A stretch of 64,000 nt of DNA, from assembly GCA_021776925.1 (NCBI GenBank), contig JAJFFB010000071.1, forward strand, positions 1 to 64,000, in the 5' to 3' direction. This document shows, piece by piece, positions 1 to 64,000 of the stretch. Source of the stretch: Planctomycetota bacterium (GTDB lineage Bacteria > Planctomycetota > UBA1135). The number at the start of each line of letters is the position of its first letter. The stretch's first letter is position 1. Made by a program: the position numbers and the translations under genes. The notes below the pieces were generated by a model. That model was not told the origin of the DNA and made no database searches. It was given only the letters and a program-made list of their open reading frames with translations.

Positions 1-81
1 GTGGGGCAGTGGGTATTGGGACAGAAGGTGGGACGAAAGGCCATGGCGTGCTCCGGGTGCGGGGACACCTGGAAGACGCAG

Positions 82-116
82 ACAGGGCCGGAACGTTACG
101 TCCCGGCCCTGTTTTT
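82..116 (+). terminator. Rho-independent terminator
   Basis: Nine-base GC-rich arms (CAGGGCCGG at 83-91 and CCGGCCCTG at 103-111), extended by an A-T pair, enclose an 11-base loop and are followed by five T. It most likely ends a plus-strand gene beyond the left edge. The same hairpin also lies just past the stop of the convergent minus-strand gene, but without a T run in that direction. Confidence 0.8.
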
Positions 117-139
117 GCGGCCACCGAAGGGGGCCAGAT

Positions 140-1486
140 TCACAAGGCGTGGTCGTAGGCGGTGCGCAACTGGATGCCCTCCAGAATGCGCTTGCGCATC
201 TCGAGATGGCGGCCGCGCCTCACCGCTGCGCGGAAAGCCTCTTCGGACCCCGTCGGACGCACGGCGTGCACCCATACCAACGCCATGCCGTCCATCACCT
301 TGAACGGTCCGGAAGCCTGTTCCGGAGTGGCGGCGAAGGCGGCCTTGCCCAGCATCGGATCGGCGCCGGCCCCGGTCAGTGTGATCCAGCCCACTTCGCC
401 ACGGCGGCGGCGCGTATCTTCGTGCTCGGAATAGCCCTCGGCTTTGTCGGCGAAATCGGTCGCTGATTGAATCTCCGCCTGGTAGAGCTGCAGTTCGGCC
501 GCTGCCTCGGCGAAGTCGAGGTCGATCTCGGTCTTCTTGACCTCGGTGGCGCGCAACAGGATCCATGAAACGCGGCGTTTCTCGCCGTATTCGTCTTCCA
601 GTTGCTGGCGCATCTCGGCGTTGAGGCCGGCGAACCAGGCGTCGTTGAAGAGCTCTTGGCTGTACAAGCGCAGATAGCCGGCAAGGCGCAGTTCACTGCC
701 CTGGCGCACGCTGTCCACGGTTGCCCCCTGGGTCTTCAAAATCTGCTCGTAGGAGGCTCCACCATAGGCCGGGTTTTCGCTTACACGTTGGCGCCGCCAC
801 TGGATCTCGACTTCGAGAATGTCGTCGGTGAGCAGCTTGCCCTTGGTCTTGGCCCACGCCGGCAGATAGCTTTCCAGCACCATCTGCTCGAGGTGTTCGG
901 TCTTGCGGATCGGACCCAGGATCTGGCGCAGCACGGCGCCGACCTGGCGCGTGGTCACCGAGTAGTTGTCGGTGTCGATGGCGTATCCGGGCGTCGCGCC
1001 AGCGGCCTGAGCGAGCAGATCACGCAGGCGGATATCACTCCATTTCTGCAGATCCTCGGCGTCGACGATCTCGTCGGGACGCAGGCCCAGATCGCGTTTG
1101 GCCATGATCTCGTGCAGAATCGAATCACCCAGCAGTTTGCGGAAACGCGGCATGTCAAGACCGCGTGCGACCACCAGCTGCTCCAGATTCTCGCCTTGTT
1201 CTTCGGCGGCAAGGCGCGCCTCTTCGACGCGCCGGTCGACCATTTCGGTGGGCACGATCAGGCCGCGGCGTTTGGCTTCTCGTTCGACTAATTGGATCTG
1301 CAGCAGGTGCTGCAGCGCGTCGAGGCCGGTCTGTTTGTTCTTGAAGGTGCGTCCGAGGAATCCCTCGAACTGGGCTTCACTGATCTGGCCCCCCTGCCAG
1401 GTGGCGACGACGCCGGCCGGCAGTGGATCCTGGCTGGCACCTGACTGGGGCAGGAACGGGAGGACGAGCAGGGCGAGGCTGAGCAT
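140..1486 (-). CDS. SurA/PpiC-like periplasmic folding factor
   Basis: A 448-residue protein with a hydrophobic N-terminus (about residues 1-18) that looks like a signal peptide, so it is probably periplasmic. Two helical segments rich in charged residues follow, as in the SurA chaperone domain. Around residues 300-420 a parvulin-like region contains RVSWILLRA, a GEVGWI strand (compare GDLGWI in SurA) and a GPFKV strand, which are typical of peptidyl-prolyl isomerases. Active-site residues cannot be assigned with certainty, so it may be a chaperone without isomerase activity. The ATG at 1486 is the first that gives a clean signal peptide. It stands alone, downstream of the histidine kinase on the same strand. 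Two more proteins of this general kind occur at 25854 and 27663. Confidence 0.75.
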   Translation of the reverse strand: MLSLALLVLPFLPQSGASQDPLPAGVVATWQGGQISEAQFEGFLGRTFKNKQTGLDALQHLLQIQLVEREAKRRGLIVPTEMVDRRVEEARLAAEEQGENLEQLVVARGLDMPRFRKLLGDSILHEIMAKRDLGLRPDEIVDAEDLQKWSDIRLRDLLAQAAGATPGYAIDTDNYSVTTRQVGAVLRQILGPIRKTEHLEQMVLESYLPAWAKTKGKLLTDDILEVEIQWRRQRVSENPAYGGASYEQILKTQGATVDSVRQGSELRLAGYLRLYSQELFNDAWFAGLNAEMRQQLEDEYGEKRRVSWILLRATEVKKTEIDLDFAEAAAELQLYQAEIQSATDFADKAEGYSEHEDTRRRRGEVGWITLTGAGADPMLGKAAFAATPEQASGPFKVMDGMALVWVHAVRPTGSEEAFRAAVRRGRHLEMRKRILEGIQLRTAYDHAL

Positions 1487-1609
1487 TGGGCGTCAGGATA
1501 GCGGCCACCGGCAGATTCGGCGGTCGGCAGCGGGCTGCGCGAGACCACGGACCGCTAGCCCCCTTTGCGGTCGCGGTGACCCAAACCTGAGGTCCCAGGC
1601 AGCCGCTTC

Positions 1610-1675
1610 GCGTGCCCGCAGCGGGGTTCAAACGGCGGAATTGCGCGACTGCAGATGGGTTCAAGCGGCAGCTTT
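1610..1675. repeat. Two degenerate 33-bp tandem units
   Basis: Units 1610-1642 and 1643-1675 align without gaps at 24 of 33 positions and share the core GGGTTCAA. A third partial unit may run into the kinase gene. The kinase stop codon lies inside the second unit, so the array straddles its 3' end. Confidence 0.45.
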
Positions 1676-3451
1676 GCGCGCTCGCAGCAGCACCGCGGCG
1701 AGCTTTTCCGCCGATACTGGCTTGGAGACGTAATCGTCCATTCCGGCCTGCAAACAGCGTTCCTCGTCGCCCTTCATCGCGTTGGCGGTCATCGCCACGA
1801 TCGGCAGCCGCGGACCGTCCGCGACCTCGCGCTGGCGCAGTTGGCGCGTCGCTTCGAAGCCGTCCATCTGCGGCATCTGGCAGTCCATGAAGCACATGTC
1901 GTACTGCTTGGCGGCAGCCATCTGCAGAGCGATGACGCCGTTTTCGGCCACTTCCACGTCGCAGTCCAGCTTCAGCAGCATGCGCCGCGCCACCTGTTGA
2001 TTGACCTTGTTGTCCTCGGCCAGCAGCACGCACAGGCGGCGCGTTTGCGGCGTTTCCGCGCTGTCGGACTGCGGCTGATGGCGGCGCAATTCCTCGAAGT
2101 CCTGACGCGTCAGGATGTGCTGACGCGCGCAGGGTTTTCCAGCGCCCTGGGCCAGAGCGGCGAGTGCCTCACGCAGCAGACCGCTGCGCACCGGTTTGAC
2201 CAGGTAGACGTCGAAACCTGCCTTCTCAAAGCGCAATCGATCTCCGCGCATTCCTGACGAGGTCAGCAGCACCAGCGGCAGGTGGCTCCACTGCGCTTGC
2301 GCCCGGATGGCGCGGCCGAGCGCCTCGCCGTCGGTTTCCGGCATCAGGTAGTCGAGCGCCGCAAGGTCGAAGCGTTCGCCGTCGGCGTCGGCCTGCTGCA
2401 GCACCTGCAGCGCCTCGCTGGCGCCGGAGGCGGTCACGCAGTGAATGCCCCAGGACTCCATCAGCCCGGTGTAGATGCGCCGGTTGACCTCCAGATCGTC
2501 AACCAGGAGCACGCGCAGGCCGCGCAGGTCGCCGGGCTGCGCGGGCACCCGGTCCTCCTCGATTGCCACCGTTAGGGGCAGGTGGAAGGAGAAGGTGGAA
2601 CCCTCTCCCTCGACCGATTGCAGACCCATGCGGCCGCCCATCAGTTCGACCAGCTGGCGGCTGATCGCCAGGCCCAGACCGGTGCCGCCGTACTTGCGGC
2701 TGGTCGAGATGTCGGCCTGGGTGAAGGGCTGCATCAGATTGCCCTGGTGCTCGGCGGCGATACCGATGCCGGTGTCTTCGATGGCGACGCTCAGCAGGGG
2801 CGGATCACTGTGCTGCTGGTAAGCCACCCGCACCAGGACGTGGCCGTCGCTGGTGAACTTGACCGCGTTGCCGATCAAATTGGTCAGGACCTGGCGGATG
2901 CGGCCGGCATCGCCGACCAGACGGCGCGGGGCGTCGGCGGGAATGTCAACGGTCAGTTCGATGCCCTGGGCGTGGGCCCGCGTAGCGAGCAGCTCGGCAA
3001 CGTCACCGACCAGATGCTCGAGGTCGAAGGGATGCGGCTCGATCTCGAGCTTGCCGGCTTCGATCTTGGAGAAGTCAAGGATGTCATTGATGATCGACAG
3101 CAGTGATTCTCCCGAGCCTTGAATCAGACGCACGAAATCGCGTTGCTCGGCGCTCAGCGGAGTGTCCTCAAGCAGCTGGGTCATGCCCAGCACGCCATTC
3201 ATCGGCGTGCGGATCTCGTGGCTCATGGCGGCGAGGAAGTCGCTGCGCGCGCGCAATCCGGCTTCGGCCTGGGCGCTGGCGGCGGCGAATTGGCGCGTCG
3301 CGGCGACCGCCAGGCCACCGGCCAGCAGCGCGCTGGTGGTCAGGCTCCAGAACTTGCCCAGGCGGTCCATCAGGGCATAGTCGACCCAGGCGAAGGTCAG
3401 GGTGATGCCCAGGAACAGCAGGAGGAAGCGGACGAGGGGGGACCGGAGCAT
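1661..3451 (-). CDS. Hybrid sensor histidine kinase with two receiver domains
   Basis: A 596-residue membrane-bound hybrid kinase. Two hydrophobic segments lie within residues 6-52 with almost no loop between them, so there is no sizeable periplasmic sensor. HisKA contains SHEIRTP with phospho-acceptor His78. The ATPase domain follows, with N-box NLIGNAVKF (191-199), G1 DTGIGI (226-231) and G2 [10 protein letters not shown] (255-264). The first receiver spans about 311-430 (Asp367). The second spans about 472-596 (Asp523, in [11 protein letters not shown]) and ends with a DDYVSKP strand. There is no Hpt domain, so the relay partner is elsewhere. The frame stays open upstream to 4084, but that part reads through a DNA repeat and into the divergent kinase gene. 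The ATG at 3451, giving MLRSPLVRF and a membrane segment, is therefore chosen. The signal it senses is unknown. Confidence 0.93.
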
Positions 3452-3630
3452 GGACAGGGTGTGGGCTGCGGACCGGGGGCGCTGGCCCGCCACACGGACG
3501 TCAGCCGGGGAGCTGCGCCGGTCCTGGTGGAGGGCCAGATCGGCGGTCCCAGCTTGGTGGAGGTATGGGTAGGGTTGCCGGCCGGGGGGCCGACCTGTTC
3601 CTTTCGACCGACAGCGGCCGCCAGCTTGAC

Positions 3631-3789
3631 CTAACTGACCGTGGACAAGGTCATTCCGCCCCGTGGACAAGGTCATTCCGCCCCGTGGACAAGGGCATGC
3701 CGCCCCGTGGACAAGGGCATGCCGCCCCGTGGACAAGGGCATTCCGCCCCACGGCAGCGTCTTTTTCCCCTGGACGGCGTCAGCAGAAC
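3631..3789 (+). repeat. Dispersed intergenic repeat element, copy 1 (expanded)
   Basis: A 10-base head (CTAACTGACC), five 22-bp units and a 39-base tail ending CAGCAGAAC. With one 22-bp unit instead of five, the same element recurs inverted at 33687-33757 with a single mismatch over 71 bases. A CCGTGG/CCACGG inverted repeat followed by CAGCGTCTTTTT lies at the junction with the tail, so each copy could also act as a weak terminator. Confidence 0.85.
3641..3750. repeat. Five 22-bp direct repeats with DnaA-box-like cores
   Basis: Units start at 3641, 3663, 3685, 3707 and 3729. Each reads GTGGACAAGG, then T/G, CAT, T/G, CCGCCCC. The reverse complement of each contains TTGTCCACGG, which matches the TTGTCCACA form of the DnaA box used by some high-GC bacteria at 8 of 9 positions. 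The 22-bp spacing is about two helical turns, so all boxes face the same side of the DNA. Binding by DnaA is inferred only. Confidence 0.85.
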
Positions 3790-3842
3790 CCGCCCCGATC
3801 TGAAGATAGGGGCGGAACCAGCTTCCTTGCCAGGGAAAAAAA
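3762..3842. repeat. Nested inverted repeat beside the 22-bp array
   Basis: The outer arms are TTTTTCCCCTGG (3762-3773) and CCAGGGAAAAAAA (3830-3842), with one base difference. Inside them CCGCCCC (3790-3796) pairs with GGGGCGG (3809-3815). The outer left arm belongs to the dispersed element; the rest is unique to this copy. Confidence 0.55.
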
Positions 3843-3867
3843 CCACTTGCCCTGGAACGAAAGCACC

Positions 3868-3876
3868 TTATCCACG
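3868..3876 (+). promoter_or_regulatory. DnaA-box-like site
   Basis: TTATCCACG matches the bacterial DnaA box TTATCCACA at 8 of 9 positions. It lies 118 bp beyond the 22-bp array and about 50 bp before the Ser/Thr kinase start. A single match could be chance; its closeness to the array makes it worth noting. Confidence 0.35.
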
Positions 3877-3926
3877 GCCAGCTAAGCACCGGAATCCTGG
3901 CTGCGCCGCCGCTATCGTGGCAGCGC

Positions 3927-4943
3927 ATGAGCGTTCCGCCATCCCCACAGGACCAGCAGTTTCTCGCCCTGCTGGTCCACCGCGGCTTCCTCGACCGCAA
4001 GGACGCGGTACGCGTGCTCGAGCGCGCCCGGGACAACGGATTTGAATCCGCTCTCGGCGTCACCACCGGCTGGGACGCCAACAAGGTCGGCTACCTGCGC
4101 CGCACCAAGGCGATGCAGGAACCGCAGATTCCCGGCTATCGCATGGAGCGCAAGCTCGGCGCCGGCGGCACCTCCGAAGTCTTCGGCGCGCGCACCGAAC
4201 AAGGCCTGAGAAAGGTCGCCTTGAAGGTGCTGCTGCCGCGGCTGGCGCTCGACCCGGTGGCGGTGCGCCGTTTCCTGGAAGAAGCCAAGCTGCTGCAACG
4301 GCTGCAGCTCCAAGGCGTCGTGCGTGGCCACCGCGTGTTCCGTTTCCTCGGCACCTACGTGATGGAAATGGACTGGGTGCCCGGGCGCACCTTGGAGGAG
4401 TTCCTCGCCGACGGCGAAATCTTTGTCGAGGAACAGGCGCTGGGCATCGTGGTCGAAGTCGCCCGCGCGCTCGGCAGCCTGCGCACCGAGGGCCTGGTGC
4501 ACCGCGACCTCAAACCCGGCAACATCATGATCGATCCCGGCGGCCGCGTGACCTTGATCGACCTCGGCTTCGCCGGCAGCGGGCTCAGCGGCCGCAGCGA
4601 TGAGAACACCACGCTCGGCACGCCCGCTTATCTCGCCCCGGAACAGGCGCGCGGCCAGGGCGATCTCGACGCCCGCGCCGACATCTATTCGCTCGGCGCC
4701 ACGCTCTATCACCTGGTGGTCGGCAAGCTGCCTTTCCAGGCCGGCGACGACCAGGACATGTTACGCGCCCAGATCCTGGAGGGGCTCAACGGCTCGGCGC
4801 TCAAAGGCCGTTCGGTCAGCCCTTCGCTGCACTATTTCATCGAAAAGATGATGGCCAAGGACCGCGAGGTCCGTTACGCCAGCGCCGAGGACCTGATCGA
4901 CGACATCGAAGCCCACCGGCGGCGCCAGCAGAGCGGTTATTGA
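3927..4943 (+). CDS. Cytoplasmic Ser/Thr protein kinase (Hanks type)
   Basis: A 338-residue kinase with a complete catalytic set: glycine loop LGAGGTSEVF (77-86), VALK lysine 100, helix-C glutamate near 119, catalytic HRDLKPGN (Asp194), metal-binding DLG at 212-214 in place of the usual DFG, and GTPAYLAPEQ (231-240). A 70-residue helical N-terminal region precedes the kinase fold. There is no membrane segment or extracellular sensor, unlike PASTA-type kinases, so it probably acts as a soluble kinase. A DLG motif is common in this bacterial group and need not mean loss of activity. It is divergent from the hybrid histidine kinase, and an FHA protein that could read phosphothreonine begins 4.6 kb downstream. 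Substrates are unknown. Confidence 0.92.
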   Translation: MSVPPSPQDQQFLALLVHRGFLDRKDAVRVLERARDNGFESALGVTTGWDANKVGYLRRTKAMQEPQIPGYRMERKLGAGGTSEVFGARTEQGLRKVALKVLLPRLALDPVAVRRFLEEAKLLQRLQLQGVVRGHRVFRFLGTYVMEMDWVPGRTLEEFLADGEIFVEEQALGIVVEVARALGSLRTEGLVHRDLKPGNIMIDPGGRVTLIDLGFAGSGLSGRSDENTTLGTPAYLAPEQARGQGDLDARADIYSLGATLYHLVVGKLPFQAGDDQDMLRAQILEGLNGSALKGRSVSPSLHYFIEKMMAKDREVRYASAEDLIDDIEAHRRRQQSGY

Positions 4944-5156
4944 GGCGGTTATTGAGACGCGGATTCAATGCCCCGCGCGGACCCGCCTGCGCCGATAGGG
5001 CTCTTGCCTGGGGCGGGTTCGTGGATTAGCGAATTCCTGCGGCTCCCTTTCAGGACATGCTAGAGTCGCAAGGTAGCGGTTTCCGTTTGGTGCCGCTTTT
5101 CCCCGATTCCAGGACCGTACTGAGTGGTGCGGGCCTGTCCCCGATCCCCGAATCCA

Positions 5157-6686
5157 ATGCATAAGCTCATCCTCACCGGCCTGGCCGGCCTGGCGCTTCT
5201 TTCTACAGCCCCAGCCCAAACCGACCTAGGTCCCCTCAACCTCCCTGCCGGCGTTGCTTCGCTTCCTTTTGACGAGGATTTTGAAGCTGCTGCCGGTGTC
5301 GTGCCGGGCTATATGGCGTTGACCGCCATCGACGTCGCGACGCTGCTTCCCGACGCCGAAGCGTGGGCCAACATCGGCAACCTGGCTGCCTGCACCAACC
5401 CCTTTGATGGTGCCTACAACCTCGAACTGGGTCTGATTCCTGGCAGCACCAACTACCACGACGTGCGCAACGCAATGGTGCTCGGCTTCGACGCCACCGG
5501 CTACACCGGCGACATGACTATGTCGGCGGTCGTCATCGACGGCGGTGAAGAGTTCGACACCGTCGATGGTGTGTGGGTCTCCGACAACGGCACCGATTGG
5601 TACGCGATCTCCTCCGACTGGGGCAGCTTCATCGTTCCGGACAACGCCTGGACCAACTCCGACGCGATGGACATGACTTCCACCGCGGCCGACGTCAGTG
5701 GCGTGTTCTACGTCGCCTTCGTGCAGGAAGACAACTTCCCGTACCTCGACCTCGACGGCATCGGCGTCGACGGCATTCACGCGCCGGCGCAGCTGGTCGG
5801 ATCCGACCTCGGTCCTTTGAACCTGCCGCTGGGTTTCCTCACCCCGCCCTTCACCGAGAACTTCGAAGCCGCCGCCGGCGTCGTGCCCGGCTACATGGCG
5901 CTGACCGAACTCGACGCCATCACCCTGCTGCCCGATCCCACCGCCTGGGCCAACATCGGCAACCGCGCGCCCTGCCTGAACCCCTTCAGCGGCAGCTACG
6001 CGCTGGAAATGGGCGTAATGCCGGGTGGCAGCAGCCACAACGTGCGCAACGCCATGGTCCTGGGCATCGATCCGATCGGCTACACCGGCGCCATGACCCT
6101 GTCCTACATGGGTTATGACGATGGTGAAGAGACCCACGGCGTGGACGGTCTGTGGGTTTCCAACGACGGAATCCTGTGGTTCAACGTCGCCGACTACAAC
6201 GACCTGGTCATCGACAACTGGACCCACTCCGGCGAGATCGACCTCAGCCTGACTCCGGTCGACGTCAACAGCGCCTTCTACATGGCGATCGTCCAAGAGG
6301 ACAACTCGCCCTACCTGTCTCTGGACGGCATCGGTGGTGACGACTTCAACGTGCCCGCCGTTCCCGCTCCGCCGATCCTCGAGAACACCGGTCTGACCGG
6401 TGGCTTGTTCACCACCATGACCGTGAACTCGGGCTACGCCAACAAGGTGTGCAAGTTCCTGGCCTCGACCACCGGCGGCGGACCGACCACCGTCCTCGGT
6501 GTCACCCTCGACCTGTCCAACCCCATCCTGCAGCTTGCCGACGTCGCGTCCGACGCCAACGGCACCGCGATCTACTCGACCATCGTTCCGGCCGGTGCTT
6601 CCGGTCTCAGCGTCTGGTTGCAAGCGGTCATGCTCGCCGATGGCACGGGCATCGTGTCGAACAGCATTGCCGACGTGATTCTGTAA
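5157..6686 (+). CDS. Secreted protein with two tandem beta-sandwich repeats
   Basis: A 509-residue exported protein. The signal peptide MHKLILTGLAGLALLSTAPAQ gives the preferred ATG at 5157; a GTG 33 bases upstream would bury the signal. Two long internal repeats (about residues 21-215 and 216-400) each start with DLGPLNLP. Each then carries FEAAAGVVPGYMAL, AWANIGN, VRNAMVLG, a VDG.WVS strand and QEDN.PYL.LDGIG. The strand pattern and Asp-rich tail resemble MAM- or laminin-like sandwich domains, but the family is not certain. A C-terminal region of about 110 residues (GLTGGLFTTMTV onward) is a separate beta domain. No enzyme motif is visible, so a surface or matrix protein is likely. A strong terminator follows immediately. 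Confidence 0.8.
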   Translation: MHKLILTGLAGLALLSTAPAQTDLGPLNLPAGVASLPFDEDFEAAAGVVPGYMALTAIDVATLLPDAEAWANIGNLAACTNPFDGAYNLELGLIPGSTNYHDVRNAMVLGFDATGYTGDMTMSAVVIDGGEEFDTVDGVWVSDNGTDWYAISSDWGSFIVPDNAWTNSDAMDMTSTAADVSGVFYVAFVQEDNFPYLDLDGIGVDGIHAPAQLVGSDLGPLNLPLGFLTPPFTENFEAAAGVVPGYMALTELDAITLLPDPTAWANIGNRAPCLNPFSGSYALEMGVMPGGSSHNVRNAMVLGIDPIGYTGAMTLSYMGYDDGEETHGVDGLWVSNDGILWFNVADYNDLVIDNWTHSGEIDLSLTPVDVNSAFYMAIVQEDNSPYLSLDGIGGDDFNVPAVPAPPILENTGLTGGLFTTMTVNSGYANKVCKFLASTTGGGPTTVLGVTLDLSNPILQLADVASDANGTAIYSTIVPAGASGLSVWLQAVMLADGTGIVSNSIADVIL

Positions 6687-6728
6687 TCCGTCTGCACCGG
6701 CCTGTTCGATTGGCGACAGGCAAATCCA

Positions 6729-6765
6729 GGGCGGCGATGGCAACATCGCCGCCCTTCTTCTTGTC
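6729..6765 (+). terminator. Rho-independent terminator
   Basis: Eleven-base perfect arms GGGCGGCGATG (6729-6739) and CATCGCCGCCC (6744-6754) with a GCAA tetraloop, then TTCTTCTTGT. It ends the secreted repeat protein gene. Confidence 0.92.
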
Positions 6766-6770
6766 TACCC

Positions 6771-7058
6771 ATGTCCGCCCCACCCTTCTACTTCCGTTGC
6801 CAGCGCAGCGGCAACTGCTGCCGCGTCGGGCACGGACGGGTGTGGCTTGAAGCCGACGGCCGCTGCCGGGCCACCGGCCACCGTCCTCTGTCCTGCCGCA
6901 GCCGCAATCCGGCGCTGCTCGGTCAGGCACAAGGCAGCCTGGAGAACCTGGGTGAGAGTCTGGGTTACCCTTGGAAGCAAGGGGAATGGCCCCTCCTGCT
7001 GAGCAACCGGGGCCAGGCCCGGCGCAGCAAGCGTGGCCGCCTTCCTCAAAACGTGTGA
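6771..7058 (+). CDS. Small YkgJ-like cysteine-cluster protein
   Basis: A 95-residue protein whose N-terminus FRCQRSGNCCRVGHG matches the FxCxxxGxCCxxxG signature of the YkgJ family, proposed to bind zinc or an iron-sulfur cluster. A second half, GRCRATGHRPLSCRSRNP, matches the family's C-terminal CRIY..RPxxCRxxP stretch. The 40-50 residues that normally separate these halves are missing, so this is either a compact variant or a gene with an internal deletion. It starts only six bases after a terminator, has no visible ribosome binding site, and its stop lies 13 bases before the next gene. The cysteine pattern argues for a real or recently real protein. Its function is not known. Confidence 0.55.
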   Translation: MSAPPFYFRCQRSGNCCRVGHGRVWLEADGRCRATGHRPLSCRSRNPALLGQAQGSLENLGESLGYPWKQGEWPLLLSNRGQARRSKRGRLPQNV

Positions 7059-7071
7059 GACCTGCACGCCG

Positions 7072-8436
7072 ATGAAACTGCTGGCGCTCCTCCTTCTGGC
7101 GGCCTCCCTATGGGGCGGATGGTCCTGGTATCAGCACGCCGCAGATGCCCCACCGGAAGCACTGCAACAGGCCGCACCCGGCGCGCGCGTCCCGGTGGCA
7201 GCGGCCGGCGGCGGCCGCTCGGCGCTGCCGCCCGAACTTCGAGAGGGCGGCGGGGCGCAGGCGGCGGTCGCCGGCAGCGGGTTGCTGCAGCAGCACAATC
7301 GGGACGGTCTCGCCGCCTTGAACGCAGGCCGTTATGCCGACGCAGTCGACCAGTTCCGCCACGCCCTGGAGGTGCAGGCGGACAATCCTGTGGTGCTGCT
7401 CAACCTGGCCCGCTGCTACGCCCAGTGGGGGCAAGCTGAAATCGACGCAGGGCGCATGCAGCGGGCGCTGCCGCTGCTGCGCGAAGCGGCTGCCGCGCAC
7501 GCCGACGGGGGCGAAACCGCTAGCCTGCTGGCCTATGCCCTGCTGCGCACCGGCAACCGCGAGCAGGCGGCGCGGGTTTTGGCCGCAGCTCTGGAGGACT
7601 TTCCGCAATCAGCATCTGCTCTGCGCCTTGCCGCCGAGGCCGCCTCCCTGAACGGTGAACTGGCCCAGGCGGTGGTGCTGCTCGAACGCGCTGTCGCGCT
7701 GCAGCCGCAGTCAGACGCCCTCGAGCAACGCCTCGACGGCTACCGCCAGGAAATGGAGATGCTGGCAAACGCCGAGCGCGGCCGTTCGACGCGTTTCGAA
7801 TGTGTCTATGACCCAACCACACCTGGGCTGGCGGCCGCCGTTCCAAGCCTGATGCTCGACCTCGAGGCCGCCGCCGCGGTGGTCGACCGCATGCTCGGCC
7901 TGCAGCCGGACGACCGCCTGCTGGTGCTGCTGCTCGACCGCCAGCTCTATGACCTGGCGGCGCCGAACTGGTCCAACGGGCTCTATGACGGACGCATCCG
8001 CGTGCCGATCGACGATTTCGAAAGCAAGCGCGAGCAGCTCGCCGCGGTCTTCCGCCATGAGTACACCCATGCGGCGCTGCACCAGCTCGGTCCGGTGGTG
8101 CCGACCTGGCTGCACGAGGGCTTGGCGCAACTGCTTGAGGGCCGGTCGGTCGACCGCGGCCGCACGCGCCTGCAACAGGAGGGTGCGCGCCTGCCCTCCG
8201 CGACCGGTCTTGTCGGCGACTGGACCCGCTGGCAGGAGCGCGCCGAGGTCCAGGGCGCCTATGACTACGCGCTGTCCCTGACCGACTGGCTGCTGGAACA
8301 CTACGGCCAGGATTCTTTCACCACCTTGATCCGGGAACTGGGCCAGGTCGAATTCGACCGTGCCTTCGAGGGCATATACGGTCAGCCGTGGGCCGAACTC
8401 GACGCCAGCCACCGCGCCGCGTTCGAATCCCCCTGA
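7072..8436 (+). CDS. TPR protein with peptidase-MA-like metalloprotease domain
   Basis: A 454-residue exported or membrane-anchored protein. The ATG at 7072 gives the hydrophobic leader MKLLALLLLAASLWGG; the frame is open slightly upstream but adds only non-signal residues. TPR-like helical repeats (about residues 80-220) include ALNAGRYADAVDQFRHAL. The C-terminal half has a gluzincin-type site: HEYTH at 329-333 and a third-ligand glutamate motif LHEGLAQLLEG with Glu349. This matches the peptidase MA family. It is probably a periplasmic or surface protease whose TPRs bind a partner or substrate. The gene stands between the YkgJ-like gene and radC; there is no clear operon. Confidence 0.82.
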   Translation: MKLLALLLLAASLWGGWSWYQHAADAPPEALQQAAPGARVPVAAAGGGRSALPPELREGGGAQAAVAGSGLLQQHNRDGLAALNAGRYADAVDQFRHALEVQADNPVVLLNLARCYAQWGQAEIDAGRMQRALPLLREAAAAHADGGETASLLAYALLRTGNREQAARVLAAALEDFPQSASALRLAAEAASLNGELAQAVVLLERAVALQPQSDALEQRLDGYRQEMEMLANAERGRSTRFECVYDPTTPGLAAAVPSLMLDLEAAAAVVDRMLGLQPDDRLLVLLLDRQLYDLAAPNWSNGLYDGRIRVPIDDFESKREQLAAVFRHEYTHAALHQLGPVVPTWLHEGLAQLLEGRSVDRGRTRLQQEGARLPSATGLVGDWTRWQERAEVQGAYDYALSLTDWLLEHYGQDSFTTLIRELGQVEFDRAFEGIYGQPWAELDASHRAAFESP

Positions 8437-8499
8437 GCATGGCAAGGAGTTCGACTCCTTCTGTGCATGGCAACGGAAAGTCGGTGCATGGCAACGGAA
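8437..8499 (+). repeat. Three GCATGGCAA repeats upstream of radC
   Basis: GCATGGCAA occurs at 8437, 8465 and 8486. The last two share the longer GTGCATGGCAACGGAA (from 8463 and 8484) at 21-bp spacing, about two helical turns. A 7-bp hairpin AAGGAGT/ACTCCTT (8444-8460) separates the first from the second. They may be operator sites for radC or part of a terminator for the gene before it. Confidence 0.6.
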
Positions 8500-8536
8500 T
8501 GGGTAATCCTTACGGGTCGGCGGCGTCTGGCTTTAG

Positions 8537-9154
8537 ATGGAACCAGCGTCCGCCGCCTTGGAGTGCGATCCCACCGAACTCGACGACCTCCACCTGCTTG
8601 ATCTGGTCACCGAGGGCTGCCCGGCTCCGAGCTGCCCAGGCCTGCCGCAATCGGGCCGGTCGACCCAGGAGTTGATCGAAGTCCTCGGCCTCGAGCCCGC
8701 CACCGCGCGGCGCCTCGCCGCTGCGCTCGAACTCGGGCGCCGCGCCCTCCTTCACGGTCCGCGCGGCGAACCCTGTTTCGGCACTGGCGAGCAGGTCTTC
8801 CAGTTCCTGGCTCCGCGCCTATGCGGCGAGCGCGTTGAGTGTTTCCACGTTCTGTATCTGAACGCCAAAGGGGGGCTGATCAGCGAACGGCGGGTCAGCC
8901 AGGGCACCCTGACCACCTCGCTGGTTCATCCCAGAGAGGTCTACGCGCCGGCGCTGGTGCATCGTTGCGCGGCGCTGGTGGTGGCGCACAACCATCCATC
9001 CGGGGATCCACAGCCCTCGACCCAGGACCGCGCTACCACGCGGCGACTGGTGCGGGCCGGCCGATTGCTCGGCGTCGACCTGCTCGACCACGTGATTCTG
9101 GGCCATGGCAGCTACTTTTCTTTCCAGGAAGAAGGATTGCTCGGGATTTCTTGA
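8537..9154 (+). CDS. radC: RadC family JAB/MPN protein
   Basis: A 205-residue RadC-type protein. The C-terminal two thirds is the JAB/MPN+ fold with the metal-binding signature HNHPSGDPQPSTQD starting at residue 141, and a preceding glutamate in the ERVECFHVLYL strand. The N-terminal region ends with TARRLAAALELGRRA, the usual link from the helix-hairpin-helix part. That helix-hairpin-helix is shorter and less regular than in standard RadC proteins of about 225 residues. RadC was named for DNA repair, but its biochemical role is not settled. It is a single gene, preceded by phased direct repeats and followed by a hairpin terminator. Confidence 0.88.
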   Translation: MEPASAALECDPTELDDLHLLDLVTEGCPAPSCPGLPQSGRSTQELIEVLGLEPATARRLAAALELGRRALLHGPRGEPCFGTGEQVFQFLAPRLCGERVECFHVLYLNAKGGLISERRVSQGTLTTSLVHPREVYAPALVHRCAALVVAHNHPSGDPQPSTQDRATTRRLVRAGRLLGVDLLDHVILGHGSYFSFQEEGLLGIS

Positions 9155-9277
9155 CCGATTTCGGGGAGCAGCTTCGTTTCCCTAGATACAGGCGGCCGGT
9201 TTCGGCTGGCTTCCTGCCCAGTGAGGGGGTGTGCCGTGGAGGTGGCATCCTTCGTCTGGGGATTGATATCCAACGCC

Positions 9278-9314
9278 AGGGTCGCTCTTGAGAGAGGGCG
9301 ACCTTGGTTCTTTT
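9278..9314 (+). terminator. Hairpin terminator after radC
   Basis: GGTCGC (9280-9285) pairs with GCGACC (9298-9303), and the inner TCT/AGA pairs extend the stem with a two-base bulge. TTGGTTCTTTT follows. Confidence 0.65.
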
Positions 9315-9445
9315 CAATCAACAGGGCTTGTTTTTCTGGTCCGTTTTGTGGCTAATTCCGGGGTGGAAAACAGCTGTGCGGTTTCCGCACAAGCCCAGTT
9401 ACTCTTGCCTCGCGCATTCCTAATCCAGGGGCGCCCGTTCCAGGT

Positions 9446-9474
9446 TTGCCCGACCGCATCTGGCCGCCTAAACT
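9446..9474 (+). promoter_or_regulatory. Sigma-70-like promoter for the FHA/pilus-type operon
   Basis: TTGCCC (9446-9451) and TAAACT (9469-9474) are separated by exactly 17 bases, about 50 bases before the FHA gene start. A similar TTGCCC-17-GAGAAT pair precedes ribH, which supports the pattern. It was identified by eye only. Confidence 0.45.
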
Positions 9475-9524
9475 GCCTGCCCTTGTGGGCCCGCTGTTGA
9501 TGGGCGGGCCGCTGTTTCCCCCCC

Positions 9525-11318
9525 ATGGTCCGCATCGAAATCACAACCGGCCCCGAAGCCGGGCGTCAGGTCGACCTTGCAGCTGGGACGCACGTCATTG
9601 GCCGTCAGGCCGACTGCGATCTCCAGCTTTCGGTCACCTCGGTGTCCGGCAGGCACCTGGAAGTCCGCGTCGGCGCCGACGGTTCTGTCCATTTTCAGGA
9701 CCTTGGATCCACCAATGGCACCCACAGCAGCGGCCGCCAGGTCCAAGACGGCGAGTGGTTTCCGGGTTCTGAACTGAAGCTCGGCACCGCTGGACTGCGC
9801 TTGCTGGATCCCAATCAGGCCAGCCCCGCGGCGGCCCCCGACGAGGATTCCGCGATGCACGCCCGCGCTCGCCAGCAGGCCATGGCAGGCGGCCGTCGCG
9901 GCGGTCCGATGATGCTGCTGGCCTTGGTGCTGGTGGTCGGGGGGGCCGCGGGCGGTTACTGGTACCTGACGCGCAGCGATGCCGAAACGGTCGCGACCAG
10001 CGGCGGCGGCGAGGGTCCTGCGGTGGCCCGCGTGAATCTCGACTGGATCGACAATCTGGGTGATTTTGCCGCCGAAGACGCCGCCGCGGCGTGGCAGGTC
10101 GGCACCGGCCTGGTGATCCAAGAGGGTGCTCTGGTGTGCAGCCAGGCTTCGCGGCGGGCGCAACTGGCGCGCCGCTTCACCCTGCCCGGCCCCTTGTCCC
10201 TGAGCGCCGAGGTGCGCGGCGGCGCCGCAGTCCTGCCTTTGGTGGTGCCCTTGGTCGAGTGGGGCGACGATCAGCAGGAGCAGGCCATCGCCACCTGGAT
10301 GGCGGGGGATCTCAGTCAGGGTCAGGTCGATCTGGCCCTGCCCGCCGAGGCCACCTGGTTCCGCCTGTCGCTGTTGCTCGGTGAGGGCGCCGAGGTGCGC
10401 CAGCTGAGCGTCACTGAAGGCACTGGCGTGGTGACTCCCGCTCAAAGCGACGGGCGCCCGCTGCTCAGCGGCGGTGGCAACCTGCTGCTGCGTCATCACG
10501 ACGGACGTGCGCTGGTGCACGCGCGCGCTGCGGGCGGCCGCTGGCAAGAGGGTGCCGCCGGCCTCGAATACGATCCGCAAGGCGCGCCACGAACCTTGAC
10601 CATGGTGCTCGGAGATGCCGCCGCCGACGCTGGCCCGATGCTGATCCTCGGCGACGGCGGTCCGGTCGAAGCCGCCCCCGGGGTGGTGGTCGAAGGCTCG
10701 CCCGGCCTGCTTCTCGGCGGCGGCGCGCGTCGCTTCCTGATGCGCTTTCCGGCCCCGGTTAAGGTGATTGCGCGCGATCGCCAGATATCCTTCGAGGTCA
10801 CCCAGCCGCTGCTGCTGCGCTGGGACCTGAGCGACGAGATCAACCGCGCGGCGCGGCTGGCGCGGCAACTCGAAAGCGCCTCGGCCGACGCAGACGCGGC
10901 GCTGGTCCTGGCAATTTCGGCCGAAATCCTGCGTGACCTTCCCTTCGACGAAGAAAAGACTACCGCCGCGTTGCGCCTGGCCCGCGACACGATCCAGTCG
11001 GCGCGCGAACGACTGCGGGCGATGACCGAGGAAAAGGAAGACGCCAGACTGCTTGAAGCAGTGGGCGATCTGGCTCAATTGGAACAAGAGGCGCGCGCGA
11101 TGGCCGAGCGCATGGCCGCCACCGAACTGCACGACCAGGCCCTGGCCATGGCGGACGAGTTGAAGGAAATCGCAGAACTTTTCATGGACCGTACCCAACG
11201 CGAGACCGCTGCCTACCGCCAACGCCTGGGGCAGGCGCTGGCGGGGGCCTATCCGCTGCTGGCGGCGTGGCTTGATGACCAGGGAGCTCAACTGGTCGCC
11301 CTGGAGGGCCAACATTGA
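9525..11318 (+). CDS. FHA-domain protein with membrane segment and beta-sandwich region
   Basis: A 597-residue protein that opens the pilus-type operon. Residues 1-95 form an FHA domain with HVIGRQADCDLQL, SVSGRHLEV and DLGSTNGTH, the residues that bind phosphothreonine peptides. A membrane segment at about 128-147 puts the FHA domain in the cytoplasm and the rest in the periplasm. The periplasmic part begins with a region (about 170-300) whose AWQVG, IQEGALVC and LSAEVRGG strands resemble laminin-G-like sandwiches. It ends in roughly 170 residues of charged helix, probably coiled coil. Its TGA stop overlaps the TTG start of the PilM-like gene. It could couple Ser/Thr phosphorylation to the inner-membrane PilMNO-like complex. 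The FHA assignment is firm; the sandwich assignment is tentative. Confidence 0.88.
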   Translation: MVRIEITTGPEAGRQVDLAAGTHVIGRQADCDLQLSVTSVSGRHLEVRVGADGSVHFQDLGSTNGTHSSGRQVQDGEWFPGSELKLGTAGLRLLDPNQASPAAAPDEDSAMHARARQQAMAGGRRGGPMMLLALVLVVGGAAGGYWYLTRSDAETVATSGGGEGPAVARVNLDWIDNLGDFAAEDAAAAWQVGTGLVIQEGALVCSQASRRAQLARRFTLPGPLSLSAEVRGGAAVLPLVVPLVEWGDDQQEQAIATWMAGDLSQGQVDLALPAEATWFRLSLLLGEGAEVRQLSVTEGTGVVTPAQSDGRPLLSGGGNLLLRHHDGRALVHARAAGGRWQEGAAGLEYDPQGAPRTLTMVLGDAAADAGPMLILGDGGPVEAAPGVVVEGSPGLLLGGGARRFLMRFPAPVKVIARDRQISFEVTQPLLLRWDLSDEINRAARLARQLESASADADAALVLAISAEILRDLPFDEEKTTAALRLARDTIQSARERLRAMTEEKEDARLLEAVGDLAQLEQEARAMAERMAATELHDQALAMADELKEIAELFMDRTQRETAAYRQRLGQALAGAYPLLAAWLDDQGAQLVALEGQH

Positions 11319-12976
11319 GCCGCGGCACCGGAATTGACCTCGGCCGTCACAGCGTGCGCCTGGCGCAGGTCGACTGCAAACGTGGCGCCACCACTCTGCT
11401 GCGTTATCAGGCGGCGGCGCTCGATCCCGGCGAAGATCCGCTCGCCGCCGGGCGCGAGGTCTTCTCGGCGATGCGCCCCAAGGTCAGCAACGTGCGCCTC
11501 GGCGCCACCGGCTCCGACATCATGCTGCGCTACCTGCCGGTGCCCGAGGTCGAGGACTGGCGCCTCGAACGGCTGATGGAATTCGAGGTGCGCGAACTGG
11601 AGTCGCGTTCGGGTTCGCCGTTGGCGACCTCCTACAACCTGCTGCCGGTTCCGCGCGAGCTCGACGACGAAGACACCATGCTGCTCGGGGTCATCCGCGA
11701 GGACCTGGTTGACCGCTGGGTCGAGGGACTCGGGTCGGTACGCGTCGAGGGTTTCACCCCCAATGCGGTGGCGCTCTACAACGCCTACCTGGCGCTCGGC
11801 GACCAGGAGAACTCGGTCACCCTGCTCGCCAACATCGGCGCCGGTTCGCTCGACCTGGCGCTGGTGCGCGGCAGCGAACTGTACTTCGCCCGCTCGGTCT
11901 CCACCGGACTGGAAAAGCGCGACCAGCTGCTGGCCGACAACCTCGGCATCGACGCGGCGCGCGCCGAGCGGCTGATTTTCAAGCATCTCGACCTTGCCCT
12001 GGGAACCGGCGAACGCCTGAGCAGCGACGGCGACCGCGTCACCCGCCCGGTGCTGCCGCTTTATGACACCCTTCCCACCCTGATGAGCGGGGTGATCACG
12101 CTGTGCAAGGCGCAGGCCCGGCTGCGCGAATTGTCCCTCGACCGCGTGCTGATCACCGGCGGCGGCGCGCGTGCGCGCGGGCTGGTGCAATTGCTGACCG
12201 GCCGACTGCGCGTGCCGGTGAGCTTGTGGGACCCGACCGACATGGTCGATCCCTCGCGCCTGGCCGAAGCCGACCTCGACCAGCTCGAGGCCGACGGGCC
12301 CGGGGCCACCGTCGCCCTCGGTCTGGCGCTGAGCGCCGCGGACTCCAACCTCTACGCCCTCGAGATTCTGTCCAAGGCGGCGCGCCGCAGCCGCGACTTT
12401 CGCCAGCGCGGGGTGTTTTCGATGGCCGCTGGCGTCCTCGCGGTGGCCTACCTGGGCATCAGCTGGTGGGTCACCAATGACCGCGCAACCGAGGTCGGGG
12501 GCCAGGCCGGCCGCCTTGGTGCACAGGTGCGCAAGGCGCAGGCCGCCGAGACCAAAGCCACCGAGTACCTGCAGCAGATCGAACAGGAAGAGGTGCTCCT
12601 TGCCGACCTCGAAGCGCGCTTCGCAGCGCAGCGCAGCGCCGCCGAAATCCGCGACTTCCTGGTCGACCAGCTGCCTGCCAACCTGTGGGTCGACAGCCTT
12701 ACCGTTGAGTTGCGCAGTGGCAAGGACTGGGACCTGCCCGACCGCACCATCCCGGTGCTGCGCGCGGTGGGCCGCGGCGAAGACGCCGCAGACATGGCCA
12801 CCACCGCTTTCAATGCCTTCAGCCAGCAGCTGTGGTCGCAGCTGCCGGGTGGCGAAGCCGCCGCGCGCCCGTCGACCAAACGCGTCGGCCAGGGCATCGA
12901 ATGGACCATCGAAGCTCACTTGCTCGATCTCGGCGGTGCAGATGAATCCGACCTCGACGCGGAGGACCAAGGATGA
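11315..12976 (+). CDS. PilM-PilN-like fusion protein
   Basis: A 553-residue inner-membrane protein. The first 350 residues follow the PilM/FtsA actin-like fold: GIDLGRHSVRLAQV at the phosphate-1 position, LLANIGAGSLDLAL at phosphate 2 and VLITGGGARARGL near the adenosine site. A membrane segment (about 368-388, FSMAAGVLAVAYLGISWWV) is followed by a short coiled coil and a beta/alpha domain of about 110 residues, as in PilN or GspL. In standard type IV pili PilM is a separate cytoplasmic protein that binds the N-terminus of PilN; here the two appear fused, as in GspL. The start is TTG at 11315, overlapping the FHA gene stop. The next gene overlaps by 4 bases. The domain order is clear; its partners are inferred from the operon. 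Confidence 0.82.
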   Translation: MSRGTGIDLGRHSVRLAQVDCKRGATTLLRYQAAALDPGEDPLAAGREVFSAMRPKVSNVRLGATGSDIMLRYLPVPEVEDWRLERLMEFEVRELESRSGSPLATSYNLLPVPRELDDEDTMLLGVIREDLVDRWVEGLGSVRVEGFTPNAVALYNAYLALGDQENSVTLLANIGAGSLDLALVRGSELYFARSVSTGLEKRDQLLADNLGIDAARAERLIFKHLDLALGTGERLSSDGDRVTRPVLPLYDTLPTLMSGVITLCKAQARLRELSLDRVLITGGGARARGLVQLLTGRLRVPVSLWDPTDMVDPSRLAEADLDQLEADGPGATVALGLALSAADSNLYALEILSKAARRSRDFRQRGVFSMAAGVLAVAYLGISWWVTNDRATEVGGQAGRLGAQVRKAQAAETKATEYLQQIEQEEVLLADLEARFAAQRSAAEIRDFLVDQLPANLWVDSLTVELRSGKDWDLPDRTIPVLRAVGRGEDAADMATTAFNAFSQQLWSQLPGGEAAARPSTKRVGQGIEWTIEAHLLDLGGADESDLDAEDQG

Positions 12977-13740
12977 ACCTGGACACCCTGTGGCAGTTGC
13001 ACAAGCGTTTTCTGATCGGCGTCGCCGCGGGTCTGGTGGTGTTCCTGATCGGCATGGCGGTGGTTGGCCGTACCGCGGGCAAGGAACTGCGCAGTGCTGA
13101 AAGCACCCTCGCGCGGCACAAGCGCACCCTGGCCACGCCGGCCTACACCCAGACCCAGGTCACCGAGTTGCGCACGCGGCTCGAAGAGATCCGCCGACGT
13201 ACCCAACACTTCGGTTCGGCGGCGCTGCCGCCGTTGCGTGAGCGCTACGTTCCGGCTGCCGGGCAATCGCCCACCCAGCACTACATCGAGCTCACCGGCG
13301 AGATCCGCAGCGAGCTGATCGGCTGGGCCCTGCGCCAGAACGTCGAGATCGATCCCGGTCTCGGATTGCCACCGCAGTCGCCGACCCAGCCGCAAAAGAT
13401 CGCACGCGTGTTGCGCGGTCTCGACGTGGTCGAACGCGTGAGCCGGCTGGCGGTGAGCTATGGCGCAGCGGCGGTGGACAACATCGAGATCACCTCGCGG
13501 GCGGTCAATCGCAACCAGACCAAGTCCAGTTCCCCGCTCGACCTGACCCCGGTGATCCTCGAAGTTGTGTTCGATCGTCACAGCCCGGCGGCTCTGCTTC
13601 ACGCCATCCTCGAAGGCGCCGACGGTGGCGGATCGCTGGGGCTGGTGCGCGCCGAACTCCTGGCCGAGGACAAGCGCAAGAAAACCCGGCGCCTGGTGCT
13701 TGAGTTCGCCGCCGGGTCCCTGCCCGAGGAAATCCTGTGA
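12973..13740 (+). CDS. PilO/GspM-like inner-membrane protein
   Basis: A 255-residue bitopic membrane protein: a short cytoplasmic start, one membrane helix (about 12-31, FLIGVAAGLVVFLIGMAVVG), a coiled coil (about 38-75) and a periplasmic alpha/beta domain. This layout, and its place directly after the PilM-PilN fusion, match PilO or GspM, which pair with PilN or GspL in the assembly platform. Sequence identity to the family is not obvious by eye, so the call rests mainly on architecture and context. ATGA overlaps join it to the gene before, and a GTGA overlap joins it to the gene after. Confidence 0.65.
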   Translation: MNLDTLWQLHKRFLIGVAAGLVVFLIGMAVVGRTAGKELRSAESTLARHKRTLATPAYTQTQVTELRTRLEEIRRRTQHFGSAALPPLRERYVPAAGQSPTQHYIELTGEIRSELIGWALRQNVEIDPGLGLPPQSPTQPQKIARVLRGLDVVERVSRLAVSYGAAAVDNIEITSRAVNRNQTKSSSPLDLTPVILEVVFDRHSPAALLHAILEGADGGGSLGLVRAELLAEDKRKKTRRLVLEFAAGSLPEEIL

Positions 13741-16487
13741 AGCGAGAACAAGGTCTGCTGCTCGGTGTGGTCGCCATCCTTGGCCTGATGGGATGGTCGC
13801 TCAAGGGCGACGCGGGTGCCGGCGCCCGGGGCTCGCGCCAGGCGCGCGCCAAGGACCTGATCCTGGATGCGCTCGGACCGGCCGATCCGGTGGTCCAGCT
13901 TGATGGGCACGCTTCCAACCGCGATCCCTTCGTGCGTCCGCTGCCGGACAGCCCGCTGGAACTGCTGGCCCTGCCGGCACCGCCGCTGGACGAACTGCCC
14001 TCCTTGCTGCCGCCGCCGCTGCCGGCTGGTTCGCCGGCATCCTGGAGCCAGCACCTTTTTGCCTTCCCGGCTACGCCGCTCGGCGACATCGACGACCTGA
14101 TCGATCTCGACGCCGGCGCCGACCAGGGAATGGACCAAGAGGGCGCCGATTCCGGTTTTGGCAGTGACGAGGTCGGCACCGACGAAGCCACCCAGGTCAC
14201 GCTGTCGTCCGATCAGGATGAATTCGGGGCGGTCTACGATTCGATCCGTCTCGATGCCATCCGCACCTTCTACGGCTTCATCCTCGATGATGACCGCTAC
14301 GAGATCCAGGTGGGAGATCCGATCACCTTCCAGCAGGTCGATGCCGAGACCGGCGAAGAGATGTTCGCGCCGCAGACCTACCAGGCGGGGGAGTACGAGG
14401 CCTTCGCTCTGGCGCGCACGCTGCGCAACCAGATCGAATACAAGGTGCGCGAAATGCGCGGCGCCAGCCCCGGCCGCGTGGTCGAGATGCGCGAGCACGT
14501 CGACTGGCTGTTGGCCAACGCGATCCAGCAGCCGATCGCCTTTGGTTACGCCGAGGAACACGCGCGCTGGCTGATTCAGGTGCAGCCCGACCACGTTCTC
14601 AACTGGCTCACCCTGGGCACCGTGTGGGAGCGCACCTTCCGCTTCGACGAGGCCTTCACCCTTTACGCCACCCTGGCCGGCGAGGAGCTACCCGAGAGCG
14701 CTCCCGATCTCGGCCTGGAGTTACAGGAAGGGCGTTTTGCCGCAGCCGAAAAGGCCCGCCTGCAGGTCGGCATGGCGCGGATCCTGCGCCGCCTCGGCGC
14801 CGACGCCGAAGCCGAGGCCTTGCTGCGCCACGCCAACCAGGAACGCCCGGCCGGCGACGCCGCCACCCTGGTGGCGCTCGGCAGCGTGCTGTTGGATCGC
14901 GGCCAGCCGGCCGCAGCCATGCTTCACTTCGAGCGCGTGACCAACATGTCGCCGCCGCGCAATTCGCCGCTGGCGCTGGCCAACGGCCTGGCGCGTGGGC
15001 GTTGCGCGATGGCGTTGGGGCGCTTCTCCGAGGCCGCCGACGTGTTCGCCGACACCCTGCGTGCCGACACCGCCTCGCCGCAGGCCAAAGACGCCGCCAG
15101 CGGCCGCATCGCCGCGCTCTACGGCGGTGGCGACTTCGCCACCGCGGTGCAGGAAGCCGAAGACGCCATCGAGACCTACGGTTCCAGCGCACAGCTGCTC
15201 TATCTGCGCGGCATCGCCAACGCCGCCGATGGCGGGGCCGCGGCCGAAGTGGTGCGCGACCTGCGTGCCGCTGCGGCTTCCGCGCCGCTCGACGCCGCGC
15301 CGGCGCTGGCCGCGCTGGCCTTCTGGTACGACCGTCTCGGTCTCGACAGCGAAGCCAGCGCCGCCCTCGACCAGGCGCTCGATCAGTCCCCCGATCTCTA
15401 CTACGCCCGCTATCTACGCGCACGCTGGGCGGTCCGCGACGGCGAATTGGAGAGCGCCTCCGAAGACCTGCGCCGTCTGGTCGCCGAAGCTCCACGCTGC
15501 GTCGGGGTGCTGGCCGAGCTGGCCTGGCTGCTGCACGCCCAGGACCTCTTCCCGGCCTCCGAGGTCGCCTACCGCCGCGCCGAACTCGAGCTGCCTGCAT
15601 GGGCGCGCTCCTCGAGTACCGCGCCGCAGTGGGCCGACCTGGCCTTGCGCCGCGGTCTCAACTTTGCCGAGTCGCAGGAGTGGGCGCGCGCCGCGGAACA
15701 ATTCCTCGCCGCCAAGTCCTTCGATCCGACCCTCTACGCGGCGCAGAACGGCCTGGCGCGGGTGGCCTACGCCCAGGACGACCTGACCCAGGCGGTGTCC
15801 GAGTTTGCCTACCTGCAGGATAATTTGCGCCAGAATCAAGAGGACCCGCAATTCCTCTACGCGCAGTCCTGGCAGGGGCGCATCACCGCCCACGCGCGCT
15901 TGCGTTTGTGGACCGATGATTTCTCCGGCAGCCGCCTGCGGCCCGGCTGGGAAATCCTGCTCAAGGCCAAGCTCGGCGTCGAGCCGCGCCTGGAAAGCGG
16001 CCATCTTTCGATCCGCGGCGAGCACAGCGGCAAGGGCCGCACGCGTGCCACGCGCGAGGTTCCGGCGTTGCACTTCCAGTCCTTCGGCGGCGATTTCGAG
16101 GTCGGCGCGCGCCACAGCGGCGACGCCGGTTTGTTGATCGCGCTGGAAACGCGCAATCAACGGCAACAGTGGCTGTTCCAGGTTTTCCGCGACCGCGACG
16201 GCCGGCTCGTCTATCAGTGGAAGCAAGGCGCCAAGGAAGAGCGTCAGCCCGTGAACATCCCATTCCCGACCGACCAGCCCGTCCGCATCGAGTTCGACAT
16301 CAACCGCGAGGCCAACACCCCGGAACTGCGCGTGCGCTTCAACGGCGAAGAGATCTACCGCGGTGCGGCGGCGCAGCTCAAGTCCTCGGCCGCTTCCCTG
16401 GTCTACGGAATGTTTGTGGATACCGCCAACGCGTTGCCGGTGCACGCCAGTCTTGACAACGTCGAAGCGATCTACGCCAAACCATGA
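13737..16487 (+). CDS. Membrane-anchored RDPF/TPR/beta-sandwich protein
   Basis: A 916-residue protein, GTG start, overlapping the stop of the PilO-like gene. A membrane helix (about 5-20) anchors it with the bulk outside. Residues 61-69, NRDPFVRPL, resemble the RDPF motif near the N-terminus of PilP and other pilus or T2SS linker proteins. A proline-rich linker follows, then a globular region (about 160-260). At least eight TPR-like repeats cover about 280-690. The C-terminus (about 724-916: DDFSGSRLRPGWEI, HLSIRG, GGDFEVGAR, RIEFDINR) is a concanavalin-like sandwich similar to laminin-G or DUF1080 domains. It sits where pilP occurs in pilMNOP operons, so it may link the inner-membrane complex to the outer envelope. 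A standard PilP is far shorter. Confidence 0.7.
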   Translation: MKREQGLLLGVVAILGLMGWSLKGDAGAGARGSRQARAKDLILDALGPADPVVQLDGHASNRDPFVRPLPDSPLELLALPAPPLDELPSLLPPPLPAGSPASWSQHLFAFPATPLGDIDDLIDLDAGADQGMDQEGADSGFGSDEVGTDEATQVTLSSDQDEFGAVYDSIRLDAIRTFYGFILDDDRYEIQVGDPITFQQVDAETGEEMFAPQTYQAGEYEAFALARTLRNQIEYKVREMRGASPGRVVEMREHVDWLLANAIQQPIAFGYAEEHARWLIQVQPDHVLNWLTLGTVWERTFRFDEAFTLYATLAGEELPESAPDLGLELQEGRFAAAEKARLQVGMARILRRLGADAEAEALLRHANQERPAGDAATLVALGSVLLDRGQPAAAMLHFERVTNMSPPRNSPLALANGLARGRCAMALGRFSEAADVFADTLRADTASPQAKDAASGRIAALYGGGDFATAVQEAEDAIETYGSSAQLLYLRGIANAADGGAAAEVVRDLRAAAASAPLDAAPALAALAFWYDRLGLDSEASAALDQALDQSPDLYYARYLRARWAVRDGELESASEDLRRLVAEAPRCVGVLAELAWLLHAQDLFPASEVAYRRAELELPAWARSSSTAPQWADLALRRGLNFAESQEWARAAEQFLAAKSFDPTLYAAQNGLARVAYAQDDLTQAVSEFAYLQDNLRQNQEDPQFLYAQSWQGRITAHARLRLWTDDFSGSRLRPGWEILLKAKLGVEPRLESGHLSIRGEHSGKGRTRATREVPALHFQSFGGDFEVGARHSGDAGLLIALETRNQRQQWLFQVFRDRDGRLVYQWKQGAKEERQPVNIPFPTDQPVRIEFDINREANTPELRVRFNGEEIYRGAAAQLKSSAASLVYGMFVDTANALPVHASLDNVEAIYAKP

Positions 16488-17134
16488 TGTGCCACCCGCA
16501 AATCACAGCCGCTGGGGGGGGGGGAGCGGCCCGCCGCTCGGCGACGGGCGGTTTCACCCTGCTCGAGCTGATGGTGGTGATCACCATCATCGGCATCCTG
16601 ATGGGTTTCCTGCTCACCAGCGGTGGTGCGGTGTTCCGCGACGCCAAGTCCAAGCAGACCCGCACCCAGCTTGAGACCCTGGCGAGCCTGATCAACGAGT
16701 ACCGCACCATCGAAAATCAGTTCCCCGACGACCGCTTGCCGGTGGGTGTCCATACCGGGGCGATGAACTCACAGGCCGAGGCGCTGGTGTTGGCTCTGTT
16801 CGACCGCGAGTACACCGGCAACCGGCCGAAACTTGATTCGGTGATCAACACCGATGACGACCGAGTGGCGCGCAATACCACTATCTTTGCAGAGCCCAAA
16901 CTGTTCGAGATTAAGGACGCCTGGGACAACCCGATCCTCTACTTCGAGAGCCTGCATTACGGCGACGTCGCCACGGTGATGGCTGGCTACGACCTGTACT
17001 ACGAAGAACAGACCACCGGCGCGCGCAAGCACAAGACCACCGGCGCCTACCTCAGTCCCAATGGCTTCCAACTCGTCTCGGCAGGAGAGGACGGGGTGTT
17101 CGACACCGAGGACGACATCATCCTGGCCCGATAG
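16484..17134 (+). CDS. GspG-like major pseudopilin
   Basis: A 216-residue prepilin-type protein. After a long basic leader of 22 residues comes the class III signal G|FTLLELMVVITIIGIL with glutamate at mature position 5. Cleavage would be by a prepilin peptidase, which is not present in the window. A helical stem and a C-terminal region with repeated Asp follow; the last part (SAGEDGVFDTEDDI) resembles the calcium-binding C-terminal loop of GspG. The leader is encoded partly by an 11-base run of G (16514-16524) just before the cleavage signal. A slip there would remove the protein or change its start. The gene overlaps the stop of the TPR gene (ATGA). Of the five pseudopilins it is the closest to a major subunit. 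Confidence 0.87.
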   Translation: MMCHPQITAAGGGGAARRSATGGFTLLELMVVITIIGILMGFLLTSGGAVFRDAKSKQTRTQLETLASLINEYRTIENQFPDDRLPVGVHTGAMNSQAEALVLALFDREYTGNRPKLDSVINTDDDRVARNTTIFAEPKLFEIKDAWDNPILYFESLHYGDVATVMAGYDLYYEEQTTGARKHKTTGAYLSPNGFQLVSAGEDGVFDTEDDIILAR

Positions 17135-17140
17135 TCCGCC

Positions 17141-18121
17141 ATGCCCGCCACCCGCCGCACCGGTTTCACGCTCGCCGAGATGCTGCTGGTGATGGTTCTG
17201 GTCGGCATCTTGATGGGTTTCGGTCTGTCCGGCATCGACCGCATGGACCCCGGCGCGCGCGGTCTCGCCACCACGCTCGAGACCTTCATCCAGACCAGCC
17301 GCGACCGCGCGCGCGCCACCGGGCAGCCGGTCACGCTGCAATTTGAAGAAGCGACCGCCGAGGTGCCCGGGCGTTTCGTGCGGCGGGTTTTCCGACCGAT
17401 CCTGGAAGCGACCTTCGAGACCCAGGTCAGCCAGCGCGAAAACCTGATCGCGGTCGGCTCCGGTCGTCTTGACCGCCCCGGGCGTTTCGGCGCCGGCCTT
17501 GACCTGAGCCTCAGCGGCGGCGCGCAGGTGATGGGCCGCGGCGGCCAGGCGCAGACCAGCCAGGGCCTGCAGGTGGGCATGGACTTCCGCACCAGCGAAG
17601 GCGGCAGCGCGCACCTGCTGGTGTGGGAAGACGTCATCGAGGTCTCGGTGCGGCGCGACGGTGCGTTGGTGTGCGAGGCGATCTACGGCGATGACGAGGG
17701 CTCCGCGCCACAGCAGCTGGCCAGCGAAGCCGGCCTGGTGGTGCCCGGGCGCTGGTACCGGGTGCGCGCGCTGGCGCTACCCGGGCGCATGGAGATCCAT
17801 CTCGACGGCCGCCGGGTGGCCGAACGCGAGGCCCTCGGCCGCCTCAACAGCAGCGATGTGCCCCCCTTTCTGGGCGACCCCGACGGCGATTTCCTCGGCC
17901 ATATCGACGAGTTCGTGGTGTGGGCGGTGGCCACCGAAATCGGCCCCGAACTGCGCGAAACCCAGGGCGCCTTTGTCGGCGCGCTGCAGGTGGTCTTCGA
18001 CCGCTTCGGCCAGCTCGACGAGAAGCTCCATCCCGAGCCGGTCGAGGTGCGCGTCTCCGATCTGGACAACGAGATCCTGCGCCTGAGGATCGGGCGCTTC
18101 ACCGAGGAGGAAATGCCATGA
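17141..18121 (+). CDS. GspH-like pseudopilin with laminin-G-like insertion
   Basis: A 326-residue pseudopilin with signal MPATRRTG|FTLAEMLLVM and mature Glu5. The helix leads into a GspH-like start (ARGLATTLETFIQTSRDRARATGQPVTLQF). Residues about 121-270 form an insertion with the strand order of laminin-G or concanavalin sandwiches: LQVGMDFRT, WYRVRALALPGRMEIHLDGR and FLGHIDEFVVW. GspH proteins are usually 150-200 residues, so this insertion nearly doubles the protein. The final segment (GALQVVFDRFGQLD...RLRIGR) returns to the GspH-type strand pattern. It lies six bases after the GspG-like gene and overlaps the GspK-like start by 4 bases. The insertion probably sits on the pilus surface. Confidence 0.82.
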   Translation: MPATRRTGFTLAEMLLVMVLVGILMGFGLSGIDRMDPGARGLATTLETFIQTSRDRARATGQPVTLQFEEATAEVPGRFVRRVFRPILEATFETQVSQRENLIAVGSGRLDRPGRFGAGLDLSLSGGAQVMGRGGQAQTSQGLQVGMDFRTSEGGSAHLLVWEDVIEVSVRRDGALVCEAIYGDDEGSAPQQLASEAGLVVPGRWYRVRALALPGRMEIHLDGRRVAEREALGRLNSSDVPPFLGDPDGDFLGHIDEFVVWAVATEIGPELRETQGAFVGALQVVFDRFGQLDEKLHPEPVEVRVSDLDNEILRLRIGRFTEEEMP

Positions 18122-21100
18122 GACACGCGTGCAACCGCGGCTCCGCTCTGATCGTCACCCTGTTGGCCCTTTCCCTTCTCTTTTCCCTCGGCGTTCCCTT
18201 CCTGCTCACCAGCCGCATGCGCTCGGAAGCCTCGCGCGAGGGCTATGACCGCTCACGCGCGCGCGTTGCGGTTGAGTCGGCGGCCGACTGGACCGAATTC
18301 GAGCAGGTCATCAGCCACCCGGCGCAAGACCCCACGCCGTTCTACGACGCCGCCGAAGAGTGGAACGTCGCCAACTCCGGCTCCATGCCGCAGGCGCTGG
18401 GCGGCAGCTGGGAAAAAGCCAACGAATCGTGGGGCGCCGAGGTCGAATCGGCGCAGGCGCGCGTGTCGCTGGGATCGGCGCCGCCGCTGTTGTGGCAGAA
18501 CCTGCTGCACCCGTGCTTCCTCACCGAAGACATCGATTTCACCGCCACCGAGATCCCGGTGACCTCGACCGAGGGCTTCCCCGAGTCGGGTCTGCTGCGC
18601 CTCGGCATCCACTGGGTCGAGTACGCCTCCAAGTCGTCCTCGGCCTTCCTCGAAGTGTCGCCGTCGGCCGATCCTCCGGAAGAACTCGAGCGCACCCGCT
18701 TTGGCGAAGGTCAGGCGGTGATCGACCAGCGCATTTTCAGCATGGCGATGGCGCGGCTGCAGTCCGGCGGGCACCGCGCTCCCGAGTTTCTTAACGACCT
18801 GCTCGGCTTCGATTTCGGCGATCCCGACGCGCTGCTGCCCGAGGCCGACCGGCGTTATCTCGAGTCGGTGTGCTGGCTCAGCAGCGGCGACTTCGGCGCC
18901 GAGGACTGGGGGCCGGGGGTGTATCTGCAGGCCGAGATCAACGACGAGAATCCGGCCTTTGCGCGCACCTACGACGGCGGGGCGTTCTCACCCGGCACCG
19001 TGGTGCGGGTCGAGGTCGACGGCCGCGAGCTGCTCGACACCTTCGCCATCGACGCCTATGGCCAGCGCGGCATGATGCTGGCCACCGACCTGCCGCGCGA
19101 GCTGCCGGTGCTGGACACCGTGCTGCGGCCGTTGCGCCGCGAACCGGTCGACATCAACGCCTGCCGCCCCGAGATCCTCGAGGCGCTGGTCGTCGGCCTG
19201 CGCTTCCGCGGTGGCGCCCCGGTGATCTCGACGCGGCCGCCGACCGGCAACAACCGGCGTCACTACGTCTCGGCAATGCGTGCGCGCACCTTCGCCGAAG
19301 CGGTGGTGGCCGCGCGGCCGGTGGAGGGGCCCGACGACCTCTGGTACCGGGTGCTGGAACCGTTGATCCTGAGCAACCGGCTCAGCCACGTCGACGCCTG
19401 GGTGATCTACCTCAACGGCGTCGATCCCAACAACGGCGCCCTGGCGGCATCGACGACCTCCTTCGCCTACCGCAGCGGCGACCGCTATCTGACGCGCTTG
19501 AACGCGGCGGTGCGCGCGCGTCTCGGCCGCACCCTGGCGCGGCGGGCGCGCTTCCTCGACCGCCGGGTGGCTCCCGACGGACCGCTGATCGGTGCCTGGG
19601 AAACCCAACTCGGATTCGAGGACGCCGCGCGCTACGGGCGGGGCATGCATCGCACCCTGTCCCTTCCGGGCAACCGCGGTTTTCTCGGCGGCCACATGGA
19701 CGGCCAGCCGCTGAGCGGGCTGACTCTGCGCACCGGTGCCTACGAGCCCACCGGCACCATCCTTGCCTCGCAGGATGCGGAGCTGTCGGCGATCCTGCCC
19801 GCGCCGGCGCGCGAAGCCGGCCTGGCTGCCGGAGGCCGCATCCAGCACTGGGATTTCGAGCCCTCGCCGCTGGGCTGGAACCTCGGCGAGCAAGGCCCGC
19901 TGCCGTTCACCATTCAGGAACTCGGCCTTGCGGTCGGCCCCACCGGCGGGTCGGACAGCGCGCCACTGCTGCTGCAGGGCTGGTTCGAGATGCCGCGCGA
20001 CGGCGTCACCAACGGGGTGCTGTTCGACCTCGCCGGCGACGCCATCGACCGCGCGCGCGTCACCGCCGCGATCGAAGAAGGCCAGTTGGTGGTCAAGGCC
20101 TACGACAACGCCGGCGAAGACCCCGGCGACCCCGACGGTCAGGAAGAAGCGCTGACCGTGCGTCTCGACGCCGCCGAGTATCCGATCCAGAACCGCTGGT
20201 TCCACGTCAACGTGCTGATGCGTTCGATCGCCCACGGCGGTCTGCAGGTCGCCGTCGACGGCGTGCCGCGCGGCCAGACCCTGGGGCGCACGCGTCTGAC
20301 CTCGGCGCTGAGCGGCTACGCCCCCGGCGACAGCGATCCGACCATCGCGGTGGAATCGACCGAGGGCTTTCCCTCTGCCGGGGTGCTGCGCATCGGCGAC
20401 GAGGTCATCGAATACAGCTCCAAGACCGCCACTTCTTTCGTCTGCGTGCGTAGTCAGACCGCCGAAGGCTGGATCGGCGGGCGCGCCGCCCGCGAACCCA
20501 GCGACAGCCTGGTCAACATCCGCGACACGCTGCACCCCGAGGGATCGGGGGTCGAGTTGTACGGCTACACCGCCTTCCTCGAATCCGACATTCCGCCCGG
20601 CGGCGCGCGCATGATCAGCGCGGTGGGGCCGTGGTCCTGCGCGGTCGGCGTCGAAGGCCCGGAGACCATCCAGATGATGGCGATTGACGGGCGCACCTTC
20701 GACATCGGCGACGGCATGTCAGGAGATTATCTGGGGCCGATCGAACTGGCGCCGATGGTGGCCGGCGACACCTATTACTCCGAGGCCTTCCAGGCCGACG
20801 GCGGCTACGCGATGATCGCGCAGCGTTATTTCCAACCCGTAGACTCCGAAGGCTTCCGCATCGGCGGCTTCGAGGTGGTGCGTTACAACAGCCGCGAGGG
20901 CACCACCCTCAATATCATCGAGCGCAAGGTGCTGACCACCGGGGTGCAGAACAGCTGGCCGGGCTGGGCCACCGAGGGCCTCGGCAATAGTTTTGTCTTC
21001 GAGTGGCGCCCCTACATGGGCAACACCGAGTACACCACCTTCGAAGGGGTTGAAGAGCTGCGCACTTTCATCCTGCCGATCTCGATCCGCGGCGACAGCG

Positions 21101-22986
21101 TCAGCGATCTGCGTTATCTGCTGCCGACGCCACAGAACTCCGAATTCGTGCAGATCACCCACACCGACGACGTCGGCCTGACCGAATGGGTGCGCTACGA
21201 CTCGATCATCGAGAACTCTTTCGTGCGCGACGACTGGGGTGCGCTCAATAACGCGATCCTTGATCCGATGCTGCGCGGCGGCTACCAGGAGAACTACGAT
21301 CCGCCCACTTCTCCACCGCCCGGATCCGGTGGCGGACCGGGCGGGACCGGTGGTGGCGGAGGAGGCGGGGGTGCAGGCGAGGTCGGTGGCGGCGGCATGC
21401 TGCTGCTACGCCAGGACCCGGTGAACGACCACAAGTTCACCCGCCGCCTCGGGCTTCCGGTCGAAGACCGCGATCCGTTGCTCAGCGACATCTCCCAGCG
21501 TTTCCAGTTCCGCGGCGTGCTCGGCACCTTTGATCACGACCACCCCGGCGGCGAGGAGCTGGTGCCGGTATTCCAGACCCGGCGTCCGATCGGCGAGTCG
21601 CCCAACACCGGCTACGTCGGCCGCCTCGACCGCGTTTCCGTCCTGCAGCCGGACAATCCCAGCCCGCCGGCCTGGTACACGGTGATGTGGGGGACCGCGC
21701 CCTTCCCCTTCGATGACGGGCGGGTGCGGCGCAACCGCACCTACGTCGCCTTCACCACCTCGACCGGGCTGCCTTACGCCCACACCGACTTGTCGAATCT
21801 GGGTTCGCCCGGCAGCGACGGGCGTCTCTACGCGCGGCTGTCCAAGTTTCCCAACGGCGAGCGGCCTGGGGGGTTGAACAGTCTGTTCCTGGGTTCCGGG
21901 GTGGGCGGTAGCGGGGGCATCTTCGGCGGGCTGGTCGACGAGTTCGCGGCGCAGGAACCGGCCGGCATGGGACCCGGTGCGGTGCAGACCTCGCGCGGCA
22001 GTTTCGTCCTGGTCGAAGACCTCGAAGCCGGAGCCGACAACGAGATCCACGTGCACCCCTTGCTGATCAGTGTCGACGGGCAAAACCTTTACGGCGCCAA
22101 CGCCGGACAATGGCTGGCCAATCTGCCCCAGCAAGGGCTGCTCGAAATCGACGGCGAACGCGTCGTCTACTCAAGTCTCGACCCTCAGCAGGGCATCTTC
22201 GAGGTCGCCGTCGACGGGCGCGCGCTGCACGGCACGACCGAGGGCGGGCACGCCGCCGGTACCAAGGTGTGGGTCGTCGACAGCCGGCCGATCACCTTCC
22301 TGCAGAATGACATCAGCGCGTCCGAATCGACCTTGGTGGTCGAGAGCAGCGTCGGCTTCAACAACGACAGCCTGCTGCTGATCGATCAAGAACTGCTGCA
22401 CGCGCCGATCGTGGCCAACGGCAACACCATGATGATGCCGCGCTACGAGCAGGAGCTCGATCCGCAGGACGGCCTCGGCGAGCGCGGCGACGGCATCCTG
22501 CGCGGGCGCTTCGGCACCGTTCCCGGCGGGCACGCAGCCGGCAGCCTGGTCTACGGCTATCCCAATCGCTGGACCGACCGCTACGCGCCGCAGAGCAATA
22601 GTCCCTCGGGGGCGTGGTACCAGATCGGCATGGAGGAACCGGGCGCCTATTGGGACGGCATTCTCTTCGAGGCCGAAGAACCCGACGCGTCGCACCGGGT
22701 GCGGGTGCTCGCGCGCAGCGGCCCGGCGCAATGGAGCGATCCGCCGGATGAAACTCCGGGCCTGGTGATGGTCGACCGCGGCTCGCTGCCCGGTGGACTG
22801 CCGGTGCCGCTCGGCCTGCACGGCGACCATCTCGACCTGCGCGTGTGCTTCGACTGGGAACTCGGCGCCTTCGATTCCGAGACCTTCCTCGCCACCGCCT
22901 GGACCGTGGCTCCGCGGTTGCGCCATCTGCGCCTGTACTACTACGCCGAAACGCGCACCGACCGCCAGGAGGAAATCTTCGAATGA
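18118..22986 (+). CDS. Giant GspK-like pseudopilin (1622 aa)
   Basis: This 1622-residue protein begins MRHACNRGSALIVTLLALSLL, a prepilin-like leader and helix without Glu5, as in GspK. Near residue 343 EPVDINACRPEILEALV matches the helix-hairpin-helix (SAM-like) region of GspK. Standard GspK is about 320 residues; this is five times longer. A laminin-G-like sandwich occupies about 575-725. Motifs of the form GFPxxGxLxIGxExIxYxS recur near residues 145 and 742, with weaker forms near 1341 and 1404, the latter two followed by GT...GGHAAG strands. A poly-Gly/Pro linker lies at about 1060-1095. The frame is open 198 bases upstream, but that part overlaps the GspH-like gene. The ATG at 18118 overlaps the previous stop, and the final TGA overlaps the GspJ-like start. 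It likely caps the pseudopilus and extends far from it. Confidence 0.82.
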   Translation: MRHACNRGSALIVTLLALSLLFSLGVPFLLTSRMRSEASREGYDRSRARVAVESAADWTEFEQVISHPAQDPTPFYDAAEEWNVANSGSMPQALGGSWEKANESWGAEVESAQARVSLGSAPPLLWQNLLHPCFLTEDIDFTATEIPVTSTEGFPESGLLRLGIHWVEYASKSSSAFLEVSPSADPPEELERTRFGEGQAVIDQRIFSMAMARLQSGGHRAPEFLNDLLGFDFGDPDALLPEADRRYLESVCWLSSGDFGAEDWGPGVYLQAEINDENPAFARTYDGGAFSPGTVVRVEVDGRELLDTFAIDAYGQRGMMLATDLPRELPVLDTVLRPLRREPVDINACRPEILEALVVGLRFRGGAPVISTRPPTGNNRRHYVSAMRARTFAEAVVAARPVEGPDDLWYRVLEPLILSNRLSHVDAWVIYLNGVDPNNGALAASTTSFAYRSGDRYLTRLNAAVRARLGRTLARRARFLDRRVAPDGPLIGAWETQLGFEDAARYGRGMHRTLSLPGNRGFLGGHMDGQPLSGLTLRTGAYEPTGTILASQDAELSAILPAPAREAGLAAGGRIQHWDFEPSPLGWNLGEQGPLPFTIQELGLAVGPTGGSDSAPLLLQGWFEMPRDGVTNGVLFDLAGDAIDRARVTAAIEEGQLVVKAYDNAGEDPGDPDGQEEALTVRLDAAEYPIQNRWFHVNVLMRSIAHGGLQVAVDGVPRGQTLGRTRLTSALSGYAPGDSDPTIAVESTEGFPSAGVLRIGDEVIEYSSKTATSFVCVRSQTAEGWIGGRAAREPSDSLVNIRDTLHPEGSGVELYGYTAFLESDIPPGGARMISAVGPWSCAVGVEGPETIQMMAIDGRTFDIGDGMSGDYLGPIELAPMVAGDTYYSEAFQADGGYAMIAQRYFQPVDSEGFRIGGFEVVRYNSREGTTLNIIERKVLTTGVQNSWPGWATEGLGNSFVFEWRPYMGNTEYTTFEGVEELRTFILPISIRGDSVSDLRYLLPTPQNSEFVQITHTDDVGLTEWVRYDSIIENSFVRDDWGALNNAILDPMLRGGYQENYDPPTSPPPGSGGGPGGTGGGGGGGGAGEVGGGGMLLLRQDPVNDHKFTRRLGLPVEDRDPLLSDISQRFQFRGVLGTFDHDHPGGEELVPVFQTRRPIGESPNTGYVGRLDRVSVLQPDNPSPPAWYTVMWGTAPFPFDDGRVRRNRTYVAFTTSTGLPYAHTDLSNLGSPGSDGRLYARLSKFPNGERPGGLNSLFLGSGVGGSGGIFGGLVDEFAAQEPAGMGPGAVQTSRGSFVLVEDLEAGADNEIHVHPLLISVDGQNLYGANAGQWLANLPQQGLLEIDGERVVYSSLDPQQGIFEVAVDGRALHGTTEGGHAAGTKVWVVDSRPITFLQNDISASESTLVVESSVGFNNDSLLLIDQELLHAPIVANGNTMMMPRYEQELDPQDGLGERGDGILRGRFGTVPGGHAAGSLVYGYPNRWTDRYAPQSNSPSGAWYQIGMEEPGAYWDGILFEAEEPDASHRVRVLARSGPAQWSDPPDETPGLVMVDRGSLPGGLPVPLGLHGDHLDLRVCFDWELGAFDSETFLATAWTVAPRLRHLRLYYYAETRTDRQEEIFE

Positions 22987-23909
22987 TGCCTGCAGCGTCC
23001 GCGCGCAGCGGCCGGCGCCGCGGCATGACCCTGCTCGAGGTCATGCTGGCGATGGGCCTGTTCGCCTTGCTGTCGCTGTTCATCTTCCAGGTGGTGACTT
23101 CGGTCCTCGGTTTGTGGCAGAGCAGTGAACGGCGCGGTCGCGGCGACCTTGCCTTCACCGCCGCGGTCGAGCGCCTGCGCACCGACCTCGGCGCGCTGCA
23201 CAACGGCCCGCGCGGCTGGATGATGCTCGACCACTGGGAACCCATCGAGGTTGCCGCCGGCGAGAGTCCCAGGCGCATGCCCCGCCTGCGCTTTCTGGCC
23301 CGCGGCGCTTCCCTCCCCGGCGACGACGCCGGCGGCCGTTCGGCGGTCGAGGTGGCGTGGCTGCTGGTACCCGATCTGGCCAAAGACGGCTTGGCGCGGC
23401 TGGTGCGGGTGGCGCAGATCGAAAACCCGGGCAGCAGTCTGCGTGACGAAGGTACCTTGCGCGGACTGCTCAACCAGGGCGGCGGTGTGCCGATCCTCGA
23501 CGGCGTCCTGTGGATGGAGCTGGTGGCGCATCTTGATGACTCCACCCAGAGCCAGGATTATTCGGTGCCGGCGGAGAGCCCCTTCGACTTCCCGGTGGCC
23601 TTCGATCTGGTTCTGGAACGGGTGACCAAGGGGGGCATGCGCCGCCCCCTGGAACTGGACAGCAATCTCGATGCCACCGGGCGCAGCATGGTGGTGCGCG
23701 GCAATGCGCCGCTAAAGATGCCGCCCTACGCCCTGGTCGGCCACGAGTGGGTCGGGGTCAGCGGCACCTTTCCGCGCCTGAACTGCAGCGAACGCGGCGC
23801 GCGCGGCGGCTCGCCCTTGAGCCACCTGCGTGGAGTACAGGTGTGGCTGCCCGAGGTGTACCAGGCGGATTGCGCGGTTTCCGCCGCTGGCCGGAGGCTG
23901 CAGCCGTGA
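22983..23909 (+). CDS. GspJ-like pseudopilin
   Basis: A 308-residue prepilin-type protein with leader [27 protein letters not shown]. Mature position 1 is Met, and Glu5 is present. A long helix and a beta-rich C-terminal region resemble GspJ, including a W-containing central stretch. The open frame extends upstream but overlaps the GspK-like gene; the ATG at 22983 overlaps its TGA, and a second ATG follows at once. The stop overlaps the GTG of the next pseudopilin. With the K- and I-like proteins it would form the tip complex known for GspI-J-K. Its assignment as J rather than another minor pseudopilin rests on order (K-J-I) and size. Confidence 0.75.
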   Translation: MMPAASARSGRRRGMTLLEVMLAMGLFALLSLFIFQVVTSVLGLWQSSERRGRGDLAFTAAVERLRTDLGALHNGPRGWMMLDHWEPIEVAAGESPRRMPRLRFLARGASLPGDDAGGRSAVEVAWLLVPDLAKDGLARLVRVAQIENPGSSLRDEGTLRGLLNQGGGVPILDGVLWMELVAHLDDSTQSQDYSVPAESPFDFPVAFDLVLERVTKGGMRRPLELDSNLDATGRSMVVRGNAPLKMPPYALVGHEWVGVSGTFPRLNCSERGARGGSPLSHLRGVQVWLPEVYQADCAVSAAGRRLQP

Positions 23910-24358
23910 ATCGCAATCAGCGTCGTCGCACCCAGGCGCGGGCCTCCGGATTCACCCTGATCGAGGTCCTCCTGGCGATGGGGCTGTTCCTGCTCGGCAT
24001 CACCGCGCTGCTTGGCATGTTCCAGTTCGGCGGCGGCATGGAACACGCCGCACGCACCCACGCCGAACTGGCCCCGGCGATCGAACCGCTGGTCGCGCGG
24101 CTGAAAAAAGACGCCTGGCTGCTCGACGCTTCCGGAAACGCCAACGAATTGCGCAACTACTTCGATCAGCCGGTCCCCGGCGCCCCCGCTTTCCTTTACG
24201 CTCTAGAAGTCGAAGCGGTGGGGGACAACCCCTTCCTGCGCAAGGCCAACCTGCACTTCTACCGTAAAGACCCGGAGCGCATCGAGGCGCGCGTCAGCTT
24301 TTTGCTGCCGCGACAGGTGCCGGTCGACCGCCGCCTCGCCGAACGCGACAACCACTAG
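23906..24358 (+). CDS. GspI-like pseudopilin
   Basis: A 150-residue protein with leader MNRNQRRRTQARASG|FTLIEVLLAMGLFLLGITAL and Glu5. It is the smallest of the five pseudopilins and matches GspI in size, signal and place beside the J- and K-like genes. It starts with GTG at 23906, inside the stop of the GspJ-like gene; an earlier in-frame start would overlap that gene by 160 bases and put the signal in mid-protein. It is the last pseudopilin, with 11 bases before the next gene. Confidence 0.78.
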   Translation: MNRNQRRRTQARASGFTLIEVLLAMGLFLLGITALLGMFQFGGGMEHAARTHAELAPAIEPLVARLKKDAWLLDASGNANELRNYFDQPVPGAPAFLYALEVEAVGDNPFLRKANLHFYRKDPERIEARVSFLLPRQVPVDRRLAERDNH

Positions 24359-24369
24359 GAGATCCAGAC

Positions 24370-25839
24370 ATGTTTGCTGCCCTGATCCTGACCACGCTGA
24401 GCACCGCCCTCCCGCAGGAACCGGACGCCCACTTCGAAGTGGTGCGTGTCCTCGACGGGCGCGTTCTGGTCGGCGAAGTGGTCGAACACGACCTCGACGG
24501 TCTCGACGTGATTTCGGCGCGCAACGGCGGCCACTATCGGCTGGGCTGGGCCGACCTGTTCCCGGGCGAGGCCGAACGCCTGAAGAACAACTTCGGCTAC
24601 CGCACCGACTCGGCGGCGCCGACGGTCACCGCCGACCGCCTGATGATGGTCAACGGGCAGCAGATCATTGGTCGCATCCTGTCGCGCGATGCCAACCAGA
24701 TCACCATCCGCACGCGCGGCAACACCCTGGTGGTGCCGACCGTGCGCCTCGCCGCGCCGCCGGAAAAGGTGGTGGTCGACGCCATCGACGTCATGACCCC
24801 CGAGCAGTTCTATCAGGAGCGCCTGCCGCAGATCCCTGAAGACGACGCGCTCGAGCAATACCGTTTCGCGCTCGAACTGGAAGAGGTGTCCGCTTACCAG
24901 CAAGCGCAAGAACATCTGCAGGCCGCGCTCGTTCTGGCCGCCGGCGACGAGCCGCTGGAGCGCCGCATCGAGGGCGCGTTGCCGCGCGTCGAAACGGCGA
25001 TCGCCAACAAGGCCGAGACCGAAAAGATCAAGGAAATCCGTGGCCTGATGTACCGCGACCGCTATGCGCAGGCCGAAGAGCTGATCGAAGCCTTCCGCGA
25101 AGAGCATTCGGACTCGCCGGTCTACGACCAGTTCCTCGACGTCATCGAGAAATTCGACGAGGAGCGCGAAACGGCGATGACCCTGTACCTGCGCAACAAC
25201 TGGTACAAGCGCGCCGCGGCGATGATCAAAAAGAAGTCGATCGACCGCCGGGCCACCGTCGAAAGTCTGCAGAACTGGGCCACCAGCGAAATGCCGCAGG
25301 CGCTGCGCGAACTGCTCGCGGTGGAATTGCAGGAAATGAAGCCTGATCTCGATCCGGGTGAGGTCGAGTCGCTGTGGCGCGCGCGCATGGAGACCAAACC
25401 CAAGCGCCACCAGGCTGGCTACGGCCACGGCACCTGGATCCTCGGCGAGAACCGCGCCCGTGCCGGGCTCAAGGACGAGGAAGAGCAAGAGTCCGACGGC
25501 CGCACCGAAGCCGAGAAGGAACTGCAGGAGCGCTACCGACGTTATCTAGAAAACCTCGAGCGCACCCGCCAGGCCGCCGGCACCTCGGAAGACGCCACCC
25601 CTGAAGACTGGTGGAAGAACGCCACCGCCACCGCGCGCTTCCAGTGGCTGCTCGCCTACTACGCAGAGTTCTCCGGCGATTTCGAACTGGCCGGTGTGCG
25701 CTTCGAAAACTGTCCTACCTGCAGCGGCGACGGCTATGTCGAGTCGATCCAGGTCGGCACCGGCGGCGGTCAGGAAAAGCGCAGCAAGTGCCCCACCTGC
25801 CACACCGTGGCGGTGCGTCGCAGCCTCTACTTCCGCTGA
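24370..25839 (+). CDS. Exported helical protein with C-terminal zinc ribbon
   Basis: A 489-residue protein that I cannot assign to a family. A short hydrophobic N-terminus (MFAALILTTLSTALPQ) suggests export. Residues 20-120 carry two similar beta units (DGRVLVGEVVEH and NGQQIIGRILSRD). A long charged helical region (about 140-400), partly TPR-like, follows. The C-terminus has two CPTC knuckles (448-451 and 474-477) spaced as in the DnaJ zinc ribbon, including CPTCSGDGY. Four closely spaced cysteines of that kind usually bind zinc and are more common in the cytoplasm. Export is therefore not certain, or the cysteines form disulfides. It continues the pilus-type operon after an 11-base gap and may assist assembly. 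Confidence 0.7.
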   Translation: MFAALILTTLSTALPQEPDAHFEVVRVLDGRVLVGEVVEHDLDGLDVISARNGGHYRLGWADLFPGEAERLKNNFGYRTDSAAPTVTADRLMMVNGQQIIGRILSRDANQITIRTRGNTLVVPTVRLAAPPEKVVVDAIDVMTPEQFYQERLPQIPEDDALEQYRFALELEEVSAYQQAQEHLQAALVLAAGDEPLERRIEGALPRVETAIANKAETEKIKEIRGLMYRDRYAQAEELIEAFREEHSDSPVYDQFLDVIEKFDEERETAMTLYLRNNWYKRAAAMIKKKSIDRRATVESLQNWATSEMPQALRELLAVELQEMKPDLDPGEVESLWRARMETKPKRHQAGYGHGTWILGENRARAGLKDEEEQESDGRTEAEKELQERYRRYLENLERTRQAAGTSEDATPEDWWKNATATARFQWLLAYYAEFSGDFELAGVRFENCPTCSGDGYVESIQVGTGGGQEKRSKCPTCHTVAVRRSLYFR

Positions 25840-25853
25840 TCCTGGCGCGCGCC

Positions 25854-26819
25854 ATGCACCGCCCTGCTCCGGGCCGCGGCCTCAGCCTGTGGGCACTGGC
25901 GTGCCTGTGTGGGTGCCAGGGCAATGCCGCCGCCGACCCGCGTTTTGGGGGCGCTGCCGACCCGCGCGAAGGTACAGCGGCTAGCCAGGATTCCGCTGAG
26001 GCCGGCGGCGGCATCCCGGCGGTGCGCATCGGCGAGCGTGAGCTTTCCGCGCGTGCTCTGGCCGCCGAGGCGGCCTTCCTTTTCCCGCAGCAGACCCGCG
26101 CGCTGGTCCACGCGCTGCTGCGCAACGCGCTGGCCGACGCCGAGGCCCAGCGGCTGGCGCTGAGCCCCGACGAAGCCGCGGTCGATCGCGCCCTGGAGCA
26201 GGCCGTGACCGCGATCCGCGCCCAGTTGACCGCAGGCGCCGACCTGGAGCAGTGGGCGCGCGAGGGTTTCGGCCGTTCCTGGGTCGATTACCAGGCCGCA
26301 CTGCGCCTGCGCCTGCGCGCCAACCAGATCTACCAGCTGTGCGCCCGCGCCGGTTCGCGTGAGGTCGGACGCGTACGCCTGCAGATGCTGGTCGGCGCGG
26401 AGCAGGAGCAGGCCGATGGCTGGGCGCGGCGTCTGCGCGCGGGGGCTTCGGCCGCGGTGTTGGCAGCCGAATCGCTCGACCCCGGCCCGGCCGGCGATGC
26501 CTCGTTGCCGCCGCTGCCGGTCGACCTCGCTGCGCCGCTGGGAAAGCTGCTGTTCGATGCGCCGAGCGGCACGGTCCTCGGTCCCTTCCAATTCGAGGGT
26601 GATCCGCTGTGGCGGGTGGTCCTGGTGCAGGATTGGTTGCCGCCGATCGCGCAACCGCCGGCGGTGGCGCAATTGCTCGCCGACCTCGCCGCGCAGCCGC
26701 TCGGCCCGCTTGAAGCGCTGGCCTGGTTTGAGCGCAATCGTCAGCGCTATAATGCGCTTGAGAACCTGCCGGCCTTGATCGCTCCGGAACCTGCATTTGA
26801 ACCCAGCCGCCGACCCTGA
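25854..26819 (+). CDS. Parvulin/SurA-like lipoprotein
   Basis: A 321-residue predicted lipoprotein. The leader MHRPAPGRGLSLWALACLCGC ends in a lipobox with Cys21, so it is likely lipid-anchored and periplasmic. After a low-complexity linker come a short strand (VRIGERELSARALAAEA), helices as in SurA/PrsA N-terminal domains, and a region (about 180-260) with RVRLQMLVGAEQEQADG and a SGTVLGPFQFEGDPLWRVVLV ending. The last stretch matches the closing strands of parvulin domains. The order helix-domain then parvulin-like domain matches PrsA or PpiC. The start is 14 bases after the zinc-ribbon gene, and the stop lies 23 bases inside the next gene (scpB). It may fold exported proteins, possibly the pseudopilins. 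Confidence 0.7.
   Translation: MHRPAPGRGLSLWALACLCGCQGNAAADPRFGGAADPREGTAASQDSAEAGGGIPAVRIGERELSARALAAEAAFLFPQQTRALVHALLRNALADAEAQRLALSPDEAAVDRALEQAVTAIRAQLTAGADLEQWAREGFGRSWVDYQAALRLRLRANQIYQLCARAGSREVGRVRLQMLVGAEQEQADGWARRLRAGASAAVLAAESLDPGPAGDASLPPLPVDLAAPLGKLLFDAPSGTVLGPFQFEGDPLWRVVLVQDWLPPIAQPPAVAQLLADLAAQPLGPLEALAWFERNRQRYNALENLPALIAPEPAFEPSRRP
26748..26753 (+). promoter_or_regulatory. Candidate -10 element for scpB
   Basis: A perfect TATAAT inside the end of the lipoprotein gene, flanked by GCGC on both sides. It lies about 43 bases before the scpB TTG start. No good -35 sits 17 bases upstream (GGTTTG), so promoter activity is uncertain. Confidence 0.35.
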
Positions 26820-27600
26820 GACCCGCGTTCCGGACGAGAAGCTCCGTCTGCTTTTCGCCCTGCTGTTCTCTTCGCCGGACGCCGTGACCCTGGACCGGAT
26901 CCGCGAGGTGCTCTATCCGCAACAGGGGGCGGGGGGCGAACAGGGGGCGGGCGCCGATCAGGGGGCCGACGCCGAGCCAAACAGCCCAGTCGGTGCCGAT
27001 CGCCAAGACGACGCCGACCTCGAGGCCTTTAGCCCGCGCCAGCACCTCGAAGCACTGGAGCAGTGGCTGGATGAAAAGGACCTGCCGCTGCAACTGCACC
27101 AGGTTGGCCGCAGCTGGCGCCTGCTGACCTCGGAAGAGGTCGCCGATGAACTGGCCTCGGTGCAGCGCAAGGTACACCAGGATCGCATGGGGCCCGCTGC
27201 CCTCGAGGTGCTGTCGCTGGTCGCCTACCGCCAGCCGGTACTGAAGGCCGACGTCGACGCCATCCGCGGGGTGAAATCCGGGCCGCACCTGCGCCACCTG
27301 CTCGATCTGCGGCTGGTGCGCATCCTCGGCCGCGCCGACCTGCCCGGCCGCCCCTTCCTCTACGGCACCACGCGCGAGTTTCTCGACCGCTTCGGCCTGC
27401 GCGATTTGAAAGACCTGCCCGAAGCCGGCCGCCTGGCCACGCCCGCCGAAGCTCCCCCGGCCAGCGAAACTCCCCAGGCCAGCGAAACTCCCCCGGCCAG
27501 CGACGCACCTGCCGGCAGCGAGGCGCAGGCTGCCTCCGACGCGCCTCCGACTGGCGAAGAGCCCGCAGCCAGCGAGGCGCCCGCCGCCGCGGGTGAGTAG
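26797..27600 (+). CDS. scpB: ScpB, condensin accessory (SMC-ScpAB) protein
   Basis: A 267-residue ScpB homologue, partner of the SMC-ScpA complex in chromosome segregation. Two winged-helix regions are separated by an acidic Gln/Ala-rich insert at about 48-75. The second carries the family signature: GPAALEVLSLVAYRQPV, IRGVKSGPHLRHLLDL, GRPFLYGTTREFLDRFGL and LKDLPE. It uses TTG at 26797, overlapping the lipoprotein gene by 23 bases. The last 50 residues are a low-complexity tail of Pro-Ala-Ser-Glu units, encoded partly by 18-bp DNA repeats, that ScpB does not usually have. scpA and smc are not in the window. The core assignment is firm. Confidence 0.92.
   Translation: MNPAADPETRVPDEKLRLLFALLFSSPDAVTLDRIREVLYPQQGAGGEQGAGADQGADAEPNSPVGADRQDDADLEAFSPRQHLEALEQWLDEKDLPLQLHQVGRSWRLLTSEEVADELASVQRKVHQDRMGPAALEVLSLVAYRQPVLKADVDAIRGVKSGPHLRHLLDLRLVRILGRADLPGRPFLYGTTREFLDRFGLRDLKDLPEAGRLATPAEAPPASETPQASETPPASDAPAGSEAQAASDAPPTGEEPAASEAPAAAGE
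27460..27513 (+). repeat. Three 18-bp coding repeats in the scpB tail
   Basis: Units begin at 27460, 27478 and 27496 with GCCAGCGA, the first two continuing AACTCCCC. They encode Ala-Ser-Glu-Thr-Pro repeats in the disordered tail. Copy number could vary between strains without changing the frame. Confidence 0.65.
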
Positions 27601-27662
27601 GCGCAAGCCCGAGAATCCGCTAAACTCTCGGACTTGATTTTGAAGCCCAGGCTTCGCCAGAC

Positions 27663-29429
27663 ATGAGTACCGCCAAGAGTCCATTCAACCCGCCCAAGAG
27701 CCGCGTCGTCGACGACGAGCTCAAGATGGAGCCGATGTCCCGGCGCAAGAGATGGGTCCTGATCGGGATCGCCATCTTCTGCCTGCTCATCTTCAGCGTG
27801 ACCACACCGATGATGATGTTCTTCGGCGACCTGTTCGGCGGCGGGCCGGCGGTGGTGGCGACGGCGCAGCTGCCCTCTGGGCGCATCGAGATCGACCAAC
27901 AGGATCTGGAGATCAGCAGCCGCTTGATGGGCACCGAAAAGCGCCTGCTGGGGCGTGACCGCGGCAGGGATCAGAAGGACATCATCGCCTACACGGTGCT
28001 GCTCAAGCTTGCCGAGGACATGGAACTGGTGATTCCTGATGGCGAACTGCAGGTTTTCATTTCCAGCCTGCTCGCTGGCAATCCGGGCATCCAGTACCAG
28101 GACGTGGTCCGTACCATGGGCTACCCCAGCGCGGTCATGTTCGAGAACGCCCTGCGCTCAACCTTGCGCGTGCCGCGCCTGGAACGGATCCTGCTCGAAT
28201 CGCGCATCCCGACCCGCGACGAGGTCATGAAGACCTGGCAGGATATTTACGGCGAATTCCAGGCCGAGTTCCTGGTGTGGAAGGCCGAGGACTTTGTCAC
28301 CGCTTCGCTGGCCCTGGAGCCGAGCGAGGAAGAACTCACCGAGTTCTACGCCAGCGGTCTGGATTTCACCCAGCGTCGTGAGCTGGAGAACGAGGACGGG
28401 GTTGCATTCGACGGCTTGCTGCTCAGCGCCGATGCTTTGGGCACCGCAGCGGTGGCCATCTGGGCCGACCCGGAGGAGCCGAGCGAGGAAGCACTTCAAG
28501 GCTTCTACGATTTCAACAAGCGCTTCATCTACTTGCGCCCGGAGCCTGAAGAAGGCACCGAACCCGACCCCGACGCCGGCTTCTACCTGACCCGCGAAGA
28601 ACTCGGCGAGCGTGTGGCAGCAGACTTCAAGCTGCACCGCGCCGCATTGACCTTGCTCGACGCCGCTTCCAGCGCCGAGGACCTGGCCGCTTTCGCCGCA
28701 GAGAAGGGTGTCGAACCACTGCTCTACGAGGTCCCGGTGCCGCGCAGCCAGATCAGTGAGCTGGAGCGCATCGGCGCAAGCAGCCAGCTGTTCGAATTGT
28801 TTCGCGCCGAGGCCGGAGTCTTCCTCGACAAGGTGATCATGGTCGATGGCGCCGCGCTGCTGCTGCGCCCGACCAAGCAGACGCCGCGCGAGCTGCCGCC
28901 ACTGGAAGAGATTCGCGATTCGGTGGTCGATTACTGGCGCGAGAGCCGCCAGCCCGATCTCGCCAAGGAAGCCGCCGAGGCCTTCCTCGCGCGCCTGCCG
29001 CAGCCCGAAGTCGAAGGCGACCCGATCGTCGTCGACCAAGACGCCTTCGCCGCCGCGGCCAGCGCCGATGGCCTGACCGCCGAGGTCCTCGGCTGGGTTT
29101 CACGCCAGCGCCGTGCCAGCGATCCGGTGTGGCCCGGCGACGACAAGGTCAGGCCGTGGCTGCGCGGCGAGATCGGCCGCACCCTCGACGACTACTCGGC
29201 CAACGAGATCGTCGGTCCGCTGGAGTTCACCTTCGGCGATCCCTACGTCGTCGTCGCCCGTCTGGTCGACACCCGCGATGCCGACCCGGCCAAGATCTGG
29301 CCGGCCGAACTGCGCGGGGTGCGCTTCCAGGTGCAGAGCCGGGTGAGGGAGGAATTCAGCCTCGACGGACTCGCCTACGAAGGTCTGGCCCAGACCTACG
29401 ACATCCAGCTGACCAGATCCGACGGCTGA
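27663..29429 (+). CDS. PpiD-like membrane-anchored folding factor
   Basis: A 588-residue protein with one N-terminal membrane helix (about 31-55) and a long periplasmic part, the architecture of PpiD. A helical SurA-N-like region (about 70-210) includes LVIPDGELQVFISSLL and FENALRSTLRVPRLE, typical of the SurA/PpiD chaperone domain. The rest is a mixed alpha/beta region with two possible parvulin-related segments. No clear isomerase active site is visible, so chaperone function is more likely. A -10-like TAAACT stands at 27621-27626, 37 bases before the ATG. The gene is convergent with the O-antigen-ligase-like gene; only 17 bases, including a run of nine G, separate them. Confidence 0.72.
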   Translation: MSTAKSPFNPPKSRVVDDELKMEPMSRRKRWVLIGIAIFCLLIFSVTTPMMMFFGDLFGGGPAVVATAQLPSGRIEIDQQDLEISSRLMGTEKRLLGRDRGRDQKDIIAYTVLLKLAEDMELVIPDGELQVFISSLLAGNPGIQYQDVVRTMGYPSAVMFENALRSTLRVPRLERILLESRIPTRDEVMKTWQDIYGEFQAEFLVWKAEDFVTASLALEPSEEELTEFYASGLDFTQRRELENEDGVAFDGLLLSADALGTAAVAIWADPEEPSEEALQGFYDFNKRFIYLRPEPEEGTEPDPDAGFYLTREELGERVAADFKLHRAALTLLDAASSAEDLAAFAAEKGVEPLLYEVPVPRSQISELERIGASSQLFELFRAEAGVFLDKVIMVDGAALLLRPTKQTPRELPPLEEIRDSVVDYWRESRQPDLAKEAAEAFLARLPQPEVEGDPIVVDQDAFAAAASADGLTAEVLGWVSRQRRASDPVWPGDDKVRPWLRGEIGRTLDDYSANEIVGPLEFTFGDPYVVVARLVDTRDADPAKIWPAELRGVRFQVQSRVREEFSLDGLAYEGLAQTYDIQLTRSDG

Positions 29430-29446
29430 TCCCCACCGGGGGGGGG

Positions 29447-31390
29447 TTAGCGCCCGGCGATGCTTTCGCCGCCGGCGACCAGCGCCACCACCAGGGCGCG
29501 CACCTTGGCCTCGTTGAGTTCGGGGTCGCGCGCCACGCGTTCCAGGCGACCGCGCTGGCCGGGGGAATAAATCGCCGCGGCTTGGATCGCCTTGCGTGCG
29601 GTTTCTACATCGCCGTCGCGCGCCGCCGCCAGGGCGCGCAGGATCTGCGCCAGCCACATGTCGGTGTGCGAACCGTTGCCGCCGTTGCGCAGCGCTTCGA
29701 TGCCGCGCATGCGGTACACGTCCGCCTTGGCGCGAATGTACAGAGTGCGGTTGGCGCGCACCGCGGGGTGCTCCGGAGCGAATCCCTCGGCCTGCGCCAG
29801 CAGCCTCAGCGCCGGCACTTCGAGACCGCTTTCCATCAGCGCCTTGAATAGCTTGGTCAGCGCGAAGAGGTCGGCCGGATCGTGGCGCAAGGCCTGATCC
29901 AGGGCTTGACGGATCTGGTCCGGGTCGGCGCCCGGCTGGTGGCTGCGGTCGACCGCCAGCAGGCCGGCGGCGCGGCTGTCCCACGGGCGCCATGTCAGCG
30001 CGCTCTGCAACAGCGCCGGATCGGCGGGCTGGTCGAGGCCGAAGCGCACGCGCCGCGCGACCTGGACCTCTGCGACCAGCTGCGAGGGTGCTGGCAGCAG
30101 TGCCAGCAGCGCGCACCCAATCAGCGCGACCGGGGCCACCAGGTGTGCGTTGGTGCGGGCGGCGGCGGACTCCGCAACGGGGGTGGCAGCGGCGGGAGAG
30201 GCTGGGCGGTCGGTGGGGCGGACAGGAATAGGGGAGCCGGTGGCGCGACGCTGCGCCAGCAACAGTGCCGCCAGGGCGAGGACCGGGGTGTTGTCGCTGA
30301 GCGGCGAGCGCACCAAGGAGTAGACCAACAGCGCCGCCAGCGCCGGGTCGGTCCAGCGCGCGCGGTCGGCGCGCCGCAACAGGCGCCACAAACCCCATCC
30401 CAGCAGCGCGCTGCCGAGCCAGCCGAGTTCGACCAGCAGCAGCAGCACCTCATTGTGCGGGGTCTTGGGTCGGCGCGTGGCGACGTTGCGGTAGTCGCTG
30501 GAAGACAGCCGCTGTTCTTCGAGCGGCCGCCAATAGGGGTAATCGCCCTCGAAACGGCCCAGACCGATTCCCAATGGATGGCTGGCGGCGTGCTGCAGGC
30601 CGGCGCCGTAGAGCAGGCTGCGGCCGCGGATCGAAGCCCACGGCGGCAGCCCGGCCTCGCCGGCGTCACGCACCGTGTGCGGCGGGGCCTGCAGCACGCG
30701 GCTGAGCTCGCCTGCGGCCTGGCCGGCGAGCAGTAGGCACAGCGGCAGCAATAGCGCTCGCTGCCGCTTCCACACCAGCCCGAGGCCGAGCGGCAGCGCC
30801 AGACGCGAGGCCATCAGGCCGAAGTAACCGCTTAGAAATGCCAGCGGCAGCAGCGCGCCGAACCACCAGCGCCGCTGCACCCACGGCAGCAGGCTGGCAC
30901 CGGCGACCAGGACCACCCCGTAGAACTCGCTGGCGTGGGCGCGACCCGGCAACGGCGCGGTGGGCGGGGAATCCGCAGTCGGTTTGAGCTGCAGCGGGTC
31001 CCAGCCGAGCATCTGCACCACCCCGTACCAGGCACACAGAGCGGCCCCGGCGAGGATCCAGCGCGGCCCGCGGCGCTGATGGTCCGGGAAGGAATAGGCC
31101 AGCCCGAGAACTACCAGCGCCGCCAGCCACGGGGCGCGGTCGGCGAGCCCGCCGACCACCTGGGGCCACGGCGTACCGACCAGGCCGGCAAGGCCAATGG
31201 CGAGGCCGACGACCAGCAGCAGGGCGCCTGCGGGCAGTCTCCACTGCGCGCGCTGTCGCCAGCTCAAGCCCAGAGCCAGCGCGGCGAGCAGGCTCAGCAG
31301 GGCGCCGTCGAGGCGCGTGTCATCCAGGACCCAGGGCCACCAGAACGCCAGCGGCAGCAGGATCCAGGTGGCGGCCACGGCGGGGTGCAT
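29447..31390 (-). CDS. O-antigen-ligase-like membrane protein with C-terminal TPR region
   Basis: A 647-residue polytopic membrane protein with about ten to twelve hydrophobic helices in the first 440 residues. The large periplasmic loop contains SRLALPLGLGL and, at 311-324, PHNEVLLLLVELGW, the conserved histidine motif of Wzy/WaaL-type O-antigen ligases and polymerases. The final 180 residues are soluble and helical (DPADLFALTKLFKAL..., FAPEHPAVRANRTLY), resembling TPRs often fused to this family. It would transfer or polymerise a lipid-linked glycan; related proteins also glycosylate pilins, so O-linked glycosylation is possible. It lies three bases after ftsY on the same strand and is probably the last gene of the ribH-nusB-ftsY operon. 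Its substrate is unknown. Confidence 0.75.
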   Translation of the reverse strand: MHPAVAATWILLPLAFWWPWVLDDTRLDGALLSLLAALALGLSWRQRAQWRLPAGALLLVVGLAIGLAGLVGTPWPQVVGGLADRAPWLAALVVLGLAYSFPDHQRRGPRWILAGAALCAWYGVVQMLGWDPLQLKPTADSPPTAPLPGRAHASEFYGVVLVAGASLLPWVQRRWWFGALLPLAFLSGYFGLMASRLALPLGLGLVWKRQRALLLPLCLLLAGQAAGELSRVLQAPPHTVRDAGEAGLPPWASIRGRSLLYGAGLQHAASHPLGIGLGRFEGDYPYWRPLEEQRLSSSDYRNVATRRPKTPHNEVLLLLVELGWLGSALLGWGLWRLLRRADRARWTDPALAALLVYSLVRSPLSDNTPVLALAALLLAQRRATGSPIPVRPTDRPASPAAATPVAESAAARTNAHLVAPVALIGCALLALLPAPSQLVAEVQVARRVRFGLDQPADPALLQSALTWRPWDSRAAGLLAVDRSHQPGADPDQIRQALDQALRHDPADLFALTKLFKALMESGLEVPALRLLAQAEGFAPEHPAVRANRTLYIRAKADVYRMRGIEALRNGGNGSHTDMWLAQILRALAAARDGDVETARKAIQAAAIYSPGQRGRLERVARDPELNEAKVRALVVALVAGGESIAGR

Positions 31391-31393
31391 TGC

Positions 31394-32323
31394 TCAGGGG
31401 GCGGTGGCGTGGTCGACGGGGTCGAAGAGGGCGTCGACGAACTCGGCCGGCTGGAAGACGGCGAAGTCGTCCAGGCTCTCGCCGAGGCCGACGAAGCTCA
31501 CTGGCAGGCCGATTTCGCGGCCCACCGAGATCACCGCACCACCCTTGGCGGTGCCGTCGAGCTTGGACAGGATGACACCGCTCAGTGGCACGCGTTGGCC
31601 GAATAGGCGCGCCTGCTGGATCGCGTTCTGACCGGTGGTGGCGTCGAGCACCAGCAGGGTGTGGTGCGGGGCGCCGTCAAGCTTGCGCCCGAGCACGCGA
31701 GCGATCTTCTCCAGCTCGGCCATCAGGTTCTTCTGCGTGTGCAAGCGCCCGGCGGTGTCGACGACGAGGACGTCGGCGCCTCGCGCCAGCGCGGCTTCGA
31801 CGCCGTCATGGGCCACCGCCGCGGGGTCGGCGCCGTGCTGGCTCTTGATCAGGTCGGCGCCGAGGCGCTCGCACCAGATGGTGAGCTGCTCCACCGCCGC
31901 GGCGCGATAGGTGTCGGCGGCCGCGACCAGCACCTGCAGCTTGCGGTCCTGCAACCACTTGACCAGCTTGGCGATCGAGGTGGTCTTGCCGGCGCCGTTG
32001 ACGCCGACCACCAGGACCACCGTCGGCGCCTGCTGCGCCAACGGCAACGGATCGCCGGCGTCCGGACCTTGAATGGTCTGCAGCAAGCGCTCGCGCAACC
32101 AGCCCTCCATCTCACCGGGGCGGGCCAGACGCCCGGCCTTCAGTTCGGCTTCGGCCTGGGTCAGCAGTTCGGCCGAGATCGGGCCGACGTCGGCGGTGTA
32201 GAGGACCTCTTCCAGCGCATCGAGGGTGTCCGCGGTGCTGCGATCACCGGACAGCCGACGCATGGCGTGCTGGATGCGATTGCGGGTGCGCTTGAGACCG
32301 GCTTGCAGGCGGGCGAAGACCAC
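31394..32323 (-). CDS. ftsY: FtsY, signal recognition particle receptor GTPase
   Basis: A 309-residue SRP receptor that takes ribosome-SRP complexes to the membrane. An NG-domain protein without the long acidic A domain of the enteric form: helical N domain (1-95), then P-loop GVNGAGKTTS (107-116), DTAGRLHTQKNLM (G3) and LSKLDGTAKGG (G4/G5 region). The short N-terminus, opening MVFARLQAGL, probably contacts lipid directly, as in other minimal FtsY proteins. It starts with GTG at 32323. It lies 19 bases after nusB and three bases before the O-antigen-ligase-like gene. Confidence 0.96.
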   Translation of the reverse strand: MVFARLQAGLKRTRNRIQHAMRRLSGDRSTADTLDALEEVLYTADVGPISAELLTQAEAELKAGRLARPGEMEGWLRERLLQTIQGPDAGDPLPLAQQAPTVVLVVGVNGAGKTTSIAKLVKWLQDRKLQVLVAAADTYRAAAVEQLTIWCERLGADLIKSQHGADPAAVAHDGVEAALARGADVLVVDTAGRLHTQKNLMAELEKIARVLGRKLDGAPHHTLLVLDATTGQNAIQQARLFGQRVPLSGVILSKLDGTAKGGAVISVGREIGLPVSFVGLGESLDDFAVFQPAEFVDALFDPVDHATAP

Positions 32324-32342
32324 GGCGGTTCAGCAGCGCGGC

Positions 32343-33077
32343 TCAGGAGTTGATCGGACCCTGGGGATGGCGCGGGCGGCGTGGCCGCGTCGGGCGCGGC
32401 ATCGGCGCGTCACCCAGCTCCTTGGCGTCGTAGGGGCGCGGACGTCCGCGGTTGCCTGCATCGCCCCGCGCACCACCGCTGCCACCGCCACCGCCACCGC
32501 TACCGCCAGGGCCGCCTTCGCTGGCCGGAAAGTCGACCCCGCGCGCGGGAGATTCAGATTCGCTGTCCTTGCTGCCGCTCTGCGGTGCGTCGGGAACCGC
32601 ATCGGGATCAGTCTCGCGCGCCTCCTGGATGAGGATGCGGGCGCGGTCGAGGATGCCGTTGACGAAGGAACCCGACTGCGCTGTGGAGTAGCGCTTGGCG
32701 ATGTCGATGGCCTCGTTGATGACCACCTTGAAGGGCACCTCTGGGTGGTGCAACAGCTCGAACATCGCCAGACGCAGGATATTGCGGTCCAGATGCGCCA
32801 TGCGCTCGAGGCGCCAGTTGCGGGCGATGAACTCGATCCAGCGGTTCAAGGAATCAAGGTTGTTGAGTACGCCCTCGATGAGCTTGCGCGCGTAGTGGGC
32901 GACCTCGACCTGGTCGGAGTCGGAATTGCCCTCGGTCTCCTCTTCTTCGCCGCGGATGTGATGGGCGAGGAAGGCGTCGAGTTCGGACAACGCCTCGTCG
33001 CCGCGCATTTCGACCGAATAAAGGAAGCGCAGGCCGAGTTCACGGGCCCGGGTGCGGCGGCGGACAGGGGTAGCCAT
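32343..33077 (-). CDS. nusB: NusB antitermination factor with long disordered tail
   Basis: A 244-residue protein whose first 165 residues are NusB, the all-helical factor that binds boxA RNA with S10 in rRNA antitermination. Typical stretches are RRRTRARELGLRFLYSVEM, RLERMAHLDRNILRLAMFEL and VVINEAIDIAKRYSTAQSGSFVNGILDRA. The last 80 residues are low complexity: acidic/Ser-rich, then poly-Gly-Ser, then an Arg-Pro-rich end. Standard NusB is 130-160 residues. The basic tail might add RNA contact. Its ATG overlaps the ribH stop (TGATG), so the two are translationally coupled; longer in-frame starts would cover ribH. Confidence 0.93.
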   Translation of the reverse strand: MATPVRRRTRARELGLRFLYSVEMRGDEALSELDAFLAHHIRGEEEETEGNSDSDQVEVAHYARKLIEGVLNNLDSLNRWIEFIARNWRLERMAHLDRNILRLAMFELLHHPEVPFKVVINEAIDIAKRYSTAQSGSFVNGILDRARILIQEARETDPDAVPDAPQSGSKDSESESPARGVDFPASEGGPGGSGGGGGGSGGARGDAGNRGRPRPYDAKELGDAPMPRPTRPRRPRHPQGPINS

Positions 33078-33595
33078 CAGAGTTGCTCCAGGAGGGCCGC
33101 CATTTCCAGCGCGGCAAGGGCCGCTTCGGCCCCCTTGTTCGAATTCGGGGATTCCTTGGTGTCGCGGCCCGCTTGCTGCTGATCGCTGCTGCGCAGCACC
33201 TCGAGATCGGCGCGTTGCCTGGCCTGGGCCAGAGTGTCGGTGGTCAGAACGCCGAAGATGACCGGCACTTCGTGCTCCATCCCGCTGTGCATGCAGCCGC
33301 GCGCGCACTCGCCGGCGACGAAGTCGAAATGCGGGGTGTCGCCGCGGATCACGCAGCCGAGCGCGATCACCGCCTGATAGTGGCCACGTCCGGCCAGGCG
33401 CCGGCACACCAGTGGCAGTTCAAAGGCGCCCGGCACGTAGACCACGTCGATGTCGTTCTCGGCAACACCGCGCTGCAGCAGCGTTTGGCGGGCGCCCTCG
33501 AGCAAGGGGTCGGTGATGTCCCGGTTGAAGCGGGCGACGGCGATCGCAATGCGGCGATTGCACCCGGAAGCATCTGTGGAAAGGAACGTGGCCAT
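33077..33595 (-). CDS. ribH: 6,7-dimethyl-8-ribityllumazine synthase
   Basis: A 172-residue lumazine synthase, which makes the penultimate intermediate of riboflavin. Conserved segments: AIAVARFNRDITDPLLEGA at the pyrimidine site, VPGAFELPLVC, ALGCVIRGDTPHFDFVAGE with the catalytic histidine, and VPVIFGVLTTDTLAQA. It starts at ATG 33595, 19 bases after a promoter-like pair. It leads the ribH-nusB-ftsY operon, a very common order in bacteria. The frame is open much further upstream through the RND gene, but that part is antisense or out of frame with real genes. The other rib genes are not in the window. Confidence 0.96.
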   Translation of the reverse strand: MATFLSTDASGCNRRIAIAVARFNRDITDPLLEGARQTLLQRGVAENDIDVVYVPGAFELPLVCRRLAGRGHYQAVIALGCVIRGDTPHFDFVAGECARGCMHSGMEHEVPVIFGVLTTDTLAQARQRADLEVLRSSDQQQAGRDTKESPNSNKGAEAALAALEMAALLEQL

Positions 33596-33613
33596 GGGGC
33601 AGGACGGCGGAAG

Positions 33614-33642
33614 ATTCTCTCCGGTCGCGGTGCTCCGGGCAA
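33614..33642 (-). promoter_or_regulatory. Sigma-70-like promoter for ribH-nusB-ftsY
   Basis: On the minus strand TTGCCC (33642-33637) and GAGAAT (33619-33614) are 17 bases apart, just upstream of ribH. The -35 hexamer is the same as in the promoter proposed for the FHA/pilus-type operon. Confidence 0.42.
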
Positions 33643-33686
33643 GGGCTTGGACACAAAAATGGCGCATCCGGCCCCGAAAGGCCCCA

Positions 33687-33757
33687 GTTCTGCTGACGCC
33701 GTCCAGGGGAAAAAGACGCTGCCGTGGGGCGGAATGACGTTGTCCACGGTCAGTTAG
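33687..33757 (-). repeat. Dispersed intergenic repeat element, copy 2 (single unit)
   Basis: 71 bases that match copy 1 (3631-3789, inverted) except for one base, with one 22-bp unit instead of five. The element includes the stop codon of the RND permease gene. Read along that transcript, CCGTGG/CCACGG can form a hairpin followed by TTTTT, so it may serve as the operon terminator. Confidence 0.85.
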
Positions 33758-36700
33758 CGACTGGCGCGGCGTTCGACAGCCCAGCGCGCGGCACCGCCGG
33801 GGCGCACGCGCGCGAGCCAGTCGCCGAGGTCGTGCAGAACCGAATACAGCAGTGGCACCGTCCACAGCGTGAACAAGGTGGCCAGAGCAAGGCCCCCGGA
33901 CACGCCGATGGCCAATCCCTGGAAGCTGAAACCACCGGACTGTGCCTCGGACACCGCGATCGGCAGCAGGCCGCAGATGGTGGTCAACGCGGTCATCAGC
34001 ACCGGGCGCATGCGGTCGCGCACGCCGCCGAGGATCGCCTCGCGCATGGGCGTGCCGCGCTTCTCCAATTGGATGATGCGGTCGACCAGCACGATGCCGT
34101 TGTTCACCACCACCCCGGCGAGCACGATCATGCCGACCCAGGCGAGCAGGTCGATGGGAACGCCGCTGAGCTTGAAGGCCCACTGGAAGCCGACGAAGGC
34201 GAAGGGGATCGTGATCAGCACCGAAAACGGCAGGATCAGCGAATCGAACAACAGGCCCATGAGCAGGAAGACCAGCGCGATCGACAGGGTCAGCGCGCGC
34301 TGGATGTCCTTCAGCCCGTCGTTGAATTCCTCCAGGCCGCCCTCTTGTTTCCAGTGGTAGCCGTCGGGCAGCTCGACGTCGGCCATGAACTCGCGCACCG
34401 TCTTGGCGGCGGCGCGCATGTCCTCGCTCTTGGCCTTGAGACCGATGACCTCGATGGTGCGCCCGTTGCGCCGCGTGATGTTGGCGGGCCCGCGGCCGTG
34501 GTCGAAGCTGGCGAAGGTGGACAGCGGCAGCGAGGCGCTGCCGGTCCAGATCGTCATGTCGGTCAGGTCGGAGCGGTCGGGGACGTCGGGATCGTCGTAT
34601 TCGAGGATGATCGGGATGTCGTCCTGTTCGGTCTGGAAACGCGACACCATGAAACCGCGCAGGTTCCACTCGATGTTGCCGACCATGGTCTGGCTGTTGA
34701 CGCCGACTCGTGCCATGCGTTCGCGGTCGAGGGTGACGCGGATCTCGCGCGTGGCGCGGTTGTCTTCGGCGACTTCTTCGAAGGCGCCGGAGTCCTCGGC
34801 GCGGCTGCGCAGCATGCGCGCGTATTCGTGCAGCACCGAACTGTCCGGGCCTTCGATCTGCAGGCGCAGCCACGCACCCTGGTCCTGGGTGGCACGGTCG
34901 TTGAAATCTTCGCCGAAACGGTAGGTGATGCCGGCCATCGGCGGCAGCCCCTCGGCCAGAACTTCCAGGTACTGCTTGCGCAATTCCGGACCGGGCCGGT
35001 CCTCGTGCCACAGCATGATCTGGCCAAAGGTACGGTTGAAGAACAGGCCGATGTCGGGGTTGCCGATCGCCGCGCGCAGGTCCTCGTTTTCGAGCGCGGT
35101 TTCGACCCTGCCGATCAGGGTGTGGGCTTCTTCGAGATCGTGTGCGCCCTCGATGCGCATGTTGGCTTCGACCTGGCTGCCGAGGGACAGATCCCCGGTG
35201 ACTTGCGAGCCCTGAGAAGCCAGCGACACCGAGGCCAGGAATACCCCGGCGATGGAAAAGGCGCGCAGGCGGTGATCCAGGCTCCACGAGACCAGCGCCT
35301 GCAGGCGGCGGCTGAGACGGCCGAGGAAGAAGCCCTCTTTGTGCTCGTGGCCCTTGTCCTTGCGGCTGTGGCGCCCGGTCATGCGGTAGGAGACCACCGG
35401 CACGATGACGATGGCGAGCAGCAGGGCCGCCACCAGTGATACGCACAGAGGCACGCCGATCGCCGAGGTCAGAACGCGCGCGTTCTTGTTCTCGGACATG
35501 AAGATCAGCGGCACGAACACCACCACCGTGGTGAGCGTGGCGGTGACCACCGCGAGCATGACCTCGGCGGGGCCGCGCGAACACGCCTTGCTGAGTTCTT
35601 CGCCGCGTTCGCGGCGGGAGAAGATGCTCTCGACGATGACCACCGAATTGTCGACCAGCATGCCGATCGAGACCGTAATTCCGGTCATCGTCAGGATGTT
35701 GAAGCTGCTGCCGGTGAAGTACAGCCACGCCAGCGCGATCAACACCGAGAACGGAATCGACATCGCCACCAGCAGGGTGTAGCGCAGGCGGCGCAGGAAC
35801 AGCATCAGCACGACGCACGCGATCAGGCCGCCGAGCAGCGAATCCTTGACCAGCGAGGTCAGGTTCTGGCGGATGTTCTCGCCCTGGTTCCAGAAGATCG
35901 AATACTCGAAGGCGCCGAGCAGCGGGTCTTTGGGGATCTCGACCTCGATCACGCGCTTGAGCTCTTCGCATACCTCGAAGGTGTTGGCCGAGGTCTCTTT
36001 GTTGATCGAGAATCCAACCGCAAACACGCCGTTGAACTTGAAGTAGTTGTCGGGTGCCGAGCGCACCAGCTCGACGCGGCCGATGTCGCGCAGCAACAAG
36101 CCGGGCCGTACCGGGAACTGGCGGATCTCTTCGAGCGAAGTGAAGCGCGAATCCACGCGCACGATGAAACGACCGCCGGCCTGGTCGAGGTCACCGACTG
36201 GAGCCGACAGGTTGTCGCCCTGCAGGCGGGCGACCAGGCCGCCGATGTCGACGCGGTTGGCGATCACCTGGTCCTCGTCGAGCAGGATGCGCACCGAGCT
36301 GGGCAGCAGTCCGTCGGCGTTGACCGCGGCGACGCCGTCGACGGCTTCGAGGCGCGGCAGCAGCACGTTGCTGAGCATGTCCTGGGCGCGGTCGAAGTCG
36401 AATTCGGGGTAGCGCACCCCGACCCACATGATCGGGATGTCGCTCGACTGGAAGCGGCGGATGGTGACGCGGTCGGCGTCGCGCGGCAGCCGCGGACGCA
36501 CCCGCTCGACGCGGTCGGCGACCTCGGCGTGGGCCTGGTCCATGTCGGCGTCGCCGGGAAATTCGAGCACCAGGAAGGCCGAGCCCGGAGCAGCCACCGC
36601 CAGGGTTTCCTGGACCCCGGTGAGGGTGCGCAATTCGTCTTCCAGCGGCCGCACCACGCGCTCTTCGACCTCGGCCGGGTTGGCGCCCGGCCACGGCGCC

Positions 36701-36870
36701 TGCACCACGATGTTGGAGCCGGCCAGATCGGAGGGGAACATCTCGATCGGGATGCGCAGCGCCGCGATCACCGCCGCGCCGGCCAGCGCCAGGGTCAGCA
36801 TGAGGACTGCCACCGGACGCCTGATCAGACGGCGGAAGAAGGAGTGCAGTCCGGCGTGCGGCTCAGTCAT
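33754..36870 (-). CDS. RND efflux permease (HAE1/AcrB-type), second in operon
   Basis: A 1038-residue proton-driven RND transporter of normal length. Membrane helix 1 (about 17-36) is followed by the first porter domain, six helices from about 340, a second porter domain and six more helices. TM4 carries the family motif GITVSIGMLVDNSVVIVES, with the proton-relay Asp but Asn where AcrB has a second Asp. IPFSVLIALAWLYF and LAWVGMIVLAGVVVNNGIVLVDRI are further RND landmarks. Its ATG overlaps the end of the preceding permease gene by 8 bases. The two permeases share one adaptor, as in MdtABC systems, and may form a hetero-trimer. No outer-membrane TolC-like gene is present. The substrate cannot be told from sequence. 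Confidence 0.93.
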   Translation of the reverse strand: MTEPHAGLHSFFRRLIRRPVAVLMLTLALAGAAVIAALRIPIEMFPSDLAGSNIVVQAPWPGANPAEVEERVVRPLEDELRTLTGVQETLAVAAPGSAFLVLEFPGDADMDQAHAEVADRVERVRPRLPRDADRVTIRRFQSSDIPIMWVGVRYPEFDFDRAQDMLSNVLLPRLEAVDGVAAVNADGLLPSSVRILLDEDQVIANRVDIGGLVARLQGDNLSAPVGDLDQAGGRFIVRVDSRFTSLEEIRQFPVRPGLLLRDIGRVELVRSAPDNYFKFNGVFAVGFSINKETSANTFEVCEELKRVIEVEIPKDPLLGAFEYSIFWNQGENIRQNLTSLVKDSLLGGLIACVVLMLFLRRLRYTLLVAMSIPFSVLIALAWLYFTGSSFNILTMTGITVSIGMLVDNSVVIVESIFSRRERGEELSKACSRGPAEVMLAVVTATLTTVVVFVPLIFMSENKNARVLTSAIGVPLCVSLVAALLLAIVIVPVVSYRMTGRHSRKDKGHEHKEGFFLGRLSRRLQALVSWSLDHRLRAFSIAGVFLASVSLASQGSQVTGDLSLGSQVEANMRIEGAHDLEEAHTLIGRVETALENEDLRAAIGNPDIGLFFNRTFGQIMLWHEDRPGPELRKQYLEVLAEGLPPMAGITYRFGEDFNDRATQDQGAWLRLQIEGPDSSVLHEYARMLRSRAEDSGAFEEVAEDNRATREIRVTLDRERMARVGVNSQTMVGNIEWNLRGFMVSRFQTEQDDIPIILEYDDPDVPDRSDLTDMTIWTGSASLPLSTFASFDHGRGPANITRRNGRTIEVIGLKAKSEDMRAAAKTVREFMADVELPDGYHWKQEGGLEEFNDGLKDIQRALTLSIALVFLLMGLLFDSLILPFSVLITIPFAFVGFQWAFKLSGVPIDLLAWVGMIVLAGVVVNNGIVLVDRIIQLEKRGTPMREAILGGVRDRMRPVLMTALTTICGLLPIAVSEAQSGGFSFQGLAIGVSGGLALATLFTLWTVPLLYSVLHDLGDWLARVRPGGAARWAVERRASR

Positions 36871-39800
36871 GGCGTTGGAAGCGGGCGAGGACGCGGTAAC
36901 CGGTCGGAATCACCACCAGGGTGAGGATGGTGGAGGTGATCAGGCCGGCGATCACCACCAGCGCCATCGGCGCACGCAGTTCGGTGCCTTCGGCGGCGCC
37001 TACGCTGCCCAGGCCAGGGAGGCCGACCAGCCAGCCGGTCAGCGGCAGCATGCCCAGCACCGTGGTCACGGTGGTCATCAGGATCGGGCGCAGGCGCGCG
37101 TTGCCGGCCTCGAGGATGGCGGCGTCGACCTCCATGCCGGAGTTGCGGTTGCGGTTGATGCGGTCGACCAGCACGATCGCGTTGTTGACCACGATTCCGG
37201 CCAGCACCACCGCGCCGAGCAGCACCACGATCGACAGCGGCGTGCCGGTCAGCGACAAGGCCAGCACCGCGCCGACCGCAGCCAAGGGCACCGAGAACAT
37301 GATCAGTAAGGGTTGCAGCAGCGATTCGAACTGCGCCGCCATCACCGCGTAGACCAGGAACACCGCCAGCAGCAGGGCAAAGCTGAGCGAGTCCAAGGCT
37401 GCGTCCATTTCGGTGGTCTGGCCGCCGAGGCGCACCAGAGTGGCGTCGTCAGGCGGCAGTTCGTCGAGCGCCTTGCGGATCGCGTCGGCGGTGGCCCCAA
37501 GATCGAAACCGGCCAGCGAGGCGGTCAGTACCGCGGCACGGCGCCCGCCGATGTGGCGGATCTCGCTCGGTCCGTCGGCGATTTCCATGGTCGACACCGC
37601 GGCCAGGGTCAGCGGTCGTTCGGCGCCAGGATTGACCGGCAGGTCGTGCAGCTGGTCGACGCGGTTCATCGACGCCGGGTCGGCGCGCACGCGGATGTCG
37701 ATGCGCTCGTCCTGCCCGGGGAAGGTCGACGAGACCTCGCCCTCGACCGCCAGACGCAGGCGGTTGGCGACCTGGGCGACGGTCAGGCCGTGGCGCGCCA
37801 GCTGGTCGCGGTCGAGGGTGATGCGCACCTCGGGATTGCCGCGCCGCAGCGAAGTGCGCAGATCGGCGATGCCGTCGAGCGCGGCGATGCGCTGCTGCAC
37901 CAGGCGTGCGGTCTCTTCGATGCGCTTCAGGTCGTCGCCGATCAATTCGATTTCGACCGGAGCATTGAGCGCCAGCAGCGTCGGCCGGCGCAGGTTGTAG
38001 CGCGCCAACGCCGGCTCGCCGTCGAGCAGGTGGCGGATCCCAGCCTCGACCTCGCCCTCGAGCTGGCGCGCGTTGTCGCCGTCCGCGGTGCGCACCAGGA
38101 TGCGCGAGGTGTGCGGGCCCTCTTCTTCGGTGGAGATCGAGTCGCGGTCGGAACCCGACGCCACCGCCGATTCCACTACTCCCGGAAGCGCGCGAATCTG
38201 CTGTTCGAGGTCCAGGGCGAGGCGGTCGGTCTTCTCCAGTGGGTAGCCGGCGGGGAAGAACAGCTCGGCGGTGATCTCGCCTTGCAGCACCTCGGGCAGC
38301 AGTTCGCGGCCCAGGGTGCGCGCGGTCTGCGCGGTCTGCCAGGCGGCCAGCACCACCACCACCAGGACTACCAGCGGCGCGCGCAGAGCACCTTTGAGCA
38401 CCCGCGGATAGACCTTTTGCATGCTGCCGACTACGGCGTTTACCGCCAGACCAAAGGGCAGCATCAGCAAGTGGAACAGCGCCAGCAGCAAGCCCAGCAT
38501 CAGGCGCAGGACGAAGACCAGCACGCCGATCAGATCGCCGACCAGCAGCACCACCAGATTGAGCAGGAACTCACCCCAGCTCCACAGGAAGGGCAGCATG
38601 GTGACCACTCCGAGGAAGCCGTACAGAGTGGAACGCTGGGCAATGTCGTCGGGCAGTGGGTTGACGCCTTGGCTGCCGCTTTTCTTGAAACGCGCGATTT
38701 CTTCGGCCCACGGCGCCAGCATCGCCTGGGACTGCTGCATCAGGTACATCGCCACCATCAGGCTGGCGGCGCCGACCAGCAGCATCCACCAGCGCGGACG
38801 CTTGAGGCCCTTGCGCGTGCGCAGGTTCTGGAACAGGCCGCCGAAATGTTCGCGCACGCTGGTCGAGCGTTGTTCTCCGGCAACGCCGAGCTGGGCGCGG
38901 GCGGCCAGACCGGGGATGAAGAACAGCGCCACCGCCAGCGAGATCAGCAGCGACGAGACCACCGTCAGCGCCTGGTCTCCGAAGGTCTGACCGGCCACCC
39001 CTTCGACAAAAATGATCGGCGCAAACACCGCGATGGTGGTCAGGGTCGACGCGGTGACCGCGCCGCCGACTTCGCGCACGCCGCGGATGGCGGCGTTGAC
39101 CGGCGTGTCGCCCTCTTCACGACAGCGTGTGATCGATTCCAGCACGACGATGGTGTTGTCGACCAGCATGCCGATGCCCAGCGCCAGGCCGCCGAGCGAC
39201 ATCACGTTGAGAGTGACGCCGGCGCCATACATGGCGCCGAAAGCGGCGATCACCGAGATCGGCACCGACAGTCCGATGATCACGGTCACGGCGAAGCGGC
39301 GCAGGAATAGGAAACACACCAGCACCGCAAAAATGCCGCCCACGGCCGCAGCGCTGCGCACTTCCGAGATCGCGCCGCTGACGAATTGGGACTGGTCGGA
39401 GAGCAGGGTCAGACGCACGTCGGCGGGCAGCTTTTCCTGCACCGTCGGTACGCGCCGCGGCTTGCCGTCCTGGCCCGCAGCGGAGTCGGCCTCGCCTGAG
39501 CCAGCAGCGACGACTGCGGCGGCGGCCGCGCGCCCGGTCGGCGCGAACAGCTTGCGTTTGACCTCTTCGGCGACCGCGACGATGTTGGCGCCGGCTTCGC
39601 GATAGATCTGCACCTCGACCGCTTCGTCGCCGCCGACGCGCAGCACCACGTCGCGGTCCTTGTGGGTGCGCACCACGGTGGCCAGATCGCGCAGCTTGAT
39701 GGTGGCGCCGTTGCGGCTGAGGATCGGCAGATCCTCGATCTGTTCGAGGGTGCGGAACTCGTTGAGCGTGCGTACCACGTATTCGGTGGCACCCTCTTCC

Positions 39801-40486
39801 AGCGTGCCGCCGGGCACGTTGAGGTTTTCCTCGGCCAGCCGCTGACGGATCAGATCGCTGTCGATGCGGAAGCTGGCCAGGCGCTGTGGGTCGACGCGCA
39901 CCTGGATCTCGTCTTCGAGGCCGCCGCGCACGCGCACCGAGGCGACGCCGGGCTGCCCTTCCAGTTCGCGTTCGATCTCTTGTTCAGCGAGGTCGCGCAG
40001 GCGCACCAGGTCGTCGCCGCCGGACACCGCGATGCGCAGCACCGGGTCGAGACTGGGGTCGTAGCGCAGGATCAGCGGCCGTTCGACCCCCTGGGACAGG
40101 AACACGCGATCGATGCGTTCGCGCACGTCCTGCACCAGGAAGGGCAGGTTGGAACCCCACTCGAACTCCATCAGGATCTCGGACACCTCGGCGCGCGAAC
40201 TCGAGCGGATGCGCACCAGGCTGCCGACCGTCGACAGCAGGTCTTCGAGTTTCTCGGTGACGCGTTCCTCGACGTCTTCGGGCGCCGCACCGGGGTACAG
40301 CGTGCGCACCGTCAGCGAGGGATAATCGATCGCTGGCAACAGGTCGACCGGCAGCTTCGACAGCGAAACCATGCCGAAGACCACCGCGGCCAGCACCACC
40401 ATCAGCATGCCCACCGGGCGGCGTACGCCGTAGCCGAGGATGCCGCCTTGAGGGTCGGCGGCGGGGGGTGGGGAGTCAGGTTTCAA
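36863..40486 (-). CDS. RND efflux permease with extra membrane insertion, first in operon
   Basis: A 1207-residue RND transporter, about 170 residues longer than AcrB. It starts at TTG 40486, 12 bases after the adaptor gene. It has standard landmarks: KLPVDLLPAIDYPSLTV after TM1, TM4 GGLALGIGMLVDNTIVVLES, and LLGAVVLAGIVVNNAIVLVDRI in the second half. A low-complexity Ala/Gly stretch (about 318-345) interrupts the first porter domain. Between the first six helices and the second porter domain lie about 170 extra residues (around 560-740). They include WWMLLVGAASLMVAMYLM, a soluble stretch and at least two further long hydrophobic segments rich in Leu and Val. Standard RND proteins link these parts with a short helix. 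The extra helices may bind a small partner or the neighbouring permease. Confidence 0.92.
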   Translation of the reverse strand: MKPDSPPPAADPQGGILGYGVRRPVGMLMVVLAAVVFGMVSLSKLPVDLLPAIDYPSLTVRTLYPGAAPEDVEERVTEKLEDLLSTVGSLVRIRSSSRAEVSEILMEFEWGSNLPFLVQDVRERIDRVFLSQGVERPLILRYDPSLDPVLRIAVSGGDDLVRLRDLAEQEIERELEGQPGVASVRVRGGLEDEIQVRVDPQRLASFRIDSDLIRQRLAEENLNVPGGTLEEGATEYVVRTLNEFRTLEQIEDLPILSRNGATIKLRDLATVVRTHKDRDVVLRVGGDEAVEVQIYREAGANIVAVAEEVKRKLFAPTGRAAAAAVVAAGSGEADSAAGQDGKPRRVPTVQEKLPADVRLTLLSDQSQFVSGAISEVRSAAAVGGIFAVLVCFLFLRRFAVTVIIGLSVPISVIAAFGAMYGAGVTLNVMSLGGLALGIGMLVDNTIVVLESITRCREEGDTPVNAAIRGVREVGGAVTASTLTTIAVFAPIIFVEGVAGQTFGDQALTVVSSLLISLAVALFFIPGLAARAQLGVAGEQRSTSVREHFGGLFQNLRTRKGLKRPRWWMLLVGAASLMVAMYLMQQSQAMLAPWAEEIARFKKSGSQGVNPLPDDIAQRSTLYGFLGVVTMLPFLWSWGEFLLNLVVLLVGDLIGVLVFVLRLMLGLLLALFHLLMLPFGLAVNAVVGSMQKVYPRVLKGALRAPLVVLVVVVLAAWQTAQTARTLGRELLPEVLQGEITAELFFPAGYPLEKTDRLALDLEQQIRALPGVVESAVASGSDRDSISTEEEGPHTSRILVRTADGDNARQLEGEVEAGIRHLLDGEPALARYNLRRPTLLALNAPVEIELIGDDLKRIEETARLVQQRIAALDGIADLRTSLRRGNPEVRITLDRDQLARHGLTVAQVANRLRLAVEGEVSSTFPGQDERIDIRVRADPASMNRVDQLHDLPVNPGAERPLTLAAVSTMEIADGPSEIRHIGGRRAAVLTASLAGFDLGATADAIRKALDELPPDDATLVRLGGQTTEMDAALDSLSFALLLAVFLVYAVMAAQFESLLQPLLIMFSVPLAAVGAVLALSLTGTPLSIVVLLGAVVLAGIVVNNAIVLVDRINRNRNSGMEVDAAILEAGNARLRPILMTTVTTVLGMLPLTGWLVGLPGLGSVGAAEGTELRAPMALVVIAGLITSTILTLVVIPTGYRVLARFQRHD

Positions 40487-40498
40487 GCGCTCTCCCCT

Positions 40499-41668
40499 TT
40501 ACTGCTCGAGGATCTCGATCTTGTCATCAGCCTCGAGGCGGTCCTGCCCGGTGACCACCACGCGGTCGTCGCCGCGGAGCACCTCGCCGAGCGCCTGCAT
40601 ATGAGTGGGGCTTTCGAAACCCGGCTCGAACTCGACTTCCTCGACGCCGTCGCCGCGCACGACGAAAACCCGCGGCAGTCCGCCTTCGAGGATCAGCGCG
40701 TCCTTGGGCACCAACAATGCCCCCTCGCGCGCTTCCAATTCAATCTCCAGACGCAGCAGCAGACCGGTGGGAATAGCGCGGCGTTCGCTGCGATCGAGGA
40801 TCGCGGTCACCTTTACCGTGCCGCTTTCGGCGTCGACTACCGGGGCGATGCGCTCGATGGTGCCGGTGATCGTGTCGCTGGGATAGGCTTCGGCGGTTGC
40901 GGTCAGTGACTGGCCGACGCGCAGCGATTCGAGTTCGCGTTGCGGACGGTAGAAGACCACGCGCGGGTGATCGAGGTCGGTGATCTCGAAGGCGCGCTGG
41001 CCGAGGGTGGTCATGTCGCCGACCGAAATATCGCGCGCGGTGATGGTGCCGTCGATCGGGGCTAGCAGGGTGCAGCGGGCAAGATCGATCTCGGCGCGGT
41101 CGAGCGCGACCTCGGCCGAGGCGGCGGCGGTGGTCGCCGTGGCCAGGGCCTGTTTGGATGTGTCCAGATCGCGATCCGATAGCAGCGAGGTGCCGTCGGA
41201 GCGCTCGGCCAGGGCGAGGTTGCGCTGGTAGTCGTTGTCGGCGCGCGCCTCTTCGTTGTTGGCTTCGGCCAGCCGTACATTGGCCTCGTCGACGGCGAGC
41301 TGTGCCAGGCTTTTGCGCAGTTCGGCCAGCGGCTGGCCCTTGGTCACGCGCATGCCCTCTTCGACCATCACCGAGAGGACCGGTTCGGCGCGTTCCGGGA
41401 CCACGTTGACGACGTCGAGGGATTCGACGTTGGCCACCGCGTCGATGGTCAGGCGCACCGTGTCGACCAGGATCGGCGCCACGCGCACGCGCACCGCGGG
41501 CTGGTCCTCGGCCTCGGGGGTTTCTTGCAGCGCGGCCTCGGTCGCGGCGCCGCCGCCGTTCACGTCGTCGGTGGCGGATCCGGGATCCTGGGTGGTCGCG
41601 GCCTGCGGGCGCCCGCAGCCTGGAAGCAGGACCAGGGCCGTGGCGAGGAGCAAAAGGGGGAGTTGCAT
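40499..41668 (-). CDS. RND periplasmic adaptor (membrane fusion) lipoprotein
   Basis: A 389-residue adaptor. The leader MQLPLLLLATALVLLPGC has a lipobox (Cys18), so it is lipid-anchored. After an acidic linker come the split lipoyl domain (SVMVEEGMRVTKGQPLAELRK and CTLLAPIDGTITARDISVGD), an alpha-hairpin (about 150-215), a beta-barrel and a membrane-proximal domain (EGALLVPKDALILEGG). It connects the two RND permeases to an outer-membrane channel that lies elsewhere. The ATG at 41668 gives the lipoprotein signal; the frame is open far upstream through moeA but without coding sense. It is divergent from moeA across 78 bases that hold a perfect palindrome. Confidence 0.93.
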   Translation of the reverse strand: MQLPLLLLATALVLLPGCGRPQAATTQDPGSATDDVNGGGAATEAALQETPEAEDQPAVRVRVAPILVDTVRLTIDAVANVESLDVVNVVPERAEPVLSVMVEEGMRVTKGQPLAELRKSLAQLAVDEANVRLAEANNEEARADNDYQRNLALAERSDGTSLLSDRDLDTSKQALATATTAAASAEVALDRAEIDLARCTLLAPIDGTITARDISVGDMTTLGQRAFEITDLDHPRVVFYRPQRELESLRVGQSLTATAEAYPSDTITGTIERIAPVVDAESGTVKVTAILDRSERRAIPTGLLLRLEIELEAREGALLVPKDALILEGGLPRVFVVRGDGVEEVEFEPGFESPTHMQALGEVLRGDDRVVVTGQDRLEADDKIEILEQ

Positions 41669-41697
41669 CGGGCTGATGTACGGGTCAGTGGCGGGCG

Positions 41698-41723
41698 TAT
41701 TATGGCTTTCCGCGGTCGCGGAA
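41698..41723. promoter_or_regulatory. Divergent promoter region with perfect palindrome
   Basis: Between the efflux adaptor and moeA, TATTAT (41698-41703, plus strand; its complement gives a -10-like CATAAT for the other direction) is followed by a perfect inverted repeat TTCCGCGGTCGCGGAA at 41708-41723. The repeat lies where a repressor would cover the start of the moeA transcript and the upstream side of the efflux promoter. Operator function is inferred. Confidence 0.45.
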
Positions 41724-41746
41724 CTCCTTTCCTTCAGAAGCCTTCC

Positions 41747-42979
41747 ATGAATTCCGAGATTTGTGACACGGCCCACCGCGGGCGTCCGTTGGTGGATCTC
41801 GCCGAGGCTCTGGCCATTCTGCTGCAGGCGGCCCCCAATACAGGGCCAACGGCGGAATCGGTGCCGCTGACGGAAGCGCGCGGCCGCGTCCTGGCGCAGG
41901 CGGTGGCTCTTGACCGGATGGAACCGCCGGTGCCGCGCTCGGCCATGGATGGCTACGCGATTCGTAGCGCCGACGGGACGCAGCCGCGCGAAATCCTGGC
42001 CACGGTCTATGCCGGCACCGCCGAAGCCCCGCCGCTGGGGCGCGGCCAGGCGGTGGCGGTGATGACCGGCGGCACCGTCGCCGCCGGTGCCGATGCGGTG
42101 GTGCCGGTGGAACGCACCCACCTGGAGGACGGGCGGCTGCTCATCGATGGCGAGGTCCGCAGCGGCCAGCACGTCCGCCTGGCCGGCGAAATGGGGGCTG
42201 CCGGGCGCGTCATCCTCGAACCCGGTCGGCGCCTGGCGCCGCACGATCTCGCCGCGATTGCCGGCTGTGGCGTCGATCCACTGCAGGTCTGCAGTCGTCC
42301 GCGCGTCGCGGTGTGGTCGAGCGGTGACGAGGTGGTGTCGTGGCAGGAGCCGCCCGCTGCGCACCAGGTGCGCGACAGCAACCGCCTCGGGGTGGCGCAA
42401 CGCATGCAAATGGGGGGGGGCGAGGTGGTGCTCGAAGGGCGCGTCGCCGACCGGCCCGAGGAACTGCGCCAACGCGTCAGCGAAGCGCTGGACTGCGCCG
42501 ATCTGGTGCTCACCATCGGCGGCGTCAGCATGGGCGAAAAGGACCACCTTCCTGGAGTCTTCGAGGCCCTTGGAGTCGAGTGCTTATTCCACGGAGTTGC
42601 GGTGCAGCCGGGCAAACCGGTGTGGGCGGGGCAGCGCGACGGCCGCTTGGTGCTCGGGCTGCCCGGCAATCCGGTGTCGGCCATGGTGGTGCTGGCCCTG
42701 CTCGGCCAACCCCTGCTCGACCGCCTGTGCGGATGTCCTCCGGTGGAGCCGCCGTTGACCTACCTTCCTTGCCGCGTCGGGGCCGCCGCGCGGGCGCGCA
42801 AACGCGAGCGCTATCTGCCGGCCGTGCTGCACCGCGACGGCGCCGACGTGGTGGTGACGCCGTGCCACGAGGTGGGCTCCGGCGACTGGACCTCGCTCGC
42901 CGGCGCCGAGGTGCTGCTGCGCATTCCATCCGGTGGCCGTTACGCCGCCGGCGATCCGGCCGAGTACCTGCGCCTGTGA
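41747..42979 (+). CDS. moeA: MoeA, molybdopterin molybdotransferase
   Basis: A 410-residue MoeA, which inserts molybdate into adenylylated molybdopterin. Landmarks: VPRSAMDGYAI, AVMTGGTVAAGADAVVPVE, the conserved VRDSNRL, and LTIGGVSMGEKDHLP with VQPGKPVWAG and LPGNPVSAMVV in the MoaB-like domain. The C-terminal domain (about 330-410) is a short beta barrel. The ATG at 41747 gives a normal-length N-terminus. A run of nine G (42412-42420) encodes the second and third Gly of a Met-Gly-Gly-Gly stretch. The stop overlaps the GTG of lnt. No other molybdenum-cofactor gene is nearby, so this pairing is unusual. Confidence 0.94.
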   Translation: MNSEICDTAHRGRPLVDLAEALAILLQAAPNTGPTAESVPLTEARGRVLAQAVALDRMEPPVPRSAMDGYAIRSADGTQPREILATVYAGTAEAPPLGRGQAVAVMTGGTVAAGADAVVPVERTHLEDGRLLIDGEVRSGQHVRLAGEMGAAGRVILEPGRRLAPHDLAAIAGCGVDPLQVCSRPRVAVWSSGDEVVSWQEPPAAHQVRDSNRLGVAQRMQMGGGEVVLEGRVADRPEELRQRVSEALDCADLVLTIGGVSMGEKDHLPGVFEALGVECLFHGVAVQPGKPVWAGQRDGRLVLGLPGNPVSAMVVLALLGQPLLDRLCGCPPVEPPLTYLPCRVGAAARARKRERYLPAVLHRDGADVVVTPCHEVGSGDWTSLAGAEVLLRIPSGGRYAAGDPAEYLRL

Positions 42980-44649
42980 GCCTGGCGGGCCGTCTCTCGC
43001 CGCTGCTGCTGCTGCCCCTGGCCGCGGCGCTGCTGCGCGTGGGCGCACAGCCCGGCTGGTGGCTGCCGGAGCTGGCCCTGGTGGTGGTGGCGCTGCGCGT
43101 GTGGTATTGGGAAAAGGACGGTGGGCGCTGGGGCGAGTATTTCGGCGGCGTCCTTTTTTATTCCCTCGCCTTCTACTTTCTCGGTGCGGCGGCGGCGTGG
43201 GCGTGGTTGCCGCCCTTGGCGGTGGGCCTGTTCCTGGGCCTGTGGGCGCTGGTCGAGCGCGGGCTCTATCGCGGCCTGCGCCGCTGGCTGCCGTGTTCGC
43301 TGGGAGGGGCGCTGGCCCTGGTCGCGGTCGGTCATCTGCGCTTCGCCTTCCCCATGGGGGGGGTGCCGTGGGCCAGCCTCGGCCTTGCTTTCGGCGACCG
43401 CCCGGTGTCGCTGAAGTGGGCTTCTGTGCTCGGTGAATCAGGTCTTAGCCTGTTGGTGGCCCTGTGGGGCGGCTTCCTGATCGCGCTGTTCGTGCGCCGC
43501 CGCTGGTGGGAACTGCTGCCCGCGCCGCTGCTGACGCTGGTGGCCATGGTGGCCGCGGCGGCCCCTCCGGCGGTGGTCGGCGGGATCAAGTCGGTGGCGA
43601 TCCAGGGCAACCTGACCCTGGCGCAGAAACACGGCGAAGAGGGCGCCGAGCGGCCGCGCTACCGCATGCGCCAGGTCTTCGATCTGCAGACGCAACCCAC
43701 CCTTGAGGCACTGATCAGGGTGCCCGATGCGCAGCTGTTGCTGTGGGCCGAGACCATGTTCCCCTACCCAGTCATGCCGGTCGACCAGCCCGGGTGGCTG
43801 CGGCGCCCGTGGCCGGGGCGGGCCGACGAAGAGGTCGAGGCGGTGCGCGTCAGCCGCCTGTGGAAGAGCGCGGTCGCGGCGATCCTTGAGTTCGCGCCGC
43901 TGGATTGCCGCTTCGTCACCGGGGCCCATTTCTACGAGCCGGTGGCGTCCAGGATCGGTCCCGAGTACAGCCCGCGCAGTTCCGAATTCATGGCCTTTGC
44001 CTGGAGCGGCGGCGAGGTCACGCTGGTCGACCACTTCACCAAACAGCAACTGGTGCCCTTCGGCGAGCGTCTGCCGCTCAACGGGCACTTCCCCGGAGCC
44101 GACTCACTGGCGATGGTGATCTTTCGCATGACGCGCCTGTTTCCGCGCTTTGCCGCCTCCGACCGCCAGGGACCGCTGCAACTCGGTGACGCCACCCTCG
44201 GCGGGGCGGTGTGCTGGGAGAACGTCTACGAGAAACCCTTCCGCCAGCAGGCGGAAGATGGTGCCCAAGCCTTTTTGGTGCTGTCCAACGAGGCCTGGTA
44301 CGGCATCAGCGCCGAAATGGAGCAGATGGTGACCGCCACCCGGCTACGCGCGCGTGAGAGCGGCAGGGCGGTGCTGCGCGCCACCAATACCGGGATCACC
44401 GTTCTGGTCGACGGCGGCGGTCATCCGGTCGCCTCGATGGACCCCGGAGTGGCCGGCTTCCTGGCGGTGGACCTGCCGCTGATCGAGGGCGGGGAACGGA
44501 CGCCCTACATGGTCTGGGGCTGGGCTCTGCGCCCCCTGTGCGCGTGGCTCGCGACCCTGATCGGACTCCTCGGACTGCTGCTCAGGCCGCGGCCGCAGGG
44601 GCCCGAGGCGGGCTCCGCCGTGCTTGACCCATCCCCTGGCCGCAAGTAG
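42976..44649 (+). CDS. lnt: Apolipoprotein N-acyltransferase
   Basis: A 557-residue Lnt, the inner-membrane enzyme that adds the third acyl chain to lipoproteins. Several hydrophobic helices in the first 220 residues are followed by a nitrilase-type periplasmic domain with the catalytic triad Glu259 (WAETMFPYP), Lys356 (HFTKQQLVPFGE) and Cys413 (GGAVCWENVYE). SNEAWYG stands where the family has TNDAWFG. A final membrane helix lies near 515-540. The start is GTG at 42976, overlapping the moeA stop; starts further upstream would lie inside moeA. Its presence indicates triacylated lipoproteins, in keeping with the lipoproteins predicted here. Confidence 0.93.
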   Translation: MSLAGRLSPLLLLPLAAALLRVGAQPGWWLPELALVVVALRVWYWEKDGGRWGEYFGGVLFYSLAFYFLGAAAAWAWLPPLAVGLFLGLWALVERGLYRGLRRWLPCSLGGALALVAVGHLRFAFPMGGVPWASLGLAFGDRPVSLKWASVLGESGLSLLVALWGGFLIALFVRRRWWELLPAPLLTLVAMVAAAAPPAVVGGIKSVAIQGNLTLAQKHGEEGAERPRYRMRQVFDLQTQPTLEALIRVPDAQLLLWAETMFPYPVMPVDQPGWLRRPWPGRADEEVEAVRVSRLWKSAVAAILEFAPLDCRFVTGAHFYEPVASRIGPEYSPRSSEFMAFAWSGGEVTLVDHFTKQQLVPFGERLPLNGHFPGADSLAMVIFRMTRLFPRFAASDRQGPLQLGDATLGGAVCWENVYEKPFRQQAEDGAQAFLVLSNEAWYGISAEMEQMVTATRLRARESGRAVLRATNTGITVLVDGGGHPVASMDPGVAGFLAVDLPLIEGGERTPYMVWGWALRPLCAWLATLIGLLGLLLRPRPQGPEAGSAVLDPSPGRK

Positions 44650-44767
44650 GCTTTCGCCATCGGAGCGCGAAACCGGGCCGGTTTCCGTGCCTAAGAGAGT
44701 AAACCTCGTCCTCAGCCCCCCGGCTGGGCGCTTGACCCCCCAATCCTTCTGCCTGAGAGAGACTTCG
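44650..44767. other. Leader region between lnt and the coiled-coil gene
   Basis: 118 bases with a perfect 17-base palindrome GAAACCGGGCCGGTTTC (44669-44685) and a smaller hairpin CAGCC/GGCTG (44713-44726). No T run follows either, so they look like mRNA structure or operator sites rather than terminators. Confidence 0.4.
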
Positions 44768-45625
44768 ATGAGTCCCATCGGAAAGGTTTTCATTGTCCTT
44801 AATCTGGCCCTCGCGGCCATGTTCGTCGGTGGTGCTGCGGCTCTGATCAACACCGGTCAGGATTACCGCCGCGAAGCCGAACGCCTCGATGGCGAGCTGA
44901 CCGCGGCCAACAGCGCCCATGTCACCGAGGTTTCCGGGCTGAATTCACGGCTCAACCAGGTCACCGGCGAGAAAGACCGGCTGGCCGACGCCAAGACCAA
45001 CCTCGAAGGCGACAAGACCGCCCTCGAGGCCGAGCTGAAGACCGAGCAGGAGCAGAACGCCGACCTGCGCGAGCGCCTCACCAGCATCGACGGCAAGCTG
45101 GGCGACCTCGAGTCGACCAACCGCCAACAGGAAACGCGCATCGCCGATCTGAGCGGTGAGAACCGCACCCTGCGCGGCGAGCGTGATACCGCCCTCGACG
45201 AGCGCGACGCGGCTTTCGCCGAGCGCACCGAGGCGGTCACCAACGCCGACTCGCTGACCCGCGAGCGCGACGAGCTGACCATCGCCCTCGGCGGCGCCAA
45301 CGAGACGATCTCGACCAAAGAGGCGCAGCTCGCCCAGATCGTAAAGCTGTACAAGATCGACCTCAGCAACATCAGCGCGCAGCCCGACATCAACGGTCGC
45401 GTGACCTCGGTTGACGCCAACCACGGCACCCTGGTGGTGGTGATCAACCGCGGCACCAACGACGGTGTCATGGCCGGCCACACCTTCGACGTCTACAACG
45501 GCGGCGGCGTTTACAAGGGCCAGATCTACATCGAGACGGTCAACTCCAACCAGGCCGCCGCCACCCTGGCACGGGCGGGCAACGCTCCGGTCGCCGCCGG
45601 CGACACCTTCACCACCAGCCTCTAA
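44768..45625 (+). CDS. Membrane-anchored coiled-coil protein with MreC-like C-terminal domain
   Basis: A 285-residue protein: one N-terminal membrane helix (about 4-26), a coiled coil of about 150 residues rich in Glu, Arg and Leu (35-190), and a beta-rich C-terminal region. The last part (GRVTSVDANHGTLVVVINRG, GVMAGHTFDVYNGGGVYKGQI, AGDTF) resembles the beta domain of MreC: a substrate-like loop with the G.V..G...V pattern. The helix-coil-beta order is also that of MreC. It is not a standard MreC, because a separate MreC-like gene stands in its usual place after mreB. The ATG at 44768 is preferred because it puts the membrane helix at the start. It pairs with the 79-aa gene 21 bases downstream. 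Confidence 0.68.
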   Translation: MSPIGKVFIVLNLALAAMFVGGAAALINTGQDYRREAERLDGELTAANSAHVTEVSGLNSRLNQVTGEKDRLADAKTNLEGDKTALEAELKTEQEQNADLRERLTSIDGKLGDLESTNRQQETRIADLSGENRTLRGERDTALDERDAAFAERTEAVTNADSLTRERDELTIALGGANETISTKEAQLAQIVKLYKIDLSNISAQPDINGRVTSVDANHGTLVVVINRGTNDGVMAGHTFDVYNGGGVYKGQIYIETVNSNQAAATLARAGNAPVAAGDTFTTSL

Positions 45626-45646
45626 GGCGCCAACCCCGGATCCATC

Positions 45647-45886
45647 ATGGCAGCAAAGCGCAAGAGGAAGGCGGCCAAGCCCGCCAAGAAGGGCACCGCC
45701 AAGAAAAAGGCTCCCAAGGAAGCCAAGGAGATCAAGCCTGGCCCCCCAGTGGAAAGCGTCGTGGCTTTGGTCACTGGGCTGGTGCTGGTGGTGGCGATCC
45801 TGATGCTCGACTACGCCCGTGGCAAAAACTACGGCGAGGGGATGTTGTTCAAGGGCTCCTACGCCGCCTCCGAAGCTGAGGAGTAA
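45647..45886 (+). CDS. Small Lys/Ala-rich single-pass membrane protein
   Basis: A 79-residue protein. The first 30 residues are highly basic (MAAKRKRKAAKPAKKGTAKK and beyond, with Lys/Ala/Pro), followed by one membrane helix (about 37-54, ESVVALVTGLVLVVAILML) and a short acidic tail. The basic end would be cytoplasmic and could bind nucleic acid or phospholipid. Reading-frame quality, the 21-base gap after the coiled-coil gene and a strong terminator 70 bases later support a real gene. I do not recognise a family. The position between an MreC-like protein and mreB suggests a role at the elongation machinery. Confidence 0.65.
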   Translation: MAAKRKRKAAKPAKKGTAKKKAPKEAKEIKPGPPVESVVALVTGLVLVVAILMLDYARGKNYGEGMLFKGSYAASEAEE

Positions 45887-45955
45887 ACCCGTCCCCGCGC
45901 GGCCTTTGCGGTCGTCGGGGCAAGCGCGGGGGCAGCTCCCGCAGCGGCCCGAAAA

Positions 45956-45993
45956 CGCAGCCGTCTTCCTTCGAAGACGGCTGCGCTTTTTTT
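45956..45993 (+). terminator. Strong rho-independent terminator
   Basis: Perfect 13-base arms CGCAGCCGTCTTC (45956-45968) and GAAGACGGCTGCG (45973-45985), a CTTC loop, then C and seven T. It separates the coiled-coil/79-aa transcript from mreB. Confidence 0.96.
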
Positions 45994-46009
45994 GCCCTGC
46001 TGCCGTTCC

Positions 46010-46015
46010 TATACT
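46010..46015 (+). promoter_or_regulatory. Candidate -10 element of the mre operon
   Basis: TATACT lies 41 bases before the mreB start and just after the terminator, where the operon promoter must be. The TTGCCC at 45992-45997 is only 12 bases away, too close for a normal -35. Confidence 0.4.
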
Positions 46016-46056
46016 GCCGGTGGGCCCGAAACCCCTCAACATCACGGACTGTCTCC

Positions 46057-47112
46057 TTGTGGAACTGGCTTCTGGGTAGGTTTTCCCTCTCCGAGGATCT
46101 CGGCATCGACCTCGGCACCGCGAACACCCTGGTGGCTTCGCGCGAGCGCGGCATCATCCTCGATGAGCCGTCGGTGGTGGCGGTCTACAAGGGCACCAAC
46201 GAGGTCATCCTCGACGGCATGGGGGTCGGCAACGAGGCCTACGAGATGCTCGGCCGGACGCCCAAGAACATCGAGGCCATCCGCCCGCTGAAGGGGGGGG
46301 TGATCGCCGATTTCGAGGTCACCGAGAAACTGCTGCGCTACTTTCTGCGCAAGGCCAACGAGGGCCGTTCGGTGGTGCGGCCGCGGGTGGTGATCGCGGT
46401 TCCCTCCGGCATCACCACGGTCGAACGCCGCGCGGTGATCAACTCGGCCGAACGCGCCGGCGCGCGCAAGGTCTATCTGGTCGACGAACCGATGGCCGGT
46501 GGCCTTGGGGTTGACCTGCCGATCACCGCCGCCGAGGGTTCGATGATCGTCGACATCGGCGGCGGCACCACCGAGGTCGCGATCCTCGCCCTCGGCGGAC
46601 CGGTGGTGGTCAAGTCGGTCAAGGTCGCCGGTGACGACCTCGACGAGGCGATCCTCAACTACGTGCGCAAGAACCACAATCTGCAGATCGGCCCGCAGAC
46701 CGCCGAAACGCTGAAGAAGACCATCGGTTCGGCGTCGGCGCTCGACCAGGAGAAATCGCACGAGATCGCCGGTCGCGACACCCTCAACCTGATGCCGCGC
46801 AAAGCGGTGATCAACTCCGAAGAGATCCGCGAAGCCCTGCAGGACACCTTGCGCCAGATCCTGCGCGCGGTGCTCGACTGCCTCGAGGCGGCACCGCCCG
46901 AAATCGGCTCCGACCTGCTCGAATCCGGCATCGTCGTGGTCGGCGGCGGCGCCCTGCTGCCGGGGCTGGATTCCTATATCACCGAAAACACCGGCCTGCC
47001 CTGCCGCATCGACACCGATCCCCTGACCGCGGTGGCGCGCGGCACCGCCCGCTTCCTCGAGAACCTCGACCTGTACGCCTCCTTCCTTTCTGAAGGGGAC
47101 GACCTGCAGTAA
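46057..47112 (+). CDS. mreB: MreB, actin-like cell-shape protein
   Basis: A 351-residue MreB that guides side-wall peptidoglycan synthesis. MWNWLLGRFS at the start is the amphipathic membrane-binding helix. Nucleotide-binding landmarks are LGIDLGTANTLV, VAVPSGITTVERRAV, MIVDIGGGTTEVAIL, KSVKVAGDDLDEAI and VVVGGGALLPGLDSYI. Full length indicates a rod or otherwise elongating cell. The start is TTG at 46057; a GTG two bases later is out of frame and soon meets a stop. A run of eight G (46293-46300) encodes Gly-Gly in PLKGGVIADF. It is the first gene of the shape operon. Confidence 0.97.
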   Translation: MWNWLLGRFSLSEDLGIDLGTANTLVASRERGIILDEPSVVAVYKGTNEVILDGMGVGNEAYEMLGRTPKNIEAIRPLKGGVIADFEVTEKLLRYFLRKANEGRSVVRPRVVIAVPSGITTVERRAVINSAERAGARKVYLVDEPMAGGLGVDLPITAAEGSMIVDIGGGTTEVAILALGGPVVVKSVKVAGDDLDEAILNYVRKNHNLQIGPQTAETLKKTIGSASALDQEKSHEIAGRDTLNLMPRKAVINSEEIREALQDTLRQILRAVLDCLEAAPPEIGSDLLESGIVVVGGGALLPGLDSYITENTGLPCRIDTDPLTAVARGTARFLENLDLYASFLSEGDDLQ

Positions 47113-47121
47113 GCCGGGACC

Positions 47122-48291
47122 GTGTTCCTGCTGCCGATCGCGGAACGCCATCGCCGCAGTTTCTGGGCCGCGACCGCGCTGATCCTCCTGCTATTGCAGG
47201 GCCTGATGCCGCTGCCGGCGGTACGCCAGACGACGTCCTCCGCGGTCGCCGTGGTCAGCAGCATCGTGCTGCCACCCGCCCAGGCCCTCGCCGGGCGGCT
47301 CGCCCCGGCGCGCCTGCACGCCGCCGCCCCAGACTCGCCCATGCCGCCGCACCTGCTGCGTGAGGCCGAGCGTCGAGCCGGTGCCCCCCCCGCGCTGCTC
47401 GGCGCCGCCTGGGTGGAAGTACCAGTGGCGCGCGTGGACCGCACCAGCCACCAATTGCACCTGCTCGGCGGCAGCCGCCTTGGCCTCGCTCCTGGCCAGA
47501 CGGTGGTCTTTGGCAGAGAGTGGCTCGGCCGCGTCGTCGAGGTCGACGCCGAACATTCGGTAGTGCGCCTGTGGTCCGCCGCCGGCGCGCGCGCCGGGGC
47601 CACCCTGCGGCCGCCAGGGGTGGAATTGCGCGCGGTGATCGAAGGGCGCGGCCGCGTAGCCTCTGCCTTGCTCGGCTGGCTCGAACCCCACGGCGAGCCC
47701 GAAGCGGGCATGCAGGTCTACTGGCGCCCCGGATTCGAGGACCTGCCGGCGCTGGCGAGTCTGTCCTTGAGGCTCGGCCACGCCGAACAGGCCGGTGATG
47801 CCCAACGCGGCGACGCCTACTGGATTCTGCAAGGCGAGTTGCCGGCCGGCGCCGAAGGGCGCGTGTGGGTGGCGGTTGGGGCGGTCGCCGAAACCCTGAT
47901 CGCCGAACCCGGCTTGCACCGCGCGCGCTCCCGCTTGGCGCTGCTGGTCGACGGCGTCTACGGCGCGGAGGTTGCGGTGGTGCGGGTGGATTCGACCCAG
48001 CCCGTCGCGGTGATCTTCGCCCAGGGCCGGGTGGCTGGACGTGTGGTGCTGCAGCGCGGAGCGCACGCCTGGGTGCGGCGCCCGACCCTGGCCGATTGGT
48101 CGCAGCAAGCGGTGCGCCTCAGCGCCGCCGGCGCCTTCGAAGAGGAGGGTGTCCTGTGGTACAGCCGCGGCGACCAGCGCCTGCCGCGCGGGCTGCCCCT
48201 GGGCCGCAGCGGAGACCCGCCGGTCGGTCTGCGCGGCGCGATGACCGCCTTGCAACGGCTGCCGCAGCCGGCACTTGGGAGTCAGAGATGA
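47122..48291 (+). CDS. mreC: MreC-like cell-shape protein without clear coiled coil
   Basis: A 389-residue bitopic protein (membrane helix about 14-30) in the usual place of mreC, nine bases after mreB (GTG start) and overlapping mreD by 4 bases. The periplasmic part is beta-rich: VEVPVARVDRTSHQLHLLGG, SRLGLAPGQTVVF, WLGRVVEVDAEHSVVRL, then a second similar unit near the C-terminus (ALLVDGVYGAEVAVVRVD). This fits the twin beta barrels of MreC. The segment between helix and barrels is short (about 40-75) and Pro/Ala-rich, without a convincing coiled coil. It would normally dimerise through that coil. Assignment rests on position and fold pattern more than identity. Confidence 0.72.
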   Translation: MFLLPIAERHRRSFWAATALILLLLQGLMPLPAVRQTTSSAVAVVSSIVLPPAQALAGRLAPARLHAAAPDSPMPPHLLREAERRAGAPPALLGAAWVEVPVARVDRTSHQLHLLGGSRLGLAPGQTVVFGREWLGRVVEVDAEHSVVRLWSAAGARAGATLRPPGVELRAVIEGRGRVASALLGWLEPHGEPEAGMQVYWRPGFEDLPALASLSLRLGHAEQAGDAQRGDAYWILQGELPAGAEGRVWVAVGAVAETLIAEPGLHRARSRLALLVDGVYGAEVAVVRVDSTQPVAVIFAQGRVAGRVVLQRGAHAWVRRPTLADWSQQAVRLSAAGAFEEEGVLWYSRGDQRLPRGLPLGRSGDPPVGLRGAMTALQRLPQPALGSQR

Positions 48292-48779
48292 CGCGCCCGC
48301 GCTGGCGCATCATCCTGCCGGTGGCGCTGCTGCTGACGGTGGTCGCGCCGTCCCTGCGCCTGCTGCCGGGGGGGGGCAATTTCCCCGATCCGTGGCTGCT
48401 CCTGCTGCTGGGCGCGGTGCCACTGAAAGCGGGCGAGTCGTGGCGCTTTGCGGTCCTCAGCGTCGCGCTGCTCGGACTGCTGCGCGCCAGCGTCAGTGGC
48501 GTGCCGCTGGCCTTGTGCTGGGCCGGCCTCGGCCTGGCGCTGGTCTGCCGCTCCTTTTTGCACCGGCGCATCCGTGAAGAACCGTTGTTGCTGCGCTTCC
48601 TGGTCGGGGTGCTTGCCGCGGCACCACTGGAAGCTCTGGACAGCCTCAACGCCCATCAGCTCGGCTTGGAGCGTGCTTGGACCGATGGCTGGGTGCGGAT
48701 AGCTTGGGTGGGCGTTTTCTGGGCGGTGGTCAACCGGCCCGCCCGGTGGCGTTTCTCGCAGCATCCGGCCCAGTCATGA
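48288..48779 (+). CDS. mreD: MreD-like membrane protein
   Basis: A 163-residue protein with about five hydrophobic helices and little else, between mreC and mrdA with 4-base overlaps at both ends. Size, topology and position match MreD, which is poorly conserved in sequence. A run of nine G (48368-48376) encodes Gly-Gly-Gly near residue 28. The ATG at 48288 is chosen over longer frames that overlap mreC. Confidence 0.78.
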   Translation: MTRPRWRIILPVALLLTVVAPSLRLLPGGGNFPDPWLLLLLGAVPLKAGESWRFAVLSVALLGLLRASVSGVPLALCWAGLGLALVCRSFLHRRIREEPLLLRFLVGVLAAAPLEALDSLNAHQLGLERAWTDGWVRIAWVGVFWAVVNRPARWRFSQHPAQS

Positions 48780-51418
48780 GAAAGTCCCGCCTGCTCCGTC
48801 TGATCTGGGTCTACGCCGGAATCCTGGCGATCCTGATTGGTCGGCTGGTGCAGCTGCAGATCGTCGATCACGAGTTGTGGGCGGAACGCGCACGGCGTTC
48901 GCGCCTGGAAAAACGCACCATTCCGGCCGAGCGTGGCTCGATTCTGGATCGCAACGGCCAGGTCCTGGCCGAGGACCGGCGCTCTTACGACCTGATGTTT
49001 GAGTACCGTGCCTTCCGCCGCGGCCAGATCGCCGGACAGCTGTTCGAGGCCTTCGCGTTGATGGGCAGGCCGTGCGGCGGCTTGGATCAGTGCCAGGAAC
49101 GCGCCGAGGAACTGGCCCAGGAATTCCTCTCCTGGAGGCCGGAGCAGCTGGAGCTTCTTGGCAGCCGCGCGCGCGGCGATTTGCTCTTTTACCTGCGCCG
49201 CCTCGGTGGCATTCCGGGGCGGCGATCGCAGGAACTGCGCGAATGGGCGAGCCAGGGCACGCAAGCCTTCGGCGAGGCCTTTCCCGGCGCGCAGGCGCGC
49301 TTCCTCGAGCAGCTGAAGCACGGCCGGCGGCGCCTGGACAGCCTTGAGCAGATCCTCGGCGCACGGCTCGAGGAGCCGCTGATGGTGACCCTGGAAGAAG
49401 AGCGGCGCCAGCTTGAGTGGACCATCCGCCAGCGCGCGCTGACCACCGCAGCCGCCAACGCGCTCGGGCTGAGTCGTGGCCTGGTCGGCGAACTGCTCAG
49501 CAGCGAGGGCGAGGCGGGCTTCGACCTGGACCACCAGGCGCGCCGTTACCTGGCCTTGAGCCGCCTGTCCCGGCGCTGGCAGTGGCCGGAAGGTCTCAGC
49601 GCTCTGGCCACCTTGTTGGTGGGCCGGGGCGACACGCCGATCGGCCTCGAGGATTTCGGCCGGCTGCTGCAGCAGGTCGAACAAAGCCAGCCCGAGGACG
49701 TGCGCGGACTGCGCCGCAACATGGCGGCCCAGGTTCACGCCGATCGCGTCGCGCGGTTGGTGCGGCGGGTGGATTTTGAAATCGTTGACCGCATCGGCCA
49801 GGATCCGGAGGGCTACGCCGGCCTGCTGGTCGAAGCCAACCCGGTGCGGGTCTATCCCGGCTCGATCGCCCCGCAACTGGTCGGCCAGGTGCGCATGGCC
49901 GCCGAGGACGATTTGCGGGCCTTTCTCGACCAGCGCGACGAATTGCGCGAACTGGCGCGTCTGCTCGAACGCAGCCCCGAACAGGAGAAGCGCTATCGCG
50001 CGCTGCGCAGTCGCTTTTATCGCACCACCCTGCAACCCGGCGACACCCGCGGACTGTCCGGGATCGAGGCTTCCTTCCAATCGGTGCTCACGGGTGAGCG
50101 CGGCTTCCTGCGCACGCTGGCCGGCGGCGAAGAAGGCAACGCGCCGCGCGAACTCGAGTTCGTGGCGCCGCGTCGCGGTAGCGACGTGCGTTTGAGCCTT
50201 GACGCCCGGCTGGTGGGGGCGGCCGAAGGCGCCATCCTGCAGGCCTATCGCAACGCTCGCAACGAAGTCAAAGCGGAGCAGGCCAACGCTTTGGAACTGC
50301 TGAGGTCGCCCAAGGTCGGCTTCGCGCTGATCGATCTGCGGGACGGCAGCGTGCCGATGCTGGCGACCTGGCCGACCTACACCCACCAGGACCTTGCCGA
50401 GCACTACCAGGAACTGGTCGATGACCACGATGCCAATGTCTTCCGCCACCGCGCACTCGGCGGCGGATTCCGTGGTTATCAGGTGCCCTATCCGGGCTCG
50501 ACCTTCAAGGTTGTGGTTGCGGCCGAGGCCCTGGCGCGTGACCCGCAGGCGTGGAACGCCAAGGTCTATTGCGGCGGCAGCTACGTGCCGCCAGCCTTGG
50601 CCAACAGCCTTTCGGCGCGTGCCATGAAGTGCAACAACCACGCCTGGGGCGAGTTGGACATGCGCCGGGCGTTGAAGGTTTCGTGCAACACCTACTTCTA
50701 CACCCTCGGTCAGAAGCTGGGCTGGGAGGCCCTGTGGACGCGCTCCACGGCGCTCGGCTTCGGCCGTCCGACCGGCCTGGAACTGGTCGCCGTGACCACG
50801 CGCACCTTGGGCGCGGGAATCGAGACCGAGGCGCCCGGGGACTCCGGCCTTCGCTACCGTGCCAGCGGAGCCAATGCCTTTCTGGTCGCCGGCGCCAACC
50901 ATCTGAAGAGCCGCTTCGACGATTTCAACGCCTATACGCTGTCGCACTTCGGCATCGGCCAGGCGATCGTCACCGCCAGTCCCTTGCAGATGGCACGCTT
51001 CTACGGCTGGGTGGCGAGCGGTGATCTGCTGACTCCCCGGCTGGTGCTCGACGGCGGCGGGGCGGCGCCGGCGGTGCCGCCGGAGGCTGCGGTACCGCTC
51101 GATCCGTTGAGCAGGAAACGCCTGCACGAAGCCCTGCGGGCCGTAACCGAGGAAGTGGGCGGTACCGCCCACCATCCGGTCTACGCGCTGCAGGATTTCA
51201 AGGTGGCGGGCAAGACCGGCACCGCCCAACCCACCCTGATGCATCCGACCCACGCCTGGTTCGCGGGCTACTTCCCCTGGGACAATCCGCGTTATTCCTT
51301 CGCCATTCTGTGCGAGAACGTGGATCTGCACGGTGGCCAGGTTGCCGCCCTGGTACTGCACGAGTTCTTGCAATCGGAAGGGGTTCAAGCGATCCTGTTT
51401 GATGCGGGAGTCCAATGA
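48776..51418 (+). CDS. mrdA: PBP2-type peptidoglycan transpeptidase with long helical insert
   Basis: An 880-residue class B penicillin-binding protein, the transpeptidase that pairs with RodA. N-terminal membrane helix (about 9-28), pedestal entry RGSILDRNGQVLAEDRRSYDL, then VYPGSIAPQLVGQV near 360 as in PBP2. The catalytic domain has all three motifs: STFK (Ser575-Lys578), SCN (636-638) and KTG (813-815, in VAGKTGTAQP). Standard PBP2 is about 630 residues. The excess is mainly a charged helical stretch between about residues 70 and 350, plus another helical insert at 375-420. These may contact MreC-like partners. The ATG at 48776 overlaps the mreD stop. The next gene starts one base after its stop. 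Confidence 0.94.
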   Translation: MRKSRLLRLIWVYAGILAILIGRLVQLQIVDHELWAERARRSRLEKRTIPAERGSILDRNGQVLAEDRRSYDLMFEYRAFRRGQIAGQLFEAFALMGRPCGGLDQCQERAEELAQEFLSWRPEQLELLGSRARGDLLFYLRRLGGIPGRRSQELREWASQGTQAFGEAFPGAQARFLEQLKHGRRRLDSLEQILGARLEEPLMVTLEEERRQLEWTIRQRALTTAAANALGLSRGLVGELLSSEGEAGFDLDHQARRYLALSRLSRRWQWPEGLSALATLLVGRGDTPIGLEDFGRLLQQVEQSQPEDVRGLRRNMAAQVHADRVARLVRRVDFEIVDRIGQDPEGYAGLLVEANPVRVYPGSIAPQLVGQVRMAAEDDLRAFLDQRDELRELARLLERSPEQEKRYRALRSRFYRTTLQPGDTRGLSGIEASFQSVLTGERGFLRTLAGGEEGNAPRELEFVAPRRGSDVRLSLDARLVGAAEGAILQAYRNARNEVKAEQANALELLRSPKVGFALIDLRDGSVPMLATWPTYTHQDLAEHYQELVDDHDANVFRHRALGGGFRGYQVPYPGSTFKVVVAAEALARDPQAWNAKVYCGGSYVPPALANSLSARAMKCNNHAWGELDMRRALKVSCNTYFYTLGQKLGWEALWTRSTALGFGRPTGLELVAVTTRTLGAGIETEAPGDSGLRYRASGANAFLVAGANHLKSRFDDFNAYTLSHFGIGQAIVTASPLQMARFYGWVASGDLLTPRLVLDGGGAAPAVPPEAAVPLDPLSRKRLHEALRAVTEEVGGTAHHPVYALQDFKVAGKTGTAQPTLMHPTHAWFAGYFPWDNPRYSFAILCENVDLHGGQVAALVLHEFLQSEGVQAILFDAGVQ

Positions 51419-51419
51419 A

Positions 51420-53228
51420 ATGAACGCCACTCGTCTCTCCCCTCTTTCTCCTCTGCCCCTGGCCGTGCTCGCTCTGGGCCTCGGCGCCTGTTTCGGGAGC
51501 AGCAGCGGCAACTCTTCGGGCGGCAACGGCAACAACGGCGGCGGGGGCAACGGCGATCCCGGTATCAGCCTCACGGTCAACGGCAACGCGTTGTCCTCCG
51601 GCGACACCCTGAGTGGATTCGCCGCCGGCGAAACGCGTTCGCTGGTCATTGCCAACACCAGTGCCAGCAACATCACCGTGCGGCCGGCATTCCTGAACGC
51701 TGGCGACGACCTTGACGTGCGCGACTTCGCGCTGGGTTTTGATTCTGATTTTGCTGCCGGTCCGGCGCAGCAATTCGACAGCCCCTTGCAGGCGCGCCAG
51801 GAGGATCCGGTGTTTGGGCTGGTCGTCGAAGCCGATCCTGTTGCGCTCGCCGCGCTGGCGAATCTGGAGCGCGTGCTGGTGCACGACTTCGCGCTGCCGG
51901 ATAGCGAAGATGTGGTCTTGGAATTGCAGCGGGTGCGCTTGCCGGTGGCCGCCGACGCCACCCTGGTGGTCGACGGCTTCGCCCTTCCGGGCGGTTGGGA
52001 ACAGGCCCTCGCCGGCACTTCGGTATGGCGCGGCCGAGTGGTCGGCGACCCCGCATCCACGCTGTTCCTGTGCTTATCACCACACGGCTGCCGCGGCTGG
52101 CTGCTGCGCGCCGACGACCTCTTTCATCTCGGCCCGCAAGTGGATCCCAGCGGCACCTGGCGCCTGGCGCGCTGGACGCGCGAAAGCCGTCTGCTCGGCG
52201 CCGGCCTGCAGCCGCCGCGCGAAGCCCGGTGCAGTGCTCTGCCGATCCCGCCGCAAGGCCCTGGGGCCGCAAACGGCAACGGCGCTGCGCCCGGTGAACC
52301 GGATGCAGCGGGTGCGCCGCGGTTCCCGGCTCCCGGCGCTGACCCGGGCGGCGGCGCCGGTCAAGGCACTCAGAACGCCACCGGCAACGCCCTGGCGCGC
52401 ATTGCTTACGAAAGCGACGAAGACTTCCTGGCGCTGTTCGGCGGCGATGTGGATGCCGCCGCGGTTTACGTCGCGCAACTCGTTGCTGCGGTCGGGCACA
52501 TGTACCAGAGCCAGGTGCAGACCGGGCTGGAGCTGGCCTACCTGGCGCTTTACGACGCCGGCCAAGACCCGTGGGTCACCCCCGACGGACCCTCCCCCGA
52601 CGCGGTCGACATGCTCGAAGAATTCCGCGATGCGTGGGCGGGAGGCTGGCCGGTCAACGCCGATGTGGCGACCATTCTGGTGGCCAGCTTCAGCGGCGGC
52701 GGGGTCGCCTACGTCGATTCCCTATGCCTCGATGCGTGGGCGTTCAGCGCCAGCACCGGCGTCACCGGGGCGATCGCCTGGAACAGCTTCGATTTCGTCT
52801 CGAGTCCTTTCTACTGGGACTTCATCGTCGCCTGCCACGAGATCGGGCACAACTTCGGGGCCAACCACACCCACGCCTACTGCCCTCCCTTTGACACCTG
52901 CGCGTCGTCGCCGCCCAATGGCAGCTGCTCGCACCTGAGCGACTGCGGCGGAACCACCAAGGGCACTCTGATGAGCTATTGCCACACCTGTCCGCCGGGT
53001 CTGTTCCGCATCCTGCCGTCCTTCGAGCCCTACATCGCCAACGTCATGCGCGAGGGCGTGCGCAATGCGTGTTTCGGCGCCATCCAGCTTGGTCCTGGGG
53101 AACAGCTTGAGGTGGGTTTGCAATACCTGCCGCAGAAAAGCGGCAACTCCCAGGTCGAGATGCGCGTGTTCCACGCCGCCGCCAACGCCTCTTCGCCCTT
53201 CCGCCTGAACCTCGCAGGATCCAATTGA
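51420..53228 (+). CDS. Metzincin-type metalloprotease lipoprotein
   Basis: A 602-residue predicted lipoprotein. The leader ends in LGLGAC (Cys24), followed by a Gly/Asn/Ser-rich linker. A beta-rich prodomain-like region (about 55-290) and a Gly/Pro-rich linker precede a reprolysin-like catalytic domain (about 320-560). That domain has the zinc site HEIGHNFGANH (473-483, Glu474 catalytic) and Met-turn Met518 in TLMSYC. Several cysteines near the site (CPPFDTC, CSHLSDC) probably form disulfides. A C-terminal beta tail follows. It could cleave envelope proteins during growth. It starts one base after mrdA and its TGA overlaps the TTG of rodA, so it is translated with the elongation enzymes. No known shape operon that I recall has such a gene here. 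Confidence 0.85.
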   Translation: MNATRLSPLSPLPLAVLALGLGACFGSSSGNSSGGNGNNGGGGNGDPGISLTVNGNALSSGDTLSGFAAGETRSLVIANTSASNITVRPAFLNAGDDLDVRDFALGFDSDFAAGPAQQFDSPLQARQEDPVFGLVVEADPVALAALANLERVLVHDFALPDSEDVVLELQRVRLPVAADATLVVDGFALPGGWEQALAGTSVWRGRVVGDPASTLFLCLSPHGCRGWLLRADDLFHLGPQVDPSGTWRLARWTRESRLLGAGLQPPREARCSALPIPPQGPGAANGNGAAPGEPDAAGAPRFPAPGADPGGGAGQGTQNATGNALARIAYESDEDFLALFGGDVDAAAVYVAQLVAAVGHMYQSQVQTGLELAYLALYDAGQDPWVTPDGPSPDAVDMLEEFRDAWAGGWPVNADVATILVASFSGGGVAYVDSLCLDAWAFSASTGVTGAIAWNSFDFVSSPFYWDFIVACHEIGHNFGANHTHAYCPPFDTCASSPPNGSCSHLSDCGGTTKGTLMSYCHTCPPGLFRILPSFEPYIANVMREGVRNACFGAIQLGPGEQLEVGLQYLPQKSGNSQVEMRVFHAAANASSPFRLNLAGSN

Positions 53229-54382
53229 GGGCGGGCGGGCTGGCGCTGGGGATCCGCAACCCGGTCGGGCGCGTACTGCGTTTTCTCAAGCGCGGGGACT
53301 GGCCGCTGATCCCGGTGACCGCGCTGATTCTGCTCGCCGGTCTGATCATGCAATGGAGCATCGCCGGCGCCGAGGCCCTGCCCAGCGGACACATGATCCG
53401 CATGGCCGCCGTCGGCGTGTTCGCCGCTGCCGCCGCCACCGTTTCCGTGCGCCGCTGGCGCGCGCTGGCGTGGCCGTTCTACCTGGCGTGCGTGGCCGGG
53501 CTGGTCTACGTCCTGGTCGCCGGTGACAGCACCAACCACTCCAATCGTTGGGTGCGCCTCGGTGATTCCTTCAAATTGCAGCCGAGCGAATTCCTCAAGA
53601 TCGCTCTGCTGCTGTTGCTGGCCAAGTTGTTCGCCGACCGGCCGCGGCCACGCGGCATGGGCGATCTGCTGCTACCGTTGAGTTTGTGTGCACTGCCGGC
53701 GTTCCTGATCCTGCTCGAACCCGACCTCGGCACCGCGCTGACCACTGCACCGACCTTCTTTGCCATGGCCTGGCTGGCCGGGACGCCTTGGAAGAGCCTG
53801 CGCTGGTTCATCCTGCTGCCGCTGCTGTTGGCGCCGTTCGCCTTCTGGTCGATCAAGGACTATCAGCGGGAACGCATCGTTACCTGGTGGAAGCAGGACA
53901 ATCTGAGTGAAGAAGAGATCGCCGACGCCGGCTACCACCTGTGGCACGCCAAGCTGGCGATTGGCGAGGGCGGCCTGACCGGGCAGGGTTGGGGCAAGGG
54001 GCCGGAGAACCGGCTCGACCGTCTGCCCGAACGCCACAATGACTTCATCTTCCCGGTGGTGGCCGAGGAGTTTGGTTTCCTCGGCGCAGTGGGATTCTTG
54101 TTCTTGTACAGCCTGCTGCCGATCCTCGCCTGGACCCGGGCGATGCGTTATCGCGATCCCTTCACGCGCCTGGTGGTCGCCGGCATCGGCGTGCATTTCG
54201 CCGTCCACCTGGTGGTCAATGCGGGGGTGTCGTGCGGCGTCTGGCCGACCACCGGCCTGCCGCTGTTGATGGTTTCCTGGGGAGGCAGTTCGATGGCCGT
54301 CAGTGGCATGGCGCTGGGTCTGGCTCTCGCCGTCGGTGCCGCGCCGGCGCCGATGTTCAGCCGCCGTGCCTTCGAGGACTGA
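53225..54382 (+). CDS. rodA: RodA, SEDS peptidoglycan glycosyltransferase
   Basis: A 385-residue SEDS protein with about ten membrane helices. It polymerises lipid II for side-wall growth with PBP2. Conserved stretches: NRWVRLGDSFKLQPSEFLKIALLL, ILLEPDLGTAL (the catalytic Asp follows the family pattern), GEGGLTGQGWGKGP, LPERHNDFIFPVVAEEFGFLG and GLPLLMVSWGGSSM. It starts with TTG at 53225, overlapping the stop of the metalloprotease gene. It is the last gene of the mre operon. Confidence 0.96.
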   Translation: MRAGGLALGIRNPVGRVLRFLKRGDWPLIPVTALILLAGLIMQWSIAGAEALPSGHMIRMAAVGVFAAAAATVSVRRWRALAWPFYLACVAGLVYVLVAGDSTNHSNRWVRLGDSFKLQPSEFLKIALLLLLAKLFADRPRPRGMGDLLLPLSLCALPAFLILLEPDLGTALTTAPTFFAMAWLAGTPWKSLRWFILLPLLLAPFAFWSIKDYQRERIVTWWKQDNLSEEEIADAGYHLWHAKLAIGEGGLTGQGWGKGPENRLDRLPERHNDFIFPVVAEEFGFLGAVGFLFLYSLLPILAWTRAMRYRDPFTRLVVAGIGVHFAVHLVVNAGVSCGVWPTTGLPLLMVSWGGSSMAVSGMALGLALAVGAAPAPMFSRRAFED

Positions 54383-54427
54383 GCGGCCTCCACGCCGTGG
54401 GTTCCGGAGAGAGCTAGAATCGAGAGG

Positions 54428-55501
54428 ATGCGCGCCATCCAGATGGTCCGGGCGGAGGCGGGGGCGGTGGTCCTCGAGGAAGACCTCCCTCTTCCCACAC
54501 CCGAGCAGGACGAGGTGCGGGTCAAGGTCGCGCATACCGCCATTTGCGGGACCGACCGCCACATCTACCACTGGGACGATTCGATCTCGCACCTGGTGAA
54601 CCCGCCGGTCATCATCGGCCACGAGTTCTGCGGTTACGTCGACGCACTGGGCAGCGCCGTCGTGGGCTGGGAAGAGGGGGACTATGTCTCTGCTGAAATG
54701 CATCTGGTGTGCGGCCAGTGCCGCGCCTGTCAGCGCGGCGACCATCACGTGTGCGTGAACACGCGCATCGCCGGTCTGCAGGCGCCGGGCTGTTTCGCCG
54801 AATACGTGGTGGTGCCGGCGCGCAATCTGGTGCGCCTCGACCCCAAGATCGTGCCCACCCACATCGGTGCCTTCCTCGACGCGCTCGGCAACGCCGTGCA
54901 CACCGTTCAGGCGTCGACCTCGATCGCCGGCCGCCACGTGCTGCTCAGCGGTTATGGCGCGATCGGCGCGATGGCGGCCGCAGTGGTCGAATTCGAGGGG
55001 GCTGCCTCGCTGACCATTTCCGAGGTCGCCGAGCCCCACCTCGAGCGCGCACGGCGCTGGGCGGCGACGCGTTCCGAGCGCGTTCCGATCCGCATCGTCG
55101 ATCCACGGCGTGACGGAGACACCCTGGAAACCATCCGTGCCGACACCGATGGAGGGGTCGACGTGGTGCTGGAGATGAGCGGAGCCCCGCCGGCGATCGA
55201 ATTGGGCCTGGATGCGCTTTTCCCAGGCGGCGAGATGATGCTCCTCGGGATTCCCAAAGACCGCGACCTCCTCCTGCGTCGATTCTCGGAACAGATTATT
55301 TTCAAAGGCCTTACGCTCAAGGGTGTGGTCGGTCGGCGGGTCTTTTCCACTTGGGTGGAGATGCTCGGGCTGCTGGAACGCGGTCTCGAACTGGAACACA
55401 TCGTCACCCACCGCATGCCGATGGGCAGTTTCACCGAGGGAATCGGTCTCCTCGACCGGTGCGAGGCCCACAAGGTAGTCATGGACCCCTCCCAGGCCTG
55501 A
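54428..55501 (+). CDS. tdh: L-threonine 3-dehydrogenase
   Basis: A 357-residue zinc-dependent medium-chain dehydrogenase that oxidises threonine to 2-amino-3-ketobutyrate. Catalytic zinc ligands Cys40, His65 and Glu66 lie in AICGTDRHIYHWDD and IIGHEFCGYV. Structural zinc cysteines 95, 98, 101 and 109 follow. Further Tdh-specific stretches: GCFAEYVVVPA, ALGNAVHTV, LSGYGAIGAMAAAV, LEMSGAPPAI, LLGIPKDRD and FKGLTLKGVVGRRVFSTW. TAGAAT stands at 54415-54420, so transcription could begin almost at the ATG. A kbl gene (2-amino-3-ketobutyrate ligase), the usual partner, is not beside it. Other sorbitol-type dehydrogenases are less likely because of the APPA and GR.vF.TW features. Confidence 0.88.
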   Translation: MRAIQMVRAEAGAVVLEEDLPLPTPEQDEVRVKVAHTAICGTDRHIYHWDDSISHLVNPPVIIGHEFCGYVDALGSAVVGWEEGDYVSAEMHLVCGQCRACQRGDHHVCVNTRIAGLQAPGCFAEYVVVPARNLVRLDPKIVPTHIGAFLDALGNAVHTVQASTSIAGRHVLLSGYGAIGAMAAAVVEFEGAASLTISEVAEPHLERARRWAATRSERVPIRIVDPRRDGDTLETIRADTDGGVDVVLEMSGAPPAIELGLDALFPGGEMMLLGIPKDRDLLLRRFSEQIIFKGLTLKGVVGRRVFSTWVEMLGLLERGLELEHIVTHRMPMGSFTEGIGLLDRCEAHKVVMDPSQA

Positions 55502-55555
55502 TTTTTCCGCTTTCTCATCTTTTTTTCACCTTTGAGGCTGGTCTGTGACCCGCCG

Positions 55556-55586
55556 ATGACACGCCCTCTGGGCCCGGGTTAACAAT
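55556..55586 (+). promoter_or_regulatory. Sigma-70-like promoter of the heme operon
   Basis: ATGACA (55556-55561) and TTAACA (55579-55584) are 17 bases apart, within a local AT-richer stretch 19 bases before hemA. It is the best promoter-like pair upstream of the heme genes. Confidence 0.45.
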
Positions 55587-55602
55587 CCTCAACCCCGGAC
55601 CC

Positions 55603-56871
55603 ATGGAACATTTCGGCATCATCGGCATCAGTCATCGGCGCACCTCGACAGAAGAGATCGGCAAGGTCTCGCGCGCCATGGCCCTTTTGAGCGATCTACG
55701 CTCAAACCTGCAACTGGACGAGATGCTGGTTCTGCGAACCTGCAACCGAGTCGAGCTGTACTGGCGCACCGAGCAGGCCTGCCCGGCCGACGAGATGGTC
55801 GGTCGCCTGGCCGAGCTGATGTTCCCCGGCGACGCCGAAGGCCAGGAACTGGTCAACACCGCCGCCTTCTCCCTCAACGGCGAGTCCGTCGCCAAGCACC
55901 TGTTCTCGGTGCTCGCCGGTATGGATTCGATCGTCGTCGGTGACGAGCAGATCACCGGCCAGTTCCGCGAGAGCCTGCGCAAGGCGCGCGAAAACGGCGA
56001 CTGCGGCCCGCTGCTCGGTCTGCTCGGCGACGCGGCGCTGAAATTGTCCCGCCAGGTCCGGCGCGAGGTCGATTTCTCCAAGCTGCCGACCTCGATCGCC
56101 GAAGTCGCCGCCGCCAGCCTGCGGCGCAGCTTTCGCCAGCGCGAGCGCACCCGCGTGGTGCTGATCGGCGCCGGCGACATGATCCGCATCACCGCCGCCC
56201 GCCTCAAGGGCTGGAAGGGTGCCGAGCTGATCTTCGTCAACCGCACCGCCGAAGCCGCCCACACCCTGGCGCAGCTGCACGGCGGCGAGGCGCTGTCGCT
56301 GGAGGATTTCCGCCAGGCGCCGGTCGACTTCGACGCCATGGTCATCGCCACCGGCGCCAAGTTGCCGGTGCTCGCCCCGCAGGATCTGGCCTCGCTGCCG
56401 GAGCGCGCAGAAGCGCGTCTGCTGCTCGATCTTGGTGTGCCGCAAGACCTCGACCCCAGCTTCGGGCTGACCCAGGGCTGGGATTACGTCGACGTCTTCA
56501 AGCTGGGCAAGGAAGTCGAAGCCAATGAGCGCGAAGTCGAGATGATCGGCCGCGGGGTCCGCCCGATCCTGCGCCGGGGTCTGCAGAACTTCCGCGAGAA
56601 GGTCTTCCAGCGCGCCATCGCGCCGCTGGCCAGCCAGCTGCGTTCTTCGGTGGAAGAGCGCGCCGATGTCGAGATGGGCCGCGCCCTGGCCGGCGGACTG
56701 TCCCACCTCAGTGCCGAAGACCGCGACGTCGTCGCCCGCCTGTGTCAGCGGGTGGCCGCGCAATCGGTTCAGATTCCGCTGTGGGCGTTGCGCAAATCCT
56801 TGCGCGACCTGCCGCTCGGCGACGCGTTGATCGGCCACCTGGGGGCCGAACCCGGCGTGGCTAATATCTGA
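55603..56871 (+). CDS. hemA: Glutamyl-tRNA reductase
   Basis: A 422-residue enzyme for the first step of C5-pathway heme synthesis, reducing glutamyl-tRNA to glutamate-1-semialdehyde. The catalytic cysteine is Cys47 in LRTCNRVELYW. Other landmarks: GIIGISHRRTS, LFSVLAGMDSIVVGDEQI, KLPTSIAEVAAASL, an NADPH-binding VLIGAGDMIRITAARL and a C-terminal dimerisation helix. It is the first gene of the heme operon; hemC begins two bases after its stop. The combination with hemL downstream shows that the organism makes 5-aminolevulinate from glutamate, not glycine. Confidence 0.97.
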   Translation: MEHFGIIGISHRRTSTEEIGKVSRAMALLSDLRSNLQLDEMLVLRTCNRVELYWRTEQACPADEMVGRLAELMFPGDAEGQELVNTAAFSLNGESVAKHLFSVLAGMDSIVVGDEQITGQFRESLRKARENGDCGPLLGLLGDAALKLSRQVRREVDFSKLPTSIAEVAAASLRRSFRQRERTRVVLIGAGDMIRITAARLKGWKGAELIFVNRTAEAAHTLAQLHGGEALSLEDFRQAPVDFDAMVIATGAKLPVLAPQDLASLPERAEARLLLDLGVPQDLDPSFGLTQGWDYVDVFKLGKEVEANEREVEMIGRGVRPILRRGLQNFREKVFQRAIAPLASQLRSSVEERADVEMGRALAGGLSHLSAEDRDVVARLCQRVAAQSVQIPLWALRKSLRDLPLGDALIGHLGAEPGVANI

Positions 56872-56873
56872 CC

Positions 56874-57797
56874 ATGTCTCCCCTACGGCTCGCCACCCGC
56901 GGCAGTGATCTGGCGCTGACCCAGTCCCGGTCCGTCGCCGCAGATCTGCTCGCCGCCACCGGCCTCGCGTCCGAACTGGTCATCGTCAAGACCATCGGCG
57001 ACCAGATCCTCGATGTGCGCCTGGACGAAGTCGGCGGCGTCGGCCTGTTCACCAAGGAGGTGCAGCAGGCGCTGTTCGACGGCCGTGCCGATTACGCCGT
57101 GCATTCGCTCAAGGACCTGCCCGCCGAACAGGTCCAAGGTCTGTGCCGTGGTGCGGTGCCGCCGCGCCAGGACGCCCGCGACTGCTTCCTGATCCACCGG
57201 CGCGCGCTCGCTCCCGAGCGCCAGCCGCTGCCCTTGCGCGACGGCGCCGTGGTCGGAACTTCCGCCGCCCGCCGCCAGGCCCTGGTCGAGGACCTGCTGC
57301 CCGACGCCGAGGTCAAACTGCTGCGCGGCAACGTGCCGACGCGCATCGAAAAACTGCGCCAGGGCGAGTACGACGCGATCATCCTCGCCTGCGCCGGGCT
57401 CAATCGCCTGAGCAGTGATCTCGAAGATTTCAAAGTGGTGAAGATGGATCACCACACCTGGCCCGGCGCGCCCGGGCAGGGCGCCCTGGCGATCGAGTGC
57501 CGCGCCGACGACGCCGCCACCCGCGAGGCCCTGGCGTATCTGCACGTCGAAGCCGACGCCGAACTGGTCGAGATCGAGCGCGGTCTGCTCCGCGCATTGG
57601 GGGGGGGGTGCAGCCTGCCTTTGGGCGCCAGCGCGCGACGCACCGAATCCGGGGTGGAATTGGTCGCCGCGCTGGGGCCCGCAGCCGAGACCGCGGCCAG
57701 CTCCCGTCTGCAACGCTGCCGGGTGGTAGGCTCCAGCGCCACCGCATTGGTGGCCGCCGCCCATCGCAGCCTGCTTGGTCAGGAGGCCATTCCATGA
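56874..57797 (+). CDS. hemC: Porphobilinogen deaminase (hydroxymethylbilane synthase)
   Basis: A 307-residue enzyme that links four porphobilinogens. Landmarks: LRLATRGSDLALTQS, VGLFTKEVQQALFDGRADYAVHSLKDLP, VGTSAARRQALV, LLRGNVPTRIEKL and APGQGALAIECR. The dipyrromethane cofactor attaches to Cys246 in GGGCSLPLGAS. The Gly codons before that cysteine form a run of ten G (57599-57608), a likely slip site directly before the cofactor residue. The stop overlaps the hemD ATG by 4 bases. Confidence 0.97.
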   Translation: MSPLRLATRGSDLALTQSRSVAADLLAATGLASELVIVKTIGDQILDVRLDEVGGVGLFTKEVQQALFDGRADYAVHSLKDLPAEQVQGLCRGAVPPRQDARDCFLIHRRALAPERQPLPLRDGAVVGTSAARRQALVEDLLPDAEVKLLRGNVPTRIEKLRQGEYDAIILACAGLNRLSSDLEDFKVVKMDHHTWPGAPGQGALAIECRADDAATREALAYLHVEADAELVEIERGLLRALGGGCSLPLGASARRTESGVELVAALGPAAETAASSRLQRCRVVGSSATALVAAAHRSLLGQEAIP

Positions 57798-58519
57798 AGA
57801 CAATCTGGATCGGGCGTGACGAAGGCAGCGGCCGCGACTGGTTGGAAGCCGCGCGCAAGGCCGGCTGGGAAGGCCGCGCGCTGCCGTTGATCCGGCGCGA
57901 ACCTGTGGCTCCCGACGCTGCCGGCGAGGCCGCTCTGGCCGACCTGCAGCGCGGCGACTGGCTGTTCCTGACCAGCGCTGCGGCGGTGCGCCTCGGCCTG
58001 AAGCCGCTGCATTCACGCTTCCCGCTGCTGCAACAGGCGCGCCTGGCGGTGGTCGGCCCGGGCACTGCCGCAGCCTTGCGCCGCGCCCGCGGCCAGGGTC
58101 TGCCGCTGCCCGAGGCCAGCCTGATGGCCGACGGCCGCGGCGGCGCCGCGCTGGCCGAGGCTTTCCTTAATGGCCCTGGTGAAAAAGCAGACCGCGAGCG
58201 GCCTCTGTACTGGATGCGCGCCAAGAACCCGCGTCCGGAACTTGCCGAGCAGCTCGAGAGTGCCGGATGGCGGCTGGTCGGACTGCCGGTCTACCGCGTC
58301 GAGGGCGTCGACGGCCCGGTGCCCGAGAGCCATCAGCCGGTGCTGTTGTTCTCGCCCTCCGGTGCGCGTGCGCTGAGCCAGCGCGTGGCGGTGCCCGGAT
58401 CCTGTTCGGTCTACGCCCTCGGCGCGACCACCGCGGCGGCGGCCGTCGAGGCCGGCTTCCAGGTGATCGCCACCCTCGACCAGCCTTCTGCGCAGGCCTT
58501 TGCCGATTGCCTGCGTTGA
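57794..58519 (+). CDS. hemD: Uroporphyrinogen-III synthase
   Basis: A 241-residue HemD, which closes and inverts ring D of hydroxymethylbilane. The family is weakly conserved; visible features are WLFLTSAAAVRLGL, ARLAVVGPGTAAALR, the PLYWMRAKNPRPELAEQLESAG hinge region, and VLLFSPSGARAL with VYALGATTAAAA in the second lobe. These fit the two-lobed fold. The position directly after hemC (ATGA overlap) and before hemB strongly supports the call. Longer in-frame starts overlap hemC and are rejected. Confidence 0.88.
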   Translation: MKTIWIGRDEGSGRDWLEAARKAGWEGRALPLIRREPVAPDAAGEAALADLQRGDWLFLTSAAAVRLGLKPLHSRFPLLQQARLAVVGPGTAAALRRARGQGLPLPEASLMADGRGGAALAEAFLNGPGEKADRERPLYWMRAKNPRPELAEQLESAGWRLVGLPVYRVEGVDGPVPESHQPVLLFSPSGARALSQRVAVPGSCSVYALGATTAAAAVEAGFQVIATLDQPSAQAFADCLR

Positions 58520-58572
58520 ATCGACTCCGTTGACTGCTTGAACCACCGGCCGTTGCCTCGGCCAGCACCATC

Positions 58573-59571
58573 ATGAGCGCCGATTCCTTCTCTCTCGACC
58601 TGCCGCGGCGTCCGCGCCGCTGGCGGCGCAGCGAACGCATGCGCGGGCTTGCCGCCGAAACCGGTCTCGAACTGCGCCGCCTGGTGCAGGGCCATTTCGT
58701 GCTGCCCGGAGAGGGTCGCAGCGAGGAAATCGCCACCCTGCCCGGGGTCAGCCGCCATAGCGCCGATCGCCTGGTGAGCGCGGTAGAACTAGACCTCGCC
58801 CGCGGCGTCGCTGCGGTGATGTTGTTCGGCGTGCCCGAAAACAAGGACGACCTCGGCAGCGGCGCCCACGACCAGAACGGCGAAGTCGCCCAGGCGGTGC
58901 GAGCCCTGCGCTCGGCTTTCGGCGATGACCTGCTGGTGATGGTCGACGTGTGCTTGTGCCCGTACACCAGCCACGGCCACTGCGGTTTCGTCGCCGGAGA
59001 AGAGATCGTCAACGACGAATCGGTGGGCGCCCTCGCGCGCATGGCCGAAGTGCTCGCCGCCGCCGGCGCCGACTTCGTCTGTCCCTCCGACATGATGGAC
59101 GGCCGCATCGGCGCGATCCGCGAGCGCCTCGACGACGCCGGCCACACCAGCACTTCGATCCTGGCCTACACCGCCAAGTATGCCAGCGCCTTTTATGGCC
59201 CATTCCGCGACGCCGCCGGCTCGGCGCCGTCCTTCGGCGACCGGCGCAGCTACCAGATGGACTGGCGCAACCGCCGCGAAGCAATGCGCGAGCTCGAACT
59301 CGACCTCGACGAAGGCGCCGACATGGTCATGGTCAAGCCGGCACTGGCCTACCTCGACATCATCCGCGACTTCGCCGAAGCCAGCCCGGTGCCGGTGTGC
59401 GCCTACAACGTCAGCGGTGAATACGCGCTGGTCAAGGCCGCTGCGCGCGAAGGCCTGGCCGACGAACGCGCGCTGACCCTGGAAACGCTGGGCGCGATCC
59501 ACCGCGCCGGCGCCGACTGCATCATCACCTACCACGCCAGCGACCTTGCGCGCCAGGGCTGGCTCGGCTGA
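58573..59571 (+). CDS. hemB: Delta-aminolevulinic acid dehydratase (porphobilinogen synthase)
   Basis: A 332-residue enzyme condensing two 5-aminolevulinates. Schiff-base lysines are Lys202 (YTAKYASAFYGPF) and Lys255 (MVMVKPALAYLD). DVCLCPYTSHGHCG supplies Cys127, Cys129 and Cys137, so this is a zinc-dependent form rather than the Asp-rich magnesium type. ADFVCPSDMMDGRI is also conserved. It starts 53 bases after hemD, the largest gap within the operon before hemL. Confidence 0.97.
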   Translation: MSADSFSLDLPRRPRRWRRSERMRGLAAETGLELRRLVQGHFVLPGEGRSEEIATLPGVSRHSADRLVSAVELDLARGVAAVMLFGVPENKDDLGSGAHDQNGEVAQAVRALRSAFGDDLLVMVDVCLCPYTSHGHCGFVAGEEIVNDESVGALARMAEVLAAAGADFVCPSDMMDGRIGAIRERLDDAGHTSTSILAYTAKYASAFYGPFRDAAGSAPSFGDRRSYQMDWRNRREAMRELELDLDEGADMVMVKPALAYLDIIRDFAEASPVPVCAYNVSGEYALVKAAAREGLADERALTLETLGAIHRAGADCIITYHASDLARQGWLG

Positions 59572-59581
59572 ACCACAACTC

Positions 59582-60895
59582 ATGGAATCTGCCTCGACTG
59601 CTGCGGCGACCAGCGCCGAACTCTACCGCCGGGCTTGTGCGGTCATGCCCGGAGGCGTGTCCTCACCGGTGCGCGCCTTCGGCTCGGTCGGCGGCACCCC
59701 GGTCTACTTCCAATCTGCGTGTGGCTCGCGGGTACGCAGTGAAGACGGCCGCGAGTACTTCGATTTCATCGGCTCGTGGGGGCCGCTGATTCTCGGTCAC
59801 GCGCACCCCGAGGTGGTCCAGGCGGTGCAACTGGCCGCCGCGCGCGGCACCAGTTTCGGTGCGCCGTGCCGTGACGAATTGCTGCTCGCCGAGAAGATCG
59901 TCGAGCTGTCGCCGGTCGCCGACAAGGTGCGCTTCGTCAACTCCGGCACCGAGGCGACGATGTCGGCGCTGCGCCTGGCGCGCGCCGCCACCGGCCGCGA
60001 CCTGATGGTCAAGTTCGACGGCTGTTACCACGGTCACGGCGATCCTTTCCTGGTCAAGGCCGGTTCCGGCCTGGCGACCACCGGCGAGTCGTCTTCGGCC
60101 GGCGTGCCGCAGGCAGTCAGCGGCCAGACCGGGGTGCTGCCCCTGGACGACGAGGCCGCGCTCGAGGCCTGGTTCGAGCAACACGGCGCCGACACCGCGG
60201 CGGTGTTCGTCGAAGGGGTGCCGGCCAACTGCGGGCTGCTGGTGCAGCGTCCGGAGTGGATGGCGGCCCTGCGGCGGATCACGCGCGAGCACGGCACTCT
60301 CCTGGTGGTCGACGAGGTCATCACCGGCTTCCGCCTCGCTCCTGGTGGCGTCTGCGAACTCGAGGACTACGCCGCTGACCTGGTCACCTACGGCAAGGTC
60401 ATTGGGGGGGGGCTTGCCGTCGGTGCCTACGGCGGCAGCCACGCCTTGATGGACCGCATCAGCCCGCAGGGGGGGGTCTATCAGGCCGGTACCTTGAGCG
60501 GCAACCCGCTCGGCATGGCCGCCGGTCTGGCCGCCCTGCGCGTGCTCGAAGACGAGGACGGCTGGGCGCGGCTGGAACAAATCGGCCAGGCGTGGCAGCA
60601 ACGGCTTGAGCCCCTGCTCCAGCGCGAAGCCGCCGCAGCGGCACCGCTGGCCCTGCAAAGGCAGGGTTCGATCTTCTGGCTGTGCTTTGGCACCAGCGAA
60701 GCGCCGCGGCGCTTCGACGCCATTCCTGCCGCGGGCGCCGACCGTTACCAGCGCTTCTTCCACGCCTTGCTCGACGACGGCGTGCTCATCGCCCCCTCGG
60801 CCTACGAGGTGGGCTTCCTCAACCTGACCATGAGCGAGGACGACCTCGATCAGGCCGCCGCCGCCTTTGCGCGCGCCTTGGAGCTGAGCCGATGA
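59582..60895 (+). CDS. hemL: Glutamate-1-semialdehyde 2,1-aminomutase
   Basis: A 437-residue PLP enzyme that makes 5-aminolevulinate from the HemA product. Landmarks: MPGGVSSPVRAFGSVGGTP, DFIGSWGPLILGHAHP, RFVNSGTEATMSALRLAR, KFDGCYHGHGDPFLVKAGSG and LLVVDEVITGFR. The PLP lysine is Lys272 in VTYGKVIGGGLAVGAYGG. Two G runs (60404-60412 and 60469-60476) encode the following Gly stretches. The ATG at 59582 gives a normal start; an in-frame start 36 bases earlier would overlap hemB. Its stop overlaps the hemE ATG. Confidence 0.97.
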   Translation: MESASTAAATSAELYRRACAVMPGGVSSPVRAFGSVGGTPVYFQSACGSRVRSEDGREYFDFIGSWGPLILGHAHPEVVQAVQLAAARGTSFGAPCRDELLLAEKIVELSPVADKVRFVNSGTEATMSALRLARAATGRDLMVKFDGCYHGHGDPFLVKAGSGLATTGESSSAGVPQAVSGQTGVLPLDDEAALEAWFEQHGADTAAVFVEGVPANCGLLVQRPEWMAALRRITREHGTLLVVDEVITGFRLAPGGVCELEDYAADLVTYGKVIGGGLAVGAYGGSHALMDRISPQGGVYQAGTLSGNPLGMAAGLAALRVLEDEDGWARLEQIGQAWQQRLEPLLQREAAAAAPLALQRQGSIFWLCFGTSEAPRRFDAIPAAGADRYQRFFHALLDDGVLIAPSAYEVGFLNLTMSEDDLDQAAAAFARALELSR

Positions 60896-61917
60896 ACGAC
60901 AAACTGCTGCTGCGAGCCCTGCGCGGGGAAGCGGTCGAGCGCACGCCAATCTGGTTGATGCGCCAGGCCGGCCGCGTCCTGCCTGAGTACCGCGAATTGA
61001 AGGCCGAACACGGCTTCGTCAAGATGGCCTCGACGCCGGAACTGGCGGCGCGCGTGACCTTGCAGCCGATCGAACGCTTCGGCTGGGACGGTGCGATCCT
61101 GTTCGCCGACATCCTCACCCCGCTGATGCCGCTGGACTTCGGCATCGATTTCAACCCCGGTCCGGTGTTTGAGAAGCCTCTGCAGGGCGCCGAAGACCTC
61201 GACCGTGTGTGTCTGCCTGCGGCCGGTTCGCTGGACCACGTCGCCGAGGCGGTGCGCCTGGTGCGCGCCGAACTGCCCGCGGAAACCACGATGCTCGGCT
61301 TCGCCGGTGCGCCGCTGACGATGGCGGCCTACCTGCTCGATGGCGGTGGTTCGCGCGAACATGCACGCCTGCGCGCCGCGTTGCACGGACAGCCCGAGTT
61401 CTTTGCCGATCTGATGGACCGGCTCGCCGACCTCACCATCGACTACCTGCGCATGCAGATCGACGCCGGCGTCGAAGCCTTCCAGCTTTTTGACACCTGG
61501 GCCGGGCTGCTGGAAGAAGGCGCCTACCGCCGCGCGGCGCTGCCCTCGGTGCAGAAGATCTTCCGCGCCCTCGAGGGCAGCGTGCCGCGACTTTACCTGA
61601 TCAAAGATGGCTCGCACCTGCTTGCGGCGATGAGCGAAGCTGGCGCCGACGCGCTCAGCCTCGACTGGCGCACCCCGCTGGACCAGGCACGGGCGCGGCT
61701 CGGCGACGGCGTGCCGCTGCAGGGCAACCTCGATCCGGGCGCGCTGCTCGGCACCGCCGACAGCGTGCGCAGCGCGGTGCAGGACGTCCTCGACCGCAAC
61801 GCCGGCCGCCCCGGCCACGTCTTCAACCTCGGTCACGGACTGCTGCCGCAGACCCCGATCGAGAACCTGAGTGTCCTCAAGGAAACGGTGTACGCGCATG
61901 AGCCGGCCTGTACTTGA
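60892..61917 (+). CDS. hemE: Uroporphyrinogen decarboxylase
   Basis: A 341-residue HemE, which converts uroporphyrinogen III to coproporphyrinogen III. Landmarks: TPIWLMRQAGRVLPEYRELK with the active-site arginines, AILFADILTPLMPL, LGFAGAPLTMAAYLLDGGGS, FQLFDTWAGLL, LQGNLDPGALL and FNLGHGLLPQTPIENL. The ATG at 60892 overlaps the hemL stop, and the hemN start lies 20 bases inside its 3' end. Confidence 0.97.
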   Translation: MNDKLLLRALRGEAVERTPIWLMRQAGRVLPEYRELKAEHGFVKMASTPELAARVTLQPIERFGWDGAILFADILTPLMPLDFGIDFNPGPVFEKPLQGAEDLDRVCLPAAGSLDHVAEAVRLVRAELPAETTMLGFAGAPLTMAAYLLDGGGSREHARLRAALHGQPEFFADLMDRLADLTIDYLRMQIDAGVEAFQLFDTWAGLLEEGAYRRAALPSVQKIFRALEGSVPRLYLIKDGSHLLAAMSEAGADALSLDWRTPLDQARARLGDGVPLQGNLDPGALLGTADSVRSAVQDVLDRNAGRPGHVFNLGHGLLPQTPIENLSVLKETVYAHEPACT

Positions 61918-63283
61918 CGTCCCTTCCGATTTGTTGGCCAAATACGACCGCGTCGGCCCGCGTTACACCTCGTACCCCACCGCGCCGGTGTGGCGCGACG
62001 ACTTCGGCGAGCAGGGGCTGGTCCAGGCGCTGGATGCCGCCAATGCCAAGCCCGATGCTCCGCTCGGTGTCTACGTGCACCTGCCCTTCTGCCAGAAGCG
62101 CTGTCTGTTCTGCGCCTGCAACGTGATCCTGGGCAAGCGCGAAGACATCGTGCTGGACTACCTGGACCGCCTCGAGCAAGAAATCGACCGCTTCGCCGCG
62201 CGGCTGCCGCAGCGGCGCAAACTGTCGGCCATGCACTGGGGGGGGGGAACGCCGACGCACCTCAGCCCGGAGCAGATCGAACGCGTCGCCGGGCGTATCT
62301 TCAAGCACTTCGAGCTTCTGCCCGACGCCGAGGTCTCGATCGAGGTGCATCCGCCGGTGACCACCGAGGAGCAGTTGCGCACTCTTTACGGCCTCGGCTT
62401 CCGCCGCCTGTCGCTGGGCGTGCAGGACCTCGACTGGGACGTGCAGCAGTTGATCGCGCGCGACCAGACCGTCGAGCAGACCGAGCACATTCTGCTGCTG
62501 GCGCGGGAGCTCGGTTTCGAAAGCGTCAACTTCGATCTGATCTACGGCCTGCCCGGCCAGACCGCAGAGACCTGGGACTTCACCCTCGATCAGATCCTGC
62601 GCATGCACCCCGACCGCCTGGCGGTCTACAGCTACGCGCACGTGCCGTGGCTGCACCCGCACCAGGACCGCATGCCCGCCGACCGCCTGCCGGCGCCCGA
62701 TCTGAAGCTGCACATGATCCGGCGTTCGAAGGAACGTCTGGCCGGCGATGGGGGCTACGTCGAGATCGGTTTCGACCATTTCGCCGCGCCCACCGATTCG
62801 ATGGCCAAGGCGGTGGGCAAACATCGTCTGTACCGCAACTTCATGGGTTACACGGTCAAGCCCGGTGACGATTACGTCGGCTTCGGCGTTTCGGCGATCT
62901 CCGAGGTCAGCGGCTGTTTCGTGCAGAACCACGCCAAGCTCAATCGTTGGAACGAGGGCATCGATGGCGGCGGCTTCGCGGTCCACAAGGGCTTGCGTCT
63001 GAGCCAGGACGACCTGCTGCGCAAGCTGATCATCGAGCGCCTGATGTGCAACCTGTGGCTGGACCTCGACGAGGTCGAGCAACATTCGGAGCACCCCTTC
63101 CTGGAAGAGTTCGCCGCCGCCTGGGAGGCGCTGGCAGAAATGGAAGCCGACGGTTTGGTGGTGCGCGGAGCACGCCATCTGCAGATTACCGAACTGGGGC
63201 GCACCTTCCTGCGCAACGTGTGCATGCTGTTCGACGGCTACCTGCCGGAACAGGAAGGCCAGCGTTTCTCGCGTACCATCTGA
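61898..63283 (+). CDS. hemN: Oxygen-independent coproporphyrinogen III oxidase
   Basis: A 461-residue radical SAM enzyme. The [4Fe-4S] cysteines Cys65, Cys69 and Cys72 lie in PFCQKRCLFCACN, with the HemN-specific fourth Cys74. Landmarks: YTSYPTAPVW at the N-terminus, MHWGGGTPTHLSPEQI, RRLSLGVQDLDWDVQQLI, FDLIYGLPGQT, IGFDHFA and YRNFMGYTV. These place it in true HemN rather than HemW or ChuW. A run of ten G (62238-62247) encodes the SAM-binding Gly motif. The ATG at 61898 overlaps hemE by 20 bases; the stop shares one base with the hemH start. Confidence 0.97.
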   Translation: MSRPVLDVPSDLLAKYDRVGPRYTSYPTAPVWRDDFGEQGLVQALDAANAKPDAPLGVYVHLPFCQKRCLFCACNVILGKREDIVLDYLDRLEQEIDRFAARLPQRRKLSAMHWGGGTPTHLSPEQIERVAGRIFKHFELLPDAEVSIEVHPPVTTEEQLRTLYGLGFRRLSLGVQDLDWDVQQLIARDQTVEQTEHILLLARELGFESVNFDLIYGLPGQTAETWDFTLDQILRMHPDRLAVYSYAHVPWLHPHQDRMPADRLPAPDLKLHMIRRSKERLAGDGGYVEIGFDHFAAPTDSMAKAVGKHRLYRNFMGYTVKPGDDYVGFGVSAISEVSGCFVQNHAKLNRWNEGIDGGGFAVHKGLRLSQDDLLRKLIIERLMCNLWLDLDEVEQHSEHPFLEEFAAAWEALAEMEADGLVVRGARHLQITELGRTFLRNVCMLFDGYLPEQEGQRFSRTI

Positions 63284-64000
63284 TGTCCGCGCGGATCGCC
63301 GTCCTGCTGCTGCAGATGGGGGGGCCGCGCAGCCTCGGCGAGGTCGAGGAATACATTCGTGTGCTGTTCTCCGACGCGGATCTGGTGCGTTTGCCGGCAC
63401 CGGTTTCGTGGTTCCGCGCGCCGCTTGCGCGGCTGGTCGCCAAGCGCCGCGCTCCCGCTGTGCGCCGGCAGTACCAGCACATCGGTGGCGCATCCCCCAA
63501 CAATCGCATCACCGAGGAGCAGGCGGATGCGCTGCAGCGCGCCTTGCACGCGCGCGGTTTCGACCAGGTGCTGTGTTTCGCCGCCATGACCTACACTCCG
63601 CCCAGTGCTGGCGATGCTTTGCGCAGCGCGCGCGCTGCCGGCTGCACGCAATTCCTGGCGGTCTCGCTGTTCCCACACTATTGCAGCGCCAGCACCGGCG
63701 CCTCGATCAGCGATCTGCACCGCGGCTGCGAGGCCAACGAGCTGGCCTTCGAGGACTTGTGGCTGCTCGACCGCTGGAGCGACGACTGCGCCTATCTGGA
63801 TGCCATGGCGCAGCGCTGTAGGACCACGCTGGCGGAAGCCGCGACCGCACACCCGGATCCGCCCCACCTGGTGATCAGCGCGCATGGCATCCCCGAGAGC
63901 TACGTGCAGCGCGGCGATCCCTACCTCGACGAGATCCGCGCCTGCGTCGAAAACCTGATCAAGAGACTGCGTCCGGCGCCGGCCTACAGCCTGTGTTTTC
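63283..64000 (+). CDS. hemH: Ferrochelatase, partial (runs off the window end)
   Basis: 239 codons are visible and the frame is open at the window edge, so the C-terminus is missing. Landmarks: IAVLLLQMGGPRSLGEVEEYI at the start, FSDADLVRLP, QYQHIGGASPNNRITEEQA, FAAMTYTPPSAGDAL, FLAVSLFPHYCSASTGAS with the family's conserved histidine, and LVISAHGIPESYVQRGDPYLDEI. It inserts iron into protoporphyrin IX, the last step of the protoporphyrin branch, though coproporphyrin ferrochelatases share most motifs. The TGATG overlap with hemN links it to the operon. A protoporphyrinogen oxidase gene would be expected downstream. Confidence 0.95.
   Translation, partial: MSARIAVLLLQMGGPRSLGEVEEYIRVLFSDADLVRLPAPVSWFRAPLARLVAKRRAPAVRRQYQHIGGASPNNRITEEQADALQRALHARGFDQVLCFAAMTYTPPSAGDALRSARAAGCTQFLAVSLFPHYCSASTGASISDLHRGCEANELAFEDLWLLDRWSDDCAYLDAMAQRCRTTLAEAATAHPDPPHLVISAHGIPESYVQRGDPYLDEIRACVENLIKRLRPAPAYSLCF

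Follow-up and report, generated by a model that had tools for sequence, protein, structure and literature searches.

Among the described systems, the type IVa pilus with its PilM/PilN/PilO/PilP platform (Myxococcus xanthus, 3jc8) resembles the cassette analysed here in its PilM and PilN homology, in the PilO-like product of the next gene and in the RDPF protein that follows. However, in the cassette PilM and PilN are fused, the PilP-like part sits on a TPR protein of 916 aa, an FHA protein and a giant pseudopilin, K, are added, and the locus has neither motor nor secretin. The T2SS, with GspL-M and the pseudopilins G-H-I-J-K, is alike in the PilM-PilN fusion (GspL), in the number of five pseudopilins and in a K without Glu5, whereas the cassette lacks D, E, F and C, its K reaches 1622 aa, its H bears a lectin-type module, its order is L-M-x-G-H-K-J-I and a separate T2SS is present in the same genome. 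GspD, GspE, GspF and GspC, the genes that would mark a T2SS locus, are all missing from the window (the whole stretch of DNA analysed, 64,000 nt long), and D-E-F lie on another contig.

Two further systems come, like the cassette, from PVC bacteria. The MUL2 locus of Akkermansia (Amuc_1099-1102) is reported as likely to serve attachment during mucin use (PMC13174399), and the model of its PilM-like Amuc_1101 (NF045709) is the best NCBIfam match of the PilM-PilN protein (2.8e-21, residues 56-463). Nevertheless, this match scores 76 bits against a cut-off of 650, which rejects membership, and the description of MUL2 gives four genes, among which the pseudopilin set of the cassette is missing. 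The Verru_Chthon cassette A-D (TIGR02600, 02598, 02599, 02596) is likewise a set of PVC pseudopilins of which one is very large, but every match to it falls far short of the cut-off (K relative, 0.0022; G, 2.7e-4; I, 0.0022) and membership was rejected as well.

A likeness by description exists with PilB and PilC of Streptococcus sanguinis, modular pilins of which PilC joins a pilin module to a ConA-like lectin module and is modelled at the tip (PMC8179133, PMC9934059), although these belong to a monoderm type IV pilus and their modules are small beside K. In the InterPro census of PMC8179133, the most extreme modular pilin mentioned is 860 residues long; K, with 1622 aa, would widen the known size range. 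In two planctomycete species, pili-like dextran-binding fibres have been seen (PMC5394234). These species may lack the cassette, and the fibres of the crateriform structures of P. limnophila and G. obscuriglobus are not claimed as its product, since many complete genomes belong to families that seem to be without it. For the question of how large polysaccharides are bound and taken up by planctomycetes, a conserved block of nine to ten genes with lectin-type pilins offers a concrete genetic target.

The cassette comprises nine co-directional ORFs at 9525-24358, in the order FHA, PilM-PilN, PilO-like, RDPF/TPR, G, H, K, J, I, followed by a conserved tenth gene:

9525..11318, + strand: FHA protein, 597 aa (cytoplasmic FHA domain at residues 5-95, one TM-like stretch at 126-148, large presumed periplasmic part)
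11315..12976, + strand: PilM-PilN fusion of GspL-like architecture, 553 aa, TTG start (family and profile matches)
12973..13740, + strand: PilO/GspM-like protein of the inner membrane, 255 aa (assigned by position and topology, with weak homology)
13737..16487, + strand: TPR protein, 916 aa (RDPF motif of the PilP kind at residue 62 behind a hydrophobic N terminus; TPR repeats, then a further C-terminal region)
16484..17134, + strand: GspG-like pseudopilin, presumed major subunit, 216 aa (N_methyl; profile comparison)
17141..18121, + strand: GspH-like modular pseudopilin, 326 aa (Laminin_G_3/ConA-like domain at 180-264)
18118..22986, + strand: giant GspK-like pseudopilin K, 1622 aa (helix at 7-64, GspK segment, LamG/LNS, tail-hub-like segment)
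22983..23909, + strand: GspJ-like pseudopilin, 308 aa (family matches)
23906..24358, + strand: GspI-like pseudopilin, 150 aa (family matches; GTG start at 23906)
24370..25839, + strand: exported TPR/DnaJ-type zinc-finger protein, 489 aa (conserved neighbour)

An ORF check of the window placed all nine genes at the coordinates given by the original prediction, which had read them as one operon joined mostly by 4-base overlaps. Such overlaps were confirmed at seven of the eight junctions (11315/11318, 12973/12976, 13737/13740, 16484/16487, 18118/18121, 22983/22986 and 23906/23909), the G-H junction being a 6-base gap, and the start of gene I was set at the GTG in 23906 in place of the mechanical ORF start at 23747. 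Family searches of the 64-kb window bore out the predicted lack of a motor ATPase, PilC/GspF, secretin and A24 peptidase, and the earlier remark on enlarged parts was right as well. The DnaJ-type zinc finger of the tenth product, whose gene is conserved beside the cassette, has the form CxxCxGxG.

The proposed PilMNO-like platform holds, with clear matches for PilM and PilN and a weak one for PilO. The fusion matches PilM_2 in the family search (3e-11), and a profile made from its relatives matches both PilM (3jc8_Ma, 7e-24) and PilN (3jc8_Na, 2e-4) in one chain, while the best solved chain for the PilO-like protein is PilO (3jc8_Oa, E 0.03, a weak profile match). The protein with the RDPF motif has TPR family matches. 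The leading protein matches the FHA (2e-11) and Yop-YscD_cpl (2e-12) families, and G26 R27, S41 G42 H44 and N64 G65 are invariant, so that the GR, SxxH, NG pattern is present. Phosphothreonine binding by FHA domains usually needs these residues, and the phospho-regulated assembly suggested in the original prediction, although unproven, would fit their invariance.

G, H, I, J and K form a five-member pseudopilin set, as had been predicted, the GspK-like nature of K being visible only via its relatives. N_methyl (the class III signal peptide family) is above cut-off in G, H, J and I, and the C-terminal part of G has a GspG-type motif. Among 16 H members, Laminin_G_3 was found in 15 and N_methyl in 11, and H, which joins a pilin module to a non-pilin functional domain, is a modular pilin. 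Neither this lectin-type module nor the make-up of K had been mentioned in the original prediction.

K measures 1583-1751 aa across the order, and its structure models (pLDDT 87-88) predict a pilin-like N-terminal helix 58 residues long (residues 7-64). Glu5 is absent from K in the copies read, as it is from GspK. NF037980 (GspK) matches 10 of 17 K members below cut-off (best, 7e-11; window copy, 0.19), and GspK/T2SSK models match several relatives, in which the segment lies near 348-412. A structure search with the N-terminal half of K gave no solved GspK fold and nothing below E 0.02, possibly because of the insertions in K. After residue ~590, the model of the window copy contains a LamG/LNS fold (5z8y_B, 3bop_A; prob 1.00, rmsd 3.7 A), and LamG is recognised by sequence in four members. 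Moreover, a segment near residues 1340-1385 is like the GTA/phage tail-hub family Rcc01698_C (1.1e-6 in the relative L066), with a weak echo of the tail-tip protein of phage JBD30. The pilin-like helix, the lack of Glu5, the GspK matches, the LamG/LNS fold and the tail-hub-like segment together indicate, therefore, that K is probably a giant modular tip pilin. LamG domains are not always sugar-binding. A motif like STEGFPxxGxLRIGxExIEY is repeated in K (gene at 18118-22986 of the window) at residues about 150-190, 745-790 and 1405-1440.

The original prediction proposed a candidate envelope machine resembling a type IV pilus or T2SS, and took an order kept in several genomes as a sign of a distinct system; comparison of gene order found it conserved in many. 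PilM-PilN was found in 59 of the 61 nearest genomes of the order, and the complete run from FHA to I in 18 of 20 relatives read, the other two being cut by the ends of their stretches. An uninterrupted FHA-PilMN-PilO-TPR-G-H-K run occurs in 60 of 80 named public loci (mostly Planctomycetota), most of the others reaching a contig border or having split gene calls. Of 20 loci sampled beyond the order, 12 preserve the run from FHA to J with K in place; K alone is missing in three, a recognised FHA in two, and the last three are rearranged, truncated or otherwise different. The cassette is present in loci of Pla86, Poly30 and Pla163, and its lineages include cultured strains. In a sample of the phylum, many families, including near-complete single-contig genomes, give weak PilM matches alone and probably lack the cassette. 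Chance or a pseudogene is ruled out by this conservation. No description of the cassette was found in the literature searched, Planctomycetes are absent from the main text of a study of type IV filament diversification (PMC6668835), and nothing relevant was found on 'Saltatorellus' jumping and pili. The cassette is a real and conserved variant within the family of type IV filaments, and apparently one that had not been described before. Among families outside the order, the loci without K between H and J (L217, L221 and L232) are natural K-less variants.

An assembly ATPase, PilC/GspF and a prepilin peptidase are all encoded in the genome, outside the cassette locus. A T2SS block D-E-F-G-H-I-J lies on contig C87, away from the cassette contig; C165 encodes a GspL-like protein (PilM_2/T2SSL matches) with a small GspM-like neighbour, a pair also present in G006, G012 and G042; and the search for A24 peptidases gave one. 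Two more type IV pilus-like loci, on C79 and C1, each have a platform, motor, secretin and pilins of their own, whereas C64 carries PilB-PilT-PilB-PilC and a histidine kinase but no pilin, platform or secretin gene. The T2SS of the lineage is scattered into D-E-F-G-H-I-J, L-M and possibly K (L075, L246, L080). A complete standard T2SS elsewhere with its own pseudopilins, and an order not conserved in relatives, would have spoken against a distinct system; the first was found in part, since the scattered T2SS has a G-H-I-J set and a GspL/M pair to itself, and the second clearly not, so the claim stands.

The small relative G006 has only two motors, the T2SS and the orphan PilB-PilT-PilB-PilC, and two PilM-class platforms, GspL/M and the PilMN-O of the cassette; G013 has the same two motors. 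In G006, once T2SS D-E-F is matched to GspL/M, the orphan motor is the one left for the cassette. As motors of this type are found in genomes lacking the cassette too, their presence or absence does not discriminate, and the comparison turned to operon context. Five genomes without the cassette have pseudopilins directly after PilB-PilT-PilB-PilC. One of these pseudopilins matches the profile of cassette G not only in its N-terminal but also in its C-terminal part (9e-27), while T2SS G controls match it well in the N-terminal third only. In the 11 cassette-positive motor loci read (L076, L165, L169, L173, L179, L239-L244), no pilin follows PilC. The genomes sampled share descent, and the MAGs are incomplete. 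Elimination and gene context thus lead us to infer that the cassette pairs with the orphan motor. A PilT-like ATPase is encoded in this operon and would act on the cassette filament, but in one family outside the order (L239, L244) the motor operon is PilB-PilB-PilC without PilT, so that retraction may not be general.

We give even chances to the reading in which the cassette and the orphan motor build a retractable pseudopilus whose giant lectin-type tip grips polysaccharide or surface glycans. The FHA protein, PilM-PilN, the PilO-like protein and the RDPF/TPR protein, as a PilP-like link, would form the inner-membrane platform, with FHA and PilM on its cytoplasmic side and with PilN, PilO and the RDPF/TPR protein on its periplasmic side, and FHA would link assembly to Thr phosphorylation. 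The cassette would supply a complete filament, with G as the major subunit, H, I and J as minor ones and K at the tip; PilB1/PilB2 and PilC of the orphan operon would polymerise G and PilT would retract the pseudopilus. K, without Glu5, would cap the tip and, with H, display LamG and other beta modules outward. Pushed out through a secretin by the filament, the lectin-type tip would hold on to polysaccharide or to glycans of surfaces, and the filament would then be drawn back, possibly hauling polysaccharides in. The lectin-type modules of H and K point to glycan capture, along a presumed path from LamG through sugar binding to uptake. The fuller proposal, a widespread, undescribed planctomycete retractable pseudopilus with lectin-type and phage-tail-hub-like modules at its tip, serving macromolecule capture or uptake and not secretion or motility, is tentative and we hold it to be somewhat improbable.

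The same parts could also make a second T2SS, in which PilMN, PilO and the TPR protein would act as GspL, GspM and a GspC-like protein and the pseudopilus would piston proteins out with borrowed GspE/F/D. The complete G-H-I-J-K set, the PilM-PilN fusion as in GspL, the GspG-kind motif of G and a match of the cassette PilMN profile to the T2SS GspL of a cassette-negative genome (3e-11) agree with it. Nevertheless, the T2SS locus has its own G-H-I-J, with a separate GspL/M, and a borrowed T2SS motor would leave PilB-PilT-PilB-PilC without pilins in G006 and G013; we consider this reading unlikely. A plain pilus for adhesion or motility (attachment, twitching-like movement), with K as a surface adhesin unrelated to uptake, appears slightly less likely still: the PilT-like ATPase of the partner operon fits it and a role as adhesins is known for modular pilins that carry lectins (PMC8179133, PMC9934059), but near-universal presence, small-genome relatives included, suggests a central function; the evidence does not tell adhesion and uptake apart. 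A static, non-filament pseudopilin scaffold that would organise the envelope, with FHA and TPR hubs and without its own assembly motor, is highly improbable, since the full set of pilins, which have cleavage motifs, and the PilMNO platform belong to an assembly apparatus and a pilin-less motor is present in the cassette-positive genomes read, even though no motor gene was seen beside the cassette and the TPR protein and K are giant.

Two further kinds of secretin locus occur in the genome. On the cassette contig (C172), 28 kb beyond the window end, a short secretin of the lipoprotein type lies next to a GspK-like gene. Such a secretin is found in 13 genomes at 59-116 kb from the cassette, a proximity that may be plain synteny; it sits between OmpH-like and GspK-like genes (L080 14758-18283; L166, L170, L174, L180, L182, L183). 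On C58, two large secretins surround ExbB/ExbD genes (C58:66000-85999, L079); there and in L167, L171 and L177, secretins of ~810-890 aa flank ExbB, ExbD and a ~950-aa TPR protein, and this layout, in which two secretins accompany a TonB-type motor, is kept across the order.
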